From a virus: a DNA stretch of 63,666 nt. The notes beneath the pieces are model-generated. The model did no database searches, was not told the origin of the DNA, and was given only the letters and a program-made list of their open reading frames with translations. Position 1 is the first letter of the stretch. Every line of letters starts with the position of its first letter. The translations under genes and the position numbers were made by a program. The DNA is taken from positions 1 to 63,666 of the IMG/VR virus record IMGVR_UViG_3300044814_000016; one strand, 5' to 3'. Shown here piece by piece: positions 1-63,666 of the stretch.

Positions 1-127
1 CGATCAGCGTGATGGCAATGTTCACGACGATCACCACGACGCTGACGACCACCCCGAGGATCACCAGGCGCGTGTTCATGCTGTCACGCTGCTCCGCGCG
101 CTCCGCCGTCACCGCCGCCGTCCCGCC
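1..127. repeat. Terminal direct repeat, left copy
   Basis: These 127 bases recur exactly at 63540-63666. The reading frame of a membrane protein runs through the junction intact, so this is an overlap of a circular assembly or a circularly permuted genome. Unique length is 63,539 bp. The overlap length of 127 equals a common assembler k-mer, which favours an assembly overlap over a biological terminal repeat. Confidence 0.95.
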
Positions 128-583
128 TGCCCCCGTGTCCAGCCGGGACGTGAGCCGCAGTTCGAGTGTCGCGACGCGTTCCGCGTTAGCGGCCACCTTG
201 TCCTCCAGGGCCTTGTGCGCCGTGCTGTACTCGGTGCGCGGCATGAAGTTGGCCGCCTGGTCGGTGAGTGCCTGGCGGAACTCGTTCACGCTCTCGAACC
301 GTTTCTCATTGGCGCGCTCCGCCGTGGCGACGGCTTTCTCCGCGCTGGTCAGCGCCGTCGCGACGGCTTTCTCCGCCGCGACGAACGCCGCGTCAAGCGC
401 TTTCGTCTGAGTGGCGTACCGCTCGTCGAGCAGCACCCGCAGCGCCCGCAGCTCCGACTCCAGCAGCTCGCGTACCGCCAGCAGCTCACGCCGCCCCTGC
501 GCGGTTGCCCGGTTGAACGCCTCCTGCGTCAGCTCGGTCGGGTCGGGAACCGGGACCCACCCGTTCTCGCGTCCCTCGCTCAT
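1..583 (-). CDS. Coiled-coil protein with C-terminal membrane anchor (5' part; gene crosses the ends)
   Basis: The ATG is at 583 and the frame is open to base 1; on the circle it continues through 63539 to a TAG at 63529-63531, giving about 197 residues. The N-terminal two thirds are charged, Ala/Glu-rich and predicted helical or coiled coil. The last 25 or so residues are one hydrophobic Val/Ile-rich membrane span followed by two His. It lies directly downstream of the tail genes and, on the circle, upstream of the endolysin. Similar anchored coiled-coil proteins are common near actinophage lysis genes. A role in lysis or membrane attachment is inference. Confidence 0.75.
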   Translation of the reverse strand, partial: MSEGRENGWVPVPDPTELTQEAFNRATAQGRRELLAVRELLESELRALRVLLDERYATQTKALDAAFVAAEKAVATALTSAEKAVATAERANEKRFESVNEFRQALTDQAANFMPRTEYSTAHKALEDKVAANAERVATLELRLTSRLDTGAGGTAAVTAERAEQRDSMNTRLVILGVVVSVVVIVVNIAITLI

Positions 584-586
584 GAC

Positions 587-949
587 TTACCCGAGCTGTC
601 CAGCCCACAGCAGCGACAGCGCGTTGTCGAACGCGAACACCGTAGCCGAGTTCACCGTGCCGTCACCGCCCTGCCGCACCGTGCCGAAGTAGACACCCGC
701 CTGCGTGTTCAGGTAAGCGATCGTCTGGAGCGCCCACGCCGCGTCGGTCTGCGCGCCGGGGTTAGCCGGGTTGGCGGCCGTGTTGTCGTACCCGATCCGC
801 GTCAGGTAAGCGATGCCGTTGCCCTGCCCGTTGACCTGCGTGTCGAGTCGCTTGACTTTCGACATGAGGTTCCGAATCGTGACGGCGATGTCGGTCAATG
901 ACGCGTCGATGGTCTCCTTGGTGGCCTGCGAGCCCACTCCGGTTGACAT
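587..949 (-). CDS. Small tail-associated protein
   Basis: 120 residues with an ATG start, three bases upstream of the next gene and three bases after the previous one. The N-terminus is a short helical, coiled-coil-like stretch (about residues 10-45); the rest is Gly/Asn/Ala-rich, with patterns of phage appendage proteins. It is the last small gene of the leftward tail operon, so a minor tail or fibre-associated role is inferred from position only. No family recognised. Confidence 0.7.
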   Translation of the reverse strand: MSTGVGSQATKETIDASLTDIAVTIRNLMSKVKRLDTQVNGQGNGIAYLTRIGYDNTAANPANPGAQTDAAWALQTIAYLNTQAGVYFGTVRQGGDGTVNSATVFAFDNALSLLWAGQLG

Positions 950-952
950 GTC

Positions 953-1663
953 TTACGCTCCTAGTCTCTCGAATGTTGAGGCTACTCCCGACACGAACGG
1001 GGCATTCCCGGCAGCCCACGTGGCCGTCAGGGAGAACGTGGTCGCGGCGGTGGTGTCGATAGCTATCGCGACGCTGCTCATGCCGAACCCGGTCAGGCTG
1101 CTGGTCGCGGTGATGCTAGCGGAGTTCGCGGTGAGGGTCACCTTCGTGTAGAACCGCGCTGTGCCGCTGCTGCCGGTCGTGACCACGACCATGTTGCACT
1201 CAGCTTCCCAGACAGCATTCAGGCTGGTGCCGAGCGTCGCCGCCGCCCACTGCACCAGCGCCTCGTTGAGGCCGAACCCGTTGATCTGGTACCCGAGGTT
1301 GCCGCCGACAGTCCCGTTGGTGACGACACCCCACGTCTTGAGCCGGTAGCAGGTGGCCACCTGCGCGTCATTCGCCGGGATGGGCCACGCCGCCGTCATG
1401 TTCTGAAAGCCGGTAGTGGAATTCGTGAACGTGCTGATATTGCTCTGCGTCTGCGGGAGGCGCCCCACCATCCCGCTGTGACTCACGATCGAGGGGATAC
1501 CGCTGACACTGTTCGCGAACAGGATGGAGTTAGCCGACGCCGGGGTCGCCGGGGTCGCCTCACCGACAAGCAGCACGTCACCGCCAGCACCCCCCGCAAC
1601 CAGCGAGTCGATCCGCTGGTGAGCGTTCGCGACCTTGCTGCTCAGCGTCTGGATGTTCGTCAT
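953..1663 (-). CDS. Minor tail / appendage protein
   Basis: 236 residues. The ATG overlaps the upstream stop as TGATG, so it was preferred to the GTG three bases earlier. Residues 1-30 look like a trimerising coiled coil; the remainder is Thr/Ala-rich beta structure with alternating hydrophobics, typical of a phage beta-sandwich or jelly-roll head domain. The 194-residue protein at 26958-27542 has a similar strand pattern (basic strand, Gly/Thr loop, Trp-x-x-Glu strand). Probably a receptor-binding or tail-tip appendage; no specific family recognised. Confidence 0.7.
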   Translation of the reverse strand: MTNIQTLSSKVANAHQRIDSLVAGGAGGDVLLVGEATPATPASANSILFANSVSGIPSIVSHSGMVGRLPQTQSNISTFTNSTTGFQNMTAAWPIPANDAQVATCYRLKTWGVVTNGTVGGNLGYQINGFGLNEALVQWAAATLGTSLNAVWEAECNMVVVTTGSSGTARFYTKVTLTANSASITATSSLTGFGMSSVAIAIDTTAATTFSLTATWAAGNAPFVSGVASTFERLGA

Positions 1664-2745
1664 CACGCCGCCGCCTTCGGGGTAAGCGCCGTGAGCACGT
1701 TCGCGAGCGTACCGAAGTACGACTGGAACGGCGTGACCGCGAGCTGGTCAGCGTCAGCGTCATAGCTCACCGCGCCGACCGGGAACGTGACCGGCCCCGG
1801 TATCAGCTCCGCCCCGTACGGGCCGTCAGCGAAGATGAGCTGCGCGACTTCCCCGGCGTGCTCCGTACCGAGGTCAACCGGCGAGCCGCCAACCGTCATG
1901 TAGTCACCGAACGGCACGGTGAACGCCGACGCGAACGAAGCCGCCTGGTACTTGCCGAGCGCCGTCGCTGCCTTCGCGTTCGCCGCCGCACCGCTCATGA
2001 CGCCCGCCGACGACAGGTCCCAGTAGTCCTCAAGCCGGTCGTGCGCCGCGATCGACGCCGCGTTAGTCGAGAGCCCGAGCCCGTACGTCGCAGCGACGGT
2101 GCCCGCGTCAGCGGTCGCCTCGTACCGGGCGTACAGCGCGTTGATGTACCCGGCGACCGTCCGCGCGGCGGGCACCGTCGTGACGAGCAGCCGCGTCACC
2201 GTCGTGGGGATCGGGATCAGGTCCACCTGGAGCCCCGCCTGCACCCGGTGAACCCGCCACGTCTGCGAAGTCGGGGACGCGATCTGGTTGAGGAACGCGC
2301 CGACGTCGAGCGACCCGGAATCCTGCGGCTGACTCAGGTCACCCCCCGTCACCGTCCCCTTGATCCACCGCAGACCTCGAGTAATTGCCTGGTTGATCAC
2401 GTCGTCTGCGGTGCCCGTAACCCACGGTGGCGTGTAGACGGCCCGGAAGCGGGCGCCCCAGTTCCCTGCGCCGTCGCCGCTCAGCGCCCACCCGGAGCCG
2501 TTCGGTACGGGGGTGAGCAGTGACCCCTCGTACTCGATTGTGCCGCCCTTGAGGACGCAGACGCGGCGGCCGACGCCGAACGCCTCGTGCTGCTGCGTCT
2601 GGTCGTACTCAAGGTTCAGGGTCATCGCGTCGCTGCCGCCTGGCATCGTGTCGGCGTATACCAGCGAGTCAACGCCGCCGAGGTCGTTCAGGTAGTAGCG
2701 GCCGGTGCCGTCAACCCGTGTCGTGTAAACCTCCTCGCCGGCCAT
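1663..2745 (-). CDS. Minor tail protein (gp37-like hub/fibre family)
   Basis: 360 residues from an ATG that overlaps the upstream stop as TGATG. The sequence follows the pattern of the siphovirus Gp37-like minor tail proteins of actinophages: an N-terminal beta domain with a short DxD-type strand region, a central helical part, and a C-terminal beta part ending in an Ala-rich tail. It lies immediately after the giant tail protein, the usual place of the baseplate/hub component. It probably contributes to the tail tip. Confidence 0.75.
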   Translation of the reverse strand: MAGEEVYTTRVDGTGRYYLNDLGGVDSLVYADTMPGGSDAMTLNLEYDQTQQHEAFGVGRRVCVLKGGTIEYEGSLLTPVPNGSGWALSGDGAGNWGARFRAVYTPPWVTGTADDVINQAITRGLRWIKGTVTGGDLSQPQDSGSLDVGAFLNQIASPTSQTWRVHRVQAGLQVDLIPIPTTVTRLLVTTVPAARTVAGYINALYARYEATADAGTVAATYGLGLSTNAASIAAHDRLEDYWDLSSAGVMSGAAANAKAATALGKYQAASFASAFTVPFGDYMTVGGSPVDLGTEHAGEVAQLIFADGPYGAELIPGPVTFPVGAVSYDADADQLAVTPFQSYFGTLANVLTALTPKAAA

Positions 2746-5700
2746 CAGTACAGGCGCTCCATCCACCAGTGAGGGATGTACTCGCCGTCGATGCCAGGCT
2801 GCCCGCTGGGCGAGTAGACGGTGAACTGGTTGACACCCGGTTCAAGCATCAGCGGGCCGCCGCTGCTGTCGGTGGCTGACAGCACCGACACCGCCGCCGA
2901 GCGGTCAGCGACCGAGCCGAGGACACGGCCGATCCGCGTGGACAGGCCCGGCGCGTCAATCCAGTAGTCGGTGTAGCCGCCGCCCGGCAGGTTGATGAGG
3001 ACGAGCTGCCCGGAGCTGTCAACTAGCAGCAGGTCAAGGAAGCGGTCGCTTGTATCCCCGGAGAGAAGCGACACGGTGTAATACGTGTCGGTGTTGTCCT
3101 GCGCCATGTCCTTGACCGGGAGGGTCACCTGCCCGAGGTTCACAATCCCGTTGAGGACGTTCGCCGGGGTCACGCTCTGGTTGACGGCAGCCTGGCTGAC
3201 CGCGCCGCCTGCCTGCTCGTACTGGCGGATCGTCGCGGTGACGCTACGGGCGCCGCTGCCGTCCCAGGACTGGTTCACCGCGTAGACGGTGAACGTCCCG
3301 TTGTACCGGGCGTTGAACCCGTCGACCGTCCCGATCTGGTACTCACGCCCGTCCGGGGGGTCACCGCCGCCGCCGACTGAGATGACCGTCTGAGCCAGGT
3401 TGTTGACCGTGCTCTTACGCGACGGCATGTGCACCAGCAGCGTCGGGAAGTTCCCCTGAGTCGAGTACGTCGTCAGGACCATCTTGATGTTGCCCTGCGC
3501 GCCCTTGGCACCGAAGTAGCCCTTGTTCGTGACCGCCGCCGCGCCGCCGCCGCCGCCGGGGAAGTAACCGGGGTACCCGGAGCCGCCGCCGTGCTGCTGC
3601 CCCGGGCCGCCCGCGCCGCCGACGACGCCGAGCGACCCCGCGACGCCGCCGAGCCCGTTCACCGGAGCAGTGCCGCCGTTAGGCCCGACACCGCCGTCAC
3701 CCGCAGCCCCTGCACCGCCGCCGCCGAAGATCGACGCCTGGTTACCCGTGCCGCCTGTGCCGCCGCTGTTGTGGTGCGCGTTACCGGAGCCGCTGCCGCC
3801 TGCGCCGCCTACGCCGTTGCTGTAGTCAGTCGTGAGGCGGTTCACCCCGCCTGTCCCGCCGTGAGCTGTCACCGTCGTCGTCGTCCCGGCGAACGTGGTG
3901 GTGCCGCCGTTGCCGCCTGATGCCAGCGTGTTGTTCGGCACGCCCCCTGCGCCGATCGTGTACGCGTGCGGCCCGGAGGGGGTCAGGTCAAGGTTCAGCT
4001 CCCATGCGGTCTCAGCGCCGCCGCCGCCGCCGCCCGCGCAGCGTGTCGGCTGGCAGGTGCCGCCAGAGCCGCCGCCTCCGGTGCCGAGGACCGTCCCCTG
4101 TAGCCCCCACGACAGGTACAGGTCGTCGAGGTAGTGAATCTCGCTCGTGGCCGGGGTGGTGATGGTGACGATCATCCGGCAGAAAGCCGCGGTGGCCGGG
4201 GCGGTGACCCGCCCGGAGATGAACGTCCACACTGACGTGCTGTCGGTCACCCCGCCGATGTTGACGAGGCTGACCGCCGCGCCGCCGGAGGTGAAGAACT
4301 GCGCCCCGAGCGTGACCGTCCGGGGAGTCGCCGCTGCCCGAGCCCAGCCGCTCAGCGCGATACGGTCACCCGGCTGGCACGGCACCCCCAGCGACGTCAC
4401 CGACGATGCCGGGAACGACGCGGCCACGGCGTTGCTGCCGCCGGATGACGGCACGACCGACATCGACGACGGGAGGCTGTGCGCCTGCGCCGACGAGTTC
4501 GTCAGCACCGCGTTCGTCGCTATCCCGTCGCTGCCGATCCAGTCACCGATCGACCCGTGCTCGTCGAAGTCCGCCGAGTCCGATGACAGCCAGTTCGGGT
4601 TCGCGGCCGGGGCAATCCAGTTGTACGCGTTCCCCGGTGTCCCCGGCAGGTTGAAAGACTGCGTGCTCGACACGTACGACTTGAACCCGAGCTGGCAATG
4701 CAGCGACAACGGCGTCGGGGCAGTGCCCTCAATGCCGTACAGGACGTAGTCGCCGCCACGGTCGCTCACCGACCGCTTGGGGCCAGCGGTCGGTGTCGCG
4801 ATCAGCCCCGCCAGGTACCCGCCGGTCTTGAAGTGCAGGAACTTCCCCGCGACCTTGACCTGCTGCTCAGACCACGCCTTGACCTGGTACGACGCGACCG
4901 ACTCATAGCGGAACAGCTTGTCGCCCTGCGGGATCTTCACCGACAGCCGGTTCCAGAACGGGAACGACGGGTTGTTACTCGCATGGCACACCTGCTGGAA
5001 GCCGAACACCAGCGAGTGCCCGGAGCTGTCCGTCAGCGTCACGGAGAAGTGAGTCAGGCCCTTGTTCCACAGCCGCCAGTCACTCGACGGGACACCCATC
5101 CCGAGCCAGAAACTGAGCTTGTCCCTGTTCGTGATGTCAGTCGCGGCACCGAGCACGTGCGAGTACCACAGCGGAGACGCCTTGTCGCTGATGTCATGAT
5201 TCCACCGGGCGGAGAAACTGAATGCCGCCGTCGTCGTCGTCTGCGACCACCAGGTGGGCTGCGTCGTGGAGCTGACCGTCGAGTAGTCGTCGAGCGTCAC
5301 CTGCGTGTAGAAGTTGCCGCCGCTGCCGAACAACTGGTACGGGCCGATGACGCCCGCCGTGCTGACGGCGATCGCATCGAGGTTGTAGTTCCACGACACG
5401 CCCGCGCCTGCGTTGATGATCCCGAACTGGTAGCTGGCCGGCACGCCGTTGGTGTTGAACGTCGCGGCGCTCGTCTGAGTCTCAACCGGGGTAGCGGAGT
5501 CCATCGAGAGGAACAGCGACATCGAGACTTGCCCGATCGACCCGTCACCCGTGACGTAGCCCTCGATCCGCACCCACTGGTTCAGCGGGATCGGGTTGGT
5601 GGTGGCGATCACGTTGGTGGATGCCCCGGCGTCCATCTGGAGCAGCCGGCCCGTGGTCAGCTTCAGGTTCGCGATCGTCGCCGCGCCTGCCGTCTGCACC

Positions 5701-6548
5701 GTCATGAGCGTCGCCGTGGCACCGGGTGCGGCGTTCAGGTTCACGTACAGCCGGAACCACTGCGTGGGCGCAGACCCCGGAGCACCCCATATGAGCTTCA
5801 CCGACTGGTTAGACGCCCCGGTACTGCACAGGCAAGACAGTGTCCCGTGACTCACCGGGGCGTTGTCGAACGTCGCGGTGGCCGTCGAGCCGAGCGTCAC
5901 GGCGGTGAACGGCGTCTCGAACGGGAAGTTGAACGTAGCCGCCGTGTTCAGCGTAGTCAGCGCCGTGCCGTTGCTGCCGGTACCGAAGTCCTGCAACTGA
6001 TAGACCGGCTGCTGTGACGCGTCGAGGATCGGGGAGTCAAACGCGATGTGGCTGGTGACGTCGGAGCGGCCCCACGGGTACGCCTCGAAGCTGATCATCA
6101 GCGTCATGGTGAGCTGCTTCTCAGCTTTGTAATTGGCGTTCACCACGATCGCCTTGGAGTGCCAGCAGTCGAACACCGTCTCCCGGCTGGTGTCCGTCCC
6201 GTCCGGTGACCACACCAGCTCAAACGAGTCAACGTTGACCGCTTGCATGAGCGCTTCCCGCGCCGACGTGAGCGTCAGCCGGTCAGCCGCAGTCGGCTGC
6301 CCGCCAGGCCCGGTGCCGTACACCCGGATCGTGACCGGGATGCTCATGCTGCGGTTGCTGTAACGGTGACCTGACGGGCGCTCACCATCACCCATCATCT
6401 GAATCGTGAAGTCGATCACCGGCTGCGGCGTCCCGAAGTCGTACGCCTCACCGAGGTTGAAGATCGCCCCTGCGCACTGCGGGAGCTGCGACGGGTTGCT
6501 GCCGCCCAGCAGCTCGAACAGGCGGCACAGGAGCAGGCTGTCAGCCAT
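2745..6548 (-). CDS. Large minor tail protein with glycine-rich adhesin-like domain
   Basis: 1267 residues; ATG overlapping the upstream TGA. The N-terminal 170 or so residues resemble a distal-tail (Dit-like) domain. The middle contains several beta-rich, lectin-like modules with Trp/Asn-rich strands. Residues about 820-1015 are an extreme glycine-rich block with runs such as GGGGG, dipeptides GGA/GGT and interspersed Tyr/Phe, as in phage polyglycine adhesin domains. The C-terminal 200 residues are ordinary beta structure. Position between the tape measure and the Gp37-like protein supports a tail-tip component that binds the host surface. Confidence 0.85.
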   Translation of the reverse strand: MADSLLLCRLFELLGGSNPSQLPQCAGAIFNLGEAYDFGTPQPVIDFTIQMMGDGERPSGHRYSNRSMSIPVTIRVYGTGPGGQPTAADRLTLTSAREALMQAVNVDSFELVWSPDGTDTSRETVFDCWHSKAIVVNANYKAEKQLTMTLMISFEAYPWGRSDVTSHIAFDSPILDASQQPVYQLQDFGTGSNGTALTTLNTAATFNFPFETPFTAVTLGSTATATFDNAPVSHGTLSCLCSTGASNQSVKLIWGAPGSAPTQWFRLYVNLNAAPGATATLMTVQTAGAATIANLKLTTGRLLQMDAGASTNVIATTNPIPLNQWVRIEGYVTGDGSIGQVSMSLFLSMDSATPVETQTSAATFNTNGVPASYQFGIINAGAGVSWNYNLDAIAVSTAGVIGPYQLFGSGGNFYTQVTLDDYSTVSSTTQPTWWSQTTTTAAFSFSARWNHDISDKASPLWYSHVLGAATDITNRDKLSFWLGMGVPSSDWRLWNKGLTHFSVTLTDSSGHSLVFGFQQVCHASNNPSFPFWNRLSVKIPQGDKLFRYESVASYQVKAWSEQQVKVAGKFLHFKTGGYLAGLIATPTAGPKRSVSDRGGDYVLYGIEGTAPTPLSLHCQLGFKSYVSSTQSFNLPGTPGNAYNWIAPAANPNWLSSDSADFDEHGSIGDWIGSDGIATNAVLTNSSAQAHSLPSSMSVVPSSGGSNAVAASFPASSVTSLGVPCQPGDRIALSGWARAAATPRTVTLGAQFFTSGGAAVSLVNIGGVTDSTSVWTFISGRVTAPATAAFCRMIVTITTPATSEIHYLDDLYLSWGLQGTVLGTGGGGSGGTCQPTRCAGGGGGGAETAWELNLDLTPSGPHAYTIGAGGVPNNTLASGGNGGTTTFAGTTTTVTAHGGTGGVNRLTTDYSNGVGGAGGSGSGNAHHNSGGTGGTGNQASIFGGGGAGAAGDGGVGPNGGTAPVNGLGGVAGSLGVVGGAGGPGQQHGGGSGYPGYFPGGGGGAAAVTNKGYFGAKGAQGNIKMVLTTYSTQGNFPTLLVHMPSRKSTVNNLAQTVISVGGGGDPPDGREYQIGTVDGFNARYNGTFTVYAVNQSWDGSGARSVTATIRQYEQAGGAVSQAAVNQSVTPANVLNGIVNLGQVTLPVKDMAQDNTDTYYTVSLLSGDTSDRFLDLLLVDSSGQLVLINLPGGGYTDYWIDAPGLSTRIGRVLGSVADRSAAVSVLSATDSSGGPLMLEPGVNQFTVYSPSGQPGIDGEYIPHWWMERLY

Positions 6549-6841
6549 CAGCTCACCTGCGTCATGCCCGGCCAGCCGACAGCCGTCTGCACCCCGTGAA
6601 CAGCCGGGTTAGGTGCCGGGGGCACCCACGCCTGCACTGACCGCATCCCGCCGGGAGGCGTGTAGCCCTTCCCCTTGACCTGCGCTGACGCCGGGTCGAG
6701 GATACCGGTCGTCACCCCGTCAACCTGGAGGACCAGGAACTGCGGCACGATCCCGCCCGCGATCGGGTTGTACACCTGCTCCGTCTTGCTGCCGTCAGCC
6801 GACTTGTACGTCCACAGCGTGAACCCCGTCTGGTCTCTCAC
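6548..6841 (-). CDS. Small tail protein
   Basis: 97 residues; the GTG overlaps the tape measure stop as GTGA and the stop overlaps the next ATG. It is rich in Gly, Pro and Val and has no membrane segment. Genes at this position in siphoviruses often encode small tail-tip or LysM-like connectors, but no motif is clear here. Confidence 0.7.
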   Translation of the reverse strand: MRDQTGFTLWTYKSADGSKTEQVYNPIAGGIVPQFLVLQVDGVTTGILDPASAQVKGKGYTPPGGMRSVQAWVPPAPNPAVHGVQTAVGWPGMTQVS

Positions 6842-9800
6842 CGTGCACCCGCCCTCGCCGCGTACGCTTCCTGGCCCGCTGGTGCCTTGACCGCCTTCGC
6901 GACCCCAGCCGCCGTGCGCGCCGAGCTGTTCTCGACAGCCTGCCGCAGCGCCCGGAGTTCCGCAAGGAGCGGGTCGTCGTTACGCGGCACGACGCGCTCA
7001 CCCTCACCGATTGAGTACCTGCGCCCCGACGAGCCGATGCCGAGCACGTCCTCGGGGAGCATCCCGCCGAGCCGGTAACCGCGGACCTTGCCGCCCTTGC
7101 CCATGAACGACGACGCAAGCTGGATGCCCTGCGAGTGGATGTCACTGACCCCGAACCGCTCGACGCCCTTGCCCCACTCCTGAGCCGCCTGAGCCACCGA
7201 CGTCGCCCGGAACATCTGCGCGATCACGCCCGAGTCACCCGAGCTGGTCACGAACCTGAGAATCGCGGGGAGCTGCGTCTTCATGCCACCGAGGAAGTCA
7301 GAGTTGCTGATCGTGCTGATCGGCGTCCACCCGATAAGCCCACGACCGCCGCCGCCCTGAGCGAACGGGTTCCACGTTGACTCTCCCCAGATCGACGCGG
7401 TGGCACCCGCTGCGGCGATCTTGTTGCCGCCGAAGAGGTTCTTCAGCAGGTACTCGTAAAGCTGCTTGCCGTTGGCCATCTCACCGGCTGACGAGCCGAT
7501 ACCGGGGTCACCGCCGCCGATGCTGCCGGGGGCGAGCTGGTTCGGGTTCACGGTGTGGATCTTCGCGGCGAGCGCCTTGATCACCGCCGGGGGCATCTGC
7601 GCGAGCATCTTGCCGACCCCGGAGTCGGTGCCGGGGATCTTCTTGACCAGCGGGTTCACGAGCCCGTTCAGCACGCCGGTCATGATGTCAGCGGTAGCGT
7701 TGCGCAGGTCAGCCCAGATAGCCGACGCGCCCTTGGCCGCCAGGTTGACCCCGGCCTTGATGAACCCGGCGATGCCCTCCGTCGCCCCGGACACGCCGGG
7801 GATCTGCACGATGTCAAAGATGGAGTCAGGCACCGACTGCGGCCCGGTGCCGAGCTGCTGGTCCAGTGCCGCGAACCCGGTCCCGCGCCCGGTGACGAAC
7901 CCGACGTGCCCGCCGTTGCTCTCCACGTACAGGTCACCCGGCGACATCTTGCTGTAAGACTCCTTCGGCCACGACAGGTAGTCCCCGGCGACAGGCCCGT
8001 GGACCTTGCTGTTCCACCTGACGCCGTGCGGCAGCCCGACGCCGAACATCCCGAGGATCATGTTCACGAACGACGAGCAGTCAAACCCCTGCTGCGGGTT
8101 CGCGGCCCCGCCCCACACGTAACGGTGCCCGGCGTACGTCTTCGCCTTCGCGACGACCTCACCGCCGCCGGTGAACCCCGGAACCCCCCAGGCCGCCAGG
8201 TCCGCACGGTGCGCGCGAGTCGTGTTCTTGTCAACGACCGCCTCACCGGGCTCCAGCATCGCCGGGCCGTTGCCCTTGATCCACGCCGGGACGATGTCAC
8301 CCCCGCCGAAGCCGGGGATGCGCCCGCCGCTCTTGAGGTGCCAGATCGGGAGCTTCGGCAGGTGCAGCGGTGACGCCACGTCATTCCAGAAGCGAGCGAT
8401 GCCGCCGTCGTACACCGTGTTGACGATGTACTTGACCGGCTTCAGGACGACGTTCTGGATCTGGTTCCAGATACCTGGCAGGTCGTTCACGAACGCGTTG
8501 AAGGTGTTCTTCACCGACCCGATGAACTTGTTCTTAATCCAGTCGTCAGCGACCTGCACCAGGTGGACTACCCGGCCGATCGTGTCGCTGTAGATCGTGT
8601 CCCAGATGTGGGCGATGTCGTGGCGCAGGCCGTCGAAGATATTCGCCGTCCCGTGACGGAAGTCAGTGAACGTCCGCTCGGCGTCGTGCCCGATACGGAT
8701 CGCCGTCCCGACCGTCGCCCCGTACATGTCGTTCCAGATGGTGCGGGTGTCGCGCAGCATCACGTCAGACGCGTGCGGGACGCTCTTGGTAAAGAAGTTG
8801 ACCAGCGGCGCGAGCGCGTTGGTGTAGATCGCGTGCCACGCCGCGATGATCGTCCGCGAGATCTCAGGCCAGTACTTCACCGTCGCGCCGACGAGCAGGA
8901 TGATCGCCGTGGCGATCGCGATCACCGGGTTGGCGTTGATCAGCAGCAGCGCGCCCTCAAACGCGTACATCGCGAGGACCGCGAGCTTCACCGGGCCGGG
9001 GATCTTCTGGATCAGCCCGATGATCGTCTTGATACCGAGGACGAACAACCCGCTGATGAGCTTCGCTACCGGGGCGATCGCCCTCCCGAGGTTCGTGATC
9101 CAGGGCACGCCCACCTTGATCAGCCACGTCGCGAACAGCGTCAGGTAAGGCAGCAGCTTGACGCCGATGTTAGCGATCAGGTCCTTGATCGTGCTGATGA
9201 GCTGCTTCTGGACACCAGTCCACGACCTGGTCGCGGCGGTGCCCTCCTTGCCGAACTTGCTGTTCAGGATCGACTGCGCCTGAGCGAGGTTCTGCGCGAG
9301 CGTCGCGGACTTCGGCAGCACCTCGATGTTCAGCTTGTTGTAATCGCTGATGTTCCCGGCGAGCGCACCTGTCACGAGCTTGTGCGCCTGAGCGAGGGTG
9401 AGGTGATTCGCCGCCGCGAACTTAGCGAGCCCGCCCGACGCGCTGATACGGTCGTTCAGCAGCTTGGACGCGGACTCCAGCGCCTTCGCCTGAGTAGCCC
9501 CGGACACTTGCGTGACACCGAGCGCCTTCAGCGTACGAGCCGCCGTGCCGCCGCCCATCGTCATTTTCTGGAGCACCTGCGCGTAGTCGCCGCCAGTGAC
9601 CGCCGCGACGTTCATCGCCGCCTGCTGCACCTTCAGCGCCTCCGGGAGCGGCACCCCCGCGTTGATCAGCTTGACGAGGCTGTTCTGCACGTTGTCCTGC
9701 GTCACGCCGTACTTGGCGCCAGCGTCGATCGCAGCCTGGATCAACGGCTGGCTCGCCTTCAGCGACAACCCGTGCGACTGCTCCGCGGCCTTCAGCAGCA

Positions 9801-10062
9801 GGGTTGACTTCTGGAGCTTCGCCCCCTCGTCGATCAGTGACTTGAAGCCCTCGTAGATCCCCGCGATGCCGAGCAGCGCAGCGCCCCCGGCGAACGCTGA
9901 CTTGAGCGACGATGACATGCCGCCCGCGAACTTCTTCCCGGTGTCCTCGCCCGCCTTCTTCGCGACGGTCCCGGTCGAGGCAGTCTTCAGGCCCGTCTCC
10001 GTGTCTTTCCTGACCTGAGTCGAATCGACGCGCAGCCGCACGAAAGCCTGAGCCAGCCCCAC
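6838..10062 (-). CDS. Tape measure protein with two murein-hydrolase-like domains
   Basis: 1074 residues from a GTG that overlaps the upstream TAG by one base. Residues 1-300 are helical and Ala/Lys/Gln-rich. About 305-395 contain several hydrophobic membrane segments typical of tape measures. Near residue 660 is an NlpC/P60-type catalytic core (YVWGG, then DCSSF), with the matching His in GGHVGFV near 718. About 850-915 resembles the phage tail-lysozyme fold, with a candidate catalytic Glu in WGEST near 891. The protein sets tail length and probably opens the cell wall during DNA entry. It is preceded by the tail chaperones, as expected. Confidence 0.95.
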   Translation of the reverse strand: MGLAQAFVRLRVDSTQVRKDTETGLKTASTGTVAKKAGEDTGKKFAGGMSSSLKSAFAGGAALLGIAGIYEGFKSLIDEGAKLQKSTLLLKAAEQSHGLSLKASQPLIQAAIDAGAKYGVTQDNVQNSLVKLINAGVPLPEALKVQQAAMNVAAVTGGDYAQVLQKMTMGGGTAARTLKALGVTQVSGATQAKALESASKLLNDRISASGGLAKFAAANHLTLAQAHKLVTGALAGNISDYNKLNIEVLPKSATLAQNLAQAQSILNSKFGKEGTAATRSWTGVQKQLISTIKDLIANIGVKLLPYLTLFATWLIKVGVPWITNLGRAIAPVAKLISGLFVLGIKTIIGLIQKIPGPVKLAVLAMYAFEGALLLINANPVIAIATAIILLVGATVKYWPEISRTIIAAWHAIYTNALAPLVNFFTKSVPHASDVMLRDTRTIWNDMYGATVGTAIRIGHDAERTFTDFRHGTANIFDGLRHDIAHIWDTIYSDTIGRVVHLVQVADDWIKNKFIGSVKNTFNAFVNDLPGIWNQIQNVVLKPVKYIVNTVYDGGIARFWNDVASPLHLPKLPIWHLKSGGRIPGFGGGDIVPAWIKGNGPAMLEPGEAVVDKNTTRAHRADLAAWGVPGFTGGGEVVAKAKTYAGHRYVWGGAANPQQGFDCSSFVNMILGMFGVGLPHGVRWNSKVHGPVAGDYLSWPKESYSKMSPGDLYVESNGGHVGFVTGRGTGFAALDQQLGTGPQSVPDSIFDIVQIPGVSGATEGIAGFIKAGVNLAAKGASAIWADLRNATADIMTGVLNGLVNPLVKKIPGTDSGVGKMLAQMPPAVIKALAAKIHTVNPNQLAPGSIGGGDPGIGSSAGEMANGKQLYEYLLKNLFGGNKIAAAGATASIWGESTWNPFAQGGGGRGLIGWTPISTISNSDFLGGMKTQLPAILRFVTSSGDSGVIAQMFRATSVAQAAQEWGKGVERFGVSDIHSQGIQLASSFMGKGGKVRGYRLGGMLPEDVLGIGSSGRRYSIGEGERVVPRNDDPLLAELRALRQAVENSSARTAAGVAKAVKAPAGQEAYAARAGAR

Positions 10063-10885
10063 TAGATCAGATCACCTCCGACTGCCTCAACCGCCGCCAG
10101 GACTTCCATCCGGCGCCGCTCCGGGTCCGCCGCCGCCTTCACAGCGGCCTCTGCCATGTCCTCCCTGATCCGCACGCTCGGCGGCTCGTAATCAGCGGTG
10201 TCAGCGCCCGCGTGCTGGGCGAGCAGCGCCAGGAACCGCAGCTCGTCATCTCGCTCCTGCCGCTTCCGCATGAGCATCTCCGACACCGAGCAGAGCTGCG
10301 ACAGGGTTACCCCGCTGCCCGCTGGCCACGGACGCGCCGTGTCCCGGCCGGCGTCTGACGCGGGCGCGCCGTCCCCTGCGCCCTCGGCTGCTGATGGTCC
10401 TTCGGCGCCGGGATGATCGTCACCTCTCCGGTTTGGAATGAGATAACTTTCTGTATCCGCTCGTCCCTCTCCTCGGGCCCATTCGAGGAGGGCGAGGACG
10501 GCACCGTAGGGCGGCCGGCCTCCTCCTCCGTCGCCGCCTGCACCCGGTCGTTGATCAGTTGCATGATCTCGACCTGCACCTCGTCGGTGGTCTCGTTGAT
10601 GCGGACGTGCCTCCGCAGCCGCTCGTACTCGGCCTGCCCCATCGCCATCAGCAGCGACTCACTCATGGACGCGACGACAGCGGCCATCGCCTCCGGGTTC
10701 GCCTCCTGCTCCTCCGGCGTCTCCGGTGCGTTCGACACGCGCCGCGCGAGGTCAGACACGTCAAGCATCGACAGCCGGCCCTTGCACTCGAATTCCTCGT
10801 CGTCGAGCTTGAACTTGAATCCCTTGAGGGGATTGACGTCCTCGGCTGACTTCGGGTTCTTGGGCTTCGACGTGAACTCTCGCAC
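10062..10885 (-). CDS. Tail assembly chaperone, long form by -1 frameshift (gpGT-like)
   Basis: The ORF at 10062-10286 starts only with a weak GTG, but its frame is open upstream without a stop through at least 10560. In the -1 frame relative to the short chaperone the overlap reads as convincing protein (RPPYGAVLALLEWARG, then TESYLIP, VTLSQL and MRKRQERDDEL), whereas the unshifted frame there is Pro/Arg low complexity. This is the standard arrangement of gpG/gpGT. The slip site was not fixed; it probably lies before or near the GRP codons around 10500-10530. The stop overlaps the tape measure GTG. Confidence 0.75.
10307..10885 (-). CDS. Tail assembly chaperone, short form (gpG-like)
   Basis: 192 residues in the unshifted frame, between the major tail protein and the tape measure, where siphoviruses encode the chaperones that coat the tape measure during tail assembly. 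The first 130 residues are acidic and helical, ending in a GRPT element; the remainder is low-complexity Pro/Ser/Arg. In this 3' part the -1 frame is open for more than 200 bases and runs into the downstream ORF, so a fraction of ribosomes is expected to make a longer product. Confidence 0.88.
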   Translation of the reverse strand: MREFTSKPKNPKSAEDVNPLKGFKFKLDDEEFECKGRLSMLDVSDLARRVSNAPETPEEQEANPEAMAAVVASMSESLLMAMGQAEYERLRRHVRINETTDEVQVEIMQLINDRVQAATEEEAGRPTVPSSPSSNGPEERDERIQKVISFQTGEVTIIPAPKDHQQPRAQGTARPRQTPAGTRRVRGQRAAG

Positions 10886-10905
10886 GGCAGGTACCTCCTG
10901 AGGGA

Positions 10906-11472
10906 TCAGGCGCGCGCCGTAGACAGGATCGCCTTGAACAGCCGCGATCCGGTCGCTGGCTTCTCAAGGTTGAATGTACAGGCGATAGTCGCGTTCGCCG
11001 CGCCCTTGGCCCTGGTGATCTTCATCGTCCCGGCCTGGATGCACTGACGGTAGATCCACCTTTCGGTGTGATCCTCGCTCTCGAAGCCGAGCATCGTGCG
11101 GACCTCAGTACCGAGGTCAGGCGGCTCGATCGACACGTAACCCGAACCGGACGCGAAGACACCGCCGTTCATCGCGATGTTCAGGTTCGTGCGGGTGAGC
11201 TGCGACAGGTTGAACGTCACCGTCGAGGTACGACCCGTCGTGGTGTTGACCACCGGGTCAAGCTCCTCGGCCACGAGCACCTGGTCGACGTTCAGCGCGT
11301 AGTCGAACTCCGACCCCGCCTCGGTGTACCCGAGCGCGAGCCACGCAGCCGAGATAGCGGTCCACCCCGGTACTCCGGGTGTGGTCAGGTCGGTCACCTC
11401 AGCGGTGCCGAGCGGCGCTGCGAACAGGTAACCCGGCCCGAGCGCGAGACCAGTAGGGGATCCACGTGCCAT
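10906..11472 (-). CDS. Major tail protein
   Basis: 188 residues, ATG preceded by GGAGGAG. A beta-rich sequence with regularly spaced Thr/Val strands, no membrane segment, and the typical length and position (before the chaperones) of siphovirus tail-tube proteins. It would polymerise as the tail tube. The family assignment rests on context and composition rather than a diagnostic motif. Confidence 0.85.
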   Translation of the reverse strand: MARGSPTGLALGPGYLFAAPLGTAEVTDLTTPGVPGWTAISAAWLALGYTEAGSEFDYALNVDQVLVAEELDPVVNTTTGRTSTVTFNLSQLTRTNLNIAMNGGVFASGSGYVSIEPPDLGTEVRTMLGFESEDHTERWIYRQCIQAGTMKITRAKGAANATIACTFNLEKPATGSRLFKAILSTARA

Positions 11473-11475
11473 CGG

Positions 11476-11739
11476 TCACTCCTCCTTCTTGCCCGGCGCT
11501 TCGGCCGGCTCAGCGGGCGCGGAGTCGCCCTCGGTGTCGTCCGCTGCCTGTTCCGGCCACGGGTGCACGTAGTCGTGCCAGCCGAACTTCTCCACGTGCT
11601 CGACGGGCACCCGGTCCCCGGCGTTGAACGCCCGCACCGGGAACGCCTCCGCGCCCATCTCGGTGCTGACGGGCAGCGTGCGGTCAGCGACGTACCAGGC
11701 GACGGCCGGCTGCGGCTGCCTCACCTTGCGAGCTGTCAT
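11476..11739 (-). CDS. Small virion-region protein
   Basis: 87 residues. The ATG at 11739 has GGAGG eight bases upstream; a GTG nine bases earlier is less likely. It has a compact N-terminus with Trp/Tyr/Val strands and an acidic, Ala/Pro/Glu-rich tail ending in KKEE. It lies between the tail tube gene and two paralogous small proteins. Function unknown. Confidence 0.7.
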   Translation of the reverse strand: MTARKVRQPQPAVAWYVADRTLPVSTEMGAEAFPVRAFNAGDRVPVEHVEKFGWHDYVHPWPEQAADDTEGDSAPAEPAEAPGKKEE

Positions 11740-11740
11740 G

Positions 11741-12103
11741 TCACGCACCTCCGGGCAGGACGAAAGCGCCGATCGTCACCGACGCGAACGGGACACAGGC
11801 GATGTTGACGTTCCCTGACGCGTCCCCGAACGGGTTCTGCGGGAACGGCCCGTAGATACGGTCGCCGGTTGTCACCTCGACGACGGGCGCGAGCACCACC
11901 GGGGAGATCGTCGTGCCGCCCTGCCCGGTTGAGGCAGGCGGCGTCACGGTCACGGCGACCGTTCCGGCGTTGGTCGACTTCACCCGCAGGAACGTGTTCG
12001 GCCCGGCCGGGAACGTATCCGGCCCGGCGGTGGCGGCGGTCATCGCCGTCGTCATGTTCGCGCCTGCGCCGCGCGTCGCGATAACTGGGACGAGAGCGGC
12101 CAT
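11741..12103 (-). CDS. Small structural protein, paralogue 1
   Basis: 120 residues starting MAALVPV. It aligns end to end with the gene at 12105-12476: both have TFPAGPNT, VTVTPPA, a V-E-[VI]-TTG segment, [RD]-x-YGPFPQ, a GNVN segment and an F-x-x-PGG end. All-beta, Thr/Gly-rich. Placed among connector genes, so a decoration, ring or tail-terminator-associated role is possible. The stop is two bases from the next ATG. Confidence 0.75.
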   Translation of the reverse strand: MAALVPVIATRGAGANMTTAMTAATAGPDTFPAGPNTFLRVKSTNAGTVAVTVTPPASTGQGGTTISPVVLAPVVEVTTGDRIYGPFPQNPFGDASGNVNIACVPFASVTIGAFVLPGGA

Positions 12104-12104
12104 G

Positions 12105-12476
12105 TCAGCCTCCTGGGAAGATGAACGCGGCGACGGTGATGCCAGCCCCGTTAGCCGCGCAGGCGAAGTTGACGTTGCCGTTGGCGTCGGCGAACGGGAT
12201 CTGCGGGAACGGCCCGTACAGGCGGAACCCGGTGGTGATCTCAACCACCGGGGCGAGCGCGAGCGGCCCGTCCGTGGTGCCCGCGTCGTCTTGCCCGGCG
12301 GGCGGAGTCACGGTCACGGTGACGGTACCGCCGGTCGTGTTGCGGACCCCGAGGTAGGTGTTCGGGCCAGCCGGGAACGTGTCAGCGGCGGTGCTCACCG
12401 CCCATGCGGCACCAGCCGTATCGAGCCGCCCGCCACCTCCCGTACGGCTCACGGTCGCGGGAACGAGTGCTGTCAT
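12105..12476 (-). CDS. Small structural protein, paralogue 2
   Basis: 123 residues starting MTALVPA. A clear tandem duplicate of the preceding-frame gene at 11741-12103 (see shared blocks there), one base apart. The N-terminal 25 residues differ (a Gly-rich GGGGR segment). Both copies keep open frames, so both are probably functional. Function unknown. Confidence 0.78.
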   Translation of the reverse strand: MTALVPATVSRTGGGGRLDTAGAAWAVSTAADTFPAGPNTYLGVRNTTGGTVTVTVTPPAGQDDAGTTDGPLALAPVVEITTGFRLYGPFPQIPFADANGNVNFACAANGAGITVAAFIFPGG

Positions 12477-12483
12477 TGCTGCC

Positions 12484-12909
12484 TCACTTCAGGAGAACGA
12501 AGTCAGCCGCAGTCTGGAAGCAGTACTGCTCACCGGCATCTGCGGGCTGCGGGACGTAAGCGGGTTCGACGACGTTGTCGGTTGCCAGGACCGTGACGCC
12601 CGTCGCGCCGCACGGCTCCGGGCAGCCGCGCAGCTCGTGGAACGCCGACGCGAGATCAGCGGCAGCCTGCTCGGCGGCCTCAACCGTCCCGGCGTACACG
12701 TACGCCTGTACCCGCGCGATCGAGGGATTGCTCGCCTCAGCGACGAGGCTGCCGAGAGTCCCGGCGGTCGTGCGCGACAGCAGCGCGTACGGGCCGTCAG
12801 CCGGTGAGCGGACACCGTACCCGGCCAGGAACGCGCCGTTCTTCAGGGAGCTGAGGCTAGAGCGGGCGTTGATCCACGCCTGCACCGCGACTTCCGCTGC
12901 CACGCTCAT
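12484..12909 (-). CDS. Tail terminator-like protein
   Basis: 141 residues, mixed helix/strand, with an N-terminal Ala-rich helix, a central YALLSR strand and a C-terminal strand pair. Size and order (between the HK97 gp10-like gene and the tail genes) match tail terminator/minor capsid proteins that cap the tail tube at the neck. Overlaps the next gene's start region by four bases. Identification is mainly by position. Confidence 0.65.
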   Translation of the reverse strand: MSVAAEVAVQAWINARSSLSSLKNGAFLAGYGVRSPADGPYALLSRTTAGTLGSLVAEASNPSIARVQAYVYAGTVEAAEQAAADLASAFHELRGCPEPCGATGVTVLATDNVVEPAYVPQPADAGEQYCFQTAADFVLLK

Positions 12910-13379
12910 ACGTGAATCGTCCCCCCCATCGACTCCGCGGCTTTCTCGATAAAGTGGACCGCCTTCGTTCCGGGGTGATCAACGTGCGGGCCGAACACCT
13001 GCCCCGTCGCCCGGTTCCGCAGCGGCCACGACCCGTGTGAGTCGATGCTGTGCGGCTTCGTGCCGTCGTTCACGTACGGCCCGTAATCTGCGGTCGGCCC
13101 CACGATGACCTCACCAGGCCCGACACGGAACGCGTGGATGCTGCTGCGCAGGTACCCGGACGGGCGCAACGGGAAGTCACCGGGGTACCTGGTGCCCCCC
13201 GGTACCGTCGCACCGCCGGTCGCGTACACCGGCTGCACTCGCGACACTGGGGTGAGGGCCTTCATCGTGACGACGAGCCGCCCCGCGAAGATATCCATCG
13301 CCGCGACCGACTCGGCACCCTCCGCAGCCCACAGCTTCACCGCCGCGTTGTCCCACTCGACGCGCAGCTCCCCGGCCAT
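12906..13379 (-). CDS. HK97 gp10-like neck / tail completion protein
   Basis: 157 residues. It contains the features of the gp10/minor capsid family: an N-terminal amphipathic helix, LRSSI, an I-V-G-P-T segment with D-Y-G-P-Y-V-N-D-G-T-K-P, and HPGTKAVHFIEKA near the C-terminus. Such proteins join the head connector to the tail. It overlaps the tail-terminator gene by four bases. Confidence 0.85.
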   Translation of the reverse strand: MAGELRVEWDNAAVKLWAAEGAESVAAMDIFAGRLVVTMKALTPVSRVQPVYATGGATVPGGTRYPGDFPLRPSGYLRSSIHAFRVGPGEVIVGPTADYGPYVNDGTKPHSIDSHGSWPLRNRATGQVFGPHVDHPGTKAVHFIEKAAESMGGTIHV

Positions 13380-13391
13380 GCCCTCACCTCC

Positions 13392-13907
13392 TCACTGGAA
13401 TGTCGTCGGCGGACCCGTGATCGGGAACGTCGGCAGGTAGTCAGCACCGGAACCCGGCGACTTGTCGCCCCACGGCGCGGGCGCGGGAGACGTCCAGATC
13501 GGCAGCAGGTCAACCGCCCCGCCGCCGACCTCAACGGCGAGCGCCTGCCGCAGCGTCGTTATCGAGTCCTTCGCCCGCTGGTCGAGCTGCATGTACAGGC
13601 GGATGTCCGCATCCCGGTTCGGGTACGCGATCTCGATATCCGCCGCCGCCCGCCACTCAGCCGCCGACCGTGCCGCCCACTGGATCTGCTCCGACGCCGG
13701 GGGCACCACGGGGAGTTCACCGACCTGCCCGAGCACCCACGTCACCGCGTCGTCGATCACCGACTGGGCTTGCGCGTCAGAGGGTGTCGTGTTCGCGGTG
13801 AACGTGCCGAGCTGCTTGTCACTGCCCCGCACGGTGTTGTCCCTCGTCCGGGTGGGCACATGCCGGGCTACATCCGAGAGCACAGGAGCCCAGGATTCGC
13901 CCGGCAT
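13392..13907 (-). CDS. Head-tail adaptor (gp6-like)
   Basis: 171 residues. The central part (about 45-110) is helical with a D-D-A-V-T-W-V segment and AARSAAEWRAA, typical of head-tail adaptor proteins that bind under the portal. The C-terminal 50 residues are Pro/Gly-rich. It follows the capsid genes and precedes gp10, as in HK97-like phages. Confidence 0.75.
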   Translation of the reverse strand: MPGESWAPVLSDVARHVPTRTRDNTVRGSDKQLGTFTANTTPSDAQAQSVIDDAVTWVLGQVGELPVVPPASEQIQWAARSAAEWRAAADIEIAYPNRDADIRLYMQLDQRAKDSITTLRQALAVEVGGGAVDLLPIWTSPAPAPWGDKSPGSGADYLPTFPITGPPTTFQ

Positions 13908-13909
13908 GA

Positions 13910-14224
13910 CTACGCGCCCTTCCGCTGTGAAGCCGCCTGCGTCGCTGTGTGAGTCGTCTGGGCGGTGCTGGTCGCTGGCTTCGCGTCAGGCTTCAGCGCT
14001 GAGTCCTTCGGCTTGTCCGGTACCGCCTTCGGCCGCTCTCCCATCTCCGGCTCAGGCTCAGCCTTGATCAGGCCCATCGCCAGCAGGTGCTCGATCTTCC
14101 CCGGGTCGATCTTCGCGACGTCAGGCGGGAGCTGCGCGAACTCAGGCAGGCCGATGACCTGGATGCCGTCACGGGTCTGCGTCTTGACGTTGATCAGCGG
14201 GGCGATCACCGTGTACGTCGTCAT
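13910..14224 (-). CDS. Small head-region protein with disordered tail
   Basis: 104 residues. Residues 1-55 look folded (strands, then a helix with LLAMGLI); residues 56-104 are Lys/Pro/Ala/Thr-rich and disordered. It sits between the capsid gene and the adaptor, where many actinophages encode a small folded-plus-tail protein of unknown role. Confidence 0.7.
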   Translation of the reverse strand: MTTYTVIAPLINVKTQTRDGIQVIGLPEFAQLPPDVAKIDPGKIEHLLAMGLIKAEPEPEMGERPKAVPDKPKDSALKPDAKPATSTAQTTHTATQAASQRKGA

Positions 14225-14263
14225 GCGAAACGTCCTCTCTGAGGGGCCTGGTAGGTGTGTGGG

Positions 14264-15193
14264 TCAGGCGGACTTGATGTAGCAGGCCGACGCTGGCTCC
14301 TGCACGATCGGGACGGTCTTGCGGCGGCCCTGGAGGTCCCAGGCGTCGTTCGGCTCCAGGCGGATCGACTTGATCTGAACCGCGAGCTGGTCCATCGCGT
14401 AACCGGGGGCGTCGTCCATCTCGTCGGCCATGCCGCCGAGCTGCGTCGAGTCGAGGACGTACGGCTGCACCGTCGCGCCCGTCCACCCGTAGGGGGACAC
14501 GACGATCGTGAGCCCGGCGAGGATTTCGAGCTGCCCGGTGTACACCGGGTTGTCGGTCGTCTCACGCCGCAGCGCGTTGGTGACCGTCTGGTCGGACATC
14601 ATGTACGCGTACCTGGTGTCGTCCACGAGCAGCGTGTCCGGCTTGTAACCCAGGTTCTGCCCGTAGATCAGCGCCTTCGCGAGGAGGACATCCTGGATGA
14701 TCGTCCGTGTCGTCGCCACCGACCACGCCGAGGCGGTCGTGTAGCTCTGCGTCACGTTCGACTGGATCACGGACATCGCCGTGTTGTCGACCTGCTTGAT
14801 GATGCTGTTGACCGTCTTGCGGAGCGCACGGTCGACCGTCTGGCCGGCGTACACGTTACGAGCGACTTCCTCGTCCGTGACCCGGACCTTCTGGCCCCAC
14901 TTGCTCACCGCCGCGATACCGGCGGTGCCGGTCGGCATGTTCGCCATCGGGTACTCAGCACCCGGACCCACAGCCTCAACGGCACGGTCAGTCGTGAACG
15001 GCTCCGACAGCTCGTACAGGGCTGCGCCGCCGCTGGTGCGGAACCGCTGCGTGAGGAGCTGGTCCGCGATGAACCGCAGGTCACGGTAGTCCCTCAGCCG
15101 ACGCCGGATCTGCGTCGGGCTCTGGAGGAACCGGCTAATAGTTTCGAGGTCGCCCGACAGGGTGGGCGGTGGAGCCGGGTAAGAACCAGGCAT
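14264..15193 (-). CDS. Major capsid protein (HK97 fold)
   Basis: 309 residues, ATG preceded by an AGGAGTGAATG-like leader. N-terminal helix region, then an E-loop-like strand (TSGGAALYE) and a basic W-G-Q-K-V-R-V-T-D-E-E region. The spine helix has VNSIIKQVDNTAMSVI; LLVDD, MMSDQTVTNALRRE and an EILAGLTIVVSP strand follow. This order is characteristic of actinophage HK97-like major capsid proteins. It lies downstream of the protease/scaffold gene and the two small capsid-associated genes. Confidence 0.93.
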   Translation of the reverse strand: MPGSYPAPPPTLSGDLETISRFLQSPTQIRRRLRDYRDLRFIADQLLTQRFRTSGGAALYELSEPFTTDRAVEAVGPGAEYPMANMPTGTAGIAAVSKWGQKVRVTDEEVARNVYAGQTVDRALRKTVNSIIKQVDNTAMSVIQSNVTQSYTTASAWSVATTRTIIQDVLLAKALIYGQNLGYKPDTLLVDDTRYAYMMSDQTVTNALRRETTDNPVYTGQLEILAGLTIVVSPYGWTGATVQPYVLDSTQLGGMADEMDDAPGYAMDQLAVQIKSIRLEPNDAWDLQGRRKTVPIVQEPASACYIKSA

Positions 15194-15261
15194 CTGTCAT
15201 TCACTCCTTCGTCCCTTGACGGGCTTGCGGATTCTCCCGGCAGGTGCCGGGGAGTCGCGGG

Positions 15262-15654
15262 CTACTTACCGAGCCACTGCACCTTGACGCCGGTCGCGCC
15301 GCCCTTGATGACGGTGCCGAGCATCGAGTTGACGGCGACGGTGGTCGCGGCGATGCCATCGACGTGACCGGATGCGCCGGGCAGCACGAACGTCCCGAAC
15401 GTGAGCGTCCCGCCGTTGTCGTTGATCGACTCGTGGACGATCCCCGGCATCGGCCAGATCGCGACGCGGCCGCTTACCGGCGCGTCGAACGCGGCGACGC
15501 CGAGCACGCCCGTGTCGGTGGTCGCGGAGACCGGGCCGACGAGCTGGTCAGCGACCAGCTTCACCAGCGTGCCGCCGACTACCGCTGTCGTCGCGCCGAC
15601 CGTCTTAGTGAACGGCTCCACGCCGTTCCTGTTGACCGGCTCGTAATCAGGCAT
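15262..15654 (-). CDS. DUF2190-like capsid-associated protein, paralogue 1
   Basis: 130 residues with the pattern of DUF2190-like capsid decoration or fibre-base proteins: an N-terminal PFTKTVGAT..VVGGTLV strand pair, a VGPVSATT..VLGVAAFDA turn, a VHE motif and a C-terminal VKVQWLGK strand. Adjacent to the related 145-residue protein at 15671-16108. Probably decorates the capsid surface. Confidence 0.72.
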   Translation of the reverse strand: MPDYEPVNRNGVEPFTKTVGATTAVVGGTLVKLVADQLVGPVSATTDTGVLGVAAFDAPVSGRVAIWPMPGIVHESINDNGGTLTFGTFVLPGASGHVDGIAATTVAVNSMLGTVIKGGATGVKVQWLGK

Positions 15655-15670
15655 TTTCTGTCCCTTCCCT

Positions 15671-16108
15671 TCAGATGACCATCCAGCGGACTTTCTGACC
15701 GTCCGCTGCCGTTGTCATGGCCACGCCGAGTACCGAGCGAGCCAGGTTGACCGCCGCGGCAGTGTGCGCCGCGTCGTACGCGGTGGGTTCCTGCCCGGCG
15801 GTGTTCGCGTCCGGGGGCACCGTTTTCACGCCGCGCCCGGCGGTGCCCGTCGAGCACACCATGTCGCCCGCCGTGATCGTCCCGTCCGCCAGCGACTCGT
15901 GCACCGGGCCGCGCGCCCAGAACGACACCCGCGTGTTGATCAGCGTGTCCTCAGCGGCGACGCCGACGACTTTCATCGACGCGAGCGTCGAGCACTTCCC
16001 GACGAGAGCGTTACCGGAGACTTCAAGCACGTCTCCGCCCGTGACCCCAGTCGAGGTCGTCGCGGTGACGATCTCGCCTATCGGGTAGACCGGGTTGTAA
16101 TCGTTCAC
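15671..16108 (-). CDS. DUF2190-like capsid-associated protein, paralogue 2
   Basis: 145 residues from GTG. It shares with the 15262 gene the V-G-V-A-A strand, a [G]-x-VHES element, a D-G-T-I-T-A-G-D strand and the final K-V-R-W/K-V-Q-W strand, so the two are tandem paralogues. It carries an insertion of about 25 residues (PPDANTAGQEPTAYD). Likely a second capsid-surface protein. Confidence 0.72.
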   Translation of the reverse strand: MNDYNPVYPIGEIVTATTSTGVTGGDVLEVSGNALVGKCSTLASMKVVGVAAEDTLINTRVSFWARGPVHESLADGTITAGDMVCSTGTAGRGVKTVPPDANTAGQEPTAYDAAHTAAAVNLARSVLGVAMTTAADGQKVRWMVI

Positions 16109-16126
16109 AGTCGGGAAGCCCCCTGC

Positions 16127-17914
16127 CTAGATCTGGTTCTGACCGGGGATCGGGTACGTACCAGGCGGGAACAGGTCGCGGTACTCCTGGTCCATCTCGT
16201 CTTCCTCGGTGCCGCCGGGAGACCCGATGTCACCCACGGGAACCGTGTTCTTCTGGAGCCCCGCGAGGAGGTCACGCGTGTTATCCGGGTCCTTGTCCCA
16301 CGCCTTCTCCCAGTAGGAGCGGCGCGCGACGGTGAACTTCCCGGCGCGAATCGCGGCGTCGATGACCTCGTCGCGCTGCTTGACTTCCTGCTGCCTGCGG
16401 TAACGCTCGCCCGCATCGACGCGCTTGTTCATCGCGTCCCAGGTTTCCTTGTCGATCTGCACGACACCCGCCGGGGTGTGTCGGTTGCCAGCGCTGACCT
16501 TCGCGTCAGCGTCCTCGCGGAGCGCCGCGCTCGCCGTGAGGATCGCGTCCTCGGTCAGCTCGTCGTTCTCGCCCAGCCCCAGCGCCTTGCGGAGGTTGGC
16601 CTTCTGCTCGTCGGTGAATTCCACCTCTGAGCCTCCCTTCCCTGTTGCCGCCGCATGTGAATGGGCGTGTATCCCGTCACCCGAGTGGGTGTGCGAGTGC
16701 TCGTGGGTCTGGTCACCGCTCTGCGCGCCGTACGCGCCGTGCTGGTGCGAGTGCGACCCGGTGAACTTGCCGTGCTTCGCGCTGACCCTGCGCGGTGCCG
16801 CAGCCGCGTCGGCGTCACCCCGGTCATCCGGGTCGTCGATGCCGAGCAGTTCCATCAGCTCGTCAGCGATCGACTCGGCGGCGATCACCAGGTCAAGGGA
16901 CTGCGCGATGTCCGGGTCCAGGCTCGACGTGTCGTCAGGGATCAGGTCGGCCGCCTGGTCAAGGGTCGCGTCGAGAGCAGCGACCATCGACTTCACGTTG
17001 TCGTCCTGGTCCATGTCCGCCACCTGAGCGCGGACCTCCTTCAGCCGCGCGAGGGCACGCGGGGCCTTCGGCGGGTCAGTCGCCTTCGGCAGCTTGCGGG
17101 ACTCGTCCTTGGACGCCCAGCGGAGCTGCCCCTTGCCGCCCTTGCCCGCGTTCGCTGGCTCCTTGACGGGCTTGTCGACGTACTCGATTGACACCTCGAC
17201 GGCGTCACCGAACGTCAGGTCTGAGCCCTTGACGGTGATCGGCACGCGGTACACCTTGTTGGTGCCCTCGTCCGCCACGATGAGCTGCAACGGGTCTAGT
17301 TGCAGCTCAGTGATCCACATCGCGTACGAGACGTCGGGGGAATCGTAGTAAGCACGGCGGACGTCCTCAGTGGTGAGACCCGCCGCGAGCACCGGATCGG
17401 CCATCGGCCCTCCTTCAAGGTCGAGTTTCCAGGGGTGGCCAGGGTCCTTCGCAGCCGCCGCAGTGATCAGCGCCTCGACGTCATCGAGGCTGTTCAGCAC
17501 GCCGACACCCGGTGACGCGACACCGAGCAGCGCCAGCCCGGTGATCACGAACGGGTGCAGGTGCCCGATCTGGCACACGAAGTCGTAGGTTCCCTCGATG
17601 GAGCGGTCTGGGTACACCGTCGCCATCGTGTCCCCGAGCCACGCGGGGAGCCCCGTCAGGTCCCCGGTGATCTTGTTGCCCCCGGCGGTGAGGCTCATGT
17701 TCTTCACGAGCCCGACCGCAGGCTCACCGTCGAACCTCGGGTCAACGTGCCCGAGCTTGATCACCGGCACCGGCACCGCCGGGCATGACGTCGCGTCGAT
17801 CGCGTTCGCGAGGTCATCCGTCGTGAACGTCACCTCACCTGTGGACAAGCTCCACTGCCCGGTGGCGATGAGGTCCACGCCGGGGAGTGTCACGAGCTGC
17901 ACCGTGTCAGTCAT
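16127..17914 (-). CDS. Mu gpI-like capsid protease/scaffold with His-rich insert
   Basis: 595 residues. Residues 1-130 resemble Mu-like prophage I protein proteases (KLGHVDPRFDGEPAVG, then DLTGLPAWLGD, YPDRSIEG), which mature the capsid and release a scaffold. About 385-435 is a histidine-rich insert of repeated HSH/HEH/HTH with Gly/Asp spacers. Residues 435-560 are helical and charged like a scaffold (VSAGNRHTPAGVVQIDKETW). The C-terminus is acidic. It lies between portal and capsid genes, as expected. The His-rich segment could bind metal. Confidence 0.85.
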   Translation of the reverse strand: MTDTVQLVTLPGVDLIATGQWSLSTGEVTFTTDDLANAIDATSCPAVPVPVIKLGHVDPRFDGEPAVGLVKNMSLTAGGNKITGDLTGLPAWLGDTMATVYPDRSIEGTYDFVCQIGHLHPFVITGLALLGVASPGVGVLNSLDDVEALITAAAAKDPGHPWKLDLEGGPMADPVLAAGLTTEDVRRAYYDSPDVSYAMWITELQLDPLQLIVADEGTNKVYRVPITVKGSDLTFGDAVEVSIEYVDKPVKEPANAGKGGKGQLRWASKDESRKLPKATDPPKAPRALARLKEVRAQVADMDQDDNVKSMVAALDATLDQAADLIPDDTSSLDPDIAQSLDLVIAAESIADELMELLGIDDPDDRGDADAAAAPRRVSAKHGKFTGSHSHQHGAYGAQSGDQTHEHSHTHSGDGIHAHSHAAATGKGGSEVEFTDEQKANLRKALGLGENDELTEDAILTASAALREDADAKVSAGNRHTPAGVVQIDKETWDAMNKRVDAGERYRRQQEVKQRDEVIDAAIRAGKFTVARRSYWEKAWDKDPDNTRDLLAGLQKNTVPVGDIGSPGGTEEDEMDQEYRDLFPPGTYPIPGQNQI

Positions 17915-18107
17915 CCCGCACCTGCCCGTCTGGCCGCCGCCTGAGTAGCCTGCGCTGCTCCCACAGGCACACCGACTCCTGCGCGTAGTGCCTGCCCCAG
18001 AGCTGCCACTTGAGGAGCCCCCACGCCTTGCGCACCTGACGGCGCAGCCGACGCCACTCGTACCGCAGCCATTCGCTGGTGGTGTCGTCAGCGAGGATCG
18101 GGTCCAT
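17907..18107 (-). CDS. Small basic Trp/Arg-rich protein
   Basis: 66 residues from an ATG that overlaps the portal stop as TGATG; its stop overlaps the protease gene start by eight bases. Very basic and Trp-rich (WLRYEWRRLRRQVRKAW). No membrane span. Likely a nucleic-acid- or membrane-contacting small protein translated with the head genes; function unknown. Confidence 0.65.
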   Translation of the reverse strand: MDPILADDTTSEWLRYEWRRLRRQVRKAWGLLKWQLWGRHYAQESVCLWEQRRLLRRRPDGQVRDD

Positions 18108-20332
18108 CACTCACCACCCCACACCGCGATGACCGTGCCACGGCAGCGGAGCCCGCCTTCGCAGTCAACGAAACCCCCGGACGGGTACGCGTCCTCAGCA
18201 TCCGACAGGCTCTCGAACGCCTCACCGTCGATGTCCGCGCACGGCTCGCACGTGTTGTCGTCGTTGATCTCCGTTGCCGTGTACACCGCTGTGCCCGCGC
18301 TCTCGGGGGCAGCCTCCAGCACCGCGACCCTCCCCGTGTTCTGCGCAGCGGTCAGCGCAGCCCCGAGCTGATCCTTCAGGGAGACATCCGACAGGTCAGT
18401 GAGGAAGCTGTCGATCATGTCGCCTGCCTCGTCCGCGTCCTCGTCGCCCTCGTCGTCCGCAGCCCGGACCCGGCGTGTCGCCTTGACCGTCTGCATCGCC
18501 TTAGACCCGGCCTGCTGCGACAGCCACGCCGCGTGGAGCGCGGCGCGAGCCTGCGCGACCCGGCTTAGCTTCACCGCTGGCAGCTTCACCTTGCCCGCGT
18601 CGATCACGACACCCTGACGGTCCGCCTCGGCGATCATCATGTTGACTGCGGACTGGCTCAGCGTGTCCATCGCCTGCTGGATCAGCAGCGCACCAGGGGC
18701 CGGGTCGGCCTTGAGCTGCGCGAGCTTGTCAGGGCGCCCGGACTTCACTGCGGCGATCACCTGGTCAACGAGGTCGTTCCGCTGAGTGCGTAGCACCGCC
18801 CGGTAGTCGCTCATGAGCTTGCCGAGCGCGTTCGCGTGCTGGTGCTTCATCATCAGCGGGTCGAACCCGGATGCTGCCTCGACGGCGGTCATCGGGCGGC
18901 GCAGCCCGGCGGTGGCGCGTATCGCCCGGCGGCGCGCGGCGGGTGTCTGCGTCTTCTGGGTCTTGCCGGGTGCTGGCTTCGGCGGGGCGGGCAGCGGAGC
19001 CGGTGCGGGCAGGTCCGGGTTGTCCGGGTCCTGCACAGGCCCGGCCGGGGCACCAGGCGACGGGATGCCGCGTGTCGTCGGTTCCCACTCAGTGACGCGC
19101 AGCGGGATGCGCCATGTCTTCCTGATCCACTCGTCAAGCGCCGGGTCAGGCGACATCGCCCCGGTCTGCGTGAGCCGGTACAGCGCCTCAGCGGTGATCT
19201 CGTAGTTCTCGCCCACGTCGGTGCACACCAGGCGCGGGGCAGGCTCGTCCTCGCCGTAGTTGACGTCAACGATGTTCGTCACGATGCCGGGCATCGAACC
19301 GGGGTGACCGGAGGTGGCCGTCGTCGCGATCTCGTCAGCGAACCCCTGCAAGGCGAGCAGGAACAGGTCGAGGAACGTCTCACCGAGCGCCCGGTTCCCC
19401 GTGTCGGTCGTCCCGAGTTCGATGAGCTGCGCGAGGGCCATCTTCGCCATCGACTGGTCGAGGTACTTGATGAACCCGAGCGCGTCAGGCACCGAGCCGG
19501 TCATGCCGGCCAGGGCGAACTTGAACCCGTTCGGCAGGCCCACCCCGGTCTGGTCGCCGGCCCGGAACCCGGACGCGAGGTCGTTCGCCGACTGCACCTG
19601 CGCCGTCGTCCCACCGGCTGGTGCCTCAACAGTCGGGATACCCATCCCGAAGCGGCGGATCGACGTGGCGTGCACCCGCCATGTCTCGTGCTTCAGCAGC
19701 CACGCGCCGAAGCACGGGCGCAGCAGCGAGATCCCCGCCCAGTTCGCGCCCTCCTGGTTGTTCACGTACCAGAGCAGCCGGTTCGCCGGGATCGGCTCCG
19801 CCTGCGTTGTCTGCACGATCTCCTTGATGGAGGAGTCCTGGTTCAGGCGGATCTGCGCGAGCGTCCACGGCATCCGCGCCCCGAGGTTGTCGAGGTGGAA
19901 CAGCTTGTCGCCGTCGTCGTAGCGGTAGCGGAACTCGAACGGCATGTGCCCGTAGACGAGGTGATACAGCAGCTCCCGCAGGTGCCGGTGCCAGATCACC
20001 CCGCGCCGCCGCGCCGGACCCGGCCCCTTGTCATCCATCCCGAGGATGCCGATACCCATGTCGTCCGCTACGTGCTGCACAACCTTGTCCTTGCAGCCGT
20101 CCGGGTCAAGGACCCAGTTCGCGCGCATCATCGGCCCGAAGAAAGCCGAGAGCACCGCGCGTAGCTGCGGGTCGTGCCGCATGCGCCCGTAGGTGATCAC
20201 GGACTGCGGCCAGATGAGGTCGGCGGTGGTTTCCCACCAGTCGGTGAGGAGGCCCTGGCCCCACGTCCCCCAGTAGAGGTCAGTTGAGCCGATGTCCTGC
20301 GTCGGCGGCACCGGGCGGCTAGACGGGGCCAT
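18107..20332 (-). CDS. Portal protein fused to a MuF-like domain
   Basis: About 741 residues (ATG at 20332; a TTG codon precedes it). Residues 1-430 follow the DUF935/Mu gp29 portal pattern: WPQSVITYGRMRHDPQLRAVL, the hinge around VYGHMPFEFRYRYDD, KYLDQSMAKMALAQ and DVGENYEITAE. A Pro-rich linker (about 445-490) leads to a helical region and a C-terminal MuF-like segment with NTCEPCADIDGE..GGFVDCEGGLRCRG, whose Cys residues could bind metal. The portal forms the DNA channel; MuF domains are delivered or act in head assembly. It precedes the protease gene. Confidence 0.9.
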   Translation of the reverse strand: MAPSSRPVPPTQDIGSTDLYWGTWGQGLLTDWWETTADLIWPQSVITYGRMRHDPQLRAVLSAFFGPMMRANWVLDPDGCKDKVVQHVADDMGIGILGMDDKGPGPARRRGVIWHRHLRELLYHLVYGHMPFEFRYRYDDGDKLFHLDNLGARMPWTLAQIRLNQDSSIKEIVQTTQAEPIPANRLLWYVNNQEGANWAGISLLRPCFGAWLLKHETWRVHATSIRRFGMGIPTVEAPAGGTTAQVQSANDLASGFRAGDQTGVGLPNGFKFALAGMTGSVPDALGFIKYLDQSMAKMALAQLIELGTTDTGNRALGETFLDLFLLALQGFADEIATTATSGHPGSMPGIVTNIVDVNYGEDEPAPRLVCTDVGENYEITAEALYRLTQTGAMSPDPALDEWIRKTWRIPLRVTEWEPTTRGIPSPGAPAGPVQDPDNPDLPAPAPLPAPPKPAPGKTQKTQTPAARRRAIRATAGLRRPMTAVEAASGFDPLMMKHQHANALGKLMSDYRAVLRTQRNDLVDQVIAAVKSGRPDKLAQLKADPAPGALLIQQAMDTLSQSAVNMMIAEADRQGVVIDAGKVKLPAVKLSRVAQARAALHAAWLSQQAGSKAMQTVKATRRVRAADDEGDEDADEAGDMIDSFLTDLSDVSLKDQLGAALTAAQNTGRVAVLEAAPESAGTAVYTATEINDDNTCEPCADIDGEAFESLSDAEDAYPSGGFVDCEGGLRCRGTVIAVWGGE

Positions 20333-20625
20333 CAATCCCGCCTAGCGGTCGGCGGGAGAACACGTGCGCTCGTGTCACTCCGGGCATCAACGGCCCTCCC
20401 CGCCTGGAAACCGGGGCACGGCTGACGCCGTGTCCAGTCAGGCAGGTGTGACTATCCGCGAGCGTAGCACGGTAATCGTCACGCTCGGCTATACGCGGCA
20501 CCGCGCGGCCACAGCATCCCAGGCGGGTCAGACCATCGGTCAGCAGTGGTTACCAGCGCCGCAGGAACTGGGGACTTCCCCAAGTGGAGCGCTGAAATCG
20601 AACAAGCGTTCCTTCTGCGTCGCCT
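20333..20625. other. Intergenic region between GH16-like and portal genes
   Basis: About 290 bases with no convincing ORF. It contains small hairpins: CCCCG..CGGGG at 20397-20415, CACGGC-TGAC-GCCGTG at about 20416-20432, and an imperfect GAGCGT..ACGCTC pair around 20459-20487. These could end transcription of the glycosidase gene or form the portal mRNA leader. No strong promoter was recognised. Confidence 0.5.
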
Positions 20626-21447
20626 CTACGTGAACGCGTGCAGGTACGTGACCTTAACCCAGCCGCTCGTCTGACCCCCGCTCCCGCACACGTTCCCGTT
20701 GCTGGCGCTCGCGCACGAGCCGGTGTCGAACACGATCCAGAACGGGTCATTCTGATTGCCGTGATTCAGCACGTTCGCACCACTGATGAACGCGACCTCA
20801 GTGCCGTCGTACCAGACCGCGACCGCACCGCACCCCGTCCCGCAGGTGCCGAACACGTAATCCACGTAGTGCACACCGGGGGCGATCGCCGTCAGCGTGT
20901 CGGTGTTAGACGGCGACGTGATCGGCCCGGCGTTCGGGTCACAGTGATTGACGCTGTTGCAGTTGCTCACCGCAGCGGGGCCGCTAGCGCCCATGTAGTG
21001 GTACGAGACGTAGTTGTGGCCGCTGCCGCCCTCGACCGCGTCGATCTCACCATCGGTGGGCCAGTTGCTCCCGTACCCCCAGAACGCGTCCCACTGCGTC
21101 CAGTTGCTGACCTCGATCTTCGCCTCGTACACGTACCCGTCAGCGGTGGGGTACGTGTGCGGTGACTCCAGGTCGTTGCAGTCCCCCGTCGCGCCGCTCG
21201 TGCTGAGCTGGACGTACGACGTGTGATTCGAGATCTCGCCCTGGTTCGGGCTGGTGCAGTTCCCCGGCGCGTTCGACCCTGGTCCCCAGTTGTACAGGTC
21301 AGTCGGCGTCCACGCCTTCGCGAACGGGTGACCGGCGAGCGCCGCCGGGTAGGGCACCGGGTTACTCGCGTGAGCGGTACCAGGTGAGAGCGCGACGCCG
21401 CACAGCAGCAGCACGCCGCCGAGCAGGCCGGCGATTCGCTTACGCAT
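20626..21447 (-). CDS. Secreted GH16-like glycoside hydrolase
   Basis: 273 residues with an ideal AGGAGG before the ATG. Residues 1-28 are a Sec signal peptide (RKR, hydrophobic LLGGVLLLCGVAL, AHA-S cleavage). The mature part is Trp/Tyr/Gly-rich and beta-structured with six or more Cys. Near residue 131 it has DGEIDAVEGG, matching the GH16 active-site pattern E-[IL]-D-x-x-E with nucleophile and acid/base Glu. GH16 enzymes cleave beta-glucans, agar or related polysaccharides; the substrate here is unknown. Unusual location between portal and large terminase genes suggests a moron acquired from a bacterial host. Confidence 0.8.
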   Translation of the reverse strand: MRKRIAGLLGGVLLLCGVALSPGTAHASNPVPYPAALAGHPFAKAWTPTDLYNWGPGSNAPGNCTSPNQGEISNHTSYVQLSTSGATGDCNDLESPHTYPTADGYVYEAKIEVSNWTQWDAFWGYGSNWPTDGEIDAVEGGSGHNYVSYHYMGASGPAAVSNCNSVNHCDPNAGPITSPSNTDTLTAIAPGVHYVDYVFGTCGTGCGAVAVWYDGTEVAFISGANVLNHGNQNDPFWIVFDTGSCASASNGNVCGSGGQTSGWVKVTYLHAFT

Positions 21448-21455
21448 GATGCCTC

Positions 21456-23015
21456 CTAGAACGGGACGTTCATGATGTCGAGGTCAGTCTTGCCGTCACC
21501 CGTCGCACTGTGATGCGCGGCGGCGACGGAGCGCTCGAACGGCGTCACCGCAGTCCGGGTGATCCCCGTTGTCCTGCCCGGCGTCCACTCGTTGACGAGT
21601 ACCCGCGCCGCGTACGAGAACGTGTCCACCTGGTCATCATGAGCGCCCTGCGGGAAGATCGCCAGCTCGTCGCACCACTCGTCGAGCCATGGTGCCTCAG
21701 CAGGGAACCAGACCCGGCCCGCGTGTATCCGCCCCGCTGCGGGGATAGCCCGTGTCACCTTGTCGGTGTCAGCGATGACCTCAGCGATCGCGTACCCGGC
21801 TGCCTGCGCGTCCTTCACGAACGTCGAGCTGTAGAACACCTTCTCCACGTACGCCTGGTCGAACCGCCAGGTCGCCGCCAGCGGGGGCAGCAGCGCGAAG
21901 TGATCATGCATCTCAACCCTGGCCCGCGCCCGGTCGAGGAGGACGAGGAACCCTTCCGGTGTCACCGCCCACACCGCGATCACCGTGAAGTCAGCCGACG
22001 TCCTGGTGGACGCGGCGACGTCCACCGTCGCGAAGCGCCAGCAGTCATCAAGCGTCACCGGGGTACCCTCGCAGTCGATCCGCTGCCTGCCGTCGTTCCA
22101 CGCGGGCATCGGCCGCCAGTACCGGAACGACGCACGGCGGAAGAAGTTCCCCTCCGGTGCAGTCGGCGTCTGCTGGTACATCCCGGCGAACACGTACGGG
22201 CTCATGGTCGCCCGCCGGTTCAGGAAGTAACCCGGCTCCCTGCCCCGCACCGACGCAAGCTCCTCACCCGGTGCGCGCCCGATCTCGTCATCAGTTTCAG
22301 CGACCGCCGGGATGCGGAGCTGCCGCCACTTCAACGGCGACGGGCGCGAGAGGATACGCCCGGCGAGGTCATCCTCATGGAAGCGCGTCATGATCAGCAC
22401 GACACGGGTACGCGACCCGAACCGCGTCAGCGCGACGGACTCCCACCAGTCCCAGGTGGACTGCCGGATCGTCGCTGACTCTGCTGCGGCACGGTCCTTA
22501 ACCGGGTCGTCGATCACGAGGAGGCGCCCGACGCTGCGGCCGGTGAGCGGGCCGCCGACACCAGTGCAGTAGACACCGCCGCCCTCCTGCGTGTCCCACC
22601 TGCCCGCCGCAGACGAGTCCCGGCGAATGTGGACACGGAACGTATCCGGCGGGGCCACCGCGGCGTCCCACTTGATCTCACGCCCCCAGCGGATCGCCAT
22701 CTCGTCCTGGTACGACACGATCGCGACCTGCGCGTCCGGTTCACGGTCAAGCACCCACTCAGGCAGCCGCCTGGCGCACAGCGTTGACTTGCCTTCCTGC
22801 GCTGGCATCGACACGATCAGCGCGTTATACGGCGAGTCGTCAGCCATCAGCTCAGTGACCGCCTGGTTGATCGCGTTTAGGGCGGGGCTGCTCTTGGTGT
22901 CAGGGTCCATCGCCCGTGCCAGGTCAAGCGGTGTCTCGTACCGGACGGGCTGTACCTCGAACAGCCGTGCGGTGCGCTCACCGAGGGGAACCGTCAGGTC
23001 AGGGGGAGACGTCAC
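21456..23015 (-). CDS. terL: Terminase large subunit
   Basis: About 519 residues from a GTG at 23015; an upstream in-frame start at 23051 would overlap the preceding gene by 53 bases and adds an unlikely Arg/Ser-rich tail. ATPase: Walker A-like MPAQEGKST, Walker B LLVIDDPVKD, and MTRFHEDD. Nuclease: ATVDVAAS with D-F-T, and the final AHDDQVDTFSYA acid cluster. It cuts and pumps DNA through the portal. The small subunit gene is 8 kb away at 31025, an unusual separation. Confidence 0.93.
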   Translation of the reverse strand: MTSPPDLTVPLGERTARLFEVQPVRYETPLDLARAMDPDTKSSPALNAINQAVTELMADDSPYNALIVSMPAQEGKSTLCARRLPEWVLDREPDAQVAIVSYQDEMAIRWGREIKWDAAVAPPDTFRVHIRRDSSAAGRWDTQEGGGVYCTGVGGPLTGRSVGRLLVIDDPVKDRAAAESATIRQSTWDWWESVALTRFGSRTRVVLIMTRFHEDDLAGRILSRPSPLKWRQLRIPAVAETDDEIGRAPGEELASVRGREPGYFLNRRATMSPYVFAGMYQQTPTAPEGNFFRRASFRYWRPMPAWNDGRQRIDCEGTPVTLDDCWRFATVDVAASTRTSADFTVIAVWAVTPEGFLVLLDRARARVEMHDHFALLPPLAATWRFDQAYVEKVFYSSTFVKDAQAAGYAIAEVIADTDKVTRAIPAAGRIHAGRVWFPAEAPWLDEWCDELAIFPQGAHDDQVDTFSYAARVLVNEWTPGRTTGITRTAVTPFERSVAAAHHSATGDGKTDLDIMNVPF

Positions 23016-23652
23016 CGATCGTGTCCGTCTTGACGTGCCCGACCCGCACACCGCAATGCAGCAGCACCGGCACCTCAGCCATCGCGCAGCGCAGGCAGAA
23101 ACTCATGTCCTCACCGAACAGCTCCTGATCGATGATCATCTCCGCCCACCAGAAACCCTCGTCACCGGGCTTCGCGCCGTTGATCCGCTTGAACGCGTTC
23201 CGGTGCATGAGCAGGCAGCCGGCCCCGACCGCCGCGACCTGGAGGACACCATCGCCCTTGACCAGCTCAGGGGTGAGTGCCCCGAACCGGAACCGGCCCT
23301 GGTCATCGTGCCCGGCACCGTACGCGATCGGGTGCTCCTCACCTTTCTCACGCGAGTAGTAGACACCGCTGACAACGGGCGTGTCCTCCGGGTCAGCGGC
23401 GGCCAGCAGCGCGGGAAGCGTCCTGATGCTGAACTCAATGTCGGTGTCCACCATCCACAGCCACTCCTGGTCGCCGTCGAGGAACATCCGCGTGATCGCG
23501 TTGCGCGCCTTCGACATGACCGGCCCGGTCCCGTAGGCGAGCACCCGCGCGACCGGGTTGTCCTTCACCTCGTTCTGGTTCACGACCGACATCATGAACT
23601 CGGTGCGCACCGAACCGGGGTGCGGGAACGCGAGCATCACACTGGGTGTCAC
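22999..23652 (-). CDS. Glycosyltransferase, GT-A fold, paralogue 1
   Basis: 217 residues from a GTG that overlaps the upstream TGA (GTGA) with GGGAGG before it. It has the GT2/GT-A pattern: an N-terminal VRTEFMMSV strand-helix, a SKARNAITRMFL helix, WMVDTDIEF with the metal-binding DxD, PVVSGVYY, GAGCLLMHR and a GEDMSFCLR motif near the C-terminus. It ends VGHVK. It presumably transfers a sugar from a nucleotide donor; virion proteins made by the neighbouring genes are plausible acceptors, but DNA cannot be excluded. Confidence 0.85.
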   Translation of the reverse strand: MTPSVMLAFPHPGSVRTEFMMSVVNQNEVKDNPVARVLAYGTGPVMSKARNAITRMFLDGDQEWLWMVDTDIEFSIRTLPALLAAADPEDTPVVSGVYYSREKGEEHPIAYGAGHDDQGRFRFGALTPELVKGDGVLQVAAVGAGCLLMHRNAFKRINGAKPGDEGFWWAEMIIDQELFGEDMSFCLRCAMAEVPVLLHCGVRVGHVKTDTIGDVSP

Positions 23653-24293
23653 GTGACCTCCCCGAGCAGAACCGGCTTGACGTGCCCGACTTGGATGCCG
23701 GTGTGGACGTGCAACCGGATGTCGCACTGCTGCGCGCGGATGCAGAACGACAGGTCTTCACCGACCGGGTGCTCGTTCCACTCCATCTCGGTGAACCAGC
23801 GCGGGCCGTGCTTCGCCGCGATGTCCTCCAGTACGCTGCGGTGAATCAGCATGCACCCGGCACCGAGGCCCGCGACCCGGCGCAGGCGCCCGCCGTCTAG
23901 GTGCTCGGTGAGGGGAATGAAGCAGCCCTTGTCATCCGGGCCGGCCTCGTACGCGGCGGGACCCTGCTCGCCCTTGCGCAGCACGCGGTAGAGCGCTGAC
24001 ACGACCGGGCAGTACAGCGGGTCGGCGACGCCGAGCAGGCGCGGCAGCGTATCCGGGCGGAACACGATGTCAGTATCGATCGTCCACAGCCACTCGCACT
24101 CAGTCTCAAGGAACCGGGTCACGAGCTGGTTACGGGCGATCGCGATGAGCGGGCCTGCTGTGCTGTCGAGCATCCGCGTGATCAGCGGTGTCGCCTGCGG
24201 GCTCATGCACGCGTTGAACACGCTCGTCATGAACTCGGTTCGCACGGTGCCGCCGTGGATGAACCCGAGGAGCACCTGCCCGTCACCGCTCAT
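23649..24293 (-). CDS. Glycosyltransferase, GT-A fold, paralogue 2
   Basis: 214 residues. A tandem duplicate of the 22999 gene: VRTEFMTSV, ARNQLVTRFL, WTIDTDIVF (DxD), PVVSALYR, GAGCMLIHR, EDLSFCIR and VGHVK occur in the same order. The genes overlap by four bases and are followed by the terminase. Two diverged copies suggest different donors or acceptors, or sequential sugar additions. Confidence 0.85.
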   Translation of the reverse strand: MSGDGQVLLGFIHGGTVRTEFMTSVFNACMSPQATPLITRMLDSTAGPLIAIARNQLVTRFLETECEWLWTIDTDIVFRPDTLPRLLGVADPLYCPVVSALYRVLRKGEQGPAAYEAGPDDKGCFIPLTEHLDGGRLRRVAGLGAGCMLIHRSVLEDIAAKHGPRWFTEMEWNEHPVGEDLSFCIRAQQCDIRLHVHTGIQVGHVKPVLLGEVT

Positions 24294-24523
24294 TGTCCCG
24301 CTTCCACGTAGTCGACGGCGATGATCTCGATCGGCGGCTGGTGCGTCTCCGTTGACTCTTCTGACACCGTGAACGGCAAGCTCAGGCAGCGGTACCAGAC
24401 GTGACGCACCTCGTGCGTAACCGGGTCGACCTGAATGTCGATCGTCGCTGACCCGTGGATGGTGCCGCGCTCGGCTAGCTCACCGCCGACGAACGTGTCG
24501 CCGTAGTGATGGAAGGGGGTCAT
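24290..24523 (-). CDS. Hypothetical protein
   Basis: 77 residues, acidic, beta-rich (IDIQVDPVTHEVRHVWY). The stop overlaps the glycosyltransferase ATG and its start overlaps the upstream stop, so it is cotranslated with them. No family recognised. Confidence 0.68.
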   Translation of the reverse strand: MTPFHHYGDTFVGGELAERGTIHGSATIDIQVDPVTHEVRHVWYRCLSLPFTVSEESTETHQPPIEIIAVDYVEAGQ

Positions 24524-24810
24524 GTGCGTACGTCTCCGATCCTGAGCCGCCCGGCTGCGACGCGGACGTCCTCAGACCCCGCGACGACTCGCGTGTAAAC
24601 CATGTACTCGCCGGGTGCGAACTGGTTCGCGGCGGGCTTGTAGGCGACCTCGCCGTTGAGCCACGCTGCGGTCAGGTACTGGCCGACCGTGGGTTCGCCG
24701 CTGCCGTCAGGGACGATCGCCATGTACGGCGGCGTGAACACGGTGAGGTCGGTGTACGGCCCGGACATCGGCACGCACACGTACTCACTCGACGACGCGA
24801 GCAGCAGCAC
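24520..24810 (-). CDS. Small structural-type protein
   Basis: 96 residues from GTG. All-beta, Gly/Pro/Tyr-rich with an SSEYVCVPM opening, a YLTAAWLNG segment and a MVYTRVVAG strand; no membrane span. Between a micro-membrane protein and the glycosyltransferase operon. A virion-associated role is inferred from composition and context. Confidence 0.65.
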   Translation of the reverse strand: MLLLASSSEYVCVPMSGPYTDLTVFTPPYMAIVPDGSGEPTVGQYLTAAWLNGEVAYKPAANQFAPGEYMVYTRVVAGSEDVRVAAGRLRIGDVRT

Positions 24811-24813
24811 CCG

Positions 24814-24906
24814 CTACCACCAGCCCGCGATGTGCGTCAGCGCGAGCGTGATCACGATGATGCACGCGAGGGCGATGATCCCGGCCAGATCGAGGTTCAG
24901 CTTCAC
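24814..24906 (-). CDS. Single-span membrane microprotein (30 aa)
   Basis: A 30-codon ORF with GTG preceded by AGGGAGAG eight bases upstream. The peptide begins VKLNLDLAG, has a hydrophobic core of about 18 residues (IIALACIIVITLALTHIA) and ends GWW. The stop is three bases from the next start. The strong ribosome site and membrane profile support a real gene. Confidence 0.6.
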   Translation of the reverse strand: MKLNLDLAGIIALACIIVITLALTHIAGWW

Positions 24907-24933
24907 GGCGCACTCTCCCTAACTCGTAGTGCA

Positions 24934-24966
24934 CCGCACGGCCGTCACTGCCCGTCAGCCGTGCGG
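24934..24966 (-). terminator. Hairpin overlapping the repeat-protein stop codon
   Basis: A perfect 9-bp stem, CCGCACGGC / GCCGTGCGG, with a 15-base loop that contains the TGA of the upstream gene (24955-24957). The 3' arm is an inverted copy of the PHGRW codon unit of that gene. No U-tract follows, so it may attenuate, protect the mRNA end or be a by-product of the repeats. Confidence 0.45.
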
Positions 24967-26928
24967 CGGGGATGCCCCCCACCGGCCGTGCGGTGTACCA
25001 GCACCATACCGCCCGTGCGGCTGACCTGTCGTGGCCCAGCGCCCGTGCCCGCTGCTGCCCGCCCACCGGCCATGCGGTGCCCCCGCCGACCACCTGCCGT
25101 GCGGTGCACCCGCCGTCACGCCCCGCAAGGCGATGAACGTCGCAGGCGGCGGCAGCAACGCGATCGCTGACCCGAGCACCGAGATCACCGCGGCCTGAGC
25201 CTTGAACGACACCGCCGTGACCGGCGTGACGGGGACCGTAGTCACCGCAGCCGCAGCCGGGGCGACGCCGACAGCCGCGTGCGGTGCGGTCACCGCCGTG
25301 GCGATCGCTGCCGCCTGCGCGGCGATGAGCTGCCCGGCGGTGACGGTCGCACCGGGAGCCACGGCAGTGACCGAGGCGGCGAGCGCAGTGAACTGCACCT
25401 GCACCTGCGCTGGCACCGCCGCCGTGCTGATCGCGGCGGCCTGAGCGGGTGCGAACGTCGGACTGGACGTGACGACGCTCGCACCGGGGTCGGCGGCGCT
25501 GATCAGGGCTGCGCTGCTGTTGACGGTGACCGCGATGCTCGGGCTGGTCACAGCGGCGGCACCTGCCGCCGATGCAGCGTTCACCGTCACTCGCGCGAGC
25601 GCTGCCGTGGCGCTCCCCAGCACCTGCGCCGCGCTCGCGTTCACGAGCACCGTGACGAGCGGCCCGGTGACGGCGGCAAGTACGGCCGCACTTCCGGCGG
25701 GGATGATCACGCTGACCTGAGCGGGCATGCCCTGCACGGCTACGGCAGCGACACCAGCGGGTGCGTTAGTAACCGAAGCTGTTGACACGGTCGCGCCTGG
25801 TGCTGCCGCCAGGATCGAGGCTGCCGCCGCCAGGATGGTCACCTGCGTCACCGCAGGTACCGAGGCGACGCTGACGGCAGCCGGAGCGGCGGCGACGCTC
25901 GCCGCTGTGAGCAGCGCCGGTCCCGTCGAGGCGACGGCGACGGCAGCGGGTACGGCGAGAGCGCTGACAGCAGTCGTCACTGTCGCGCCGCTGACCGCTG
26001 TCAGCACCTGCGCGGGTGCGGCGGGGATGGTCACCGCTGCGCTCGTGATCACGCTGGCGCTGCTGACAGCGGCGGGCTGCGCGTTGACCGTGACCGCAAC
26101 CGACGCGTTCGCAGCGGCTACATCCGCCTCAACAGGGCCGGCAGGCGCGTTAACCGGGGTGACCGCGCTGGCCTGCGGGAGACCGTACGACTGCCCGTAA
26201 CGGCGGAACGCCATCGGGGACTGGCGACCAGGCGGGATCAACTGCTCCGAGTCGGTCGGCTCATTGCCGCCAGCAGCGGGGACAGTGGCGGTGTAGATCG
26301 TGACGTTAGCGGCGGTGAACGCTGACACGGTGCTGACGCGCTTCGTCCAGGTCAGCGCCCCGCCCGTGTTGCTGATGGTAAAGTTCGCCGCTGATGTTCC
26401 GACGTTGCCGTCCTCGCAGTAGACGGCAACGAGGACACTGCCCGCTGGTGGGGTAAACGCCGCTGTCGTCGCAGAAGCGGGGGTATTCACCGCCCCGGTG
26501 GTGCCGACCGCAGCCGGGGTAGAACCGTCGAGGACCGGGGTGCTGCCGCCTACGGACTCGATCTCGTACGCCGCAAGGCAGTTGCTGCCTACTGTTCCGC
26601 CAGCAGTCGCGCCGACCGTAACAGGTGTCCCGCTAGTCACGGTGCCGGAGTAGTGACCCTGCCAGCCTTCCCAGCCGTTAGTCCCGTCAGTATCGGTGTT
26701 ATACGCGGTGTTGTTCGCCGCGAGCGTGTACGCCGTGTTGATGGCACCATTCGCCATCCCCGCGATGATCAGCGAGTTAGTGGCGTTAGGGGTGAAGCTC
26801 AGGCTGTAGACGCCGTTGTTCTGGGCGCTGTTACCGCCTGCCTCAACGGCGGCGGTGAGGACCGCGACGTACAGGCTTGAACCGTCAGCGGTACCAACCG
26901 TGTCGGTGCAGGTGACGGTGTAAGCCAC
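24955..26928 (-). CDS. Ala/Val-rich repeat protein with C-terminal PHGRW repeats
   Basis: 657 residues. Residues 1-230 are a beta domain (N-x-L-I-I-A-G-x strand, GTVGSNCLAAYE, a CEDGNVGT turn), like surface or fibre domains. From about 250 to 600 the sequence is almost only Ala, Val, Thr, Ser, Pro in irregular repeats near 20 residues (units like APA-x-V-x-V-x-x-x-AA-x-V-x-x-A). The last 55 residues contain PHGRW or variants six times (GAPHGRW, SGHGRW, QPHGRY, PPHG). No family recognised for the repeats. Context points to an elongated virion appendage. Confidence 0.82.
   Translation of the reverse strand: MAYTVTCTDTVGTADGSSLYVAVLTAAVEAGGNSAQNNGVYSLSFTPNATNSLIIAGMANGAINTAYTLAANNTAYNTDTDGTNGWEGWQGHYSGTVTSGTPVTVGATAGGTVGSNCLAAYEIESVGGSTPVLDGSTPAAVGTTGAVNTPASATTAAFTPPAGSVLVAVYCEDGNVGTSAANFTISNTGGALTWTKRVSTVSAFTAANVTIYTATVPAAGGNEPTDSEQLIPPGRQSPMAFRRYGQSYGLPQASAVTPVNAPAGPVEADVAAANASVAVTVNAQPAAVSSASVITSAAVTIPAAPAQVLTAVSGATVTTAVSALAVPAAVAVASTGPALLTAASVAAAPAAVSVASVPAVTQVTILAAAASILAAAPGATVSTASVTNAPAGVAAVAVQGMPAQVSVIIPAGSAAVLAAVTGPLVTVLVNASAAQVLGSATAALARVTVNAASAAGAAAVTSPSIAVTVNSSAALISAADPGASVVTSSPTFAPAQAAAISTAAVPAQVQVQFTALAASVTAVAPGATVTAGQLIAAQAAAIATAVTAPHAAVGVAPAAAAVTTVPVTPVTAVSFKAQAAVISVLGSAIALLPPPATFIALRGVTAGAPHGRWSAGAPHGRWAGSSGHGRWATTGQPHGRYGAGTPHGRWGASPPHG
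24960..25110 (-). repeat. PHGRW codon repeats
   Basis: Six units containing CCGCACGGC or CCGCATGGC followed by CGGTGG/CGCTGG/CGGTAT, spaced 21-30 bases. They encode the C-terminal PHGRW/HGRY motifs. An inverted seventh copy lies just after the stop codon. Confidence 0.75.
25200..26120 (-). repeat. Degenerate Ala/Val-coding repeats
   Basis: Coding-sequence repeats inside the 657-residue protein, roughly one unit per 60 bases, each encoding alternating Val/Ala strands with a Pro-Ala turn. Units are diverged but the period is visible from recurring GCGGCG/GTCAC blocks. Confidence 0.6.
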
Positions 26929-26957
26929 GGCTCACCTCCCTCCAGGCGAGGGGGAGG

Positions 26958-27542
26958 CTAGCTAAGCTGCTCGACGGTGAAACGGTTGCACTGGAAGCTG
27001 CCGAACGCGGCGGACAGCGTCGCGCGCAGCCCGATCGCGGTCGGTGTCGTGTACGTGTTGAACGCCGTGACGAGCCACGGCAGGGGAGCAGACACGGTGT
27101 TCGCCGTGATCAGCGCCGGGGTCACCGTGTCCTGCATGATCAGCATCCCGTCAGCCACGAGGGTGTTACCCGTCGAGCCGAGCGCAGTGCACACGACGTC
27201 GCACTCAAGCCGCCATGCGAGCGTCGTCAGGGTCGTCGCACCGAGGACGATCGCCGCTGTCGTGCACAACGGCGTCGCGAGCGTACCGGACACGCCGATC
27301 GACGGGATCACCGTCAGGCTCGTCGTCGTGCCACCGGATGCCATGACACCGCGTGCCCTGATCCGCAGATGCATGTTCGGGTACCACTGCAACCCGTTCG
27401 GCTGGCCGGGGAGGACGAAGTCCTGCGCGGTCGGTGCCTGCGGGCTGACCGTCGCTGTCGTCGCCGTGCTCAGCGCTACACCCTGCGCCGTCTGCCACGG
27501 TGCCCCGCTGTTGAGCAGTACCGCCCATTCCTGCTTTGGCAT
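26958..27542 (-). CDS. Appendage-type structural protein
   Basis: 194 residues, all-beta and Thr/Ala/Gly-rich; an LRIRARGV strand, a Gly/Thr loop, then AWRLECDVV, a pattern shared with the tail protein at 953-1663. No signal peptide or membrane span. It forms a cluster with the repeat protein and the 27552 gene, probably encoding a head or tail appendage. Function inferred. Confidence 0.68.
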   Translation of the reverse strand: MPKQEWAVLLNSGAPWQTAQGVALSTATTATVSPQAPTAQDFVLPGQPNGLQWYPNMHLRIRARGVMASGGTTTSLTVIPSIGVSGTLATPLCTTAAIVLGATTLTTLAWRLECDVVCTALGSTGNTLVADGMLIMQDTVTPALITANTVSAPLPWLVTAFNTYTTPTAIGLRATLSAAFGSFQCNRFTVEQLS

Positions 27543-27551
27543 GTCAGCGCC

Positions 27552-28094
27552 TCACGTGTTCGACAGCTTGAACACGCCGGACGGGTCCCACACGACCGTG
27601 AACGTCCCGGCGGTGACACCCTGCGTACCACCGAAGTAGTTGAAGCACAGACCCTGCTTCGCGACCGTCCCCGCCGTGATCGTGCTGTCATACACGAGCG
27701 CACCGAACGCCGCGGTGATCGTCACGTTGGAGCCTGAGCCGGTGTTCGCAGCGGTGAAGCTGATCACGCTCGGGGTGGACGCGCCGCCTGCGGTGGTGAT
27801 GCTGACTGCTTTCGTGCCGAGCGCGAGCCCGCCCGCTGGCCAGTTCGCGCCGAGGGTGTCGATGACCTCGTTGCCGGTCACCCAGACACCCGTGTTGTAC
27901 CCGGTTGACCCGACTGCCGCGCTCGCGTCCGGTGTCGTCGTGTTGTTGAACAGGGCCGCGTTGATCGTGTCCGCCGCGAGGCTCGCGAACCCCGTCGCAG
28001 CGGAGCCGCCTGCCCCGGCGAAACCGCGTGTCAGCGGCGACAGGAGCGCCTGCGTGAACACCCGGCTATTCGGTGAGTTCGTCGTCCAGCTCAT
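27552..28094 (-). CDS. Structural-type beta protein
   Basis: 180 residues. After a short N-terminal leader (SWTTNSPNSRVFTQALLSPL) the sequence is Gly/Thr/Ala-rich beta with NAALFNNTTTPD, WVTGNEVIDT and a final strand GTFTVVWDPSG. This composition is common in small phage head/tail surface proteins. It shares an operon with 26958 and 24955. Confidence 0.68.
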   Translation of the reverse strand: MSWTTNSPNSRVFTQALLSPLTRGFAGAGGSAATGFASLAADTINAALFNNTTTPDASAAVGSTGYNTGVWVTGNEVIDTLGANWPAGGLALGTKAVSITTAGGASTPSVISFTAANTGSGSNVTITAAFGALVYDSTITAGTVAKQGLCFNYFGGTQGVTAGTFTVVWDPSGVFKLSNT

Positions 28095-28097
28095 GAC

Positions 28098-28415
28098 TCA
28101 GCTCCCTGTCCCGGTGACCGCGTAACCCGCGAACACAGCCGCGTCGTTCGACCCGTCTGCCCGCTCAGTCACCACAGCCATGTACGGCCTGCCGTTGTCG
28201 CCCTTGCGCTGCTGCTCACGCCCGAGGTAGTCACCGCGCTCAACGGCGTACACCTTGCAGTCCACGCCCACGGGCACCATCGGCGCGCTGAGCATATGCA
28301 GCGACGGGCACGTGTGCATGCGAGCGGCGTTCGGCGGCATCGGCCGCGTACGGTCCTCGGCGTGGCAGTTCGGGCAGTGCCAGTCCTGCCAAGCGTCGAG
28401 GATGAACAGGCTCAC
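28098..28415 (-). CDS. Zinc-ribbon-like small protein
   Basis: 105 residues from a GTG overlapping the upstream TGA. The N-terminus has WHCPNCHAEDRTRP and, 18 residues on, MHTCPSLHML, giving Cys/His spacing suited to one zinc ion. The C-terminal half is a small beta domain ending in a tyrosine strand. Found between virion genes; possibly a virion-associated metal-binding protein. Confidence 0.7.
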   Translation of the reverse strand: MSLFILDAWQDWHCPNCHAEDRTRPMPPNAARMHTCPSLHMLSAPMVPVGVDCKVYAVERGDYLGREQQRKGDNGRPYMAVVTERADGSNDAAVFAGYAVTGTGS

Positions 28416-28735
28416 CCGGCACCACCAGAGGGCGGTGCGTGCGAGCCGATCCCGGCGGCCTGCGCGTGAGCGAACGTGCCGTTGACGCGCAGCACGTCAG
28501 CGGCACCGGGGGTGACCAGCTTCGAGGCCAGTTGGTCAGCGAGTTCCGTGAAGATCCTCGCCCAGTCACGGGCGTCAGCCTCACCCATCAGCGCGGTCAG
28601 CGTCGTCGTGTTGCTGCGGAACGTCGCGACACCGACCTTGCCCGCTGACGTGTCGAGTGACCCGGTCTCAAGGCTCACGGGGGTGGAGGCTAGCAGCGGG
28701 TTGTTCGGGTCGAGGAACGGTGCCTGCGGTGTCAA
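28412..28735 (-). CDS. Small protein, paralogue of the 61700 gene
   Basis: 107 residues. A central block TGSLDTSAGKVG..TFRSNTTTLTALMGEADARDWARIF matches TGEQKLTATIRTASTTLTVFLDKLEADAWGRQL of the gene at 61700-61981, so the two are distant paralogues. Pattern: a beta hairpin followed by an amphipathic helix. Function unknown; it heads the appendage operon. Confidence 0.68.
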   Translation of the reverse strand: MTPQAPFLDPNNPLLASTPVSLETGSLDTSAGKVGVATFRSNTTTLTALMGEADARDWARIFTELADQLASKLVTPGAADVLRVNGTFAHAQAAGIGSHAPPSGGAG

Positions 28736-28804
28736 GGTGTCTCCCGTTGGTCGGTCGGGTTGTCACCTTGAGGGTACGCCCGTCATGAGGGACGCGGTAT
28801 CAGG

Positions 28805-28876
28805 CAGCGCCAGCGGGATTCGAACCCGCCCCGTCCGGTACAGCCCGGCCGTGTCCGTCCTCTACACCATGGCGCT
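28805..28876 (-). tRNA. tRNA-like element with abnormal anticodon arm
   Basis: 72 bases. The acceptor is a perfect 7 bp (AGCGCCA/TGGCGCT) with G discriminator; the D stem is 4 bp (GTGT/ACAC) with GG in its loop; the T arm is a perfect 5 bp (GCGGG/CCCGC) with loop TTCGAAT. The anticodon arm has only a 4-bp CCGG stem and a 6-base GCTGTA loop, one base short and lacking U33 in the usual place, so identity is uncertain (the D arm and discriminator resemble tRNA-Gln; CTG is in the loop). The 3' bases are CCT, not CCA. Confidence 0.6.
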
Positions 28877-28933
28877 TGACCGTTCCCTCGCCCCGGTGCC
28901 TGCCAGGGGCGAGGGAACGGCAGGGGAGACAGC

Positions 28934-28980
28934 AGCCCCTCGAACCGCCGGCCGTCACCCGTCTCTACACTGCCACTCGC
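28934..28980 (-). pseudogene. Possible tRNA remnant
   Basis: Just upstream (leftward sense) of the tRNA-like element. It repeats its landmarks in order, GTGTAGAGACGG, ACGGCCGG and GGTTCGA, but lacks the anticodon arm and a proper acceptor. It looks like a decayed tRNA or partial duplicate. Alternatively a coincidence of short GC-rich words. Confidence 0.3.
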
Positions 28981-29213
28981 TACCCGCGCCTGTCACGGGC
29001 TGCGGTGCGCTGGCGCAGGGGCGGGGCCATCATCGCGACGACGCGCTGCATCACCTGCGGCATGATCGTGATCCCCGGCGGGCCAGCCGGTGAGCGCCTG
29101 CGACCCGTGACCGTGCCCCGCGGCGAGTTCCCCATCCGGTTGCGGACGTGACCGTTCCACTCACCTCTCGGGCGCGTCAGCTTGCCCCCGTGCCACTCAC
29201 GGACCCTCGCCAT
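28980..29213 (-). CDS. Putative small basic protein
   Basis: 77 residues from ATG at 29213, very Arg-rich (WHGGKLTRPRG, GRRRSPAGPPG) with Met/Val/Ala at the C-terminus. Third positions are strongly GC-biased like the neighbours. No homologue recognised and no strong ribosome site, so it may be spurious. Confidence 0.4.
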   Translation of the reverse strand: MARVREWHGGKLTRPRGEWNGHVRNRMGNSPRGTVTGRRRSPAGPPGITIMPQVMQRVVAMMAPPLRQRTAARDRRG

Positions 29214-29251
29214 GCTGCTCACCACAGACCGCCTCCGCTCGGTTGACCTGC

Positions 29252-29288
29252 TCGATATCAGCTAAACCACCGGACTAGCTGATATCGA
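29252..29288. promoter_or_regulatory. Perfect 13-bp inverted repeat
   Basis: TCGATATCAGCTA, an 11-base spacer (AACCACCGGAC), then the exact reverse complement TAGCTGATATCGA. AT-richer than its surroundings and in a short noncoding gap next to the tRNA-like element. It could be an operator, a recombination site or a hairpin; there is no U-tract. Confidence 0.6.
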
Positions 29289-29331
29289 CGCTCACGGCAT
29301 CCAGCGTGAACCACGTCATCTCACATGGGCG

Positions 29332-29619
29332 CTAGGGTACAGGGCGGTTAGCCGCCGCGTCCGCGTCGAACGTGGGGTCAGTCGAGCTAGCGTACGGCCC
29401 GGCCTGCGAGCAGTCGCAAACCTGGCACGTGTACTCGCGTACCCGGTTCGTGATGACCGGGGCACCGCACTGCCAGCAGGTCAGGTGCAGGTGCCTCACG
29501 ACCTGCTTCACCGTGGGGGACGTCCACGCTGTCGGGGCACCCTCGCAGTCACGCTCGCACCAGTCAGGCTCAGGCGGGGGCTTCCACGGTCGCGGCGGCG
29601 GGACGCGCGGTCCTGGCAT
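29332..29619 (-). CDS. Zinc-finger-like small protein
   Basis: 95 residues. CERDC near residue 22, then CWQCGAP and CQVCDC about 20 residues apart, a zinc-ribbon pattern. The N-terminus is Pro-rich, the C-terminus acidic. The ATG overlaps the upstream stop (TGATG). Confidence 0.7.
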   Translation of the reverse strand: MPGPRVPPPRPWKPPPEPDWCERDCEGAPTAWTSPTVKQVVRHLHLTCWQCGAPVITNRVREYTCQVCDCSQAGPYASSTDPTFDADAAANRPVP

Positions 29620-29777
29620 CAGCCCTCACCACTCAGGATCACCTGCTCGGCGCGGCGCATCCACGCCTCAGCCATGCACCACGAGTAGGCGGCCTGCTGC
29701 GGTACCGGCGTGACCATCGCGAGGGCCACGTGCCGCATGACGTAGACCATGATCGCGTCAACCTCCCGGCTGCTCAT
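29619..29777 (-). CDS. Small helical protein (52 aa)
   Basis: 52 residues, ATG AGC AGC start; its TGA overlaps the next ATG. Contains AIMVYVMRHVALAMVTP and AYSWCMAEAWMRRAEQVIL, two amphipathic helices. Good codon bias and coupled translation support it. Confidence 0.6.
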   Translation of the reverse strand: MSSREVDAIMVYVMRHVALAMVTPVPQQAAYSWCMAEAWMRRAEQVILSGEG

Positions 29778-29964
29778 TGCCGAACCGCTTCCTGAACAGC
29801 AGCCGGTAGACGGGGCCGACCCGGCGCCAGCCCGCGTAAGCCGGGTTGCCTGGATGCACCGACCGCCACAGCCGCCCGCAGTCGCACCGGACGATGACGC
29901 CCGGCCTGTCGGGCTCGCTCAGGTAGTCACGCGGGCAACTGTGCGGGTGGTAGATCTCAGCCAT
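29758..29964 (-). CDS. Small Cys-containing protein
   Basis: About 68 residues (ATG 29964; a GTG six bases upstream is the alternative). Contains HSCPRDYL and RCDCGRLWRSVHPG, a possible zinc site, then a basic C-terminus. Overlaps both neighbours, so part of the microgene operon. Function unknown. Confidence 0.62.
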   Translation of the reverse strand: MAEIYHPHSCPRDYLSEPDRPGVIVRCDCGRLWRSVHPGNPAYAGWRRVGPVYRLLFRKRFGNEQPGG

Positions 29965-30160
29965 CCACACGGCGTACCTCCTTGAGTTCCTTGAGGCAGA
30001 CGGTGCTGCGCTCGCCTGCTAGGAACGGGGCGATAGCGAGCCACTTGACTACCAGGTCGCAGTCCAAGGCGGTATGCCCGACGACTTCCGCCGGGTACGG
30101 AACTCCGTGGTGGCTTATGAGGTGGACTCGTTCACCCACCTGGTAGTCAGCCGCGTTCAC
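29957..30160 (-). CDS. Hypothetical small protein
   Basis: 67 residues from GTG at 30160 with GGAGG seven bases upstream; this start is preferred to the GTG at 30181. Begins MNAADYQVGERVHLISHHG and looks like a small beta-barrel (SH3/KOW-like strand order), which is inference. Confidence 0.62.
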   Translation of the reverse strand: MNAADYQVGERVHLISHHGVPYPAEVVGHTALDCDLVVKWLAIAPFLAGERSTVCLKELKEVRRVDG

Positions 30161-30386
30161 GGGGTACCTCCACGATGTCACCCATCACGAACAGGGGCGG
30201 CAGTTGCGTGATGTGCAGGTACAGGCCGTCGTCATGCGGGGCGATCATCAGGCTCTCCGGGTGGTCAGCCAGGTCAGCGGCGGTCAGGTGCACGTCACCG
30301 CCGCAGCGGCGCACCAGCGCCGTGATGATGCGGATCGCGCCGCTGCGCTCCCGGCCCAGAGCCGCTATCTCCGTCATGTCAATCAT
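30147..30386 (-). CDS. Hypothetical small protein
   Basis: 79 residues, N-terminal helix (TEIAALGRERSGAIRIITALVRRC) followed by short strands (LMIAPHDDGLYLHI). Overlaps neighbours at both ends. No family recognised. Confidence 0.62.
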   Translation of the reverse strand: MIDMTEIAALGRERSGAIRIITALVRRCGGDVHLTAADLADHPESLMIAPHDDGLYLHITQLPPLFVMGDIVEVPRERG

Positions 30387-30604
30387 TCCGGTTCACGTCC
30401 CTTGCGATCTGTCCCGTACCTGGTGTTCAGGTACGCGTCCCACGACGCGCGGTACGCCTGGACCGAGGCCCACGCGACGTGGAACGCCACGCGGCCGGGT
30501 TTCATCTGGCCGAGGGCCGTCTTGCGGTTCCTCGACTGGGCGATGACCTTGCGGGCCGCTTTCGCCGCCGCGCGCATCGCCTGCTCCTCCGGGCTGTCAG
30601 TCAT
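30383..30604 (-). CDS. Small basic helical protein
   Basis: 73 residues, Ala/Arg/Lys-rich with AMRAAAKAARKVIAQSRNRK, then an aromatic segment (FHVAWASVQAYRASWDAYL). Start overlaps the upstream stop region (TGAATG). Possibly nucleic-acid binding; unknown. Confidence 0.62.
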   Translation of the reverse strand: MTDSPEEQAMRAAAKAARKVIAQSRNRKTALGQMKPGRVAFHVAWASVQAYRASWDAYLNTRYGTDRKGREPE

Positions 30605-30721
30605 TCAGTTCACGTCCCTTGCGATGATCTCGTCGGTTGTCCACACACGACAACGGCACTCCCACCAGCACATCGCGAAGCTGTAGCGGACACGCCAGAG
30701 GCAACGAGGGCAGAACATCAT
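30605..30721 (-). CDS. Cys/Trp-rich microprotein (38 aa)
   Basis: 38 residues starting MMFCPRCLWRVRY, with five Cys (CPRC, CWWECRC) suited to metal binding. The ATGATG overlaps the upstream stop and the TGA is followed at once by the next ATG. Confidence 0.55.
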   Translation of the reverse strand: MMFCPRCLWRVRYSFAMCWWECRCRVWTTDEIIARDVN

Positions 30722-30804
30722 CCCGCCCCCAGCAGCCAGGTCAGCGCGTACAGCAGCACCGCACCCGCAGCGCAGCCGAGCAGGAACGCGTCACCCCGGT
30801 TCAC
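30718..30804 (-). CDS. Single-span membrane microprotein (28 aa)
   Basis: 28 residues from a GTG overlapping the upstream TGA (GTGA). VNRGDAFLLG, then a hydrophobic stretch to LTWLLGAG. The stop lies inside the following ATGATG. Both-end coupling supports it. Confidence 0.5.
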   Translation of the reverse strand: MNRGDAFLLGCAAGAVLLYALTWLLGAG

Positions 30805-31028
30805 CCGCCGCCGCCGTTGAATACCTGCTCACGCGGGTGTGAGCACAGCGGGTCGAGGCAGCAGTACCAGCCCGGTGCGGGCAGCGGCATACCGGGCCAT
30901 GCACCCCACATCATCGGCCCGACACGCGCAGCGCACGCTACCCCGTCACAGCAGGCCAGCATGCCGGTCATGACCGCGTGCAGCCGTTCCGGCGGCTGCT
31001 CGTGATTGCACCAGGCGCAGCGCGTCAT
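30801..31028 (-). CDS. Cys-rich small protein
   Basis: 75 residues with CAWC, CCDGVACA and WYCCLDPLCSH, nine Cys overall, consistent with two zinc sites. Ends in a Gly4 tail. Immediately downstream of the small terminase gene. Confidence 0.68.
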   Translation of the reverse strand: MTRCAWCNHEQPPERLHAVMTGMLACCDGVACAARVGPMMWGAWPGMPLPAPGWYCCLDPLCSHPREQVFNGGGG

Positions 31029-31957
31029 CCCGCGTCCAGCTCCCTCAGGCGCTGCGGTACCACCACCGGGATACGCGGGTCATCAGCAGGGATGCCGAAG
31101 TCACCGAGAAGCGCCATGATGAACCGCTGAAGGTTCTGCGCCTGCTGCACCTGCAAGTCAACGAGGCGTTCCGCGACGTTCGCCCGCAGTGCGGCTTCGC
31201 AGTTCGACTGGAGCACCGCCTCACGAGACTGGCGGATCTGCTGCCACATGCTCGTGCGGGCACCGTAGGTTGTCTTCCGCCCGGTCACGTCGTCGTCAGT
31301 CTCCGTGAGCCTGCCCCACACCAGCTCGTCCCGCTCCAGGGACGCGCACGTCACGTCGAGTCGAGCGACTTCACCGGCGAGGACGCGGACGCGCCACAGC
31401 AGCGCCTGAGCGGGGCCGATGTCGAGCGGTTCACCCGCGATCGGGTTGTTGCGCTGCTCGACGGCAACGAGGTGCTTGAGCTTCCCGCCGCGCCCCTGGT
31501 GCATGCGGCAGGTGGCGGTGCCCTCCATGACCGGGCCGTGACAGCGGGAGCCGTCGCGGTTGAAGCACTTGCCGTGCCACTGGTTGTGACCTGCGCAGTA
31601 CCAGGTGCCGGGCAATCGTATAGGTTCTGTTGGTCGTATACGACCCTGATCGCTGCTCCCTGCCCGGTTGAGGCGGAATGTCTTGTCGAACGCGGCAATC
31701 GTCAGGGCTGCCTGTTTCGCGATCTCAAGGGCGGGGTTCGCTACCGGGCGTCCCTCACGGTCGATGAGGATGTCGGTTTGGCTGAGGAGCTCGGCTGCTC
31801 GCTGCTGTGCCTGCACTGCTGAGACGTAGGCGGTGAGGCTGTTGGGGTCTACTCGGGCTCGTGTGCCTGCGGCGAGTAGCTGGGTGAGGGTGTCACGCCA
31901 GATGCGCTTGCCGGCGTCGTTGAGGTAGTCGGGTGGTGTGAGGTCCCGGTCAGTCAT
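31025..31957 (-). CDS. terS: Small terminase (P27-like) with zinc-finger insert
   Basis: 310 residues. Residues 1-120 follow the P27 small-terminase pattern (LTPPDYLNDAGKRIWRDTL, then YVSAVQAQQRAAELL, IDREGRPVANPALEIAKQAALTIAAFDKTFRLN). About 125-170 is a Cys/His insert (WYCAGHNQWHGKCF, RCHGPV, TCRMHQGRGG) like a zinc knuckle. The rest is helical. P27 proteins recognise packaging sites and load the large subunit. Longer than usual and 8 kb from the large subunit. Confidence 0.85.
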   Translation of the reverse strand: MTDRDLTPPDYLNDAGKRIWRDTLTQLLAAGTRARVDPNSLTAYVSAVQAQQRAAELLSQTDILIDREGRPVANPALEIAKQAALTIAAFDKTFRLNRAGSSDQGRIRPTEPIRLPGTWYCAGHNQWHGKCFNRDGSRCHGPVMEGTATCRMHQGRGGKLKHLVAVEQRNNPIAGEPLDIGPAQALLWRVRVLAGEVARLDVTCASLERDELVWGRLTETDDDVTGRKTTYGARTSMWQQIRQSREAVLQSNCEAALRANVAERLVDLQVQQAQNLQRFIMALLGDFGIPADDPRIPVVVPQRLRELDAG

Positions 31958-32051
31958 GGTGTCCCCTGTCGAGCATGAACGCGAATATGCAGCAGAGACC
32001 GATGATGCTGCCGATCGCGAACGCTGCGATGAGGATCAGGGCGAGGGTCAT
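31950..32051 (-). CDS. Single-span membrane microprotein (33 aa)
   Basis: 33 residues from an ATG overlapping the upstream TGA (ATGA). MTLALILIAAFAIGSIIG..CIFAFMLDRG is one long hydrophobic span. Its stop overlaps the terminase start by eight bases. Confidence 0.55.
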   Translation of the reverse strand: MTLALILIAAFAIGSIIGLCCIFAFMLDRGHHD

Positions 32052-32299
32052 ATCGGGTATTCCCATCTGATGGTGACGTGAGTGCCGCACCAGCCGCACC
32101 AGCCGTCTCCGGCGTAGAACTCGTCACGGTGCGCCTGGCAGACGTTGCCCGTGGGTGCGTACCTGCAGAGAGGGCAGTCGAATGCCATGCGCCAGGCGGC
32201 GAGGCGGCCGCAGTTCGGGTCACCGGGGAGGCGGACCTGGCACGCGGCGTCGCCGTCGAGGAGTTCGTCGATGACGTCGAGGTCTGTGCTGGTGCTCAT
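32048..32299 (-). CDS. Zinc-ribbon-like protein
   Basis: 83 residues. CQVRLPGDPNC, CPLCRYAPTGNVCQAH and WCGWCGTH give two possible metal sites; the pattern resembles small actinobacterial zinc-binding proteins. Coupled to both neighbours. Confidence 0.7.
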   Translation of the reverse strand: MSTSTDLDVIDELLDGDAACQVRLPGDPNCGRLAAWRMAFDCPLCRYAPTGNVCQAHRDEFYAGDGWCGWCGTHVTIRWEYPI

Positions 32300-32667
32300 G
32301 TGTTCCCGTCCCAGGGTTGCCAGCCGGTGCTTGCCAGGTACGTTTCCTGTTTCAGCAGGGTGTCACCGCCTGAGTCGCGGATCTCTTCCGGGTCGCTGCC
32401 CTCGCACCAGACTTTGCCGTTGCGCATCGCGCGGTACGTGATGCTGAACATTCGGCGTGACGGCGGAGGGACGAGGGTCAGGATCTCGTCGGCCATGGCC
32501 AGCAGGTGATCTCGCTCCTTGATGTCATGATCAGTGAGCGTTGACGGGTCGTCAGCCATCCAGTTGCTGTGACTCGCCCGGTCGTCCTGGCGGGTGTACC
32601 CCTGCTGGTAGCACCACATGAGCCAGGCAAGCTGCTCGCGTGGTGTGATGCTGTGTGTCATTGTCAT
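32296..32667 (-). CDS. Hypothetical protein
   Basis: 123 residues. N-terminal helical part (PREQLAWLMWCYQQGY), a middle D-I-K-E-R-D-H-L helix and a C-terminal beta part with ITYRAMRNGKVWCEGSDPEE. Resembles conserved actinophage hypothetical proteins; function unknown. Confidence 0.68.
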   Translation of the reverse strand: MTMTHSITPREQLAWLMWCYQQGYTRQDDRASHSNWMADDPSTLTDHDIKERDHLLAMADEILTLVPPPSRRMFSITYRAMRNGKVWCEGSDPEEIRDSGGDTLLKQETYLASTGWQPWDGNT

Positions 32668-32670
32668 TGA

Positions 32671-33054
32671 TCAGTCTCCTCGTGCGTTGCGGGTCTTGAC
32701 GCGTAGCAGGATGTGTACCTGCTCCCACGGTGCTGCTTCGGGTACCGGCTCAGTGCCGGGCAGGCTGGTCAAGTGGTAGGTGATCTTCTCCGCCGGGAGC
32801 GTGACCGGGAGTACATGTTTCTCGATCAGCTCCTCCAGTAGCTGATGCTGCATCTGCTTGCGCGTGTGATCGCGGTACCTCGGCAGCGCCCACTCTTCAC
32901 GCCACGCCACGTGCATTGTGGCGTGCACGTTGTCCGCGTGGGTAAGTGCCGCTGTAGCGAGCGCCGAAGCCGCGCCGGGCGGCAGCTCGATACCGAGGCG
33001 CGCTGCCGCCTCGGCTACAGCCTGCGTCGTCGTCTCCGGGTTCACGTGAACCAC
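32671..33054 (-). CDS. Hypothetical protein
   Basis: 127 residues from GTG, overlapping the upstream stop region. Helical N-terminus (TTTQAVAEAAARLGIELP), a THADNVHATMHVAWREEW segment with several His, then beta. No family recognised. Confidence 0.65.
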   Translation of the reverse strand: MVHVNPETTTQAVAEAAARLGIELPPGAASALATAALTHADNVHATMHVAWREEWALPRYRDHTRKQMQHQLLEELIEKHVLPVTLPAEKITYHLTSLPGTEPVPEAAPWEQVHILLRVKTRNARGD

Positions 33055-33458
33055 ACGATCCCCTCGGCGTTGGGCTGGTCACCGCCGTGCGTCGTCTGAA
33101 TCGGGCCGACGACGATGTACACGCCGTTGCGGTACTCGACCTGCGGCTGCTCACCGACGCCGCGCTTGAAGTAGACCTTCAGCTCGAAAGCCCACGCCTC
33201 AGCGGCTTCCTGCTCCCGGCCGGGGCCAGCGGTGAAGAACGCACCAGCCAGCACCATTCGCGGCTCAGTCTGGCACGAGTGGGTCTTCGGTCCCCGGCCG
33301 TCCCACCGGGTAGTGGTCGGCTTGTCGTACAGCTCGGTGAGGCGGGCGATGCGAGCAGGGTTCCGGGCGTAGTCGAGTGACCAGCCCAGCTCCGCTTCCA
33401 TCTCGTTGGGTGTCAGCGCCGCGTGGTCAAGCAGGTCATCGAAACGAGGGTCTTCCAT
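33042..33458 (-). CDS. Hypothetical protein
   Basis: 138 residues from an ATG coupled to the upstream stop (TGATG). An acidic start (MEDPRFDDLLDHAALTPNEM), then LYDKPTTTRWDGRG and VYFKRGVGEQPQVEYRNGVYIVVG, a mixed alpha/beta sequence. Function unknown. Confidence 0.65.
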   Translation of the reverse strand: MEDPRFDDLLDHAALTPNEMEAELGWSLDYARNPARIARLTELYDKPTTTRWDGRGPKTHSCQTEPRMVLAGAFFTAGPGREQEAAEAWAFELKVYFKRGVGEQPQVEYRNGVYIVVGPIQTTHGGDQPNAEGIVWFT

Positions 33459-33898
33459 CAGTCTTCCTCCCACGGTTGAAGGCAGCACGGCAGCATGGTG
33501 TCGTTGTCGGGTATGTACTCGTGCGGGTACGGCCCGTTCGGGCAGTCGTCCGCGTGCGCCCGGCACATCACGAGCGGCTCGGGCCAGTTCGGGTCATCAC
33601 GGTGCGCGTACGCGTCGGCCTTGAATCGCCGCAGGTCACCTGCGACGTCGTGCCACGGGTCAGCCCACGGGGTGACCGGCTGCCCGTCAGGCCAGAACTT
33701 CACCGCCGGGCGTTGCAGGTACACCGGAGGCGGGTCGTCGATCTCGCTGAGCACGTCAGCGCTGACGAGGATCATGTCCGACCCCTGGATGACCGGGGAC
33801 TCCTGCACGTCCGTGACGTGCTCCGGGATCAGCAGGGACTTGACCCAGCCCCAGTTTTTCTTCCCCGGCGCGACGAACATCACCCAGTCGTCAGTCAT
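33458..33898 (-). CDS. Hypothetical protein
   Basis: 146 residues. N-terminal DDWVMFVAPGKKNWGWVKSLL, a central Pro-rich part, and MCRAHADDCPNGPYPHEY plus a CC pair near the C-terminus, a possible zinc site. Overlaps neighbours by one and eight bases. Confidence 0.65.
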   Translation of the reverse strand: MTDDWVMFVAPGKKNWGWVKSLLIPEHVTDVQESPVIQGSDMILVSADVLSEIDDPPPVYLQRPAVKFWPDGQPVTPWADPWHDVAGDLRRFKADAYAHRDDPNWPEPLVMCRAHADDCPNGPYPHEYIPDNDTMLPCCLQPWEED

Positions 33899-34160
33899 GG
33901 CACTCACGCGCCTCGTACACGAACGCTGAGACTGAGCCGACGACGGTGAACTCCTCGATGACGTCACCCTCCGGTGAGATGTGCCACCATGCCTGGCAGC
34001 GGGGGCACCAGCCGCAGGCTGATCCCTTCGGGTGCGGCTTCGGCGTGAGCGCGAGCGCGTGCGACGGGCAGAAACCCTCACCGATCGCGGCGAGCGCCTG
34101 TTCGTACCAGCCCTCCGGTATCGGCTCACCGTGCCCGATGTCCACGTGATGCTGAGTCAT
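33891..34160 (-). CDS. Zinc-finger-like protein, paralogue 1
   Basis: 89 residues. AIGEGFCPSHALAL, then CGWCPRCQAWWHIS and a C-terminal beta part. The same order occurs in the next gene upstream (34157), with VGEGFCPEHMEPL and WCTYCEAWWWID, so these are tandem paralogues. Four Cys plus His could hold one zinc. Confidence 0.7.
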   Translation of the reverse strand: MTQHHVDIGHGEPIPEGWYEQALAAIGEGFCPSHALALTPKPHPKGSACGWCPRCQAWWHISPEGDVIEEFTVVGSVSAFVYEARECHD

Positions 34161-34405
34161 GTCGCCGCCCCGTACAGGAGCGAGTCGACGTCACCGACCG
34201 GGAGCGTCTTGCAGACGTACGGGCCGTCGCACATGTGCTCGAAGCACCGCTCGCGGTCGATCCACCACCACGCTTCGCAGTAGGTGCACCAGCCGGGGCG
34301 GTCACGGAAGCTACCGAGGGGTTCCATGTGCTCAGGGCAGAAGCCCTCGCCGACTGACGCGATCGCCCTCGGGAACCAGGTGTCGTCATCCCAGAGCATG
34401 GTCAC
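34157..34405 (-). CDS. Zinc-finger-like protein, paralogue 2
   Basis: About 82 residues; start is GTG 34405 (GTGA with the methyltransferase stop) or ATG 34399. Shares the GEGFCPxH and WCxxCxAWW elements with the 33891 gene. Ends LPVGDVDSLLYGAAT. Confidence 0.68.
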   Translation of the reverse strand: MTMLWDDDTWFPRAIASVGEGFCPEHMEPLGSFRDRPGWCTYCEAWWWIDRERCFEHMCDGPYVCKTLPVGDVDSLLYGAAT

Positions 34406-34983
34406 GTCCAGACGATGCCGGTGCCGCACGGGCCACCGGGCCGGTCGATGATCTCCGTTGTGCGGTAGCGGGCGCGGATGTCCTGCCACGCGACCGGGAC
34501 CTGTATCTCCGGGTGACCGGGGTAGCCCTGCGTGTCGTGCACGACGATGATCCCGCCCGGTTCGGTGAGCGCCCCGTACATGCCGAAGTCACTCGCGGCG
34601 GTCACCAGGTCATGGCCGCCGTCGATGACCACGACCTGCGGCTGATGATCGCCCAGTGCCTCGACGACGGTCGCGTACGTCTCCATGTCCATGCTGTTCC
34701 CGGTGACCAGCGCGACGGGGAGCCCCAGGCTCTGGCTTGTCTCCTTCGCGTGCTCGTGCTCCTCGACGTCGACCGAGATGACGCGCCGCATCGACGGGAA
34801 CTGAGCGAGCGCCCAGATCAGCCCGCCCTGGTTCGTGCCGATCTCAAGCACCGTCTCAGGCCGGATCGAGGCGAGCAGCGAGAGCAGCACGGTGAGTTCG
34901 TACTCACTATGCAGCGCCCGGTGACGCATGATGGCAGCGCGCGCTACCGGCCGCCACTGGGATCCAGGTCCACGAGTATCCAT
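34402..34983 (-). CDS. Class I SAM-dependent methyltransferase
   Basis: 193 residues from an ATG preceded by AAAGGA. Rossmann methyltransferase motifs: VLEIGTNQGG (SAM-binding motif I), ISVDVEEH (acidic end of strand 2), VVVIDGGHD and GGIIVVHD. HSEYELTVLLSLLASIRPETV precedes motif I. The substrate cannot be read; small-molecule (cephalosporin-hydroxylase-like) and sugar methyltransferases share this layout. It may act with the glycosyltransferases, an inference. Confidence 0.8.
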   Translation of the reverse strand: MDTRGPGSQWRPVARAAIMRHRALHSEYELTVLLSLLASIRPETVLEIGTNQGGLIWALAQFPSMRRVISVDVEEHEHAKETSQSLGLPVALVTGNSMDMETYATVVEALGDHQPQVVVIDGGHDLVTAASDFGMYGALTEPGGIIVVHDTQGYPGHPEIQVPVAWQDIRARYRTTEIIDRPGGPCGTGIVWT

Positions 34984-35189
34984 GCTTGTCCTTTCGCGTC
35001 GGGGCATACGCTGCCGCCGTGCTGGTAGTAAAGCTCGGTTCCGTGATCGAAGCCGTGCATCATGATCAGGGTCTCGCACATCGCCAGTTCCAGCGTCGCG
35101 CGAGCCATCACCTCAGTGATCGTCTCCCACGAGAGGCCCACTTCCTCGTCAGCGACGTGCGCCATGCTGACCATCGCCGGGCACCTCAT
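34944..35189 (-). CDS. Hypothetical protein
   Basis: 81 residues from the ATG that overlaps the upstream stop (ATGA) with AAGGA before it; longer starts are possible. Helical TWxTITEVMARATLELAMCETLIM pattern then a beta tail ending SGGR. Unknown. Confidence 0.6.
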   Translation of the reverse strand: MRCPAMVSMAHVADEEVGLSWETITEVMARATLELAMCETLIMMHGFDHGTELYYQHGGSVCPDAKGQAWILVDLDPSGGR

Positions 35190-35392
35190 GGATTCCTTGA
35201 CTTGTACAGGTGCGGCCATTCTTTGTCCCTCTCCGCGTCGTTCAGTGTGATACCGCAGTTGCATTGGATCAGCCGGTGGCCGGGCGGGGCATGCCCGTCT
35301 AGCGGGGCCAGGGTCATCGTGTCCGGGTCGTAGTCCTCCTCGGGGATCACGCGGGTTAGCCTCGGGTCGCTCCCGTCACAGGTTCGGCTCAC
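35186..35392 (-). CDS. Hypothetical small protein
   Basis: 68 residues from GTG. Acidic middle (PEEDYDPDTM), then HRLIQCNCGITLNDAE with two Cys. Overlaps neighbours at both ends. Confidence 0.6.
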   Translation of the reverse strand: MSRTCDGSDPRLTRVIPEEDYDPDTMTLAPLDGHAPPGHRLIQCNCGITLNDAERDKEWPHLYKSRNP

Positions 35393-35696
35393 GCCTCCTC
35401 AGCTCGGTCATGGGCCTCCGCCTGGCCCACCTGTGATGGGCCTGACGGCGCTCGAAGTGCCTCGGCATCGTGCTGCTGATGATGCGCTGGAACGCGCCAG
35501 CCCGCGCCTGGAAGCCGTAAGCGGGCGGCTCGCAGAACGTGCACATCCAGAGCCACGGGTGCCGCCCCCACTTCCCCTCCGCGTACCGGGAGCTGCCGCT
35601 GTAGTCGATGTGCGTGTTCTGCCAGATGTAGAACTTGCGCACCTTCGGGCGCTCGTGGTTCGTGCACGGCGGGTTGCGCCAGCTTCGCTGCGTCAC
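35376..35696 (-). CDS. Hypothetical basic protein
   Basis: 106 residues from a GTG coupled to the upstream stop. Trp/Tyr-rich N-terminal half with PPCTNHERPKVRKFY and WMCTFCEPP, a possible zinc site, then a very Arg/His-rich C-terminus (RRQAHHRWARRRP), suggesting nucleic-acid binding. Confidence 0.62.
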   Translation of the reverse strand: MTQRSWRNPPCTNHERPKVRKFYIWQNTHIDYSGSSRYAEGKWGRHPWLWMCTFCEPPAYGFQARAGAFQRIISSTMPRHFERRQAHHRWARRRPMTELRRREPNL

Positions 35697-35884
35697 GCTG
35701 GCATCTCCCTCAGCAGCAGCACAGCCGCCTCACCTGCGCTGATCGGCTCCCCGTCGAGCGTGAACGTGTCCCGGTGCCGCACGACTCTCGCGATGCCGTT
35801 ATCGACGACGATGTACTCCCGTACGACGGTGAGGCGGCCCTGGAGCAGCTCAACATGGAAGACGTATGGTTTCAGCTCAGACAT
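35693..35884 (-). CDS. Hypothetical small protein
   Basis: 63 residues, beta-rich (YVFHVELLQGRLTVVREYIVV), short helix at the end. ATG overlaps the upstream stop. Unknown. Confidence 0.62.
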   Translation of the reverse strand: MSELKPYVFHVELLQGRLTVVREYIVVDNGIARVVRHRDTFTLDGEPISAGEAAVLLLREMPA

Positions 35885-36179
35885 GGTTCTGTCCCGTCAG
35901 CGTTGCTGTGTGAGCCGTCTGGGTGGACATCTGAGGGGACGCGGTGATCGCTCGCGGCTCGAAGATGCCCCAGCGCCCGCAGCCCCGGCACTGCCGCTCG
36001 TCACGAGTCCGCCACCTGCGCTTCATGTACTCGGCGAACTCGCTGTAGCTCAGGTGCTCGCGCAGCTCGTCCGAGTACCTGCACTCGGGTTCGCACTCAC
36101 CGGGGAACTCGGGCCGTATCGGGCCTCCGCCCGGCTTCAGCCGGAACGGGTAGACCGCCGGCCAGATCATGACGCTCAT
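35877..36179 (-). CDS. Cys-containing hypothetical protein
   Basis: 100 residues from ATG with GGGAGAGG just upstream; a GTG 27 bases earlier overlaps the previous stop. Contains CEPECRYS and RQCRGCGRWG, a likely zinc site, and a helical SYSEFAEYMKRRWR segment. Confidence 0.62.
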   Translation of the reverse strand: MSVMIWPAVYPFRLKPGGGPIRPEFPGECEPECRYSDELREHLSYSEFAEYMKRRWRTRDERQCRGCGRWGIFEPRAITASPQMSTQTAHTATLTGQNHV

Positions 36180-36202
36180 GTGCCTCTCCCTCTCTCTCGT
36201 GC

Positions 36203-36448
36203 TCACAGGTCGTAGAGAACCGCCCCGCCGTCATCCGGCGGCAGGTACTCCTGCATCGGCGGTGGCACCGTCCCGATCTGGTTGAACAGGCGAACCGCGG
36301 CGATCCGCTTGTCCCAGACACGCTCTATGAACTCGTCAGTGACCCACGCGGCGACCCGGCGCTCCATGAGGTGCCCCCAGGTGTCGGTGACCCTGAACAC
36401 CAGCTCCCACTGGTGCTCAGTCACGTTGTGCTCCCACGTGCCGCTCAC
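36203..36448 (-). CDS. Hypothetical protein
   Basis: 81 residues from GTG (GTGA). Trp-rich beta start (WELVFRVTDTWGHLMERRVAAWV) and a helical FIERVWDKRIAAVRL segment. Unknown. Confidence 0.62.
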   Translation of the reverse strand: MSGTWEHNVTEHQWELVFRVTDTWGHLMERRVAAWVTDEFIERVWDKRIAAVRLFNQIGTVPPPMQEYLPPDDGGAVLYDL

Positions 36449-36573
36449 AGCGTCACCCCGTACAGGTCACGGATGCGTTCCATCACGTACCGGCGCAGCA
36501 GCCAGCACTCCGGGCGGTGCGCCCGCTTCGGGTTCACCGAGGGCATCGGGAGACGGATCAGGCTGTTAGGCAT
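36445..36573 (-). CDS. Small basic protein (42 aa)
   Basis: 42 residues, MPNSLIRLPMPSVNPKRAHRPE then CWLLRRYVMERIRDLYG. Its start overlaps the upstream stop by eight bases and its TGA overlaps the next GTG, so it is a coupled member of the operon. Confidence 0.55.
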   Translation of the reverse strand: MPNSLIRLPMPSVNPKRAHRPECWLLRRYVMERIRDLYGVTL

Positions 36574-36961
36574 CGTCGCTCCACATCTGCATCAGCTCAC
36601 CGAGGGTGTTCGGCTCAGGCCGGTCCCGCTGGTAGATCTTCCACGTCACCCGGCCAGACCTGCCCGTGACGAATGCCCCGGCGGCACCGCGCGTGTAGTG
36701 AAGCACGTGCTCGCACGGATGCAGGGTCACGTTCATCCCGATGACGATCGTCTCGTCATAGAACGGGTCCGGGCACGGGTTGGCGATCGCCGTGCAGGTG
36801 CAGTCGGGCGAGTCCGGGTCTTCGTCGTCGTACCGGCACGCCGGGTTGCGGCTTGAGATCACCGACATCGGGTTGCTCTTGATCGTCTCAGACTGCCCGT
36901 CGCAGCCGGTCACCACACCGCCGCACTGCGGGCACGGGTCGTACCACGTCTCGCGGATCAC
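36566..36961 (-). CDS. Zinc-ribbon protein
   Basis: 131 residues from GTG coupled as GTGA with GGAGG upstream. DPCPQCGGVVTGCDG near the N-terminus and CRYDDEDPDSPDCTCTAIANPC give at least seven Cys. The C-terminal part is beta then acidic helix. Likely metal binding; function unknown. Confidence 0.65.
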   Translation of the reverse strand: MIRETWYDPCPQCGGVVTGCDGQSETIKSNPMSVISSRNPACRYDDEDPDSPDCTCTAIANPCPDPFYDETIVIGMNVTLHPCEHVLHYTRGAAGAFVTGRSGRVTWKIYQRDRPEPNTLGELMQMWSDDA

Positions 36962-37218
36962 CGGTGCGCCCTCCGGTACCTGTCCCCGTCCGGGCACGTA
37001 GCGAAGTGCGACGTCCCGCGCTTCTCATTCGGCAGCAGCGCGTCACCCTGCCTGAGGTAGCGGTAGCGGAGCGTCCCTCCCTCGTCGCGCCAGATCGCGA
37101 GCTTGCCGTCCGGGTCGGGTTCGTGGTTGATCGGGTTGCGGTGAACTTCGCTGCCGTTCCTCGGCACGGTCATCGCCCAGTCGATCTCCTGATGACAGCT
37201 ATTGCATTCCTGTGCCAT
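36958..37218 (-). CDS. Small zinc-binding protein
   Basis: 86 residues, ATG with GGGAGAC upstream. ECNSCHQEIDWAMTVPRNG, NHEPDPDGKLAIW and SHFATCPDGDRYR match a small family seen in actinobacteria and their phages, with Cys/His residues that would bind zinc. Role unknown. Confidence 0.68.
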   Translation of the reverse strand: MAQECNSCHQEIDWAMTVPRNGSEVHRNPINHEPDPDGKLAIWRDEGGTLRYRYLRQGDALLPNEKRGTSHFATCPDGDRYRRAHR

Positions 37219-37391
37219 CGCTGGTCTCCCATCTCTCTCTCTTGCGTGATCAGGTGCGCCGCGAGCCCGAGCGTCACCCCGGCGGCCAGCCAGCGGTGCG
37301 CGCGGCACAGCGCCGTGATCGTCGGTACCCTGCCGCCCGCCACCAGGGCAGCCGCCTCGTAGGCGAGCACGGCAGCGGCGGCGTAGTTCAC
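37170..37391 (-). CDS. Small membrane protein
   Basis: 73 residues from GTG coupled to the upstream stop (GTGA); an earlier GTG at 37403 is possible. Two hydrophobic segments (NYAAAAVLAYEAAALVAGG and WLAAGVTLGLAAHLI) separated by a basic loop. Unknown role. Confidence 0.6.
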   Translation of the reverse strand: MNYAAAAVLAYEAAALVAGGRVPTITALCRAHRWLAAGVTLGLAAHLITQEREMGDQRWHRNAIAVIRRSTGR

Positions 37392-37708
37392 CGTGGCTCG
37401 CACACGTTCGACGTGACGGCGAACCCGTCCGGGGACGTCGCTATCCCCGTCCCGTGCAGGTCATCCATCACCCACCGCCCGTCGAGCACTGACGTCGCGA
37501 TCATGTGACAGCGGCGGGTACGGCAGCGCCACAGCACCGCCGTTGTGATGCTCGCGCCGTTGAACAGCGACGCCGGGCGTACCTGCGACTGCACCGGCAC
37601 GTAACGGTGCTTGTGCAACAGCACCGGCAGGATGATCAGCATGAGCAGCGCGCCGAGCGCGACACCGAGCCCGGTGTACCCCCACGTCGCCCAGTTCACC
37701 GCTCCCAT
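37388..37708 (-). CDS. N-terminally anchored membrane protein
   Basis: 106 residues. One span near residues 12-31 (TGLGVALGALLMLIILPVLL) followed by a basic loop and a soluble beta part with CRTRRC. Located between the hypothetical 37170 and 37696 genes. Confidence 0.65.
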   Translation of the reverse strand: MGAVNWATWGYTGLGVALGALLMLIILPVLLHKHRYVPVQSQVRPASLFNGASITTAVLWRCRTRRCHMIATSVLDGRWVMDDLHGTGIATSPDGFAVTSNVCEPR

Positions 37709-38265
37709 GCGTCCCGCCCTCCCCGGAACTGAATGAGGGCGTCACTCAGCATCTGCGCCCAGTAGCGGCGGATCCGGTCCGGTGCGTCTGACGGCTCCGG
37801 GGTTACGCCGCGCTCGACGATCGCGCGGATCAGGTGCGGGGCGATCATGTACATCTCCTCGTCCGTCGCGGCGGCCTGCGTGGCGAGGTTCACCGGGGTC
37901 AGGATCGGGAGCTTCCCGTATTTCGGGTGACTCGGCGTGCAGTAGTCCATCATCGTGTCAACGGTCTGCCAGCCGCCGTCCGGGTTGATCGCTACGCAGC
38001 ACACCTCATGGGTGACGTCCGGGTGACTCTTCCGCGCCGGTCGCATCCCCGGAATGTCAGCGAGCCGCAGTATCGACAGGCTGTACTGCGACCACAGCGG
38101 GTGGAACCTCGGCGCGGTGACCAGCCAGTGAGATACCGTCGCCGCGAACTGCGGGACGCGCAGCATCGGCAGCTCGTCCGCCTTGCCGTACGGTCCCTCG
38201 ATGTGCAGCAGCTCACGAGGCGCGCGATGCTGCGGGCGAGGCGGGAACCCCGGTGGTGTCGTCAT
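37696..38265 (-). CDS. Conserved actinophage hypothetical protein
   Basis: 189 residues. VSHWLVTAPRFHPLWSQYSLSILRLADIPG, then HEVCCVAINPDGG and LTPVNLATQAAATDEEM follow a pattern I recognise from actinophage proteins encoded beside ParB-like genes; function not known. It overlaps the glycosyltransferase start by four bases. Confidence 0.7.
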   Translation of the reverse strand: MTTPPGFPPRPQHRAPRELLHIEGPYGKADELPMLRVPQFAATVSHWLVTAPRFHPLWSQYSLSILRLADIPGMRPARKSHPDVTHEVCCVAINPDGGWQTVDTMMDYCTPSHPKYGKLPILTPVNLATQAAATDEEMYMIAPHLIRAIVERGVTPEPSDAPDRIRRYWAQMLSDALIQFRGGRDAWER

Positions 38266-39224
38266 GATCCCTTCTTTCCCCGGCGCGCGTGCTCCGGGTC
38301 GATCTCGTTAACGAGCTGCGTGGCACCGGACGGGTTGAGGCGCTGCCGGAAACGCGGGTTCGGCACCGCCTTGACCCGGTACGGGTTCCTGACCGGCGGC
38401 TTCCACTCCGGGTCCTTCAGCAGGTTCATGCCGTCGAACTCACTGAAATCAGCCTCATGATGCCAGCGCCCGTAGCGCCGCACGAGCTTCACGATGTCCG
38501 GGTGCATCGCGACCGCGAGCTGTGACTTCTCCAGCGTCCCGTCTGACCCGTAGAACTCTTCCATGTTGCCGCCCGGCATCGTCTGCGTGCCGCGCTTCTC
38601 CTGGTAGAACGCGCAGAACTTCACCGTGCACCAGCCGGCCCGCAGCATCATGATCGACAAGTCCAGGTCCTCGTTGTACCGGCCGCGCCAGCGCAGCATC
38701 GTGTCGTTGCGGATCAGATTGCAGGAGAAGATCCGCCTGTTCAGCGTGAACGGGTCACGGCGCGGGTCACGCGACGGCAGGAAGAACCTGTACTCCGGCC
38801 CCGCCATCCCCACGTTGACGTACCGGAGGCAGAAGTCTTCCATCGCAGCGAGCACCATGCCGTCGCCCACCCGCCTCCGGGCGTTCCTGTGCAGTCGCCC
38901 GAAGCAGTTGATGTTGTCATCCATCACCCAGTGCCACGCGTGCCCCTCGCTCCTGCTGTGATCCCATGCGAAGTTCCGCGCCGGGCCAGGCCCGAGTGAC
39001 TTCTCCCGGCCCACGTCGTCGCCCGTCTCGTACGCGTCCTGGTACGACGGCGGCAGCACCAGCAGCCGGTCAGCCGGGTACATCGCCCGGTACGCGCGAT
39101 ACTGCTGCTCCTCGACGATCAGCCGCGACGGGACACCCATCTGCTCCAGCACGCGCGGCGTCACCGCGATGTCAGCCCGCGACTTCGACGGGATGTACAC
39201 CGGCCACCGCGGGCTACTCGCCAT
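38262..39224 (-). CDS. TET-associated-type glycosyltransferase (TAGT-like)
   Basis: 320 residues. N-terminal VYIPSKSRAD, then LIVEEQQYRAY, GPGPARNFAWDHS, WHWVMDDNINCFGRL (DDN in the metal site), NLIRNDTMLRWRGRYNEDLDLSIMML. This series is characteristic of the glycosyltransferases first described beside TET/JBP oxygenases, which glycosylate modified bases. No TET or thymidylate-synthase-like gene is visible here, so the acceptor (DNA, RNA or protein) is open. Coupled to the ParB gene. Confidence 0.8.
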   Translation of the reverse strand: MASSPRWPVYIPSKSRADIAVTPRVLEQMGVPSRLIVEEQQYRAYRAMYPADRLLVLPPSYQDAYETGDDVGREKSLGPGPARNFAWDHSRSEGHAWHWVMDDNINCFGRLHRNARRRVGDGMVLAAMEDFCLRYVNVGMAGPEYRFFLPSRDPRRDPFTLNRRIFSCNLIRNDTMLRWRGRYNEDLDLSIMMLRAGWCTVKFCAFYQEKRGTQTMPGGNMEEFYGSDGTLEKSQLAVAMHPDIVKLVRRYGRWHHEADFSEFDGMNLLKDPEWKPPVRNPYRVKAVPNPRFRQRLNPSGATQLVNEIDPEHARRGKKGS

Positions 39225-39885
39225 CGTCCTGCACTTCCATCACCGAGTAGTCAGGCCCGTTGTCATCCGGCACGTGCGGCCACCACAGGTACTTCCGCGC
39301 CGGGCGCTCCGCCCCGATCAGCGCGAAGAACCGCTCCGCGTCCTCCTCAGCAGGGAAGTGCATCGTCACCGAGTACGCCGCCCGCGCCCCCGGCTGGTCA
39401 AAATCAGGCATCCCCTCCCACTCGTCCACCGGGTCAGTCGCCTTGACCTCAAGCGCGTGATGATGACGCAGCAGCGCCGCAAGCGCATCCTCCGGGTACC
39501 CCGTCCCCGCCAGACCTCGAGGATTTTTCTTCGCCGTCTGGAGCAGGTCGATCAGCTTGCCCTCGTCCATGGTGGCGAGGTGCGTGGTGCGGTTGTCGAT
39601 CGCGAGGATGCGCTCGGCTTCGTCGTCGTCGATGTCGAGCTTGAACGCGGGCAGCGTCGCCGCGCCCTTCGCCTTGGCGGCGCGGTAGCGGTGGTTACCC
39701 GCGACGATCCGCCCCGTTGACGCCTGCACGAGTACCGCCCCGTAGAAGCCGTGCTGGTCCAGGGACTCAGCGATCGCGCCGACGTCCCCCAGGTTCGGGT
39801 TCGACGGGTGCTCGTGCAGTGAGTCGATCGGCGTCTCCGCGTCGAACTCCTGCGGCGCCATCCAGAACGGGATCGGGTCAGACAC
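39214..39885 (-). CDS. ParB-like nuclease domain protein
   Basis: 223 residues. PIDSLHEHPSNPNLGDVGAIAESLDQHGFYGAVLV, then GRIVAGNHRYRAAKAKG and ILAIDNRTTHLATMDE: the ParB/Srx fold with its GNHR phosphate-binding loop. The C-terminal half is not a partition HTH. In actinophages such proteins neighbour TAGT and DNA-modification genes. Ends overlapping the glycosyltransferase start. Confidence 0.88.
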   Translation of the reverse strand: MSDPIPFWMAPQEFDAETPIDSLHEHPSNPNLGDVGAIAESLDQHGFYGAVLVQASTGRIVAGNHRYRAAKAKGAATLPAFKLDIDDDEAERILAIDNRTTHLATMDEGKLIDLLQTAKKNPRGLAGTGYPEDALAALLRHHHALEVKATDPVDEWEGMPDFDQPGARAAYSVTMHFPAEEDAERFFALIGAERPARKYLWWPHVPDDNGPDYSVMEVQDDGE

Positions 39886-40129
39886 CGTTGAGCCTCCTCA
39901 CGGCGGGGTTGCCGTACCGCTCAAGCGCCGCTACCTCCGCGTCGAGGTCCGGGGTGGCACTCTCGCGGTACACCAGGATCGCGGCGACCATCTGCTCCTT
40001 GGTCCACGCCCCGGCGTCCCGCAGCGCGTACGGGTGCTGCTTGTTCACGAGCGCAGCGAGCTGGCTGCGCGTCTGCCGCATGAGCAGCATCGCCGCGCTC
40101 GGCGGCGGGTCAGTCTCACGCCTGGTCAC
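39878..40129 (-). CDS. Hypothetical protein
   Basis: 83 residues from GTG inside the upstream gene end. Helical; LMRQTRSQLAALVNKQHPYALRD..TKEQMVAAIL resembles a small SAP/LEM-type fold, a guess. Overlaps the ParB start by eight bases. Confidence 0.65.
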   Translation of the reverse strand: MTRRETDPPPSAAMLLMRQTRSQLAALVNKQHPYALRDAGAWTKEQMVAAILVYRESATPDLDAEVAALERYGNPAVRRLNGV

Positions 40130-40439
40130 TGATCGGCTCCCTTCCCAGGATGTGCCCGCCCGGCCCGCGCCTGTTCGCCAACCAGACGTCGATCCGGTCC
40201 TCCCGCCACACGGGAGACCGAACCACCACGGCACGCCCGTCCGCCCGGTGCACTGTGCGGGTGACGTGCTTGCGTGCCGCTGGCATGTCGCTCAGCGTCG
40301 CCTTGCCCAGTTTCCGGGCGCGCTTCCCCGCCGACTGGCAGGACTTGATCGTTGACAGCTCGACACCTGCGCGTGCGGCCACCTGTTCCATGAACAGCAG
40401 CCGCACGCCACCCTCAAGCAGTTCTTCCACCTGCATCAC
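40116..40439 (-). CDS. HTH DNA-binding protein (excisionase/MerR-like)
   Basis: 107 residues. LLFMEQVAARAGVELSTIKSCQSAGKRARK is a helix-turn-helix followed by a VHRADGRAVVVRSPVWREDRIDVWLANR wing, as in excisionase/MerR-type proteins. With no integrase visible, a regulator is likelier than an excisionase. A candidate factor for the repeated operator. Confidence 0.75.
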   Translation of the reverse strand: MMQVEELLEGGVRLLFMEQVAARAGVELSTIKSCQSAGKRARKLGKATLSDMPAARKHVTRTVHRADGRAVVVRSPVWREDRIDVWLANRRGPGGHILGREPISDQA

Positions 40440-40452
40440 TTCCCAACTGAGT

Positions 40453-40522
40453 GATGGCCCCCGCTCCGGTGGGGGCGCAACGACCTACGGGGGTTCGGTC
40501 ATCACCCGGAGCGGGGGCCATC
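40453..40522. terminator. 17-bp perfect inverted repeat with nested hairpin
   Basis: GATGGCCCCCGCTCCGG at 40453-40469 and its exact complement at 40506-40522, separated by 36 bases. A shorter hairpin GCCCCC-(8)-GGGGGC uses the same left arm (40457-40476), so the structures compete. It lies just after the DUF932 stop in leftward transcription; probably a terminator or attenuator. Confidence 0.75.
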
Positions 40523-40528
40523 AGCTTG

Positions 40529-41740
40529 TCAGGCGAGGCGGGCAGCTACGGTCAGCGCCCGCTGCGCCTTGTCTTCGAGGTCGTACGTCACGTCGGCGTT
40601 GTCGGCGTGCTGCGCGGTCCACGTCACGGCTTGCATGATGCCGCCTGCGGTCGTCTGGCCGCCCTTGGTGAACGCGTTCAGGATGTCGTTTTCCATCTCC
40701 TTCGGGAACCCGGCGTCTGCGACGACGGCCTTGATCGTGTCAGCGGGGTGAGTGACCTCGACGCCCGCCAGCTTCTCCATCTCGCTGATCTTGTCGCGCA
40801 GGTACTCGACGTCGAGGAACGTGGTCACGGCGTCGCGGACCTTCGCGGTGACGAGCGCGAGTTCCTTCGCCACGGTGTCGTCGCTGTACTTGACTACGCC
40901 CTCTTCCCGCTTGCTGGTGAGGTGCACGGCGCGGAACGCGTCCTTGGTGAACGTCTGACCGTTCGCGCAGATCAGGAACTTGATGCGCGGGATGGCGGAG
41001 GTGGCACCGGAGCCGACCTCGCTGTTGCGGAACACGATGCCCGCGCTGATCGACGGGTCCTTGTCAGCCGTCTTGCCGGTCTTCGGGTTCCGGTAGCCCT
41101 TCAGCAGCTCGGGCGCGAGCGCCTTGATGCCGGGGGCGTTGATCGCCACGTACATGTGACGGTCGGTCAGGTCGCAGCGCTCGATCTTGATGCGCTTCTC
41201 CGGGGGCAGCTTCGGGTCGATCCCGAGACCTGCCTCCTGAAGCCCGGCGAACGCGGCGACGATCGTGTCGAGGTTGTCGACCGGCTTGAACGAATCACTC
41301 AGCAGCGCGCGGGCGATGCCGGTACCGTCCTCGTCGCCCCTGAACAGGCGCAGGAAGAACTTCCGGTCATCCGGTGCGACGCGCTCGTACATGTCGGCGT
41401 CGTCCGGGTTGTACCCGTGAAGCAGCGCGTTGAGGTTCGTGTCGTACAGGTCGAGGCGGTTCTGGTGCAGGTAGCGCAGGTACTGGCCGGTGATCGGCAG
41501 CCGGTCGGTGAGCCCGCCGTCGAACACCTCGGTCGGGACGTACTGCCCGCCGATGCTCGTGACGCCCTCGTCGGTGATCGCCGGGGCGGCGCTGTCCGGG
41601 ATGACCAGCGTCCCGTTGACGAACTCCATCTGAGACGCCGGAATCACGACGTCGAGGCGGCGGACGCGCTGAGTTTCGAGAATCTGGCGCAGCGTCGCGA
41701 AGTCGGCGCGGGTGGCGGTGGTGACCAGGTGATCGGTCAT
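40529..41740 (-). CDS. DUF932 family protein
   Basis: 403 residues from ATG (a GTG 12 bases earlier is less likely). Matches the DUF932 phage/plasmid family: PTEVFDGGLTDRLPITGQYLRYL, NALLHGYN, FLRLFRGDEDGTGIARALLSDSFKPVDN, then KFLICANGQTF. These proteins are common near replication and recombination genes of phages; their activity is unknown. It is the only leftward gene directly downstream of an operator-type promoter and is followed by a strong inverted repeat. Confidence 0.85.
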   Translation of the reverse strand: MTDHLVTTATRADFATLRQILETQRVRRLDVVIPASQMEFVNGTLVIPDSAAPAITDEGVTSIGGQYVPTEVFDGGLTDRLPITGQYLRYLHQNRLDLYDTNLNALLHGYNPDDADMYERVAPDDRKFFLRLFRGDEDGTGIARALLSDSFKPVDNLDTIVAAFAGLQEAGLGIDPKLPPEKRIKIERCDLTDRHMYVAINAPGIKALAPELLKGYRNPKTGKTADKDPSISAGIVFRNSEVGSGATSAIPRIKFLICANGQTFTKDAFRAVHLTSKREEGVVKYSDDTVAKELALVTAKVRDAVTTFLDVEYLRDKISEMEKLAGVEVTHPADTIKAVVADAGFPKEMENDILNAFTKGGQTTAGGIMQAVTWTAQHADNADVTYDLEDKAQRALTVAARLA

Positions 41741-41781
41741 GGTGTGCTCCACTCTCTCGGTGGCAGGAACTGCCTGGCGTC

Positions 41782-41809
41782 AGTCTACTCGCTACCCGTA
41801 GTAGATCAA
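41782..41809 (-). promoter_or_regulatory. Operator-type promoter of the DUF932 gene
   Basis: Leftward sense: -35 TTGATC, 16-base spacer TACTACGGGTAGCGAG, -10 TAGACT, about 35 bases before the DUF932 ATG from the expected start. The spacer contains ACGGGTAGCGAGT ending in the first T of the -10, as in the rightward promoters. Confidence 0.75.
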
Positions 41810-42132
41810 GCGTCGCCGTCTTCGTTCGGCTCACCGGGAGCGAACTCCTCACCCGGCTCGTACGGCAGGATCATCGCGCCCGTCCGGGCCGACAGCGCCT
41901 GGAACAGCACCTCCGCGACGATGCCGCGCTGGTCCTCGGGCACGATCTCCGCGTGCCTGACCCGGAGGGTCATCGTGGTCTGGTCCTTGTCGAGGTTGAG
42001 CTTGTTCTCGAACCCGGACATGAGCGCGACGACGAGGAACGTCTTGCGCTGACCTTCGCCGAGCAGCTTCTCAGCGTCGATCAGGCCGTTTTTCTCGTCG
42101 TCGGGTAGCGCCCCGGCGAGCTTGATGATCAT
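41806..42132 (-). CDS. Hypothetical acidic protein
   Basis: 108 residues from ATG coupled to the RusA stop (ATGA). MIIKLAGALPDDEKNGLIDAEK, KTFLVVALMSGFENKL and TMTLRVRHAEIVPEDQR are alpha/beta; very acidic C-terminus. Unknown, in the replication operon. Confidence 0.65.
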   Translation of the reverse strand: MIIKLAGALPDDEKNGLIDAEKLLGEGQRKTFLVVALMSGFENKLNLDKDQTTMTLRVRHAEIVPEDQRGIVAEVLFQALSARTGAMILPYEPGEEFAPGEPNEDGDA

Positions 42133-42626
42133 GCGAATACCCCCAGTTCGGCGATACTGATCCATGCTCCTGGCACCCGTTGTGCGTGCTGATGACCGCC
42201 AGGGTACACCGCTGCGCTGAAACATTCGACGACTTGGCAGTCATCCTTCCAGACGCCCGCGTCGGTGATCGCGTCCTCGGTGGCCCTGACCAGGTGACTC
42301 AGGTCCCCGGTGGCGCGAGTCGCCGGGCGGGCCGGCGCAGTCGGCTTGAGCCTGCGCCGGTTCTTCCCGGTGCCGTAGTGCGACGTGGGGCGGGCGAACG
42401 TGAACACGACGTACAGCAGCACCGGCCCTTCCATCGGCTCCCACTTCTCCGCCTGCTCCCCCGTGGCGTCACCGATCGCCAGCTCGGCTGACTCGACGAC
42501 CGCGCCCCGGTACGACTTCACGCCCGCCGCGCTCGACTCGATCATGTACGGCTTGCCGCTCTTGCTGACACGGGGCCGCTTGCTCCCCTGCGGTGCGGGG
42601 CGGGCGTGAACGGTGAACTCCAGCAC
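42129..42626 (-). CDS. RusA-like Holliday junction resolvase
   Basis: 165 residues from GTG at 42626. FTVHARPAPQGSKRPRVSKSGKP at the N-terminus and DLSHLVRATEDAITDAGVWKDDCQVVE with the clustered Asp residues near the C-terminus match RusA-family resolvases, which cut recombination intermediates with Mg2+. Consistent with the YqaJ/RecT genes elsewhere. Confidence 0.85.
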   Translation of the reverse strand: MLEFTVHARPAPQGSKRPRVSKSGKPYMIESSAAGVKSYRGAVVESAELAIGDATGEQAEKWEPMEGPVLLYVVFTFARPTSHYGTGKNRRRLKPTAPARPATRATGDLSHLVRATEDAITDAGVWKDDCQVVECFSAAVYPGGHQHAQRVPGAWISIAELGVFA

Positions 42627-42630
42627 GGGG

Positions 42631-42879
42631 TCACCCCTTGGCGGGCTCGGTGAACTCCGTGCCGCCGCCGGTCCTCTCGGCTGCGTCCCAGTGGCGGCGC
42701 AGCGCCTCCAGGGCACCGAAGTTGCCGTTCGCCTTGACGTCGGCCAGGTACGCCGCGAACGCCGTCAGCGCCACGGTGTCAGGGCCGCCCGCGTCGATCG
42801 CGGTGTTCAGGGCGGTCTCGGTGGTGCCCGCCCACGTGCCCAGGCTGAACATGTCCTTGTTCGTGTGCCGTGTACCCAT
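42631..42879 (-). CDS. Hypothetical protein
   Basis: 82 residues, ATG preceded by AGGGAGAG. MGTRHTNKDMFSLGTWAGTTETALN and an Ala-rich helical middle. Between the helicase and RusA genes. Unknown. Confidence 0.65.
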   Translation of the reverse strand: MGTRHTNKDMFSLGTWAGTTETALNTAIDAGGPDTVALTAFAAYLADVKANGNFGALEALRRHWDAAERTGGGTEFTEPAKG

Positions 42880-42914
42880 GACTCTCCCTCTACTGGTTGT
42901 GCGTCGAATGTACC

Positions 42915-44204
42915 TTACCCGCCGTCGCCCTCCGGCAACAGCGGTACCGTCCACTCAGGACGGTGGTCATAGTTGGCCACCCAAGGCCACGTCGTGCCCA
43001 GCGGGCGACTCCGGGTGATCCAGTTTGGCCAGCGGCGCTCCTCGTCACGCTGACCCTTGAACCAGGTCCAGTCCAGGGCACCGTGATCACCGTCGTGCTT
43101 TTTGATGGCGTAGTTCAGCGACACGCCGAACTCGCACCACTTCGCCCACAGGTTCGTGCCCTCCGGCCGCATCTCGCGCTTGCCGCCACCAGCACCGTAC
43201 GGGGCGTGCTCCTCCAGCCACAGCGCGACCCCGTAGTCCTCTCGCATCCGGTCCCAGAACGCAGCGAGCAGCGCGTACGACTCCAGGTCCGCCTTGACGC
43301 CCCAGATCATCTTGTAAATCGGGCCGGCCACCACGAGCTGAGCCCGCGTCCGCTTAATGAGCTGCGCCATGCCGTACGCGTCACGCGGCGAGGTGAGATT
43401 CATCCCGCCCGGCTTGTGCAGCAGCGTCAGGTTCTTGCTGTCCCACCCGCCGTACGCCTGCGCCAGGCCCCGGAACGTTCGGAACCGGCGCTGGACGATG
43501 TGCTCCGGGTTTTCCCCGTCCACGACCAGCACCCGCAGCGGCTCCATCGGCTCGAAGGAGAACGGGTGCGCCCCGGCTGACGCAGCGAATCCCACCTGGA
43601 GCCCGAGAATCGACTTGCCGCTCCCCTCCGGTCCCACGACCATCGCCCGCTCCTGCGGGTACAGCAGATTCGGGATCAGCGGCTCCGATGTGGGCTTCTC
43701 CGCATCGCAGACCTCGTCTGCGGTCAGCCCTTGCATGTCGAAGTCGATAGCCGTCGTCAGCGCCCGGTCAAGCAGCGTGTGACCCCGGCCGATCATCGTC
43801 GCCTCGTCCACGTCGCCCTGCCGCGCCTCGCTGATCATCCGGCTGCCGACACTGATCAGCGCCCGTCGCGTGGCACAGCGACGCACGATCTTCGCGTACA
43901 CCACCGCCCAGTCAGGGATCACCTGGAGGCCGGCCAGGTCAGCGATGTAGATCCCGTCGCCGCCGATCGCCCGCAGGTCCCCGTTCTCCGTCATCCACGC
44001 GACGATCGTCACCGGGTCGATCGGCTCACCAGCCGCCATCATCAGCACGAGCGTACGGAAGATCACCTGATGACCAGGGCGAAAGAAACTTCCCTCGTCA
44101 ACGATCTCCGCTGCCTGCTCGACGGCTGACGGGTGCAACATCATCGCCGCCAGGGTGCGGCGCTCGGCCTCGATGTCGTGGATCGGCAGCTCGTCGTCAG
44201 TCAT
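42915..44204 (-). CDS. DnaB-like replicative helicase
   Basis: 429 residues from ATG. N-terminal DnaB domain (HDIEAERRTLAAMMLHPSAVEQAAEIV..SFFRPGHQVIFRTLVLMMAAGEPIDPVTI), then a RecA-like ATPase: Walker A VVGPEGSGKS, LVVDGENP strand and a VVAGPIYKM motif. It should unwind DNA at the fork with the loader encoded just upstream. Overlaps the loader stop by eight bases. Confidence 0.87.
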   Translation of the reverse strand: MTDDELPIHDIEAERRTLAAMMLHPSAVEQAAEIVDEGSFFRPGHQVIFRTLVLMMAAGEPIDPVTIVAWMTENGDLRAIGGDGIYIADLAGLQVIPDWAVVYAKIVRRCATRRALISVGSRMISEARQGDVDEATMIGRGHTLLDRALTTAIDFDMQGLTADEVCDAEKPTSEPLIPNLLYPQERAMVVGPEGSGKSILGLQVGFAASAGAHPFSFEPMEPLRVLVVDGENPEHIVQRRFRTFRGLAQAYGGWDSKNLTLLHKPGGMNLTSPRDAYGMAQLIKRTRAQLVVAGPIYKMIWGVKADLESYALLAAFWDRMREDYGVALWLEEHAPYGAGGGKREMRPEGTNLWAKWCEFGVSLNYAIKKHDGDHGALDWTWFKGQRDEERRWPNWITRSRPLGTTWPWVANYDHRPEWTVPLLPEGDGG

Positions 44205-44976
44205 CGCTACCGAACCCGCTCTCTGGCGTGGCGTAGCCCGGCCGGTCCCACGGCGGTACGCCAGCCTGATCGTCATCGCCGTCGTACTCGTCATCCCAGC
44301 CGCCGTCATTGAGCCACGTCGCCGGGTGCTTGGTGAACTTCGACCGTCCGGGTTGAAGCTGGTGCTCGGCGTACACCGCAGCAGCCGAGATGATCACCGT
44401 CACCTCGGCCGCGTCCTTGCCCTTGACTGCCTTCGCCCATGCCCTGATTGCTCGCTGCTTGGCGACTCGGCGGGGGTAGACCGCCCAGAAGTCATCGAAG
44501 CGATCCGATACTGAGCTTGACTCAGCGTTGACCATGTTCATGGGTTGGGTTGGGTTGGGTTGGGTGCTATTGGGGTCAGATGGGGTACCCCATGTTGACC
44601 CCATGTTGACCCCATTAGAATCAGCATCGAACAGTGTCGGTCCCCATCGTTTGTCGGCCCCGCGTTTCCCCGCCTTGGACATCGCCTCACGAGCGTCGAG
44701 CTGCTGCCACTTGCGGTAGTTGCGGAACTGCCAGCCGTCGTCCTCGGCCGGCTCCCACAGTCGCACCTGAACAAGCAGGTCCGCGAGTGCCGCCGTCCGG
44801 TCGCCTGCGAACGTCTCGGCAACTTCGGCGGGGATGATGCCCTGCTTGCCGTGTGCGTGGGTCCATGACAGGCAGAACGTCCACAGCCCGGCGGCGGCGA
44901 GCCCGTCCGGGTGCCGCAGCAGTCGCATCGCCTTCAGGTGACCGTAGAGCTGGTCATCTACTCGCGCCCAAGACAT
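44197..44976 (-). CDS. DnaD-like replication initiator / helicase loader
   Basis: 259 residues. The N-terminal domain (WARVDDQLYGHLKAMRLLRHPDGLAAAGLWTF) is a winged-helix initiator type; the C-terminal region FWAVYPRRVAKQRAIRAWAKAVKG..WLNDGGWDDE is typical of phage replication/loader proteins. The linker (about residues 120-150) is Asn/Pro/Thr/Gln-rich because the DNA is an array of GGGTT repeats and a palindrome, see the origin entry. Upstream partner of the helicase. Confidence 0.82.
   Translation of the reverse strand: MSWARVDDQLYGHLKAMRLLRHPDGLAAAGLWTFCLSWTHAHGKQGIIPAEVAETFAGDRTAALADLLVQVRLWEPAEDDGWQFRNYRKWQQLDAREAMSKAGKRGADKRWGPTLFDADSNGVNMGSTWGTPSDPNSTQPNPTQPMNMVNAESSSVSDRFDDFWAVYPRRVAKQRAIRAWAKAVKGKDAAEVTVIISAAAVYAEHQLQPGRSKFTKHPATWLNDGGWDDEYDGDDDQAGVPPWDRPGYATPESGFGSDD
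44542..44612. other. Candidate replication origin (GGGTT repeats, palindrome, 11-bp repeats)
   Basis: Inside the initiator gene: five GGG runs spaced by TT at 44542-44564 (a quadruplex-type motif on the plus strand), a perfect 14-bp palindrome ATGGGGTACCCCAT at 44580-44593, and two 11-bp tandem units CATGTTGACCC at 44591-44612. Origin DNA inside the initiator gene is known for lambda O. Confidence 0.55.
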
Positions 44977-45396
44977 CAGCGTCGCCTCGGATGCGGACTG
45001 TCGTTCCCGGCTGCTATCGTGTGCACGAGAACTCCTTCCGTTGGGTAGCTCCTCGGGTTGAGTGGCTAAGCGTCTCCTTGGCCGGCGATCGCTTACCGGG
45101 CCGGGTTTCCTTCGGGAGCCCGGCCCGACTCATGTCGTTTTGTGCAGCTCACCCTACTCGCGCCTGTTGCACCTGTGTAGAGGACGCGCCACCTCGCCCC
45201 GGCGGCGGCAGGAGCGCCTGAGACGGCCTTGGACCACTCGCGTAGACAATCACTCGCGACGATCCCACGGGGCCGCCAGCGGCGATAACCGCTAGTCCGG
45301 CAGTTTAGATCTGCTGCGGCGATGCGGGTTTGTCTCGGTTGTCCCGGTTTGCGTTCCGGGTGGTAAATAAAAGGTGAGAAAGGCGTACATGGCCTC
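44977..45396. other. Divergent intergenic region
   Basis: About 420 bases between leftward replication genes and rightward early genes, no convincing ORF. It holds the imperfect palindrome TCGTGTGCACGA near 45017, a 5-bp hairpin AGCGG-CGATAA-CCGCT near 45278, and an AT-rich stretch (GGTAAATAAAAGGTGAG) before the early promoter. A leftward GCGAGTAGGGTGAG around 45147-45162 resembles the promoter family weakly. Confidence 0.5.
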
Positions 45397-45425
45397 TTTA
45401 CATCGCACCCGTTGTGAGTGACACT
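45397..45425 (+). promoter_or_regulatory. Operator-type early promoter P1
   Basis: TTTACA, 16-base spacer TCGCACCCGTTGTGAG, then TGACACT. Contains ACCCGTTGTGAGT ending at the first T of the -10. Precedes the 45463 gene by about 35 bases from the expected start. Confidence 0.78.
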
Positions 45426-45462
45426 GGTAGTGAGAGAGCAGATCACGACCAGAGGGAGCGTC

Positions 45463-45612
45463 ATGAACGCCACGCAGACCAGCCTAGACATCCAGAACCG
45501 CCTCACCTGGGCGCGCCTCAACGCAGAAGCGTACGACAGCATGATGACCGCCCCCGTCGTGTACACGACCCCCGAGTGGGACGCGTACCGCTACGCAGAA
45601 GCGCACATGTGA
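45463..45612 (+). CDS. Small early protein (49 aa)
   Basis: 49 residues, ATG after AGAGGGAG. MNATQTSLDIQNRLTWARLN.. and a C-terminal Tyr-rich VVYTTPEWDAYRYAEAHM. Alone between a promoter and a strong terminator, so a monocistronic early gene. Unknown. Confidence 0.7.
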   Translation: MNATQTSLDIQNRLTWARLNAEAYDSMMTAPVVYTTPEWDAYRYAEAHM

Positions 45613-45629
45613 AGTCGTCGCAGACCACG

Positions 45630-45661
45630 CCCCCCGGCTCAGCGCCGGGGGGTATCTTTTT
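45630..45661 (+). terminator. Rho-independent terminator
   Basis: CCCCCCGGC-TCAGC-GCCGGGGGG, a perfect 9-bp stem, followed by TATCTTTTT. Confidence 0.9.
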
Positions 45662-45673
45662 GTACAGCACGTG

Positions 45674-45701
45674 TTTACATCTCACGGGTAGTGGGTATGA
45701 T
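45674..45701 (+). promoter_or_regulatory. Operator-type early promoter P2
   Basis: TTTACA, 16-base spacer TCTCACGGGTAGTGGG, TATGAT: the best -10 of the set. Contains ACGGGTAGTGGGT overlapping the -10 by one T. Drives the 45735-46915 unit. Confidence 0.82.
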
Positions 45702-45734
45702 GTGAGTGAGAGCTACAGAGAGAGATGATCACCC

Positions 45735-45854
45735 GTGAACACGACCGCACGCGAACCCAGCCGCATCGTCAACATCCTGCTCACGCCCGTCGCCGCCGTC
45801 ATCAGCCTCGTCGAGCTGACCCTGCCGAAGTCCGAAAGGGGCGGGCAGCTATGA
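45735..45854 (+). CDS. Small protein (39 aa)
   Basis: 39 residues from GTG after an AGAGAGA purine run. VNTTAREPSRIVNILLTPVAAVISLVELTLPKSER has a hydrophobic centre and could be membrane-associated. Its stop overlaps the next ATG (ATGA). Confidence 0.58.
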   Translation: MNTTAREPSRIVNILLTPVAAVISLVELTLPKSERGGQL

Positions 45855-46375
45855 CCGCCGCTCACGTTCAGCCCGAAGCGCCGGTAGAAGTCTGCTGGCT
45901 GCTCGACGTCCGCCGCTACGGGCATCGAGACGGCGAACGAGCTTCACGCCGAGGACGCGTCATGAGCACCTCGGCGACCGCTCGCACCTGGACCGCGACA
46001 ATCGCGTACGGCGACCAGATCACGTTCCCCTGCTGGACAAGCCGCGAGACCGTCACCGCTGACCTCAGCGAGAACGACCTACAGCGCGACCAGGCGTACG
46101 TTGCACAGCTAGAAGCGACCCAGTACCTCCTGGCCGGTGCCGCCACGAGCGCGTACGTGCAGCTTCACAAGACGACCAAGAGCGGCACCCGGAACGACCG
46201 GGGATTCGCCATGGACCTGTGGGACGCGGAGATATTCGCGCTGCGGCACGCGACCCGCCGCAGCACGCAGATCACCCCGCGCCCGGTTATGCCGCACCCG
46301 GACGAGCGCGTGCTATTCGGCAGCACCACAACGAACCGCGAACTGCGGGACGCGCTTAGGAAGGACAAGTCATGA
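45851..46375 (+). CDS. Hypothetical early protein
   Basis: 174 residues with AAAGGGG before the ATG; an internal ATG at 45962 is an alternative start. After a basic N-terminus (RRYGHRDGERASRRGRV), a beta part and an Ala-rich helix (LEATQYLLAGAATSAYVQL). Charged C-terminus. No family recognised. Confidence 0.65.
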   Translation: MTAAHVQPEAPVEVCWLLDVRRYGHRDGERASRRGRVMSTSATARTWTATIAYGDQITFPCWTSRETVTADLSENDLQRDQAYVAQLEATQYLLAGAATSAYVQLHKTTKSGTRNDRGFAMDLWDAEIFALRHATRRSTQITPRPVMPHPDERVLFGSTTTNRELRDALRKDKS

Positions 46376-46518
46376 GCGCGCAGCGGCAGGTTCAGGTGCA
46401 GCGCCAGCGCTCGCGCCCGAGCGACGCGAAGCCAGTCCGCCAGTCGTATTACGACCCGCAGGTCCGCGCCGCGAAGCTCGCGGCAGCGCGCAAGAGCACC
46501 GAGCGTAAGGGACAATGA
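46372..46518 (+). CDS. Small basic protein (48 aa)
   Basis: 48 residues, MSAQRQVQVQRQRSRPSDAKPVRQ and a Lys/Arg-rich C-terminus, probably nucleic-acid binding or disordered. Coupled to both neighbours by ATGA/CAATGA overlaps. Confidence 0.6.
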   Translation: MSAQRQVQVQRQRSRPSDAKPVRQSYYDPQVRAAKLAAARKSTERKGQ

Positions 46519-46748
46519 TCGTGATGACTATGACGCCTCACGAGCCGACCGCAGCCGAGCGCGCGGGCACCGCCGCGACGCTGACAGCTCTCGACACCTG
46601 CGACCGCTGCGGCGCTCAGGCTTTCGTGCGCTTGACGCTCGACGGCCACACGATCGATTTCTGCGCGCATCACTTCGCTGAGCACGACCTCGCCCTGCAC
46701 GTTAAGGGCTGGGTCATCACGGCTGACGACCGTCAGAGTCTGTCGTGA
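46515..46748 (+). CDS. DUF7455-like zinc protein
   Basis: 77 residues (ATG 46515; ATG 46527 alternative). LTALDTCDRCGAQAFVRLTLDGHTIDFCAHHFAEHD matches a small actinobacterial family with a CxxC..CxHH zinc site. Cellular role unknown; frequent in actinophages. Confidence 0.75.
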   Translation: MIVMTMTPHEPTAAERAGTAATLTALDTCDRCGAQAFVRLTLDGHTIDFCAHHFAEHDLALHVKGWVITADDRQSLS

Positions 46749-46915
46749 TCATCGCCGCCGGGTGCGTGCTCGCGTTCATCGCGATCAGCGGCCTGCTGAT
46801 CAGGCACGGCCGGCGCGGGCGTCGCGGGCTGATCTGGATGATGCGAATGCACGACGACGACGAATCGTTACCCGGCCGTGACCTGCTCCCGGTCGGGAGA
46901 GGCTTGTTCGATTAA
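46745..46915 (+). CDS. Small membrane protein (56 aa)
   Basis: 56 residues from GTG coupled to the previous TGA. IIAAGCVLAFIAISGLLI is a membrane span, then a basic RHGRRGRRG stretch and an acidic tail. Last gene before a terminator. Confidence 0.6.
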   Translation: MIIAAGCVLAFIAISGLLIRHGRRGRRGLIWMMRMHDDDESLPGRDLLPVGRGLFD

Positions 46916-46919
46916 CGCG

Positions 46920-46953
46920 CTGGCGCTGGGCGAATCCCCAGCGCCAGTTTCTT
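46920..46953 (+). terminator. Hairpin terminator
   Basis: CTGGCGCTGGG-CGAATC-CCCAGCGCCAG, a perfect 11-bp stem, then TTTCTTG. Confidence 0.85.
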
Positions 46954-47066
46954 GTGTGACCAGTGCTGACCGATGGTTGCTCCCGCTGGTGTCGCCCTGG
47001 GAGCCGCGTGCCGCTGTTGCACGGTGCGTGACGACGGGTGACACTGAGGTAGCCGTACATTACCTG

Positions 47067-47095
47067 TTTACTTCGCACCCGTTGTGGGTAAGAAT
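47067..47095 (+). promoter_or_regulatory. Operator-type early promoter P3
   Basis: TTTACT, 16-base spacer TCGCACCCGTTGTGGG, TAAGAAT. Contains ACCCGTTGTGGGT. Precedes the tandem HTH genes with an approximately 80-base leader. Confidence 0.8.
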
Positions 47096-47179
47096 GAGTA
47101 CAGCACCAACAAGTGAATCGCCAGCGTCGCTGTCATCGTCAAGTGCCAGCGACGTGACGCCACAGGGAGAGAGCACGAG

Positions 47180-47455
47180 ATGACCACCACGACCAGCGCG
47201 AGAGAACGCAAGACGACCGAGGAAATGGTCGCCGGGATCCGCCGTCAGATCCGCGCGCTCGAAGTTCGCGGACTCGACGAGGACCCCTGGGTCGCCCGCG
47301 ACATGACCGACCTCGCCGACGAGCTGAATGCAGCAGCCGGGCGCACCGTCGCCCGCCTCCGGGCAGCCGGGTACACGTGGGCTGACATCGGTCAGTCGTT
47401 CGGGCTCACCTACCAGGCAGCGTGGAAGCGCTGGCACAGCGAGGTGACCTCATGA
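47180..47455 (+). CDS. HTH protein, paralogue 1
   Basis: 91 residues, ATG after GGGAGAGAG. N-terminal helix, then LRAAGYTWADIGQSFGLTYQAAWKRW, a helix-turn-helix typical of small actinobacterial DNA-binding proteins. Candidate regulator of its own promoter. Its stop overlaps the next ATG. Confidence 0.78.
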   Translation: MTTTTSARERKTTEEMVAGIRRQIRALEVRGLDEDPWVARDMTDLADELNAAAGRTVARLRAAGYTWADIGQSFGLTYQAAWKRWHSEVTS

Positions 47456-47730
47456 GCACCACGAGCAGCGACCTCCGGGCAGGCAAGCTGATCCGGGACA
47501 TCCGCAGCAGCACCCGCGCCCTCGAAGCCCTTGCGGCATCCGAGGACCCGTGGGTTGCTGCTGAGATGGTCAAGCTCGCGCACGAGCTGGAAGCCGCCGC
47601 CGACCGCACCGTCGCAAGGCTGCGCGCAGCGAAGTACACGTGGGCTGACATCGGGTACGCGTTCGGGACGACCCGGCAGGGAGCGTTCAACAGGTGGGCC
47701 AAGAGCCCGCTCGACGGCAGCACGTCATGA
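47452..47730 (+). CDS. HTH protein, paralogue 2
   Basis: 92 residues from the ATG overlapping the upstream TGA. LRAAKYTWADIGYAFGTTRQGAFNRW aligns with paralogue 1, as do the preceding EDPWVA..L..EL..AA.RTVARLRA positions. Tandem duplication; the recognition-helix residues differ, so targets may differ. Confidence 0.78.
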   Translation: MSTTSSDLRAGKLIRDIRSSTRALEALAASEDPWVAAEMVKLAHELEAAADRTVARLRAAKYTWADIGYAFGTTRQGAFNRWAKSPLDGSTS

Positions 47731-47984
47731 GGGCCGGGGGCGAGCACCGTGGCAGCGCAGCGTCGCGCCGCGTCCGCAAGCAGTGGATGCTGAGCACGTA
47801 CGGCGACGGGCGCACCTGCCCGTGCGCTCACTGCTCAGCGTCGCTTACGTTCGCGACCGTCGAAGCGGACCGCATCGTCCCCGGAGCGTCGTACAGGCGC
47901 GACAACGTGCAGCCCTCCTGCCGGAGCTGCAACCTCGCCCGATCAAACAACACGAAGTGGAGCTACACGTCATGCGAGTCGTAA
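47727..47984 (+). CDS. HNH-like endonuclease
   Basis: 85 residues from ATG coupled as ATGA. CPCAHCSASLTFATVEADRIVPGASYRRDNVQPSCRSCNLARS: two Cys pairs and the N/CN motif of phage HNH proteins, with Arg replacing the usual first His in the DRIVPG variant. May nick DNA during packaging or replication. Confidence 0.72.
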   Translation: MRAGGEHRGSAASRRVRKQWMLSTYGDGRTCPCAHCSASLTFATVEADRIVPGASYRRDNVQPSCRSCNLARSNNTKWSYTSCES

Positions 47985-48334
47985 CAGTCAACACGAAGCA
48001 GGGAATCGTCGTCATCAGCAGCGAGAGCGTCACCGTCCCGCGCAAGATGCTGGGCAGCCTCAGCGCGTTCGGGCTGGGCAGGGAGATCCCGTTCAGCGAG
48101 ATCCACTCCGTCTCAGTCGGCGGGAACAACAAGCAGTACATGACCGGGAACCGGGCGGCGGGTGCTCTCCTCACCGGAGGCGTCGCGCTGCTCGCGCCGA
48201 CGAAGATCCGCGGTGAGCTGGTCATCGGCCTCAAGGACGGCGAGGTGCTGTCGTACCAGCTCAAGCGCGGTGACGCGAAGCGCCCGCAGACGATCGCGAT
48301 GGCGTTCGACGCTCGCGGCGTGACGGTGGTGTGA
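47972..48334 (+). CDS. PH-like domain protein
   Basis: 120 residues. All-beta with VNTKQGIVVISSESVTVPRKML..REIPFSEIHSVSVGG, then GELVIGLKDGEVLSYQL, a strand order like bacterial PH-type domains. No membrane span. Unknown role. Confidence 0.65.
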   Translation: MRVVTVNTKQGIVVISSESVTVPRKMLGSLSAFGLGREIPFSEIHSVSVGGNNKQYMTGNRAAGALLTGGVALLAPTKIRGELVIGLKDGEVLSYQLKRGDAKRPQTIAMAFDARGVTVV

Positions 48335-48338
48335 CGAC

Positions 48339-48632
48339 ATGATGACCAAGCGGATGCTGATCAGGCACCTACAGGAAGACGGCGGCGACCTCGACGCGGA
48401 GGTTCAGATCTACGTCTGCGAAGACGGGATCCAGGGATGGTCCGAAGTCAAGTCGGTCGGCCGGCTCGGCGGGAGAGCCGATGACGAGATGGTTCCGACC
48501 GTCATCGAGATGGGCGACTGCATCGCAACGAGCGACGCGACCGACGAGGAACAGGCGATGGACGAGGCGAACACCGTCCCGTGGCACAGCGTCCCGGCCG
48601 GGTTCAACCCCGTGACGGGCCTGAGGCTCTAG
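48339..48632 (+). CDS. Hypothetical acidic protein
   Basis: 97 residues. KRMLIRHLQEDGGDLDAEVQIYVC opens a small alpha/beta fold; strongly acidic middle. ATG preceded by the previous stop by a few bases. Unknown. Confidence 0.65.
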   Translation: MMTKRMLIRHLQEDGGDLDAEVQIYVCEDGIQGWSEVKSVGRLGGRADDEMVPTVIEMGDCIATSDATDEEQAMDEANTVPWHSVPAGFNPVTGLRL

Positions 48633-48634
48633 TC

Positions 48635-48790
48635 ATGGCGATCCGGTACATGAACGAGTCGGCGTACAGCGCGACGATCGAGGAGATCTGGGGGCCGGTC
48701 GGGTGGGACACCGTTAAGGCGTACGCGCGGCGGCACGACATCAGTTGGTGGGACGCCGACATCATCCTGAACGGGACACCGACGACATGA
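48635..48790 (+). CDS. Hypothetical small protein (51 aa)
   Basis: 51 residues: SAYSATIEEIWGPVGWDTVKAYARRHDISWWDADIILNG resembles a short helix-turn-helix-like fold. Stop overlaps the next ATG. Confidence 0.6.
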   Translation: MAIRYMNESAYSATIEEIWGPVGWDTVKAYARRHDISWWDADIILNGTPTT

Positions 48791-48960
48791 GCACGACCGA
48801 GGAAAAGGCCGCGTACTGGCACGCAGCCGTCTCCGTGATCAGGGACGTTGAAGACGAGATGGAAGAGACGCTGGACACGCTGATGATGGCCCGCACCAGC
48901 CCGCTACTCGCCGCCAAGATCGAACGGTGGCGGGACCTGCTGATCAGCGTGTGCCCGTAA
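48787..48960 (+). CDS. Small helical protein (57 aa)
   Basis: 57 residues, one amphipathic helix (AAVSVIRDVEDEMEETLDTLMMA) and a second IERWRDLLISV. Last gene of its unit; unknown. Confidence 0.6.
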   Translation: MSTTEEKAAYWHAAVSVIRDVEDEMEETLDTLMMARTSPLLAAKIERWRDLLISVCP

Positions 48961-48970
48961 GACGAGAGCG

Positions 48971-49002
48971 GCGGGGGCCGCCGACCAAAGCGACCCCCGC
49001 CA
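48971..49002 (+). terminator. Putative terminator hairpin
   Basis: GGCGGGGG and CCCCCGCC, 8 bp, with a 16-base loop; no U-tract. Ends the unit begun at P3. Confidence 0.5.
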
Positions 49003-49078
49003 GAGAGAGTGAGATCACGACGGTCATCGCGAACACACAGAGCACGAGCATAGCGCATGAGCAGCAGTAACAGCCGCA

Positions 49079-49106
49079 CCCTCACTCACCACTAGTGGGG
49101 TAGAGT
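49079..49106 (+). promoter_or_regulatory. Operator-type promoter P4
   Basis: Poor -35 (CCCTCA), 16-base spacer containing CCACTAGTGG, -10 TAGAGT. The 13-mer here is a diverged ACCACTAGTGGGG-T with a perfect 10-bp inner palindrome. Precedes the 49133 gene. Confidence 0.6.
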
Positions 49107-49132
49107 TCAGAGCAGAGAGAGAGCCGAGGATC

Positions 49133-49459
49133 ATGACCAGTCCGCAGAGCACGTTCCCGATCGAGGCCGCACCCGAGCCCCGTATCCCCGCCCGGCACGC
49201 GCGGCGCCGTCGCGTCTGGCCGGTGCGCGTCGCGATGGGCGTGGCGCTCATTGTCACCCTGTTCATCGGTGTCGCCATCGGGGCGGGCAGCCCCGCACCG
49301 GCACCCGCAGCGGTGACGCACAGCGCCCCGGCCGCGATCGCGCCGAAGCCCGCAGCCCCGGTGGAGCCTGCGGCAGTGCCGCCCGTACCAGGTGCCAGCT
49401 CAGCTACGCAGCACGCGATCGCTGAGCTGTGCCGCACCGTGTCTGTCGGCAACGGCTGA
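49133..49459 (+). CDS. Membrane-anchored Ala/Pro-rich protein
   Basis: 108 residues. A basic segment (RHARRRRVW), one span (VRVAMGVALIVTLFIGVAIGAG), then a long Ala/Pro-rich stretch outside the membrane with a small C-terminal helix. ATG after AGAGAGAG. Possibly a superinfection-exclusion or envelope protein; unknown. Confidence 0.62.
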   Translation: MTSPQSTFPIEAAPEPRIPARHARRRRVWPVRVAMGVALIVTLFIGVAIGAGSPAPAPAAVTHSAPAAIAPKPAAPVEPAAVPPVPGASSATQHAIAELCRTVSVGNG

Positions 49460-49507
49460 TAATACAGACCTGGGCCGGGCACCTCGCCCGGCCCGAGAGG
49501 AGAGATC

Positions 49508-50386
49508 ATGACAAGCAGGACATGGGAAGACGACGCACGGGAGTTCGGTGTGCACGTGCGGCAAGGCGGCTGGCGGCTAGGGCTGCTAGTCGCGCGGCGC
49601 GTCGAGCCCGGCACCGGGCAGGGAGAGAACGTCGGGGCAAAATACCCGAAGTCACAAACCGGACAAACCGACAAGGTGTCCGCCTCGACGTTCGCCAAGG
49701 CAGCGGGCACAGACCAGCATCGCGTGATGCGCTACTACCGCGCCTGGCACGCGGCGGCGATCGCCGGTCTCGTGCCGCACCCCGGAGACCTCCAGCCCAG
49801 CGAAGACCCGCCGCTCGACGTCGAGCGACTGCCCGACTGGAGCGAGTTCTACCCGCCCGGCGACGATCACTTTCTGCGGAAGTCCCCGGAGGAGCGGGCG
49901 CGCCTGGAGGCGATCGCCGTCGAGCACGGCACCACCGCCGCGCAGATCACGCGAGTGTCTTCCGCGCCCAAGGCGATCGCCGCAGCGCTTGCGGCGAACC
50001 CGGAGCTAGCAGACACGGTGCTCGACGACCCAGCCGTTCAGCAGCACGTCACGCGAGCGCAGATCCGTCACGGTCAGGAGCGCATCGCGGAGGGCCACGA
50101 ACGCGCCAGGCGAGCGAACGACGACCCGGCCATCGCCGGGATCAACGGCTCGCTGAGTGCCATGGGAGCCAGGCTCGCCCTCAGCAGGGCGTGCATCGAC
50201 TTCGCCGAAGCCGTCGCGGCTAACCTGCCGGGGGCAGGGGAGCTGAAGGGAACCGAGCTGATCATGTTCCCGCGCACCCTGGACAGGGCCGCTAACGCGC
50301 TCACTGCTCTACGGGAGTGGATCGAGTCAGGCACCAGCCCGGATGACGAGCTGGCGCAGATACTCAAGGACGGGGACAACTCATGA
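49508..50386 (+). CDS. DNA-binding-like protein
   Basis: 292 residues. TDKVSASTFAKAAGTDQHRVMRYYRAWHAAA is a helix-turn-helix-like segment (about 52-85); the remainder is Ala/Arg-rich helices with PNLPGAGELKG. Resembles conserved actinophage proteins of unknown function. Confidence 0.68.
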   Translation: MTSRTWEDDAREFGVHVRQGGWRLGLLVARRVEPGTGQGENVGAKYPKSQTGQTDKVSASTFAKAAGTDQHRVMRYYRAWHAAAIAGLVPHPGDLQPSEDPPLDVERLPDWSEFYPPGDDHFLRKSPEERARLEAIAVEHGTTAAQITRVSSAPKAIAAALAANPELADTVLDDPAVQQHVTRAQIRHGQERIAEGHERARRANDDPAIAGINGSLSAMGARLALSRACIDFAEAVAANLPGAGELKGTELIMFPRTLDRAANALTALREWIESGTSPDDELAQILKDGDNS

Positions 50387-50835
50387 GCCGCGCCGCCGAC
50401 TGCATCCACCTGATCGACGCCCAGTGGTGCGCCGACTGCAACCCGGCAGCCGGCCCGGAGTCACCCCTGGAGGGGTGGATCAACGACGTGTTCGCGGTGA
50501 TCCCGACTGACGGGGAGCAGCCGAAGTCGCGCGACGTCATCGCCCTCGAATCGGGTCACACCCTGCACGAGACGGACACGGCGGTAGCGGCGATCCGTGA
50601 GCGTCACCCCGATCTGCCGCTCGTGAGCGACCGCAACGGGCTGCGGTTCACCCTGGATCACCTCGACCTGGTGAAGTACCAGCACGCGCGGGCGTCGCAG
50701 GCGCTCACGCTCATGCGGCGCATGTTCCGTGGGGCGCTCGTGCCGTACATGCTGCACACAGCAGACCCGTCAGAGGTCCGGCGGGCGCAGCGGCAGATGG
50801 AGCGGCTGCTAGAGGACATGGAGGAGTTCGTCTGA
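50383..50835 (+). CDS. Hypothetical protein
   Basis: 150 residues coupled as ATGA. CIHLIDAQWCADC opens it (zinc-like), then helical regions (HARASQALTLMRRMFRGAL). Acidic C-terminus. Last gene before a strong terminator. Confidence 0.65.
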   Translation: MSRAADCIHLIDAQWCADCNPAAGPESPLEGWINDVFAVIPTDGEQPKSRDVIALESGHTLHETDTAVAAIRERHPDLPLVSDRNGLRFTLDHLDLVKYQHARASQALTLMRRMFRGALVPYMLHTADPSEVRRAQRQMERLLEDMEEFV

Positions 50836-50858
50836 CAGAGGCGGCCGCTAGGTTGTGA

Positions 50859-50886
50859 GGGGCCGGGGCGACCCGGCCCCTTCTCT
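50859..50886 (+). terminator. Hairpin terminator
   Basis: GGGGCCGGG-GCGA-CCCGGCCCC, perfect 9-bp stem with a tetraloop, then TTCTCT. Confidence 0.85.
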
Positions 50887-50914
50887 GTACCCGTAGTGGG
50901 TGAGAGTGTAGAGT
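50879..50914 (+). promoter_or_regulatory. Operator-type promoter P5
   Basis: ACCCGTAGTGGGT at 50889-50901, the best match to the consensus, followed by TGAGAGT; an alternative -10 TAGAGT lies eight bases on. No clear -35. Precedes the exonuclease gene. Confidence 0.65.
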
Positions 50915-50948
50915 GATCCAACTCAACGACGAGTAGGAGAGTGAGGCA

Positions 50949-51980
50949 ATGACCGCACGACTGATCATGAGCCAACCGGAAATCGACCGTGACCGCGCCC
51001 GCTGGTTCGTCGAGCGGCGCAAGGGAATCGGCGCGAGTGAGATCGCCGCCGTCCTCGGTCTCGCCCCCGAGTCGTACGGCAGCGCGTTCGCGTTGTTCAC
51101 CGCTAAGCAGAGCGGCTTCGACTGGGACGAGGACAACGACAGCAAGCTGTGGGGACGGTTCGTCGAGCCGTACGTCTCTGACGTCTTCGCACGGAACTAC
51201 CCGTCGCTGTCGCTGCTCGGCGGCGGCCTGTACCAGAGCGTCGAGCGCCCGTGGCAGCTCGCGACGTTCGACCGTCTCGCGTTCGACGTGGACGAGTGGG
51301 GCATCCGCAGCGATGAGCTGACCGAGGTCGAGGAACGGTACGCGCTGTCACGCGCGGTGCCGGTGCAGATCAAGTCCAGCGCCACCGAGGAGGGCTGGGG
51401 CGAGCCGGGGACGGGTCAGATTCCCGTCCACTACCGGGCGCAGTGCCTACAGGAGATGGACGTGGCCGACGCTCACGCCGTGTGGGTGCCGGTCCTGTTC
51501 CCGCCTCACAAGGTGGTCACGTACGTGATCCTGCGGACGCAGGACGTCGAGGAAGACATTCAACTGCTGCGCGAGGCGGGAGAGGAGTTCATCATGCGTC
51601 TGATGAACGACGACCCGCCGCCGATCGACTGGACGTCGGCAACTGCGGCCGCACTTCGCACACTGCACCCGGTCAAGCCGAGCACCACGGCGGAGATCCC
51701 GAAGTTCCTCGCGAAGCGCTACCGCCGCGCGCAGCTCGCCAAGAGCGTGTCGAAGCAGCGGCTCAAGCAGGTGGAGAACGAGATCCGCGGCCGGATAGGC
51801 GGCGCTGACCGTGCGGTCGTGAAAGTCGCCGGCCGGGACATGACGGTCCTTACCCGGCGGGTGTCGCACCCGGAGCGAGTGGACATCGGCCTGCTGCGGC
51901 AGCAGCGCCCGGAGATCGCGAAGGAGTTCACCAAGACGGGCACCGTCGATGCCCTCTATCCGGGGAAGTACGCGAAGTGA
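50949..51980 (+). CDS. YqaJ-like viral exonuclease
   Basis: 343 residues, ATG after GGAGAGTGAGGC. WFVERRKGIGASEIAAVLGL, a D in the E-x-x-W/T-F-D-R region (LATFDRLAFDVDEWG), VQIKSSATEE with the catalytic Lys, and an ALYPGK end. YqaJ nucleases resect dsDNA for single-strand annealing; the partner RecT-like protein is 730 bases downstream. Confidence 0.86.
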   Translation: MTARLIMSQPEIDRDRARWFVERRKGIGASEIAAVLGLAPESYGSAFALFTAKQSGFDWDEDNDSKLWGRFVEPYVSDVFARNYPSLSLLGGGLYQSVERPWQLATFDRLAFDVDEWGIRSDELTEVEERYALSRAVPVQIKSSATEEGWGEPGTGQIPVHYRAQCLQEMDVADAHAVWVPVLFPPHKVVTYVILRTQDVEEDIQLLREAGEEFIMRLMNDDPPPIDWTSATAAALRTLHPVKPSTTAEIPKFLAKRYRRAQLAKSVSKQRLKQVENEIRGRIGGADRAVVKVAGRDMTVLTRRVSHPERVDIGLLRQQRPEIAKEFTKTGTVDALYPGKYAK

Positions 51981-52198
51981 CGCGAACCATCTGGGAGCGG
52001 ACGACGCCGTACGGGCTGCTGAAAGCCGCGTGGCCTGAGCCGCAGGACATCTACGCGGCTAACGGGGTGGAGCCGGTGGCGCGGGTACTGATGCAAGATC
52101 CCCGGCCGCGCATCACCCTCGACGGCGTGGAGATCACCCGCAAGCGCGCCGATCAGATCATCAGGGCGATGGTGCCCAAGGCAGAGGAGAAGCCGTGA
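51977..52198 (+). CDS. Hypothetical protein
   Basis: 73 residues coupled to both neighbours. TRTIWERTTPYGLLKAAWP and ITRKRADQIIRAMVPKAEE. Unknown, in the recombination operon. Confidence 0.63.
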   Translation: MTRTIWERTTPYGLLKAAWPEPQDIYAANGVEPVARVLMQDPRPRITLDGVEITRKRADQIIRAMVPKAEEKP

Positions 52199-52467
52199 GG
52201 AAGGTATTCCGCTACCAGGTACCCATCGACAGCACGGTTCACATCATCCCGCTGTCAGGCCCCGTGGTCGCGGTAGGCGAAGGTGGGAACCCGGAGAGGT
52301 GGCTGGAGTTCTGGGCTGAGCACTTCGACGGCGTTAAGGCGATGCCGCGCGCATTCCAGATCTACGGCACCGGGCAGCCCGTCCACGATGATGCCGGGTA
52401 CGTCGGCACCACTCCCCGTGACCCGACCGGCGGCATATGGCACCTGTACGAAAGGGGCGTGAACTGA
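52195..52467 (+). CDS. DUF7352-like protein
   Basis: 90 residues from GTG coupled as GTGA. KVFRYQVPIDSTVHIIPLSGPVVAVG is the conserved opening of a small actinophage family. Beta-rich. Unknown role. Confidence 0.72.
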   Translation: MRKVFRYQVPIDSTVHIIPLSGPVVAVGEGGNPERWLEFWAEHFDGVKAMPRAFQIYGTGQPVHDDAGYVGTTPRDPTGGIWHLYERGVN

Positions 52468-52706
52468 TGTGGGCGAGTGACGCCGAGTTCAAGATTCAGG
52501 CGGAACTCACCAAGGCGTACGGCAAGCACGGGCGGGAGCAGTGGGGACGCCATGAGTTCTACGCGATCCTCAAAGAGGAAGTCGATGAGCTGTGGGACGC
52601 GATCAAGGGCGACGAGCCGCTAGCTCGCGTTCACGCTGAGGCGATCCAGGTCGCCGCCGTGGTCCGCAGGTACCTGGAAACCGGCGACAGATACGGATGG
52701 AAGTGA
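52467..52706 (+). CDS. MazG-like small protein
   Basis: 79 residues from an ATG overlapping the upstream TGA (TGATG). EEVDELWDAIKGDEP then an Ala-rich helix resembles MazG-type folds, but the usual E-x-x-D motif is not seen. Function uncertain. Confidence 0.6.
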   Translation: MWASDAEFKIQAELTKAYGKHGREQWGRHEFYAILKEEVDELWDAIKGDEPLARVHAEAIQVAAVVRRYLETGDRYGWK

Positions 52707-52710
52707 CGTC

Positions 52711-53865
52711 ATGACAGCAGAGACGATCAAGGGAGCGGTCGCGGAACGCAAGAGCACGCCTGCGCCCGCCCCGGCCCCCGATGCGGCGCTCGCGCTGCGC
52801 GGCGGCGAAACCTGGTGGTCACCACGGCAGCTCGCCGCTCTCAAGGGGATGGGCATCAAGCACGCATCCCCGGAGGAGCTGCTGGTGTTCCTGCACTACT
52901 GCCAGAAGACTGCCCTTGACCCGTTCAGCAAGCAAATCTACCTGCTGGAGCGCCGGTCGAAGAACCAGCAGACCGGCGAGTGGGAGTACCAGCAGACGAT
53001 CGTGATCGGCATCGACGGCTACCGTGTCGTCGCGCAGCGCGCGGCGAAGCGCGAGGGCGTGCACCTGTCATACGAGGACACGGTGTGGTTCGACGAGAAC
53101 ATGGCCCACTATGAGATCTGGCTGGCGAGCACGCCCCCCGCCGGGGCCAAGGTCACCGTCATGAAGCACATGGATGACGGGACGAAACTCCCGTACCCCG
53201 GAGTCGCCCGGTTCACGAGCTACGCCGCGTACGCGAGGGGTCACCAGGGTGACGCGGCTTACCTCCAGTCGCAGTGGGCCGTGATGGAAGACCACATGAT
53301 CGAGAAATGCGCGGAGGCGTTCGGGCTGCGCAGGGCGTTCCCGAACGACCTCGGCGGCACGTACTCAGAAGAGGAAGTGATGCAGCAGCAGGAGCCGTTG
53401 GGGAACCCGCCGAAGATGGAACCCTATGCTCGCGACGCGGAGAGCGACGATGAGGGCGTCATCCCCGGCGGGGTAGACACAGACACGGGTGAGCGCACCG
53501 ACCCGGCAGCGTCCGATTCTCGGCCGTCTGGCGGTACGCCTGAACCCGAGCACGACAAGCCGAAGCTCAAGCCTGCCGGGGTGCGGGAACGGCAGCGGGT
53601 CAACGCCCGGTTGCACGCGACGTTCAGTGAGCACGGCATGGGCACGCAAGCGGACGCCGACGCCCGGCGCGGCGTCATATGCATGCTGCTGAACCTCCCC
53701 GCTCCGGTGCCCGCCGCGCAGCTCGACGACAAGCAGCTCAGCGCGGCGCTCACGGCGCTAGAGGGCGTGGTCAAGGCCGAGCAGGACAACCCGCAGACCG
53801 AGGGCGGGACCAACGTCGCGGCGGTGCTCCGCGAACTCGCCGCAGCGGGGATGGCGAAGTCATGA
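52711..53865 (+). CDS. RecT-like single-strand annealing protein
   Basis: 384 residues. Residues 30-220 match Bet/RecT proteins (LPLHYCQKTALDPFSKQIYLLERRS, IGIDGYRVVAQRA, YAAYARG, MIEKCAEAFGLRRAFPNDLGG). The C-terminal third is a disordered linker plus a helical domain (RERQRVNARLHATFSEHGMG). Works with the upstream exonuclease in homologous annealing. Confidence 0.88.
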   Translation: MTAETIKGAVAERKSTPAPAPAPDAALALRGGETWWSPRQLAALKGMGIKHASPEELLVFLHYCQKTALDPFSKQIYLLERRSKNQQTGEWEYQQTIVIGIDGYRVVAQRAAKREGVHLSYEDTVWFDENMAHYEIWLASTPPAGAKVTVMKHMDDGTKLPYPGVARFTSYAAYARGHQGDAAYLQSQWAVMEDHMIEKCAEAFGLRRAFPNDLGGTYSEEEVMQQQEPLGNPPKMEPYARDAESDDEGVIPGGVDTDTGERTDPAASDSRPSGGTPEPEHDKPKLKPAGVRERQRVNARLHATFSEHGMGTQADADARRGVICMLLNLPAPVPAAQLDDKQLSAALTALEGVVKAEQDNPQTEGGTNVAAVLRELAAAGMAKS

Positions 53866-54131
53866 GCGCGACCTGCAACATCCGGCAGGTGCAGATCGAC
53901 GCCGGTTACGACTTCGCGGTCCTCTGCGGCAACCACGCCGTCGTGATCTTCCGCGTCGAGTGCCCGAACGGCCACACCCACGACTCGGCGGTATGCGAGT
54001 ACCACCGGGCGATCATCATGGCGAACCGCGCGGGCAACGAGAACTACTGCGGCGCGTGCGCCCAGGACGGCAACGACCACGTGGTAGTGACATGGCGGGA
54101 GATTGACCATGAGCAGCAACATCGCGCATGA
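53862..54131 (+). CDS. Cys-rich hypothetical protein
   Basis: 89 residues coupled as ATGA. ATCNIRQVQIDAGYDFAVLCGNHAVVIF, CPNGHTHDSAVCEYH and YCGACAQDG form a likely zinc site. In the recombination operon. Confidence 0.66.
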   Translation: MSATCNIRQVQIDAGYDFAVLCGNHAVVIFRVECPNGHTHDSAVCEYHRAIIMANRAGNENYCGACAQDGNDHVVVTWREIDHEQQHRA

Positions 54132-54447
54132 CGTCCTCGTACGTGACGACGGGCGCTGTTTCAAGTGCGGCCGCATCGTCATGAACGGCCCTCACTCGTG
54201 TCATCACCGCAAGCTCAGGTCAGCGCTCGGCAGCGACACACCCGAGAACAGGATCACGCTTTGCGGATCGGGGACGACCGGGTGCCACGGCGAGGTGCAC
54301 AACAGCCCGCGAGCGTCACGCGCTGACGGGTACATCGTGTCGCGGTACAGGGAGCCGGAAGACATCCCGGTGAAGCACTGGGAACGCGGCTTCGTGTTCC
54401 TCACCGAAGACGGCGACATGCGCGACGAGGAGAGAGATGACGACTGA
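54109..54447 (+). CDS. HNH endonuclease
   Basis: 112 residues from ATG. VRDDGRCFKCGRIVMNGPHSCHHRK.., then NRITLCGSGTTGCHGEVHNSP: both Cys pairs, the His-His pair and the CHGEVH motif. Likely a DNA nicking enzyme used in packaging or recombination. Confidence 0.82.
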   Translation: MSSNIAHDVLVRDDGRCFKCGRIVMNGPHSCHHRKLRSALGSDTPENRITLCGSGTTGCHGEVHNSPRASRADGYIVSRYREPEDIPVKHWERGFVFLTEDGDMRDEERDDD

Positions 54448-54694
54448 GGGCAACTACATCGTGATCCGGCAGGCACCGAACCTGCCCGATGAGGACATGC
54501 CCGAGGGCCTGGACGGCGTCTGGTTCGACCTCAGCGGCTGGCCGGTGCCGGGACCGTTCGTGACGTCACTGAACCCGGTCGGCACCATCGAGGAGTACGA
54601 CTGCCACGCGACGTTCGCTGTCTACCCGACCGGGGAATTCGAGTTCAGCAGCACCGGCAGGTGCGCTGAGGTCTGGGAGATGCGACCGCTGTGA
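54437..54694 (+). CDS. Hypothetical protein
   Basis: 85 residues, acidic, beta-rich with GPFVTSLNPVG and FEFSSTGRCAEVWEM. Start overlaps the HNH stop region. Unknown. Confidence 0.62.
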   Translation: MTTEGNYIVIRQAPNLPDEDMPEGLDGVWFDLSGWPVPGPFVTSLNPVGTIEEYDCHATFAVYPTGEFEFSSTGRCAEVWEMRPL

Positions 54695-54948
54695 ACATCA
54701 CCGTCCAGCACACGAGAAAGATCACCGCGACACTGGGCGACGGTGACTACCACCCGCAGATCAGCGTCGGCCGCAAGCGAGTCAAGGTGTACCTCGTCGA
54801 GCTTGAGGTCAGCGAGGACAAGCACGACTTCAACCGCATCTACTCGGTGCTCGCCTACGGGCGGGCAGGCGGCGGCACGCGAATCTCGTCGATCGCTATC
54901 CCTCCCCTTCTCCACGGGATCATCGAGAACATGATGGCGGCACGGTGA
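54691..54948 (+). CDS. Hypothetical protein
   Basis: 85 residues from GTG. Beta-rich (ITVQHTRKITATLGDG, KVYLVELEVSED), C-terminal helix. Unknown. Confidence 0.62.
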   Translation: MNITVQHTRKITATLGDGDYHPQISVGRKRVKVYLVELEVSEDKHDFNRIYSVLAYGRAGGGTRISSIAIPPLLHGIIENMMAAR

Positions 54949-54949
54949 C

Positions 54950-55225
54950 GTGACCAGCGACGGCGACGACGTAGAGGACTGGGACGTTGACCCGGAGGCG
55001 ATGATCGGGATGGTCCGCCTCCACGTCCGCACGTGGGTGAACAACGGCTCGCTCAGCGACGCCGACACCGCGTCGCTCGTCAAGTACGTTGACCTGCTCG
55101 ACGAATGGATGTCATCGGGCAGGGAGCCGCCGCTGTCATGGCAGTGCCCCGACGACTGGGGTGACTACGCGCCGCCGCGCCCGATCGAGGACGTGGAGCT
55201 GCCCCCGTACAACCCACTCGACTAA
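54950..55225 (+). CDS. Hypothetical acidic protein
   Basis: 91 residues from GTG. Very acidic start (DGDDVEDWDVDPEAM), helical middle, Pro-rich end. Just before promoter P6. Unknown. Confidence 0.62.
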   Translation: MTSDGDDVEDWDVDPEAMIGMVRLHVRTWVNNGSLSDADTASLVKYVDLLDEWMSSGREPPLSWQCPDDWGDYAPPRPIEDVELPPYNPLD

Positions 55226-55245
55226 CTACCCGTAGCGAGTAGACT
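55218..55245 (+). promoter_or_regulatory. Operator-type promoter P6
   Basis: TCGACT, 16-base spacer AACTACCCGTAGCGAG, TAGACT. Contains ACCCGTAGCGAGT. The -10 to TAGACTGA matches the leftward DUF932 promoter closely. Overlaps the end of the preceding gene. Confidence 0.75.
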
Positions 55246-55280
55246 GAGAGTGCACGGCGAACAGAGAGAGAGTGATCATC

Positions 55281-55616
55281 ATGACCATGACCGCGACCGA
55301 AGAGACCCCGCATACCTGCCCGCAGGGCCCGCTCTGCGCATACTGGCACTCGACTCACTACAGCGTCGAGGACCCCGGCGGCTGCGTGCACGACTCCTGC
55401 ATGGGGATCGTCCACGACTTTCAGTGCCGCGCCTGCCAGGACGAGGTGAACGACGCCGACGCCAATGATCTCGCGTACTGCGTCAAGCACGGCTACGTCG
55501 CGGTCAGCGACAGCGGCTCAACCAGCGGCTTCGCCGGGGGCACCGTCAACTGGGCCCAACTCGCCTGCGGGTGCTTCGACATGGACGAGACCGGAGACAT
55601 GGAGGCAGCGCGATGA
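55281..55616 (+). CDS. Cys-rich hypothetical protein
   Basis: 111 residues from ATG (an earlier ATG at 55272 is in frame). HTCPQGPLCAYWHSTHYS, GCVHDSCMGIVHDFQCRACQDEV and QLACGCFDM suggest two zinc sites. Coupled to the next gene by ATGA. Confidence 0.66.
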   Translation: MTMTATEETPHTCPQGPLCAYWHSTHYSVEDPGGCVHDSCMGIVHDFQCRACQDEVNDADANDLAYCVKHGYVAVSDSGSTSGFAGGTVNWAQLACGCFDMDETGDMEAAR

Positions 55617-55987
55617 CCGCTGTCAACCCGGTGCCGCAGCCGACGCGCAGCGCACCACCCGTACCGCCCGAGTGGGGAGCGGCGCTCGCTGCTGAGCTAG
55701 CAGCTCTCGACGGGCACATGGACGAGCACCAGTGGGAGTACGGCCATTCGCTCGCGGAGCATCTGGTGAGCATCCACGGGTGGACCGTGCTCACCGAGGA
55801 GTGGGACGACGCGCTGCTGCTGCGCGCGATGCACCGCGTCGGCCACGAGACGGAGCGCGAGTGCCTTACCAACGGGCTCCGCGAGGTCGAGGCAGACGCC
55901 AGGGCAGCGGCGGCCCGGTGGCCGTTCACTACTGAGTGGCTGACTCCGGGCGAGATGAACCCGGACTGGGAAGGTGATCGCCAGTGA
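55613..55987 (+). CDS. Hypothetical protein
   Basis: 124 residues. Pro-rich start, then helical LAALDGHMDEHQWEYGHSLAEHLVSIHGW and LLRAMHRVGHETERECL with several His. Stop overlaps the next GTG. Unknown. Confidence 0.62.
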   Translation: MTAVNPVPQPTRSAPPVPPEWGAALAAELAALDGHMDEHQWEYGHSLAEHLVSIHGWTVLTEEWDDALLLRAMHRVGHETERECLTNGLREVEADARAAAARWPFTTEWLTPGEMNPDWEGDRQ

Positions 55988-56241
55988 CCGGGCGGCACGC
56001 CGCAGCGCAGGAGATCGACACCGCCCGAGGGCGACTCGACGCCACGCTGCGGATGATCGCGCAGGTCGTTCAGCATCACATCATCACCGGCCCCGAGCAG
56101 CCGCTCATGCCGACCGTCCCGGTCGATATCCGGCTGATCGAATCGCAGCCGGTGACGCCGCTCGTGACGCAGATCCGCGTTCACGTCTCCGGGGAGCACC
56201 GGCCGCGGTACTTCACCGTGGAAGTCAGGGAGGGAATCTGA
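55984..56241 (+). CDS. Hypothetical protein
   Basis: 85 residues from GTG coupled as GTGA. Helix then beta (IRVHVSGEHRPRYFTVEV). Ends at the next ATG (TGATG). Unknown. Confidence 0.6.
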   Translation: MTGRHAAAQEIDTARGRLDATLRMIAQVVQHHIITGPEQPLMPTVPVDIRLIESQPVTPLVTQIRVHVSGEHRPRYFTVEVREGI

Positions 56242-56423
56242 TGTATCTGAGCATCACGCTACTGGTCATCGGAGCGATCGTCACGGCGAACACGTTCATG
56301 GTGATCGCGAGCACCGGCAAGGAACGCGAGCCGTACACGCCCGCTCAGGTCGCGGGCATCACGGCGCTCAACGCGGCGATCGTCGTCTTCGTCGTGCTCG
56401 CCGCAATGCGACTGGGGATCTGA
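56241..56423 (+). CDS. Small membrane protein (60 aa)
   Basis: 60 residues from an ATG overlapping the upstream TGA. Two hydrophobic segments (YLSITLLVIGAIVTANTFMVI and AVVFVVLAAMRLGI) around a polar loop. Unknown role. Confidence 0.6.
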   Translation: MYLSITLLVIGAIVTANTFMVIASTGKEREPYTPAQVAGITALNAAIVVFVVLAAMRLGI

Positions 56424-56424
56424 G

Positions 56425-56544
56425 ATGCACTTCAACTTCAACGCTACGGGCTGGTTCGCCGCTATCGTCATGGTCGCGCTGCTGTGGGCGCTGGTGAGCG
56501 CCGCGCTGATCCTGTCGGGAACACTCGTCTGGAGCATCGCGTGA
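56425..56544 (+). CDS. Single-span membrane protein (39 aa)
   Basis: 39 residues, MHFNFNATGWFAAIVMVALL then a hydrophobic ALVSAALILSGTLVW, one span. Its stop overlaps the next GTG. Confidence 0.52.
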   Translation: MHFNFNATGWFAAIVMVALLWALVSAALILSGTLVWSIA

Positions 56545-56828
56545 TCGTCGCGATCGGCCCGAAGTGGCCCGGACTGATCATCATGAGCTGGATGCTCAGC
56601 GTGTTCTGCCCCGGCTGGAACATCGACGACGACGACGTCCGCGAGGCAGTCTACGGGTACGCCAGCACCCTCGTGCTGCCGAAGAACCAGCGACGCGAGT
56701 ACGAGGGCATCTGGGACACGTACTACGCAGCACGCGGTTACCCGTCGAGCAAGCCGCCGATGACGAGCCTGCCGCCAACGGCAGCGGAGACGAGATGGAT
56801 GACCACCGAACCATCAGGAGGGTACTGA
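56541..56828 (+). CDS. Hypothetical protein
   Basis: 95 residues from GTG coupled to the upstream stop (GTGA); ATG 56583 is an alternative. Hydrophobic start (WPGLIIMSWMLSVFCPG), then DDDDVREAVYGYASTL. Unknown. Confidence 0.58.
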   Translation: MIVAIGPKWPGLIIMSWMLSVFCPGWNIDDDDVREAVYGYASTLVLPKNQRREYEGIWDTYYAARGYPSSKPPMTSLPPTAAETRWMTTEPSGGY

Positions 56829-56829
56829 C

Positions 56830-57204
56830 ATGCGCAACTACCAGCTAGGCCGGCAAGTCGTCACCAAGGCAGAACACGACCCGGAGCACTTCAGCATGAG
56901 TACGTGGGCGAGCCCGGCATACGGCGCGTGCGGCATGACCGCGTGCCTCGGCGGCTGGGCGATGATCCTCGCCGGTTACAGCTACGTAATCGACTGCAAC
57001 GACGAGATCCTGTTCTACCGCCCGGACGGGTCGCTGGTCCACGGCGGATACGCCGACGAGGTTGAGGAGCTTCTCGGCTTCACCCCGGCCGAGCGCAAGG
57101 ACCTCGGCTCCTTCGGCGGGGAGGTGTGGTTCGACACCAAGCACGGGCTGGAGCGGTTCCGTGCCATGGTCGAGGCGAGCGAGCGCGAGACCGCGCTGTC
57201 ATGA
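56830..57204 (+). CDS. CLGGWA-motif protein, paralogue 1
   Basis: 124 residues. AEHDPEHFSMSTW..ACGMTACLGGWAMILAGYS matches a small family seen in actinobacteria and phages (pattern FDM-x-x-W, Cys-x-x-x-CxxGWA). The related gene is at 57839. Unknown function. Confidence 0.7.
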   Translation: MRNYQLGRQVVTKAEHDPEHFSMSTWASPAYGACGMTACLGGWAMILAGYSYVIDCNDEILFYRPDGSLVHGGYADEVEELLGFTPAERKDLGSFGGEVWFDTKHGLERFRAMVEASERETALS

Positions 57205-57422
57205 GCACGATGACCGAGGGCGACTGGCGCGGGGAAGTCACCACAGACGGCGACGAGCGCTGGCACACCAACACGCTGCGGTTCCCCACCAGGGACGCGG
57301 CACTGGAGTACGTCAGCCGCCTCGCCCGCAGGTGGATACTCGTCACCCGCTGGCGTGCCGTCGACGGGAGCATGCCGTTCGACCAGGCGTACGAGCCGGG
57401 GTCGCAGGACGGCGAGTGGTGA
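57201..57422 (+). CDS. Hypothetical protein
   Basis: 73 residues from ATG overlapping the upstream stop (ATGA). Beta-rich, RFPTRDAALEYVSRLARRWILV. Unknown. Confidence 0.62.
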   Translation: MSTMTEGDWRGEVTTDGDERWHTNTLRFPTRDAALEYVSRLARRWILVTRWRAVDGSMPFDQAYEPGSQDGEW

Positions 57423-57631
57423 CCGCCGCCGAGCAGGCTCCGGGCATAAGTTCGTCGCTGCGCGAGCGCGTCGGCCGCATCCTCGTTCACGTCCCCGGCT
57501 GGGTCGAGGCGAAGATCTGGGGTTACATCGCTGAGGCGTACGACGAGGGACTGACCCGGCCTAGCGGGTACGACCCTGACCCGGATCACCCCGGCTTCAG
57601 GCGCGACGGGTACGCGACCAGGGAGGACTAG
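57419..57631 (+). CDS. Hypothetical protein
   Basis: 70 residues from GTG coupled as GTGA. SSLRERVGRILVHVPGWVEAKIWGYIAEAYDEGL is helical. TAG overlaps the next GTG. Unknown. Confidence 0.6.
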   Translation: MTAAEQAPGISSSLRERVGRILVHVPGWVEAKIWGYIAEAYDEGLTRPSGYDPDPDHPGFRRDGYATRED

Positions 57632-57852
57632 TGAACGAGCACATCCTTCGTACTCTCGCGCACATCCACCTCCTAGAGGTGCGCGCGTTCCGCAAGGTGA
57701 CGCACAGCGGCGCGCAGCGCGCAGTCACCGAACTCAGCGAAGCGCTCCGCAGCATCGAACCGGAGAACATCAGGCGCTACTGCCTCACGTGGGCGGAAGA
57801 GAGATTCACCAGTGAACTCAGCAATGGAGAGGGCCAGCATGAGGTTCCGTAA
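57631..57852 (+). CDS. Hypothetical protein
   Basis: 73 residues from GTG, all helical (ILRTLAHIHLLEVRAFRKV, AVTELSEALRSIEPENIRRY). Unknown. Confidence 0.62.
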   Translation: MNEHILRTLAHIHLLEVRAFRKVTHSGAQRAVTELSEALRSIEPENIRRYCLTWAEERFTSELSNGEGQHEVP

Positions 57853-58189
57853 GCCGGGCACACCGGTCACACCCGAGCAGATGATCATCCGCGAGCTGGT
57901 CTGGGCGCAGATCACCGACAAGCCGGAATCGCTCGACATGGGCGACTGGGAGCGCCCGTCCGAGGGACTGCTGGACTCGGACAAGTGCGAGACGACGCGC
58001 TGCCTCGGCGGGTGGGCGCAGTGGTTCTACCGGGGCTACGTCGACCTCGCGACAACCGAGGAGGACGCGGTTGAGGCGATGGGCCTGAGCTGGGAGGAGT
58101 ATTACCCGCCCTCACTCGGGGTGCGGCTGTTCTACTGTCACGAGGGTGAGGCCGTGGAGCAGATGCGCAGGCTGGCGCGCGCCGGGTGA
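57839..58189 (+). CDS. CLGGWA-motif protein, paralogue 2
   Basis: 116 residues, ATG with GGAGAGGG upstream (a GTG at 57812 is possible). SLDMGDWERPSEG..CETTRCLGGWAQWFYRGYV mirrors the 56830 gene. Separated by three small genes. Confidence 0.68.
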   Translation: MRFRKPGTPVTPEQMIIRELVWAQITDKPESLDMGDWERPSEGLLDSDKCETTRCLGGWAQWFYRGYVDLATTEEDAVEAMGLSWEEYYPPSLGVRLFYCHEGEAVEQMRRLARAG

Positions 58190-58500
58190 GGGACCTGATG
58201 GCGACGCCGAATCGCGTCAAGATGCTCGCGAAGCGGATGGGCTTCGACGTGGCCCCCGCGTCCGGGCTGCTCGGCACCGAGACAAGCGGCTGGTACGTCA
58301 TCCGCGCCAGCAAGACGGCAGCCCCGGTCGAGGTGTACTTCCGTCGTGCGAGCGGCGAGTCGGCGTGGCTCTGGAGCTGGGCGTGCCACCGTGTCCACTG
58401 GAGTGACCCGATCGCGAAGAACAACGGCGGCCAGCCTGAGCTGGCCACGTTCACCGCGTGGCGCGCGTACATGTCGCTGCTCGCCACGGTCATCGCGTAG
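58186..58500 (+). CDS. Hypothetical protein
   Basis: 104 residues from GTG (GTGA) or ATG at 58198. VKMLAKRMGFDVAPASGLLGTET then a Trp-rich SAWLWSWACHRVHW segment. Last rightward gene before the bidirectional terminator. Confidence 0.64.
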   Translation: MRDLMATPNRVKMLAKRMGFDVAPASGLLGTETSGWYVIRASKTAAPVEVYFRRASGESAWLWSWACHRVHWSDPIAKNNGGQPELATFTAWRAYMSLLATVIA

Positions 58501-58507
58501 AAAAGCT

Positions 58508-58545
58508 GCGGCCCCCGTCTCGCACCTGCCCGAGACGGGGGCCGC
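58508..58545. terminator. Bidirectional terminator
   Basis: GCGGCCCCCGTCTCG and its complement, a perfect 15-bp stem with an 8-base loop, between convergent genes. The AAAA before it gives a U-tract for leftward RNA. Confidence 0.85.
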
Positions 58546-58557
58546 GCCATGTGGTGA

Positions 58558-60498
58558 TCAGGCGTGCTGGACGACTACCGCTGCTGCCCCCCACCAGTCG
58601 TTGGTGAGCTGCCACGATGACGTTTGCGCTGAGCCGGTTGCGGGTGCGATGCCTCCTGCGGTGTTGCCCGCCCCGGTGTTGTTGTCTTGAAGTTCGCCGA
58701 ACTTCTGGACGAGTGGTGACACCACTGCGCCGATCTGGGACCCGTTGGCTACGAATTCGCCCATCAGGTCACTGGAGCTGGACGCGGTGTTACTCACTGA
58801 GCTGAGTGCGCTTGAGCCCCAGTTGATCGCGTGCGCGCCGAACGGGGTTACCTGGTTGACTCCGGTGAATGACTCGCTGCCGCCGGTCATCTCCTGTACG
58901 GTCCCGGTGCATCCGGTGACGGTCGCGGTGATCGTGTTGGTTCCGGTGGGCGGGTTGACCAAGCCCCAGACGGTGAGTGCGCCGGCACGCTGGTTGTCGT
59001 CGTGCACGGCGGTGATCTCCGACATGGACGTTGTGCCGTCCTTGACTACCGGGGCGCACCCCGCGTCGTTGTTATCTCCCACCGTAAAATCTACGACGAT
59101 CGCACGGTTAGACCCGGAGACGACTTGCGTCCAGGTGAGCGCAGACGAGCCTGCGTGCTTCGCACCGCCCGCTGAGTCGTATGCGACCACTGACCCGGTG
59201 GAGCTGGTGGTGAACTGCTGGTCTGCGCCAAGAGTCGTACCGCCGCTGTTCGTCGCCTCCAGGCGGAAGTGATACGTCGTACTAGCGGTGAGCCCGGTGA
59301 GCCCGGCGCTCTCGTTCACGGCTGTGGTGCCCGACCCCGCGTCACCCGCAGTCGTCGAGCTGCCGTAGCTGGTGGTGGTGCCGTAGTCGAACTTGTAAGA
59401 GGCGTCTGCCCCGTTCGGGTTGACGCTGCCGTTGAGCGTCGCCGCAGAGGTGGTTACCCCGGTCGCTGCGCTCGTTGTCACGGCCGGCGCTGACTGCGTG
59501 CCGCCCGTCGAGCCGCTAGGCAGCCCGGTTGCGTGGAAGCTGCCCCACACCGGGGCTGGCTGCGAGTAGTCCGTCTGGTACGAGCCGAACGCGAACTTGC
59601 CCGTGTTCATGTACGTGTTCAGCGTCGAGAGGTCCGACGCCTGGTCGTACATGACCGCGTTGCCCTGCGCCGCGTCCCCGGAGGCGGTAGCCCACTGGCC
59701 GACTGCGTAGTCAGCCCAGAACGCGACCTCACCGGACGCGTGGTGCTCGACGTAGCCGCCGTCCACTTCCGCGTTGCCGTTGGCCGCGAGGTTCGGGTAG
59801 CCGCCGCCGCTGCTGGCGATCGTTCCCTTTTCCCACGTCCCGTTCACCATGGTCATGAGCCCGTGCTCAACAGCTACGTCATGGAGCGTCTGCGCGAGCC
59901 CTGCCGCGCCGTCGTACCATGCCTGCTGGTTCGCAGAGCCGAACGATGACCAGTTGATGCCGGGGTACCAGCTCTTGGAGCCGAGGTCGTCGGCGAAGAT
60001 CCCGCCGATGTGCGGGTTAGCCGCGACCATCGCCTCAAGGACACACCGGAACTTCGTCTGCTCCAGGCCGCCGCCGCCGTCCGCCGTGGTGCGGAAGTCC
60101 GCGAGGTTGTACCCGGTGCCGCTGTTGAATGACCCCCACTGCGGGATCGCCGCCCCGCACGACGACGACTGCCACAGCATGTCACCGTACGTGCCCGAGT
60201 TCGGCTGGATGACCATCGGGTCGATGTACGCGAGTACCGTCGCCCCGGCCGTCTCCGCGTTCTGCATGTTGGCTGACGGGAGCTGGCTCTGCCCGGCGAT
60301 GATCAGCGCGCCCTGGTGCTGATAGGGGATGGCATTCGAGCCGTTACCCGAAGGCGGCTGGTAGTCGGTGATCGCCGGTTGACCCGGCTGGAGGGTGATG
60401 GTGCTCGCGTGCGCTGCCGTGCCGCCTGCTGCGGCGGCCCCGCATGACGCGGCGAGGACCACGGCGGCTGCCGCAGCGCATTTCTTCAGGCGTCTCAT
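58558..60498 (-). CDS. Secreted multidomain protein with TIM-barrel glycosidase-like and Fn3 domains
   Basis: 646 residues with AGGAGGCAGC-ATG. Signal peptide 1-31 (MRRLKK, Ala-rich core, AHA-S). About 40-310 resembles hypothetical glycoside hydrolases of TIM-barrel type: VLAYIDPMV, GGIFADDLGSKSWYPG (acidic pair as candidate catalytic residues) and YVEHH. About 345-430 is an Fn3-like domain (SAATLNGSVNPNGADASYKFDYGTTTSYG). The C-terminal 200 residues are beta structure like cell-surface adhesins. The leftward gene is isolated between a terminator and divergent genes. Substrate unknown. Confidence 0.78.
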   Translation of the reverse strand: MRRLKKCAAAAAVVLAASCGAAAAGGTAAHASTITLQPGQPAITDYQPPSGNGSNAIPYQHQGALIIAGQSQLPSANMQNAETAGATVLAYIDPMVIQPNSGTYGDMLWQSSSCGAAIPQWGSFNSGTGYNLADFRTTADGGGGLEQTKFRCVLEAMVAANPHIGGIFADDLGSKSWYPGINWSSFGSANQQAWYDGAAGLAQTLHDVAVEHGLMTMVNGTWEKGTIASSGGGYPNLAANGNAEVDGGYVEHHASGEVAFWADYAVGQWATASGDAAQGNAVMYDQASDLSTLNTYMNTGKFAFGSYQTDYSQPAPVWGSFHATGLPSGSTGGTQSAPAVTTSAATGVTTSAATLNGSVNPNGADASYKFDYGTTTSYGSSTTAGDAGSGTTAVNESAGLTGLTASTTYHFRLEATNSGGTTLGADQQFTTSSTGSVVAYDSAGGAKHAGSSALTWTQVVSGSNRAIVVDFTVGDNNDAGCAPVVKDGTTSMSEITAVHDDNQRAGALTVWGLVNPPTGTNTITATVTGCTGTVQEMTGGSESFTGVNQVTPFGAHAINWGSSALSSVSNTASSSSDLMGEFVANGSQIGAVVSPLVQKFGELQDNNTGAGNTAGGIAPATGSAQTSSWQLTNDWWGAAAVVVQHA

Positions 60499-60736
60499 GC
60501 TGCCTCCTAGTCTTCGGTCTGCCGATCGTACGCCTGTCGCCGCCGCACCCTCGCAGCGTCCTCCTCTCACTAGTGGGGCGTGGACGCGCGGAGAGCAACG
60601 CTAACGGGATTAAGGGAGCTGCTGAGTGTCATCAGTCGCGATCGCGCCACCGGGGATTCTGGGGCCGAAACAGCTAGCCCGCTGGTTTAGACGAAACGGA
60701 GCCTGAGCCAGCAGCCAGCGGTGGGACACTGATCGT
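60499..60736. other. Divergent intergenic region
   Basis: 238 bases between a leftward and a rightward gene. It contains CACTAGTGGGG at 60568-60578, a half-site shared with promoter P4, but without a recognisable -10. No other feature seen. Confidence 0.5.
60568..60578. promoter_or_regulatory. Possible isolated operator site
   Basis: CACTAGTGGGG, identical to the core of the P4 operator. Could bind the same protein and control one or both divergent genes. Confidence 0.4.
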
Positions 60737-61276
60737 ATGGACACCAACATCACAGCGCCCCAGCACCTCCCTGCGGACTTCCAGCTAGTACGCACGGGCG
60801 GTGCAGGCGGCAAGGTCATCAGGCTCCTGCAGTGGGCCAACGGCGACGGCTTCGCAGATTACGAGCACGTCCGCCTCTACCTCGGCCCCGGCCTCCACTC
60901 AGGCGCAGGGTGGGGATCGTTCTTCGAGGAGCAGCCCGGCGGCGCGGTCATCGCAGACCACCAGCTCGACGGCGACGGCCTGTTCTGGTCAACCGGGCGC
61001 ATCACCCTCACTCACGAGCAGCGCGTCAAGATCTGCGCCGCCGCCCGCAAGTACGCGGCAGCGAAAACCGGGTACTCAGACCTCGACTACGCCGCCCTAG
61101 CCGCGAAACGGCTGAACATCCCGGCCCCCGGCCTCGACGCCTACATCAGGGCAACGGGCCACATGATCTGCTCTCAGGCGATCTGCCGCTGCTACTGGGA
61201 CGGCGACGCGCCCCTGTACGACGACTGGACCGGCGACGAAACCCCCGCCGACCTGTACAACAGGATCACGCGGTGA
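60737..61276 (+). CDS. Permuted papain-like cysteine peptidase/amidase
   Basis: 179 residues. FQLVRTGGAGGKVIRLLQWANGDGFADYEHVRLYLG has the His of YEHV near the N-terminus and GHMICSQA the nucleophile Cys near residue 143, the reversed order of permuted NlpC/P60 or YiiX-like enzymes. A similar protein is frequent in actinophages; the substrate (murein, lipid or amide bonds) is unknown. Coupled to the next GTG. Confidence 0.78.
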   Translation: MDTNITAPQHLPADFQLVRTGGAGGKVIRLLQWANGDGFADYEHVRLYLGPGLHSGAGWGSFFEEQPGGAVIADHQLDGDGLFWSTGRITLTHEQRVKICAAARKYAAAKTGYSDLDYAALAAKRLNIPAPGLDAYIRATGHMICSQAICRCYWDGDAPLYDDWTGDETPADLYNRITR

Positions 61277-61725
61277 CGATCATCCCGGCGCACCTGCAAC
61301 AGGCGACCAACCGCTACATCATCAACTACCCGGCGCACGGGCCGCGCGAGTCTGACCCTTACTACGCCGACTTCCACGCCTACAAGGCGCTCAGGCGCAA
61401 GGCCGGCACGTACACGTGTGACTTTGCCGTTGAGCACCGGCAGGGCGACACCAGCGAATGCGACCTGGTCAGCCCGCTGGAGTGCCATCACCGGCATATT
61501 GAGTTCGCCATGATGAACGGCGTTGACCTCACGCTGCTTGAACCCGACTACCCCGGCGTGAGCGCCATGGGCATCGGCAAGTGGGTTGAGAGCGCCGCGA
61601 ACCTCATGCTGCTGTGCGTCGTCCATCACCGCACCGACAACGGCGTCCACAAGGTGAGCTACGCCGACTACGGCAGCAGCTTCTACATCCGCCGCCTGTT
61701 CAGAGCCGCTGCGCGTCCCGCGTGA
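61273..61725 (+). CDS. HNH-like protein
   Basis: 150 residues from GTG. CDLVSPLECHHRHIEFAMMNGV, KWVESAANLMLLCVVHHRTDNGVHKVSYAD: two Cys plus His-His motifs as in phage HNH proteins. Convergent with the 61700 gene; their ends overlap by about 26 bases. Likely a nuclease. Confidence 0.72.
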   Translation: MTIIPAHLQQATNRYIINYPAHGPRESDPYYADFHAYKALRRKAGTYTCDFAVEHRQGDTSECDLVSPLECHHRHIEFAMMNGVDLTLLEPDYPGVSAMGIGKWVESAANLMLLCVVHHRTDNGVHKVSYADYGSSFYIRRLFRAAARPA

Positions 61726-61981
61726 GCTGGCGGCCCCACGCGTCCGCCTCAAGCTTGTCGAGGAACACCGTCAGGGTGGTCGACGCCGTGCGGATCGTCG
61801 CCGTGAGTTTCTGCTCGCCTGTCTCGGTCGTGGTGATGCCCGTCGTGAGGACGCTCGTCACCGGGGCGAGCAGGTGATTGGACATGTCCGCCGGGGCGTA
61901 GTCCCTGACCGGCGGGATGATCACCCCGTCAGGCAAACGGTGATCCGGCGGGTCACCGTGGAACGGTGGCTTGGCCCTCAC
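61700..61981 (-). CDS. Small protein, paralogue of the 28412 gene
   Basis: 93 residues from GTG just after the holin gene stop. TGITTTETGEQKLTATIRTASTTLTVFLDKLEADAWGRQL matches the central block of the 28412 protein. An extra N-terminal Pro-rich segment. Unknown. Confidence 0.68.
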   Translation of the reverse strand: MRAKPPFHGDPPDHRLPDGVIIPPVRDYAPADMSNHLLAPVTSVLTTGITTTETGEQKLTATIRTASTTLTVFLDKLEADAWGRQLTRDAQRL

Positions 61982-61985
61982 CGGG

Positions 61986-62351
61986 TCAGATACCGCCCTC
62001 GTGCGTTGTGATCACCGGAGGCTCCGGTGCCGTCTCCGTCGCCGTGGCCGCCGGGGGGAAGGGGCCGGGCGTGAGTGTCACCTGCGCCCTGACCGGGATG
62101 ACAAGCGGCCCGACGTAAGTCGGCTGCTTCGCGACGCCGAGCAGCCACCCGAACGCGGGCCACCGGCTCTCCAGGTACCGCGCCCCGGCATAGTAGACCG
62201 CGATGAACGCACCCGACAGGACCGGCGTCAGCGCAACCTCAGCGCTCGTGCTCACCGGCAGGCCCTTCGCGACCGCCCAGCCCGCGACCAGCCCGATCAG
62301 CGCCGGGGTGTACGTGCGGATCAGGGACACGATGTTGTTACTCAGGTTCAT
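61986..62351 (-). CDS. Probable holin
   Basis: 121 residues. Two membrane segments (YTPALIGLVAGWAVAKGL and ALTPVLSGAFIAVYYAGARYLE), a short polar link, then a Pro/Thr-rich cytoplasmic-type tail. Position directly after the endolysin and this topology match actinophage holins, which form pores that start lysis. Assignment is by topology and context. Confidence 0.72.
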   Translation of the reverse strand: MNLSNNIVSLIRTYTPALIGLVAGWAVAKGLPVSTSAEVALTPVLSGAFIAVYYAGARYLESRWPAFGWLLGVAKQPTYVGPLVIPVRAQVTLTPGPFPPAATATETAPEPPVITTHEGGI

Positions 62352-62359
62352 GACCTCTC

Positions 62360-63484
62360 CTACGCCGTGGTGAACTCAGTCCACCCTGACCAGGTACCGG
62401 ACGACACCCGGAACCGGAACTTCGAGGCGGGCGCGACCGCCAGCGGAAGAGACGTCGCGCTCACCGTCTCCGTGACACTGAGCACCCAGCCGAACTTCGG
62501 CTTGTAATACTCAAGCTGCACCTCGTACGACGTGACGCCCTTCACAGCCGCCCAGGAGAGCGTCACCCTCGCGGCGGTCGACACGCTGACGCCCTTGAGC
62601 CCGGTCGGGGCAGGCGGCGGCACCGCCGGGGGCTTCGGCGGCGGCGTGATGATGACCGGCCCGGCGAGCTTGGTGAACGTCGCCTGGGTGCAGACGCCGG
62701 CCGCGACGCCGCGCTCACCGAAGAACGCCTGCGCGAGCGCGACCGCCCCGGCGGTGACCGGCCCGTAGTTTCCGTCCTTCGTGACCTGCGTCACCGGGAT
62801 ACCGAGCGCCGCAGCCCACTTGACCAGGTTCCCCTGGAGCTGCCACACGAGCCCGTTCGGCGCCGGGTCGATCATGCCCTGCTTGAGCGGGAACGTGAGC
62901 GCGGTCGCGTGACGCGGCCACTGCCCGAAGTCCGCGGCCATGCTCTCGTCCCAGTCGGCTGACTGCCCGGCGACGGTGACGCCGTTCTGCACCTGGCGTA
63001 GCTGCGCACGGGCGTCCCACTGCCCGCCTGACCAGGCGTACGTCTGCCATCCGTACGTGATCTTCCCGGCGTTGAACGCGCGGCTCAGCGGGTAGAAGCC
63101 GGCGTACAGCCCGACGCGCGCCTTGCCGATGACGCTGGCTGCCCCGTCGAGGTACGCGTTGATCGCCGCTTGCTGCGCCGCGCTCGCGTCGAAGTCCGCC
63201 GCGAAGTGGATCGGGTCACCCGTCATGCCGAGCGCCTTGACCTGCGCGTCGGCTGCCTGCGCGTCCGCGACCCCGGCCGCGAACCCGCTCAGCGCCCGGT
63301 TCGCGCTCGACTCCCACACCACCACGACCGCGAGACCCGCAGCGACCGCCGCGTTCTTCTCGGCTACCGTCAGGTTCTTGCTCGGGTCCGGGGACAGGTA
63401 CCGGGCGATGAACCCGACACCGAGTGACTTCAGGGTGCTCATGTTCGGCTTCGGGTTGGACCAGGCGTAATCGATCCCGCGCAT
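62360..63484 (-). CDS. Endolysin: DUF1906 glycoside-hydrolase-like, linker, Fn3
   Basis: 374 residues. Residues 1-210 match the DUF1906 (Rv2525c-like) family: GIDYAWSNPKPNMSTLKSLGVGFIARYLSPD, VVVVWES, IHFAADFDAS, GLYAGFYPLSRA. About 210-285 is a peptidoglycan-binding-like helical repeat region (NGLVWQLQGNLVKW); a Pro-rich linker follows and 290-374 is an Fn3 domain. It should cut the host wall. No signal peptide, so a holin is needed, encoded next. Confidence 0.85.
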   Translation of the reverse strand: MRGIDYAWSNPKPNMSTLKSLGVGFIARYLSPDPSKNLTVAEKNAAVAAGLAVVVVWESSANRALSGFAAGVADAQAADAQVKALGMTGDPIHFAADFDASAAQQAAINAYLDGAASVIGKARVGLYAGFYPLSRAFNAGKITYGWQTYAWSGGQWDARAQLRQVQNGVTVAGQSADWDESMAADFGQWPRHATALTFPLKQGMIDPAPNGLVWQLQGNLVKWAAALGIPVTQVTKDGNYGPVTAGAVALAQAFFGERGVAAGVCTQATFTKLAGPVIITPPPKPPAVPPPAPTGLKGVSVSTAARVTLSWAAVKGVTSYEVQLEYYKPKFGWVLSVTETVSATSLPLAVAPASKFRFRVSSGTWSGWTEFTTA

Positions 63485-63528
63485 GCATGACTCCTTTTGG
63501 TTGACCGCCCCCAGTGTGCCACACCCGC

Positions 63529-63666
63529 CTAGTGATGCACGATCAGCGTGATGGCAATGTTCACGACGATCACCACGACGCTGACGACCACCCCGAGGAT
63601 CACCAGGCGCGTGTTCATGCTGTCACGCTGCTCCGCGCGCTCCGCCGTCACCGCCGCCGTCCCGCC
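63529..63666 (-). CDS. Coiled-coil membrane-anchored protein (3' part of the gene starting at 583)
   Basis: This is the C-terminal part of the gene whose start is at 583. It encodes the hydrophobic segment and ends HH-stop (TAG at 63529-63531). The piece has no start of its own and is split only by linearisation. It sits 44 bases from the endolysin start at 63484. Confidence 0.75.
   Translation of the reverse strand, partial: GGTAAVTAERAEQRDSMNTRLVILGVVVSVVVIVVNIAITLIVHH
63540..63666. repeat. Terminal direct repeat, right copy
   Basis: Exact second copy of bases 1-127. It contains the C-terminal membrane segment of the gene that crosses the window ends. Confidence 0.95.

Follow-up and report, generated by a model that had tools for sequence, protein, structure and literature searches.

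A 63,666-base virus record, analysed at its full length (hereafter the window), encodes a divergent GH16 protein with a predicted Sec signal peptide between its large terminase (terL) and portal genes. In our judgement it is somewhat better than an even bet, with a probability of roughly 0.55, that this protein is a Sec-exported, single-domain, retaining GH16 accessory glycosidase that is made late and cuts extracellular beta-glucan, most likely as an endo-beta-1,3(-1,4)-glucanase. The features of the locus are listed in Table 1.

Table 1 Features of the GH16 locus and its surroundings. Positions are those of the window unless a record handle precedes them.
Feature	Position	Strand	Basis
Gene for a putatively exported GH16-type glycosidase, 273-aa precursor	20626..21447	-	ORF list; GH16 by profile, fold and motif
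Predicted Sec signal peptide, residues 1-27	21367..21447	-	Sequence; hydropathy
EIDAVE, the catalytic beta-bulge motif, with E134 as nucleophile and E139 as acid/base (both by homology) and D136	21031..21048	-	ExDxxE as in PMC6827312
His150, conserved His on the strand adjoining the catalytic motif	20998..21000	-	Feature described in PMC6827312
Shine-Dalgarno AGGAGG, overlapping the terL stop codon	21452..21457	-	Sequence
Large terminase (terL), upstream flank of the slot	21456..23051	-	PF03237/PF17289; phrog_38, E 1e-83
Portal protein, downstream flank of the slot	18107..20335	-	PF06074; phrog_113, E 9e-67
290-bp apparently non-coding, stem-rich spacer from GH16 gene to portal	20336..20625	-	No clear gene
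Slot family of ~150 aa	L002:7169-7633, L004:1901-2368, L014:10924-11448, L034:408-857, L040:977-1432, L143:1754-2197		

The boundaries of the GH16 ORF are exact, and its ATG start is preceded at 4 bases by AGGAGG in the upstream sequence (TAGGAGGCATCATG). The GC content at codon positions 1, 2 and 3 (0.56, 0.54 and 0.88) resembled that of the neighbouring genes, and the homologues of the protein aligned over the full mature length. Comparison with the gene of a relative, L058, gave a dN of 0.35 against a saturated dS of approximately 1.7, demonstrating that the GH16 gene evolves under purifying selection. The Shine-Dalgarno sequence, the codon-position bias, the homologues and the purifying selection rule out a chance ORF in this 67% GC genome. 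The initial annotation had placed the gene between the portal and large terminase genes, and both flanks were found there. The closest terL matches in named phages were mostly phages of Brevibacterium, Arthrobacter, Microbacterium and Glutamicibacter, suggesting that the host is likely to be actinobacterial; the top match was a Microcystis phage, and identities to named-phage terL proteins were only 31–37%.

No Pfam, PHROG or NCBIfam model matched the GH16 protein. PF00722 did not match it at E 1, nor did the PF00722 search of the whole record find it, and the relatives L058, L063 and L064 were likewise without a match to this model. A phmmer search with the single protein against the PDB returned a sole match, the GH16 entry 5jvv (E 4e-4). 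Scanning viral contigs with the pattern FWx5WPxxGEIDxxE yielded ten contigs, one of which carried the full-length relative L058 (59–62% identity), and a scan with a ten-row alignment (A2), five members of which match PF00722, added L063 (52% identity) and L064 (36–38%). All 14 PDB sequences matched by a profile of four rows (A4; the phage GH16 protein, L058, L063 and L064) were GH16 (best E 1e-6), and hhalign aligned A4 with 11 distant phage GH16 domains at a probability of 98.9 and an E value of 2.7e-17 over 187 columns. The ExDxxE beta-bulge motif and a His on the next strand are features of the GH16 family (PMC6827312). E134, D136, E139 and H150 were invariant across 15 phage GH16 domains, including both glutamates of the E-I-D-A-V-E sequence that had been proposed as the active site. 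We conclude that the protein is a genuine, though divergent, GH16 domain. A weak match of the A3 profile in the related phage L049 (304-aa frame from 15222, E 0.0045) was a domain without ExDxxE and was excluded from GH16.

The AlphaFold model of the mature protein, based on 15 sequences, had a pLDDT of 76.5 and a pTM of 0.80; these values come from a model built with distant GH16 rows and so overlap in part with the sequence evidence. Its best matches by Foldseek and VIA-align were GH16 glucanases and GH16 O-glycanases with Z scores of 16–18 and an rmsd of 2.7–3.5 across about 190–214 residues, in agreement with the fold initially suggested. A first model with fewer rows was weak (pLDDT 48) and was set aside as too poor for reliance; GH16 endo-1,3-beta-glucanases still ranked first among its matches. 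The phage protein shares its fold, ExDxxE and the next-strand His with the endo-beta-1,3-glucanases of the GH16 beta-bulge branch (5jvv, 3wdt, 2vy0, 5wut and 3atg), whereas its sequence similarity to them is only local (about 12–18% identity in the fold matches), PF00722 misses it and Cys-containing insertions follow its catalytic strand.

The fold matches of the better model also included Rv0315 and its orthologues. Rv0315 is a GH16 protein with both Glu residues that is nevertheless inactive (PMC4606783), and this precedent would fit an inactive, binding-only protein in the phage, one that coats glycans of the host or the environment, for instance to block superinfection or act as a decoy. 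The invariance of the E, D, E and adjoining His residues over wide divergence suggests selection for activity instead, and we regard the binding-only alternative as distinctly improbable. GH16 also covers galactanases, agarases, carrageenases, O-glycanases and transglycosylases, and its specificity is broad. Because of this breadth, and because the best fold matches include O-glycanases, naming glucan as the substrate is guesswork based on the commonest neighbours; together with the inactivity of Rv0315, the breadth also makes both activity and substrate uncertain.

The precursor begins with a typical Sec layout, as the initial annotation had recognised. Residues 1–27 (MRKRIAGLLGGVLLLCGVALSPGTAHA) comprise a positive n-region (MRKR), a hydrophobic core (KD 2.6 from residue 8) and an AxA cleavage site, AHA/SNPVPYP, as read from the sequence. 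The cleavage region is kept in L058 (AHA/SNPVPYP) and L063 (AHA/ANPVPLP); three of the four close members have a signal peptide, and L064 is without one. The mature protein contains eight cysteines, six of which are common to L058, and multiple cysteines are usual in exported proteins. A lipoprotein was ruled out, since Cys16 lies outside any lipobox and L058 has no Cys there. A tail or virion protein was also ruled out in this phage by the absence of a tail domain and the presence of the signal peptide.

The GH16 gene was absent from all 30 related phage records, some of which are fragments, and from the further loci fetched. The 51 distinct terL–portal junctions of related phages comprised 12 with gaps of ≤30 bp, 10 with gaps of 31–300 bp and 29 with larger gaps. 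Because the gene is missing from the related records and the junction is elsewhere empty or differently filled, it is cargo (a moron or accessory gene) in a hotspot and not a conserved head gene; its position in a head-gene operon, as first described, does not extend to functional membership. The spacer between the GH16 and portal genes showed no homology in related loci and no Rfam match, and it is part of the inserted segment, given that the gap in empty-site relatives is ≤30 bp.

The cargo found at this junction in related phages is diverse. It includes HNH-type endonucleases in L049 (Pfam above cut-off), L017 (weak) and L085 (by eye), a C5-cytosine DNA methylase in L017, and a 716-aa protein with nine treble-clef zinc-finger repeats (DUF4379; L019:1218-3368, +), the tail of which appears GIY-YIG-like by eye. 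L031:11520-12464 (+) encodes a protein with a signal peptide and a Neprosin match (PF03080, E 9e-16). A recurrent family of approximately 150 aa (..QVAPYPD..RTSFRG..) occupies the slot in several records (Table 1), and its L002 member had no Pfam match. The slot ORF at L085:5540-6223 is glycosyltransferase-like, as judged by its likeness to 23649-24293 of the GH16 phage. The latter lies within a pair of adjacent, overlapping glycosyltransferase-like genes just upstream of terL (22999-24293, minus strand; both phrog_34859 and phrog_1574), which look like diverged tandem duplicates.

Several other minus-strand features of the window were recorded. The gene at 38262-39224 matches phrog_842 (E 8.5e-44), named beta-glucosyl-HMC-alpha-glucosyltransferase, and this match may hint at DNA base glycosylation. 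A tRNA-like gene lies at 28803-28876, with an anticodon not typed by ARAGORN. The 657-aa protein encoded at 24955-26928 is very Ala/Val-rich and repetitive, ends in a C-terminal HGRW-repeat tract (PHGRWSAGAPHGRWAG...) and had no PHROG match.

The three relatives of the GH16 protein, at 62, 52 and 38% identity, are located in three unrelated large viral records. One (G001, 79 kb) contains helicase, DNA polymerase and structural genes and no terL of the type found in the GH16 phage. Another (G032, 119 kb) has an HK97 capsid and a portal at 17–22 kb and its GH16 gene at 93.8 kb, and the remaining one (G033, 124 kb) has terL and portal genes with a terminase of another type. In G033, the terminase and portal genes flank a transposase gene (L168:12468-13658, +; phrog_506), so this kind of junction has received an insertion in an unrelated phage as well. 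The occurrence in four unrelated records, together with a dN of 0.35 against a saturated dS, indicates that the GH16 family passes from phage to phage and is maintained by selection. The single protein, used as a query, gave no match in phages, plasmids, viral contigs or GTDB genome contigs, the last two scanned by exact 7–8 residue patterns, and the two-row alignment likewise gave none in genome contigs scanned in this way. Both the viral and genome scans need such exact patterns, and the first viral scan missed L058.

In L064, an endolysin-type gene encoding a peptidoglycan-binding domain lies two genes before that of the relative, which has an N-terminal extension resembling a small protein encoded immediately upstream. 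This neighbourhood, and the identity of the nearest PDB sequence match, 5jvv, as a GH16 beta-1,3-glucosyltransferase, would be expected of a wall-modifying transglycosylase or galactan hydrolase that acts on host wall polysaccharide and aids lysis alongside the endolysin. In the window, however, some 41 kb separate the GH16 gene from the phage's own endolysin-like gene (62360-63484), and the GH16 protein has no wall-binding domain; GH16 enzymes are not known to cut peptidoglycan. We regard a role at the host wall as improbable.

In the reading we prefer, that of an exported beta-glucan-cutting enzyme, the gene would have been inserted between terL and portal as an accessory gene. The overlap of its Shine-Dalgarno sequence with the terL stop codon makes it likely that the gene is translated, from this strong site of its own, on a presumably late head transcript that runs through terL. 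The precursor would then cross the host membrane via Sec and lose 27 residues, and the mature enzyme would fold beyond the membrane and act extracellularly late in infection and after lysis. There, the two-Glu retaining mechanism of GH16 would hydrolyse extracellular beta-glucan, supplied by host or neighbour exopolysaccharide or by glucan debris, with a presumed benefit to phage or host. Such an enzyme might act on the host coat or a surrounding biofilm, as raised in the initial annotation.

The same exported enzyme could instead be a nutritional auxiliary protein, freeing sugars from the glucan of plants, fungi or microbes to feed the infected host or its kin and having no direct role in phage release. 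GH16 is among the glycosidase genes seen repeatedly as auxiliary genes in soil viruses (PMC6460857, PMC10127799), one viral chitosanase from soil has proved active (PMC9485262), and the accessory status of the GH16 gene would suit such a function. Its position after terL nevertheless points to late expression, at a stage when nourishing the host would help little, and one relative lies beside an endolysin and another downstream of lysin-like genes. On balance, we find the nutritional alternative rather unlikely. We hold with equal reserve a further, more novel reading. In it, the family would be a GH16 clade adapted to phages and missed by standard annotation, and it would serve as a free depolymerase, Sec-exported before lysis and clearing extracellular glucan around the infected colony; the terL–portal slot in some of these phages would deliver exported hydrolases late in infection, represented by the GH16 protein and the neprosin-like protease of L031.

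Viral GH16 proteins are already known. The GH16 glucanase of Chlorella virus PBCV-1 was named in 2019 as the only characterised viral GH16 (PMC6827312); compared by description, it is likewise a viral GH16, from a eukaryotic algal virus rather than a tailed phage. GH16 genes have been reported in viromes of compost-amended soil (PMC12016548), mangrove (PMC6460857) and tundra (PMC10127799), so that the earlier statement that phages rarely export glycosidases is poorly founded for glycosidases as such; no statement on export of GH16 was found in these three papers, and neither a signal peptide nor secretion is mentioned in the paper on the soil viral chitosanase (PMC9485262). These GH16 and chitosanase genes are likewise polysaccharide hydrolases on phage contigs (PMC10127799, PMC6460857, PMC12016548, PMC9485262), but they were found by standard annotation, which misses the present clade. 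GH16 or laminarinase-like domains of the same fold class also occur within larger phage proteins (A0A8S5N0Z9, L052 and L054). Those of L052 and L054 belong to proteins without an evident signal peptide, whereas the present protein is small and predicted to be exported. In two viral contigs (L073:5149-7311 and L074:4768-7431), a GH16 domain is fused with an apparent secreted phosphoesterase-type domain. What is new here is a divergent clade that is invisible to standard models, predicted to be exported and present in unrelated phages, with one member in the terL–portal slot.

If the enzyme is active, it would show that phages have exported polysaccharide hydrolases at their disposal under late control, apart from tail depolymerases and endolysins. 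An active GH16 clade common to unrelated phages and invisible to Pfam and PHROGs would also mean that viral carbohydrate enzymes are undercounted. The terL–portal slot is a convenient site in which to search for further cargo of this kind.
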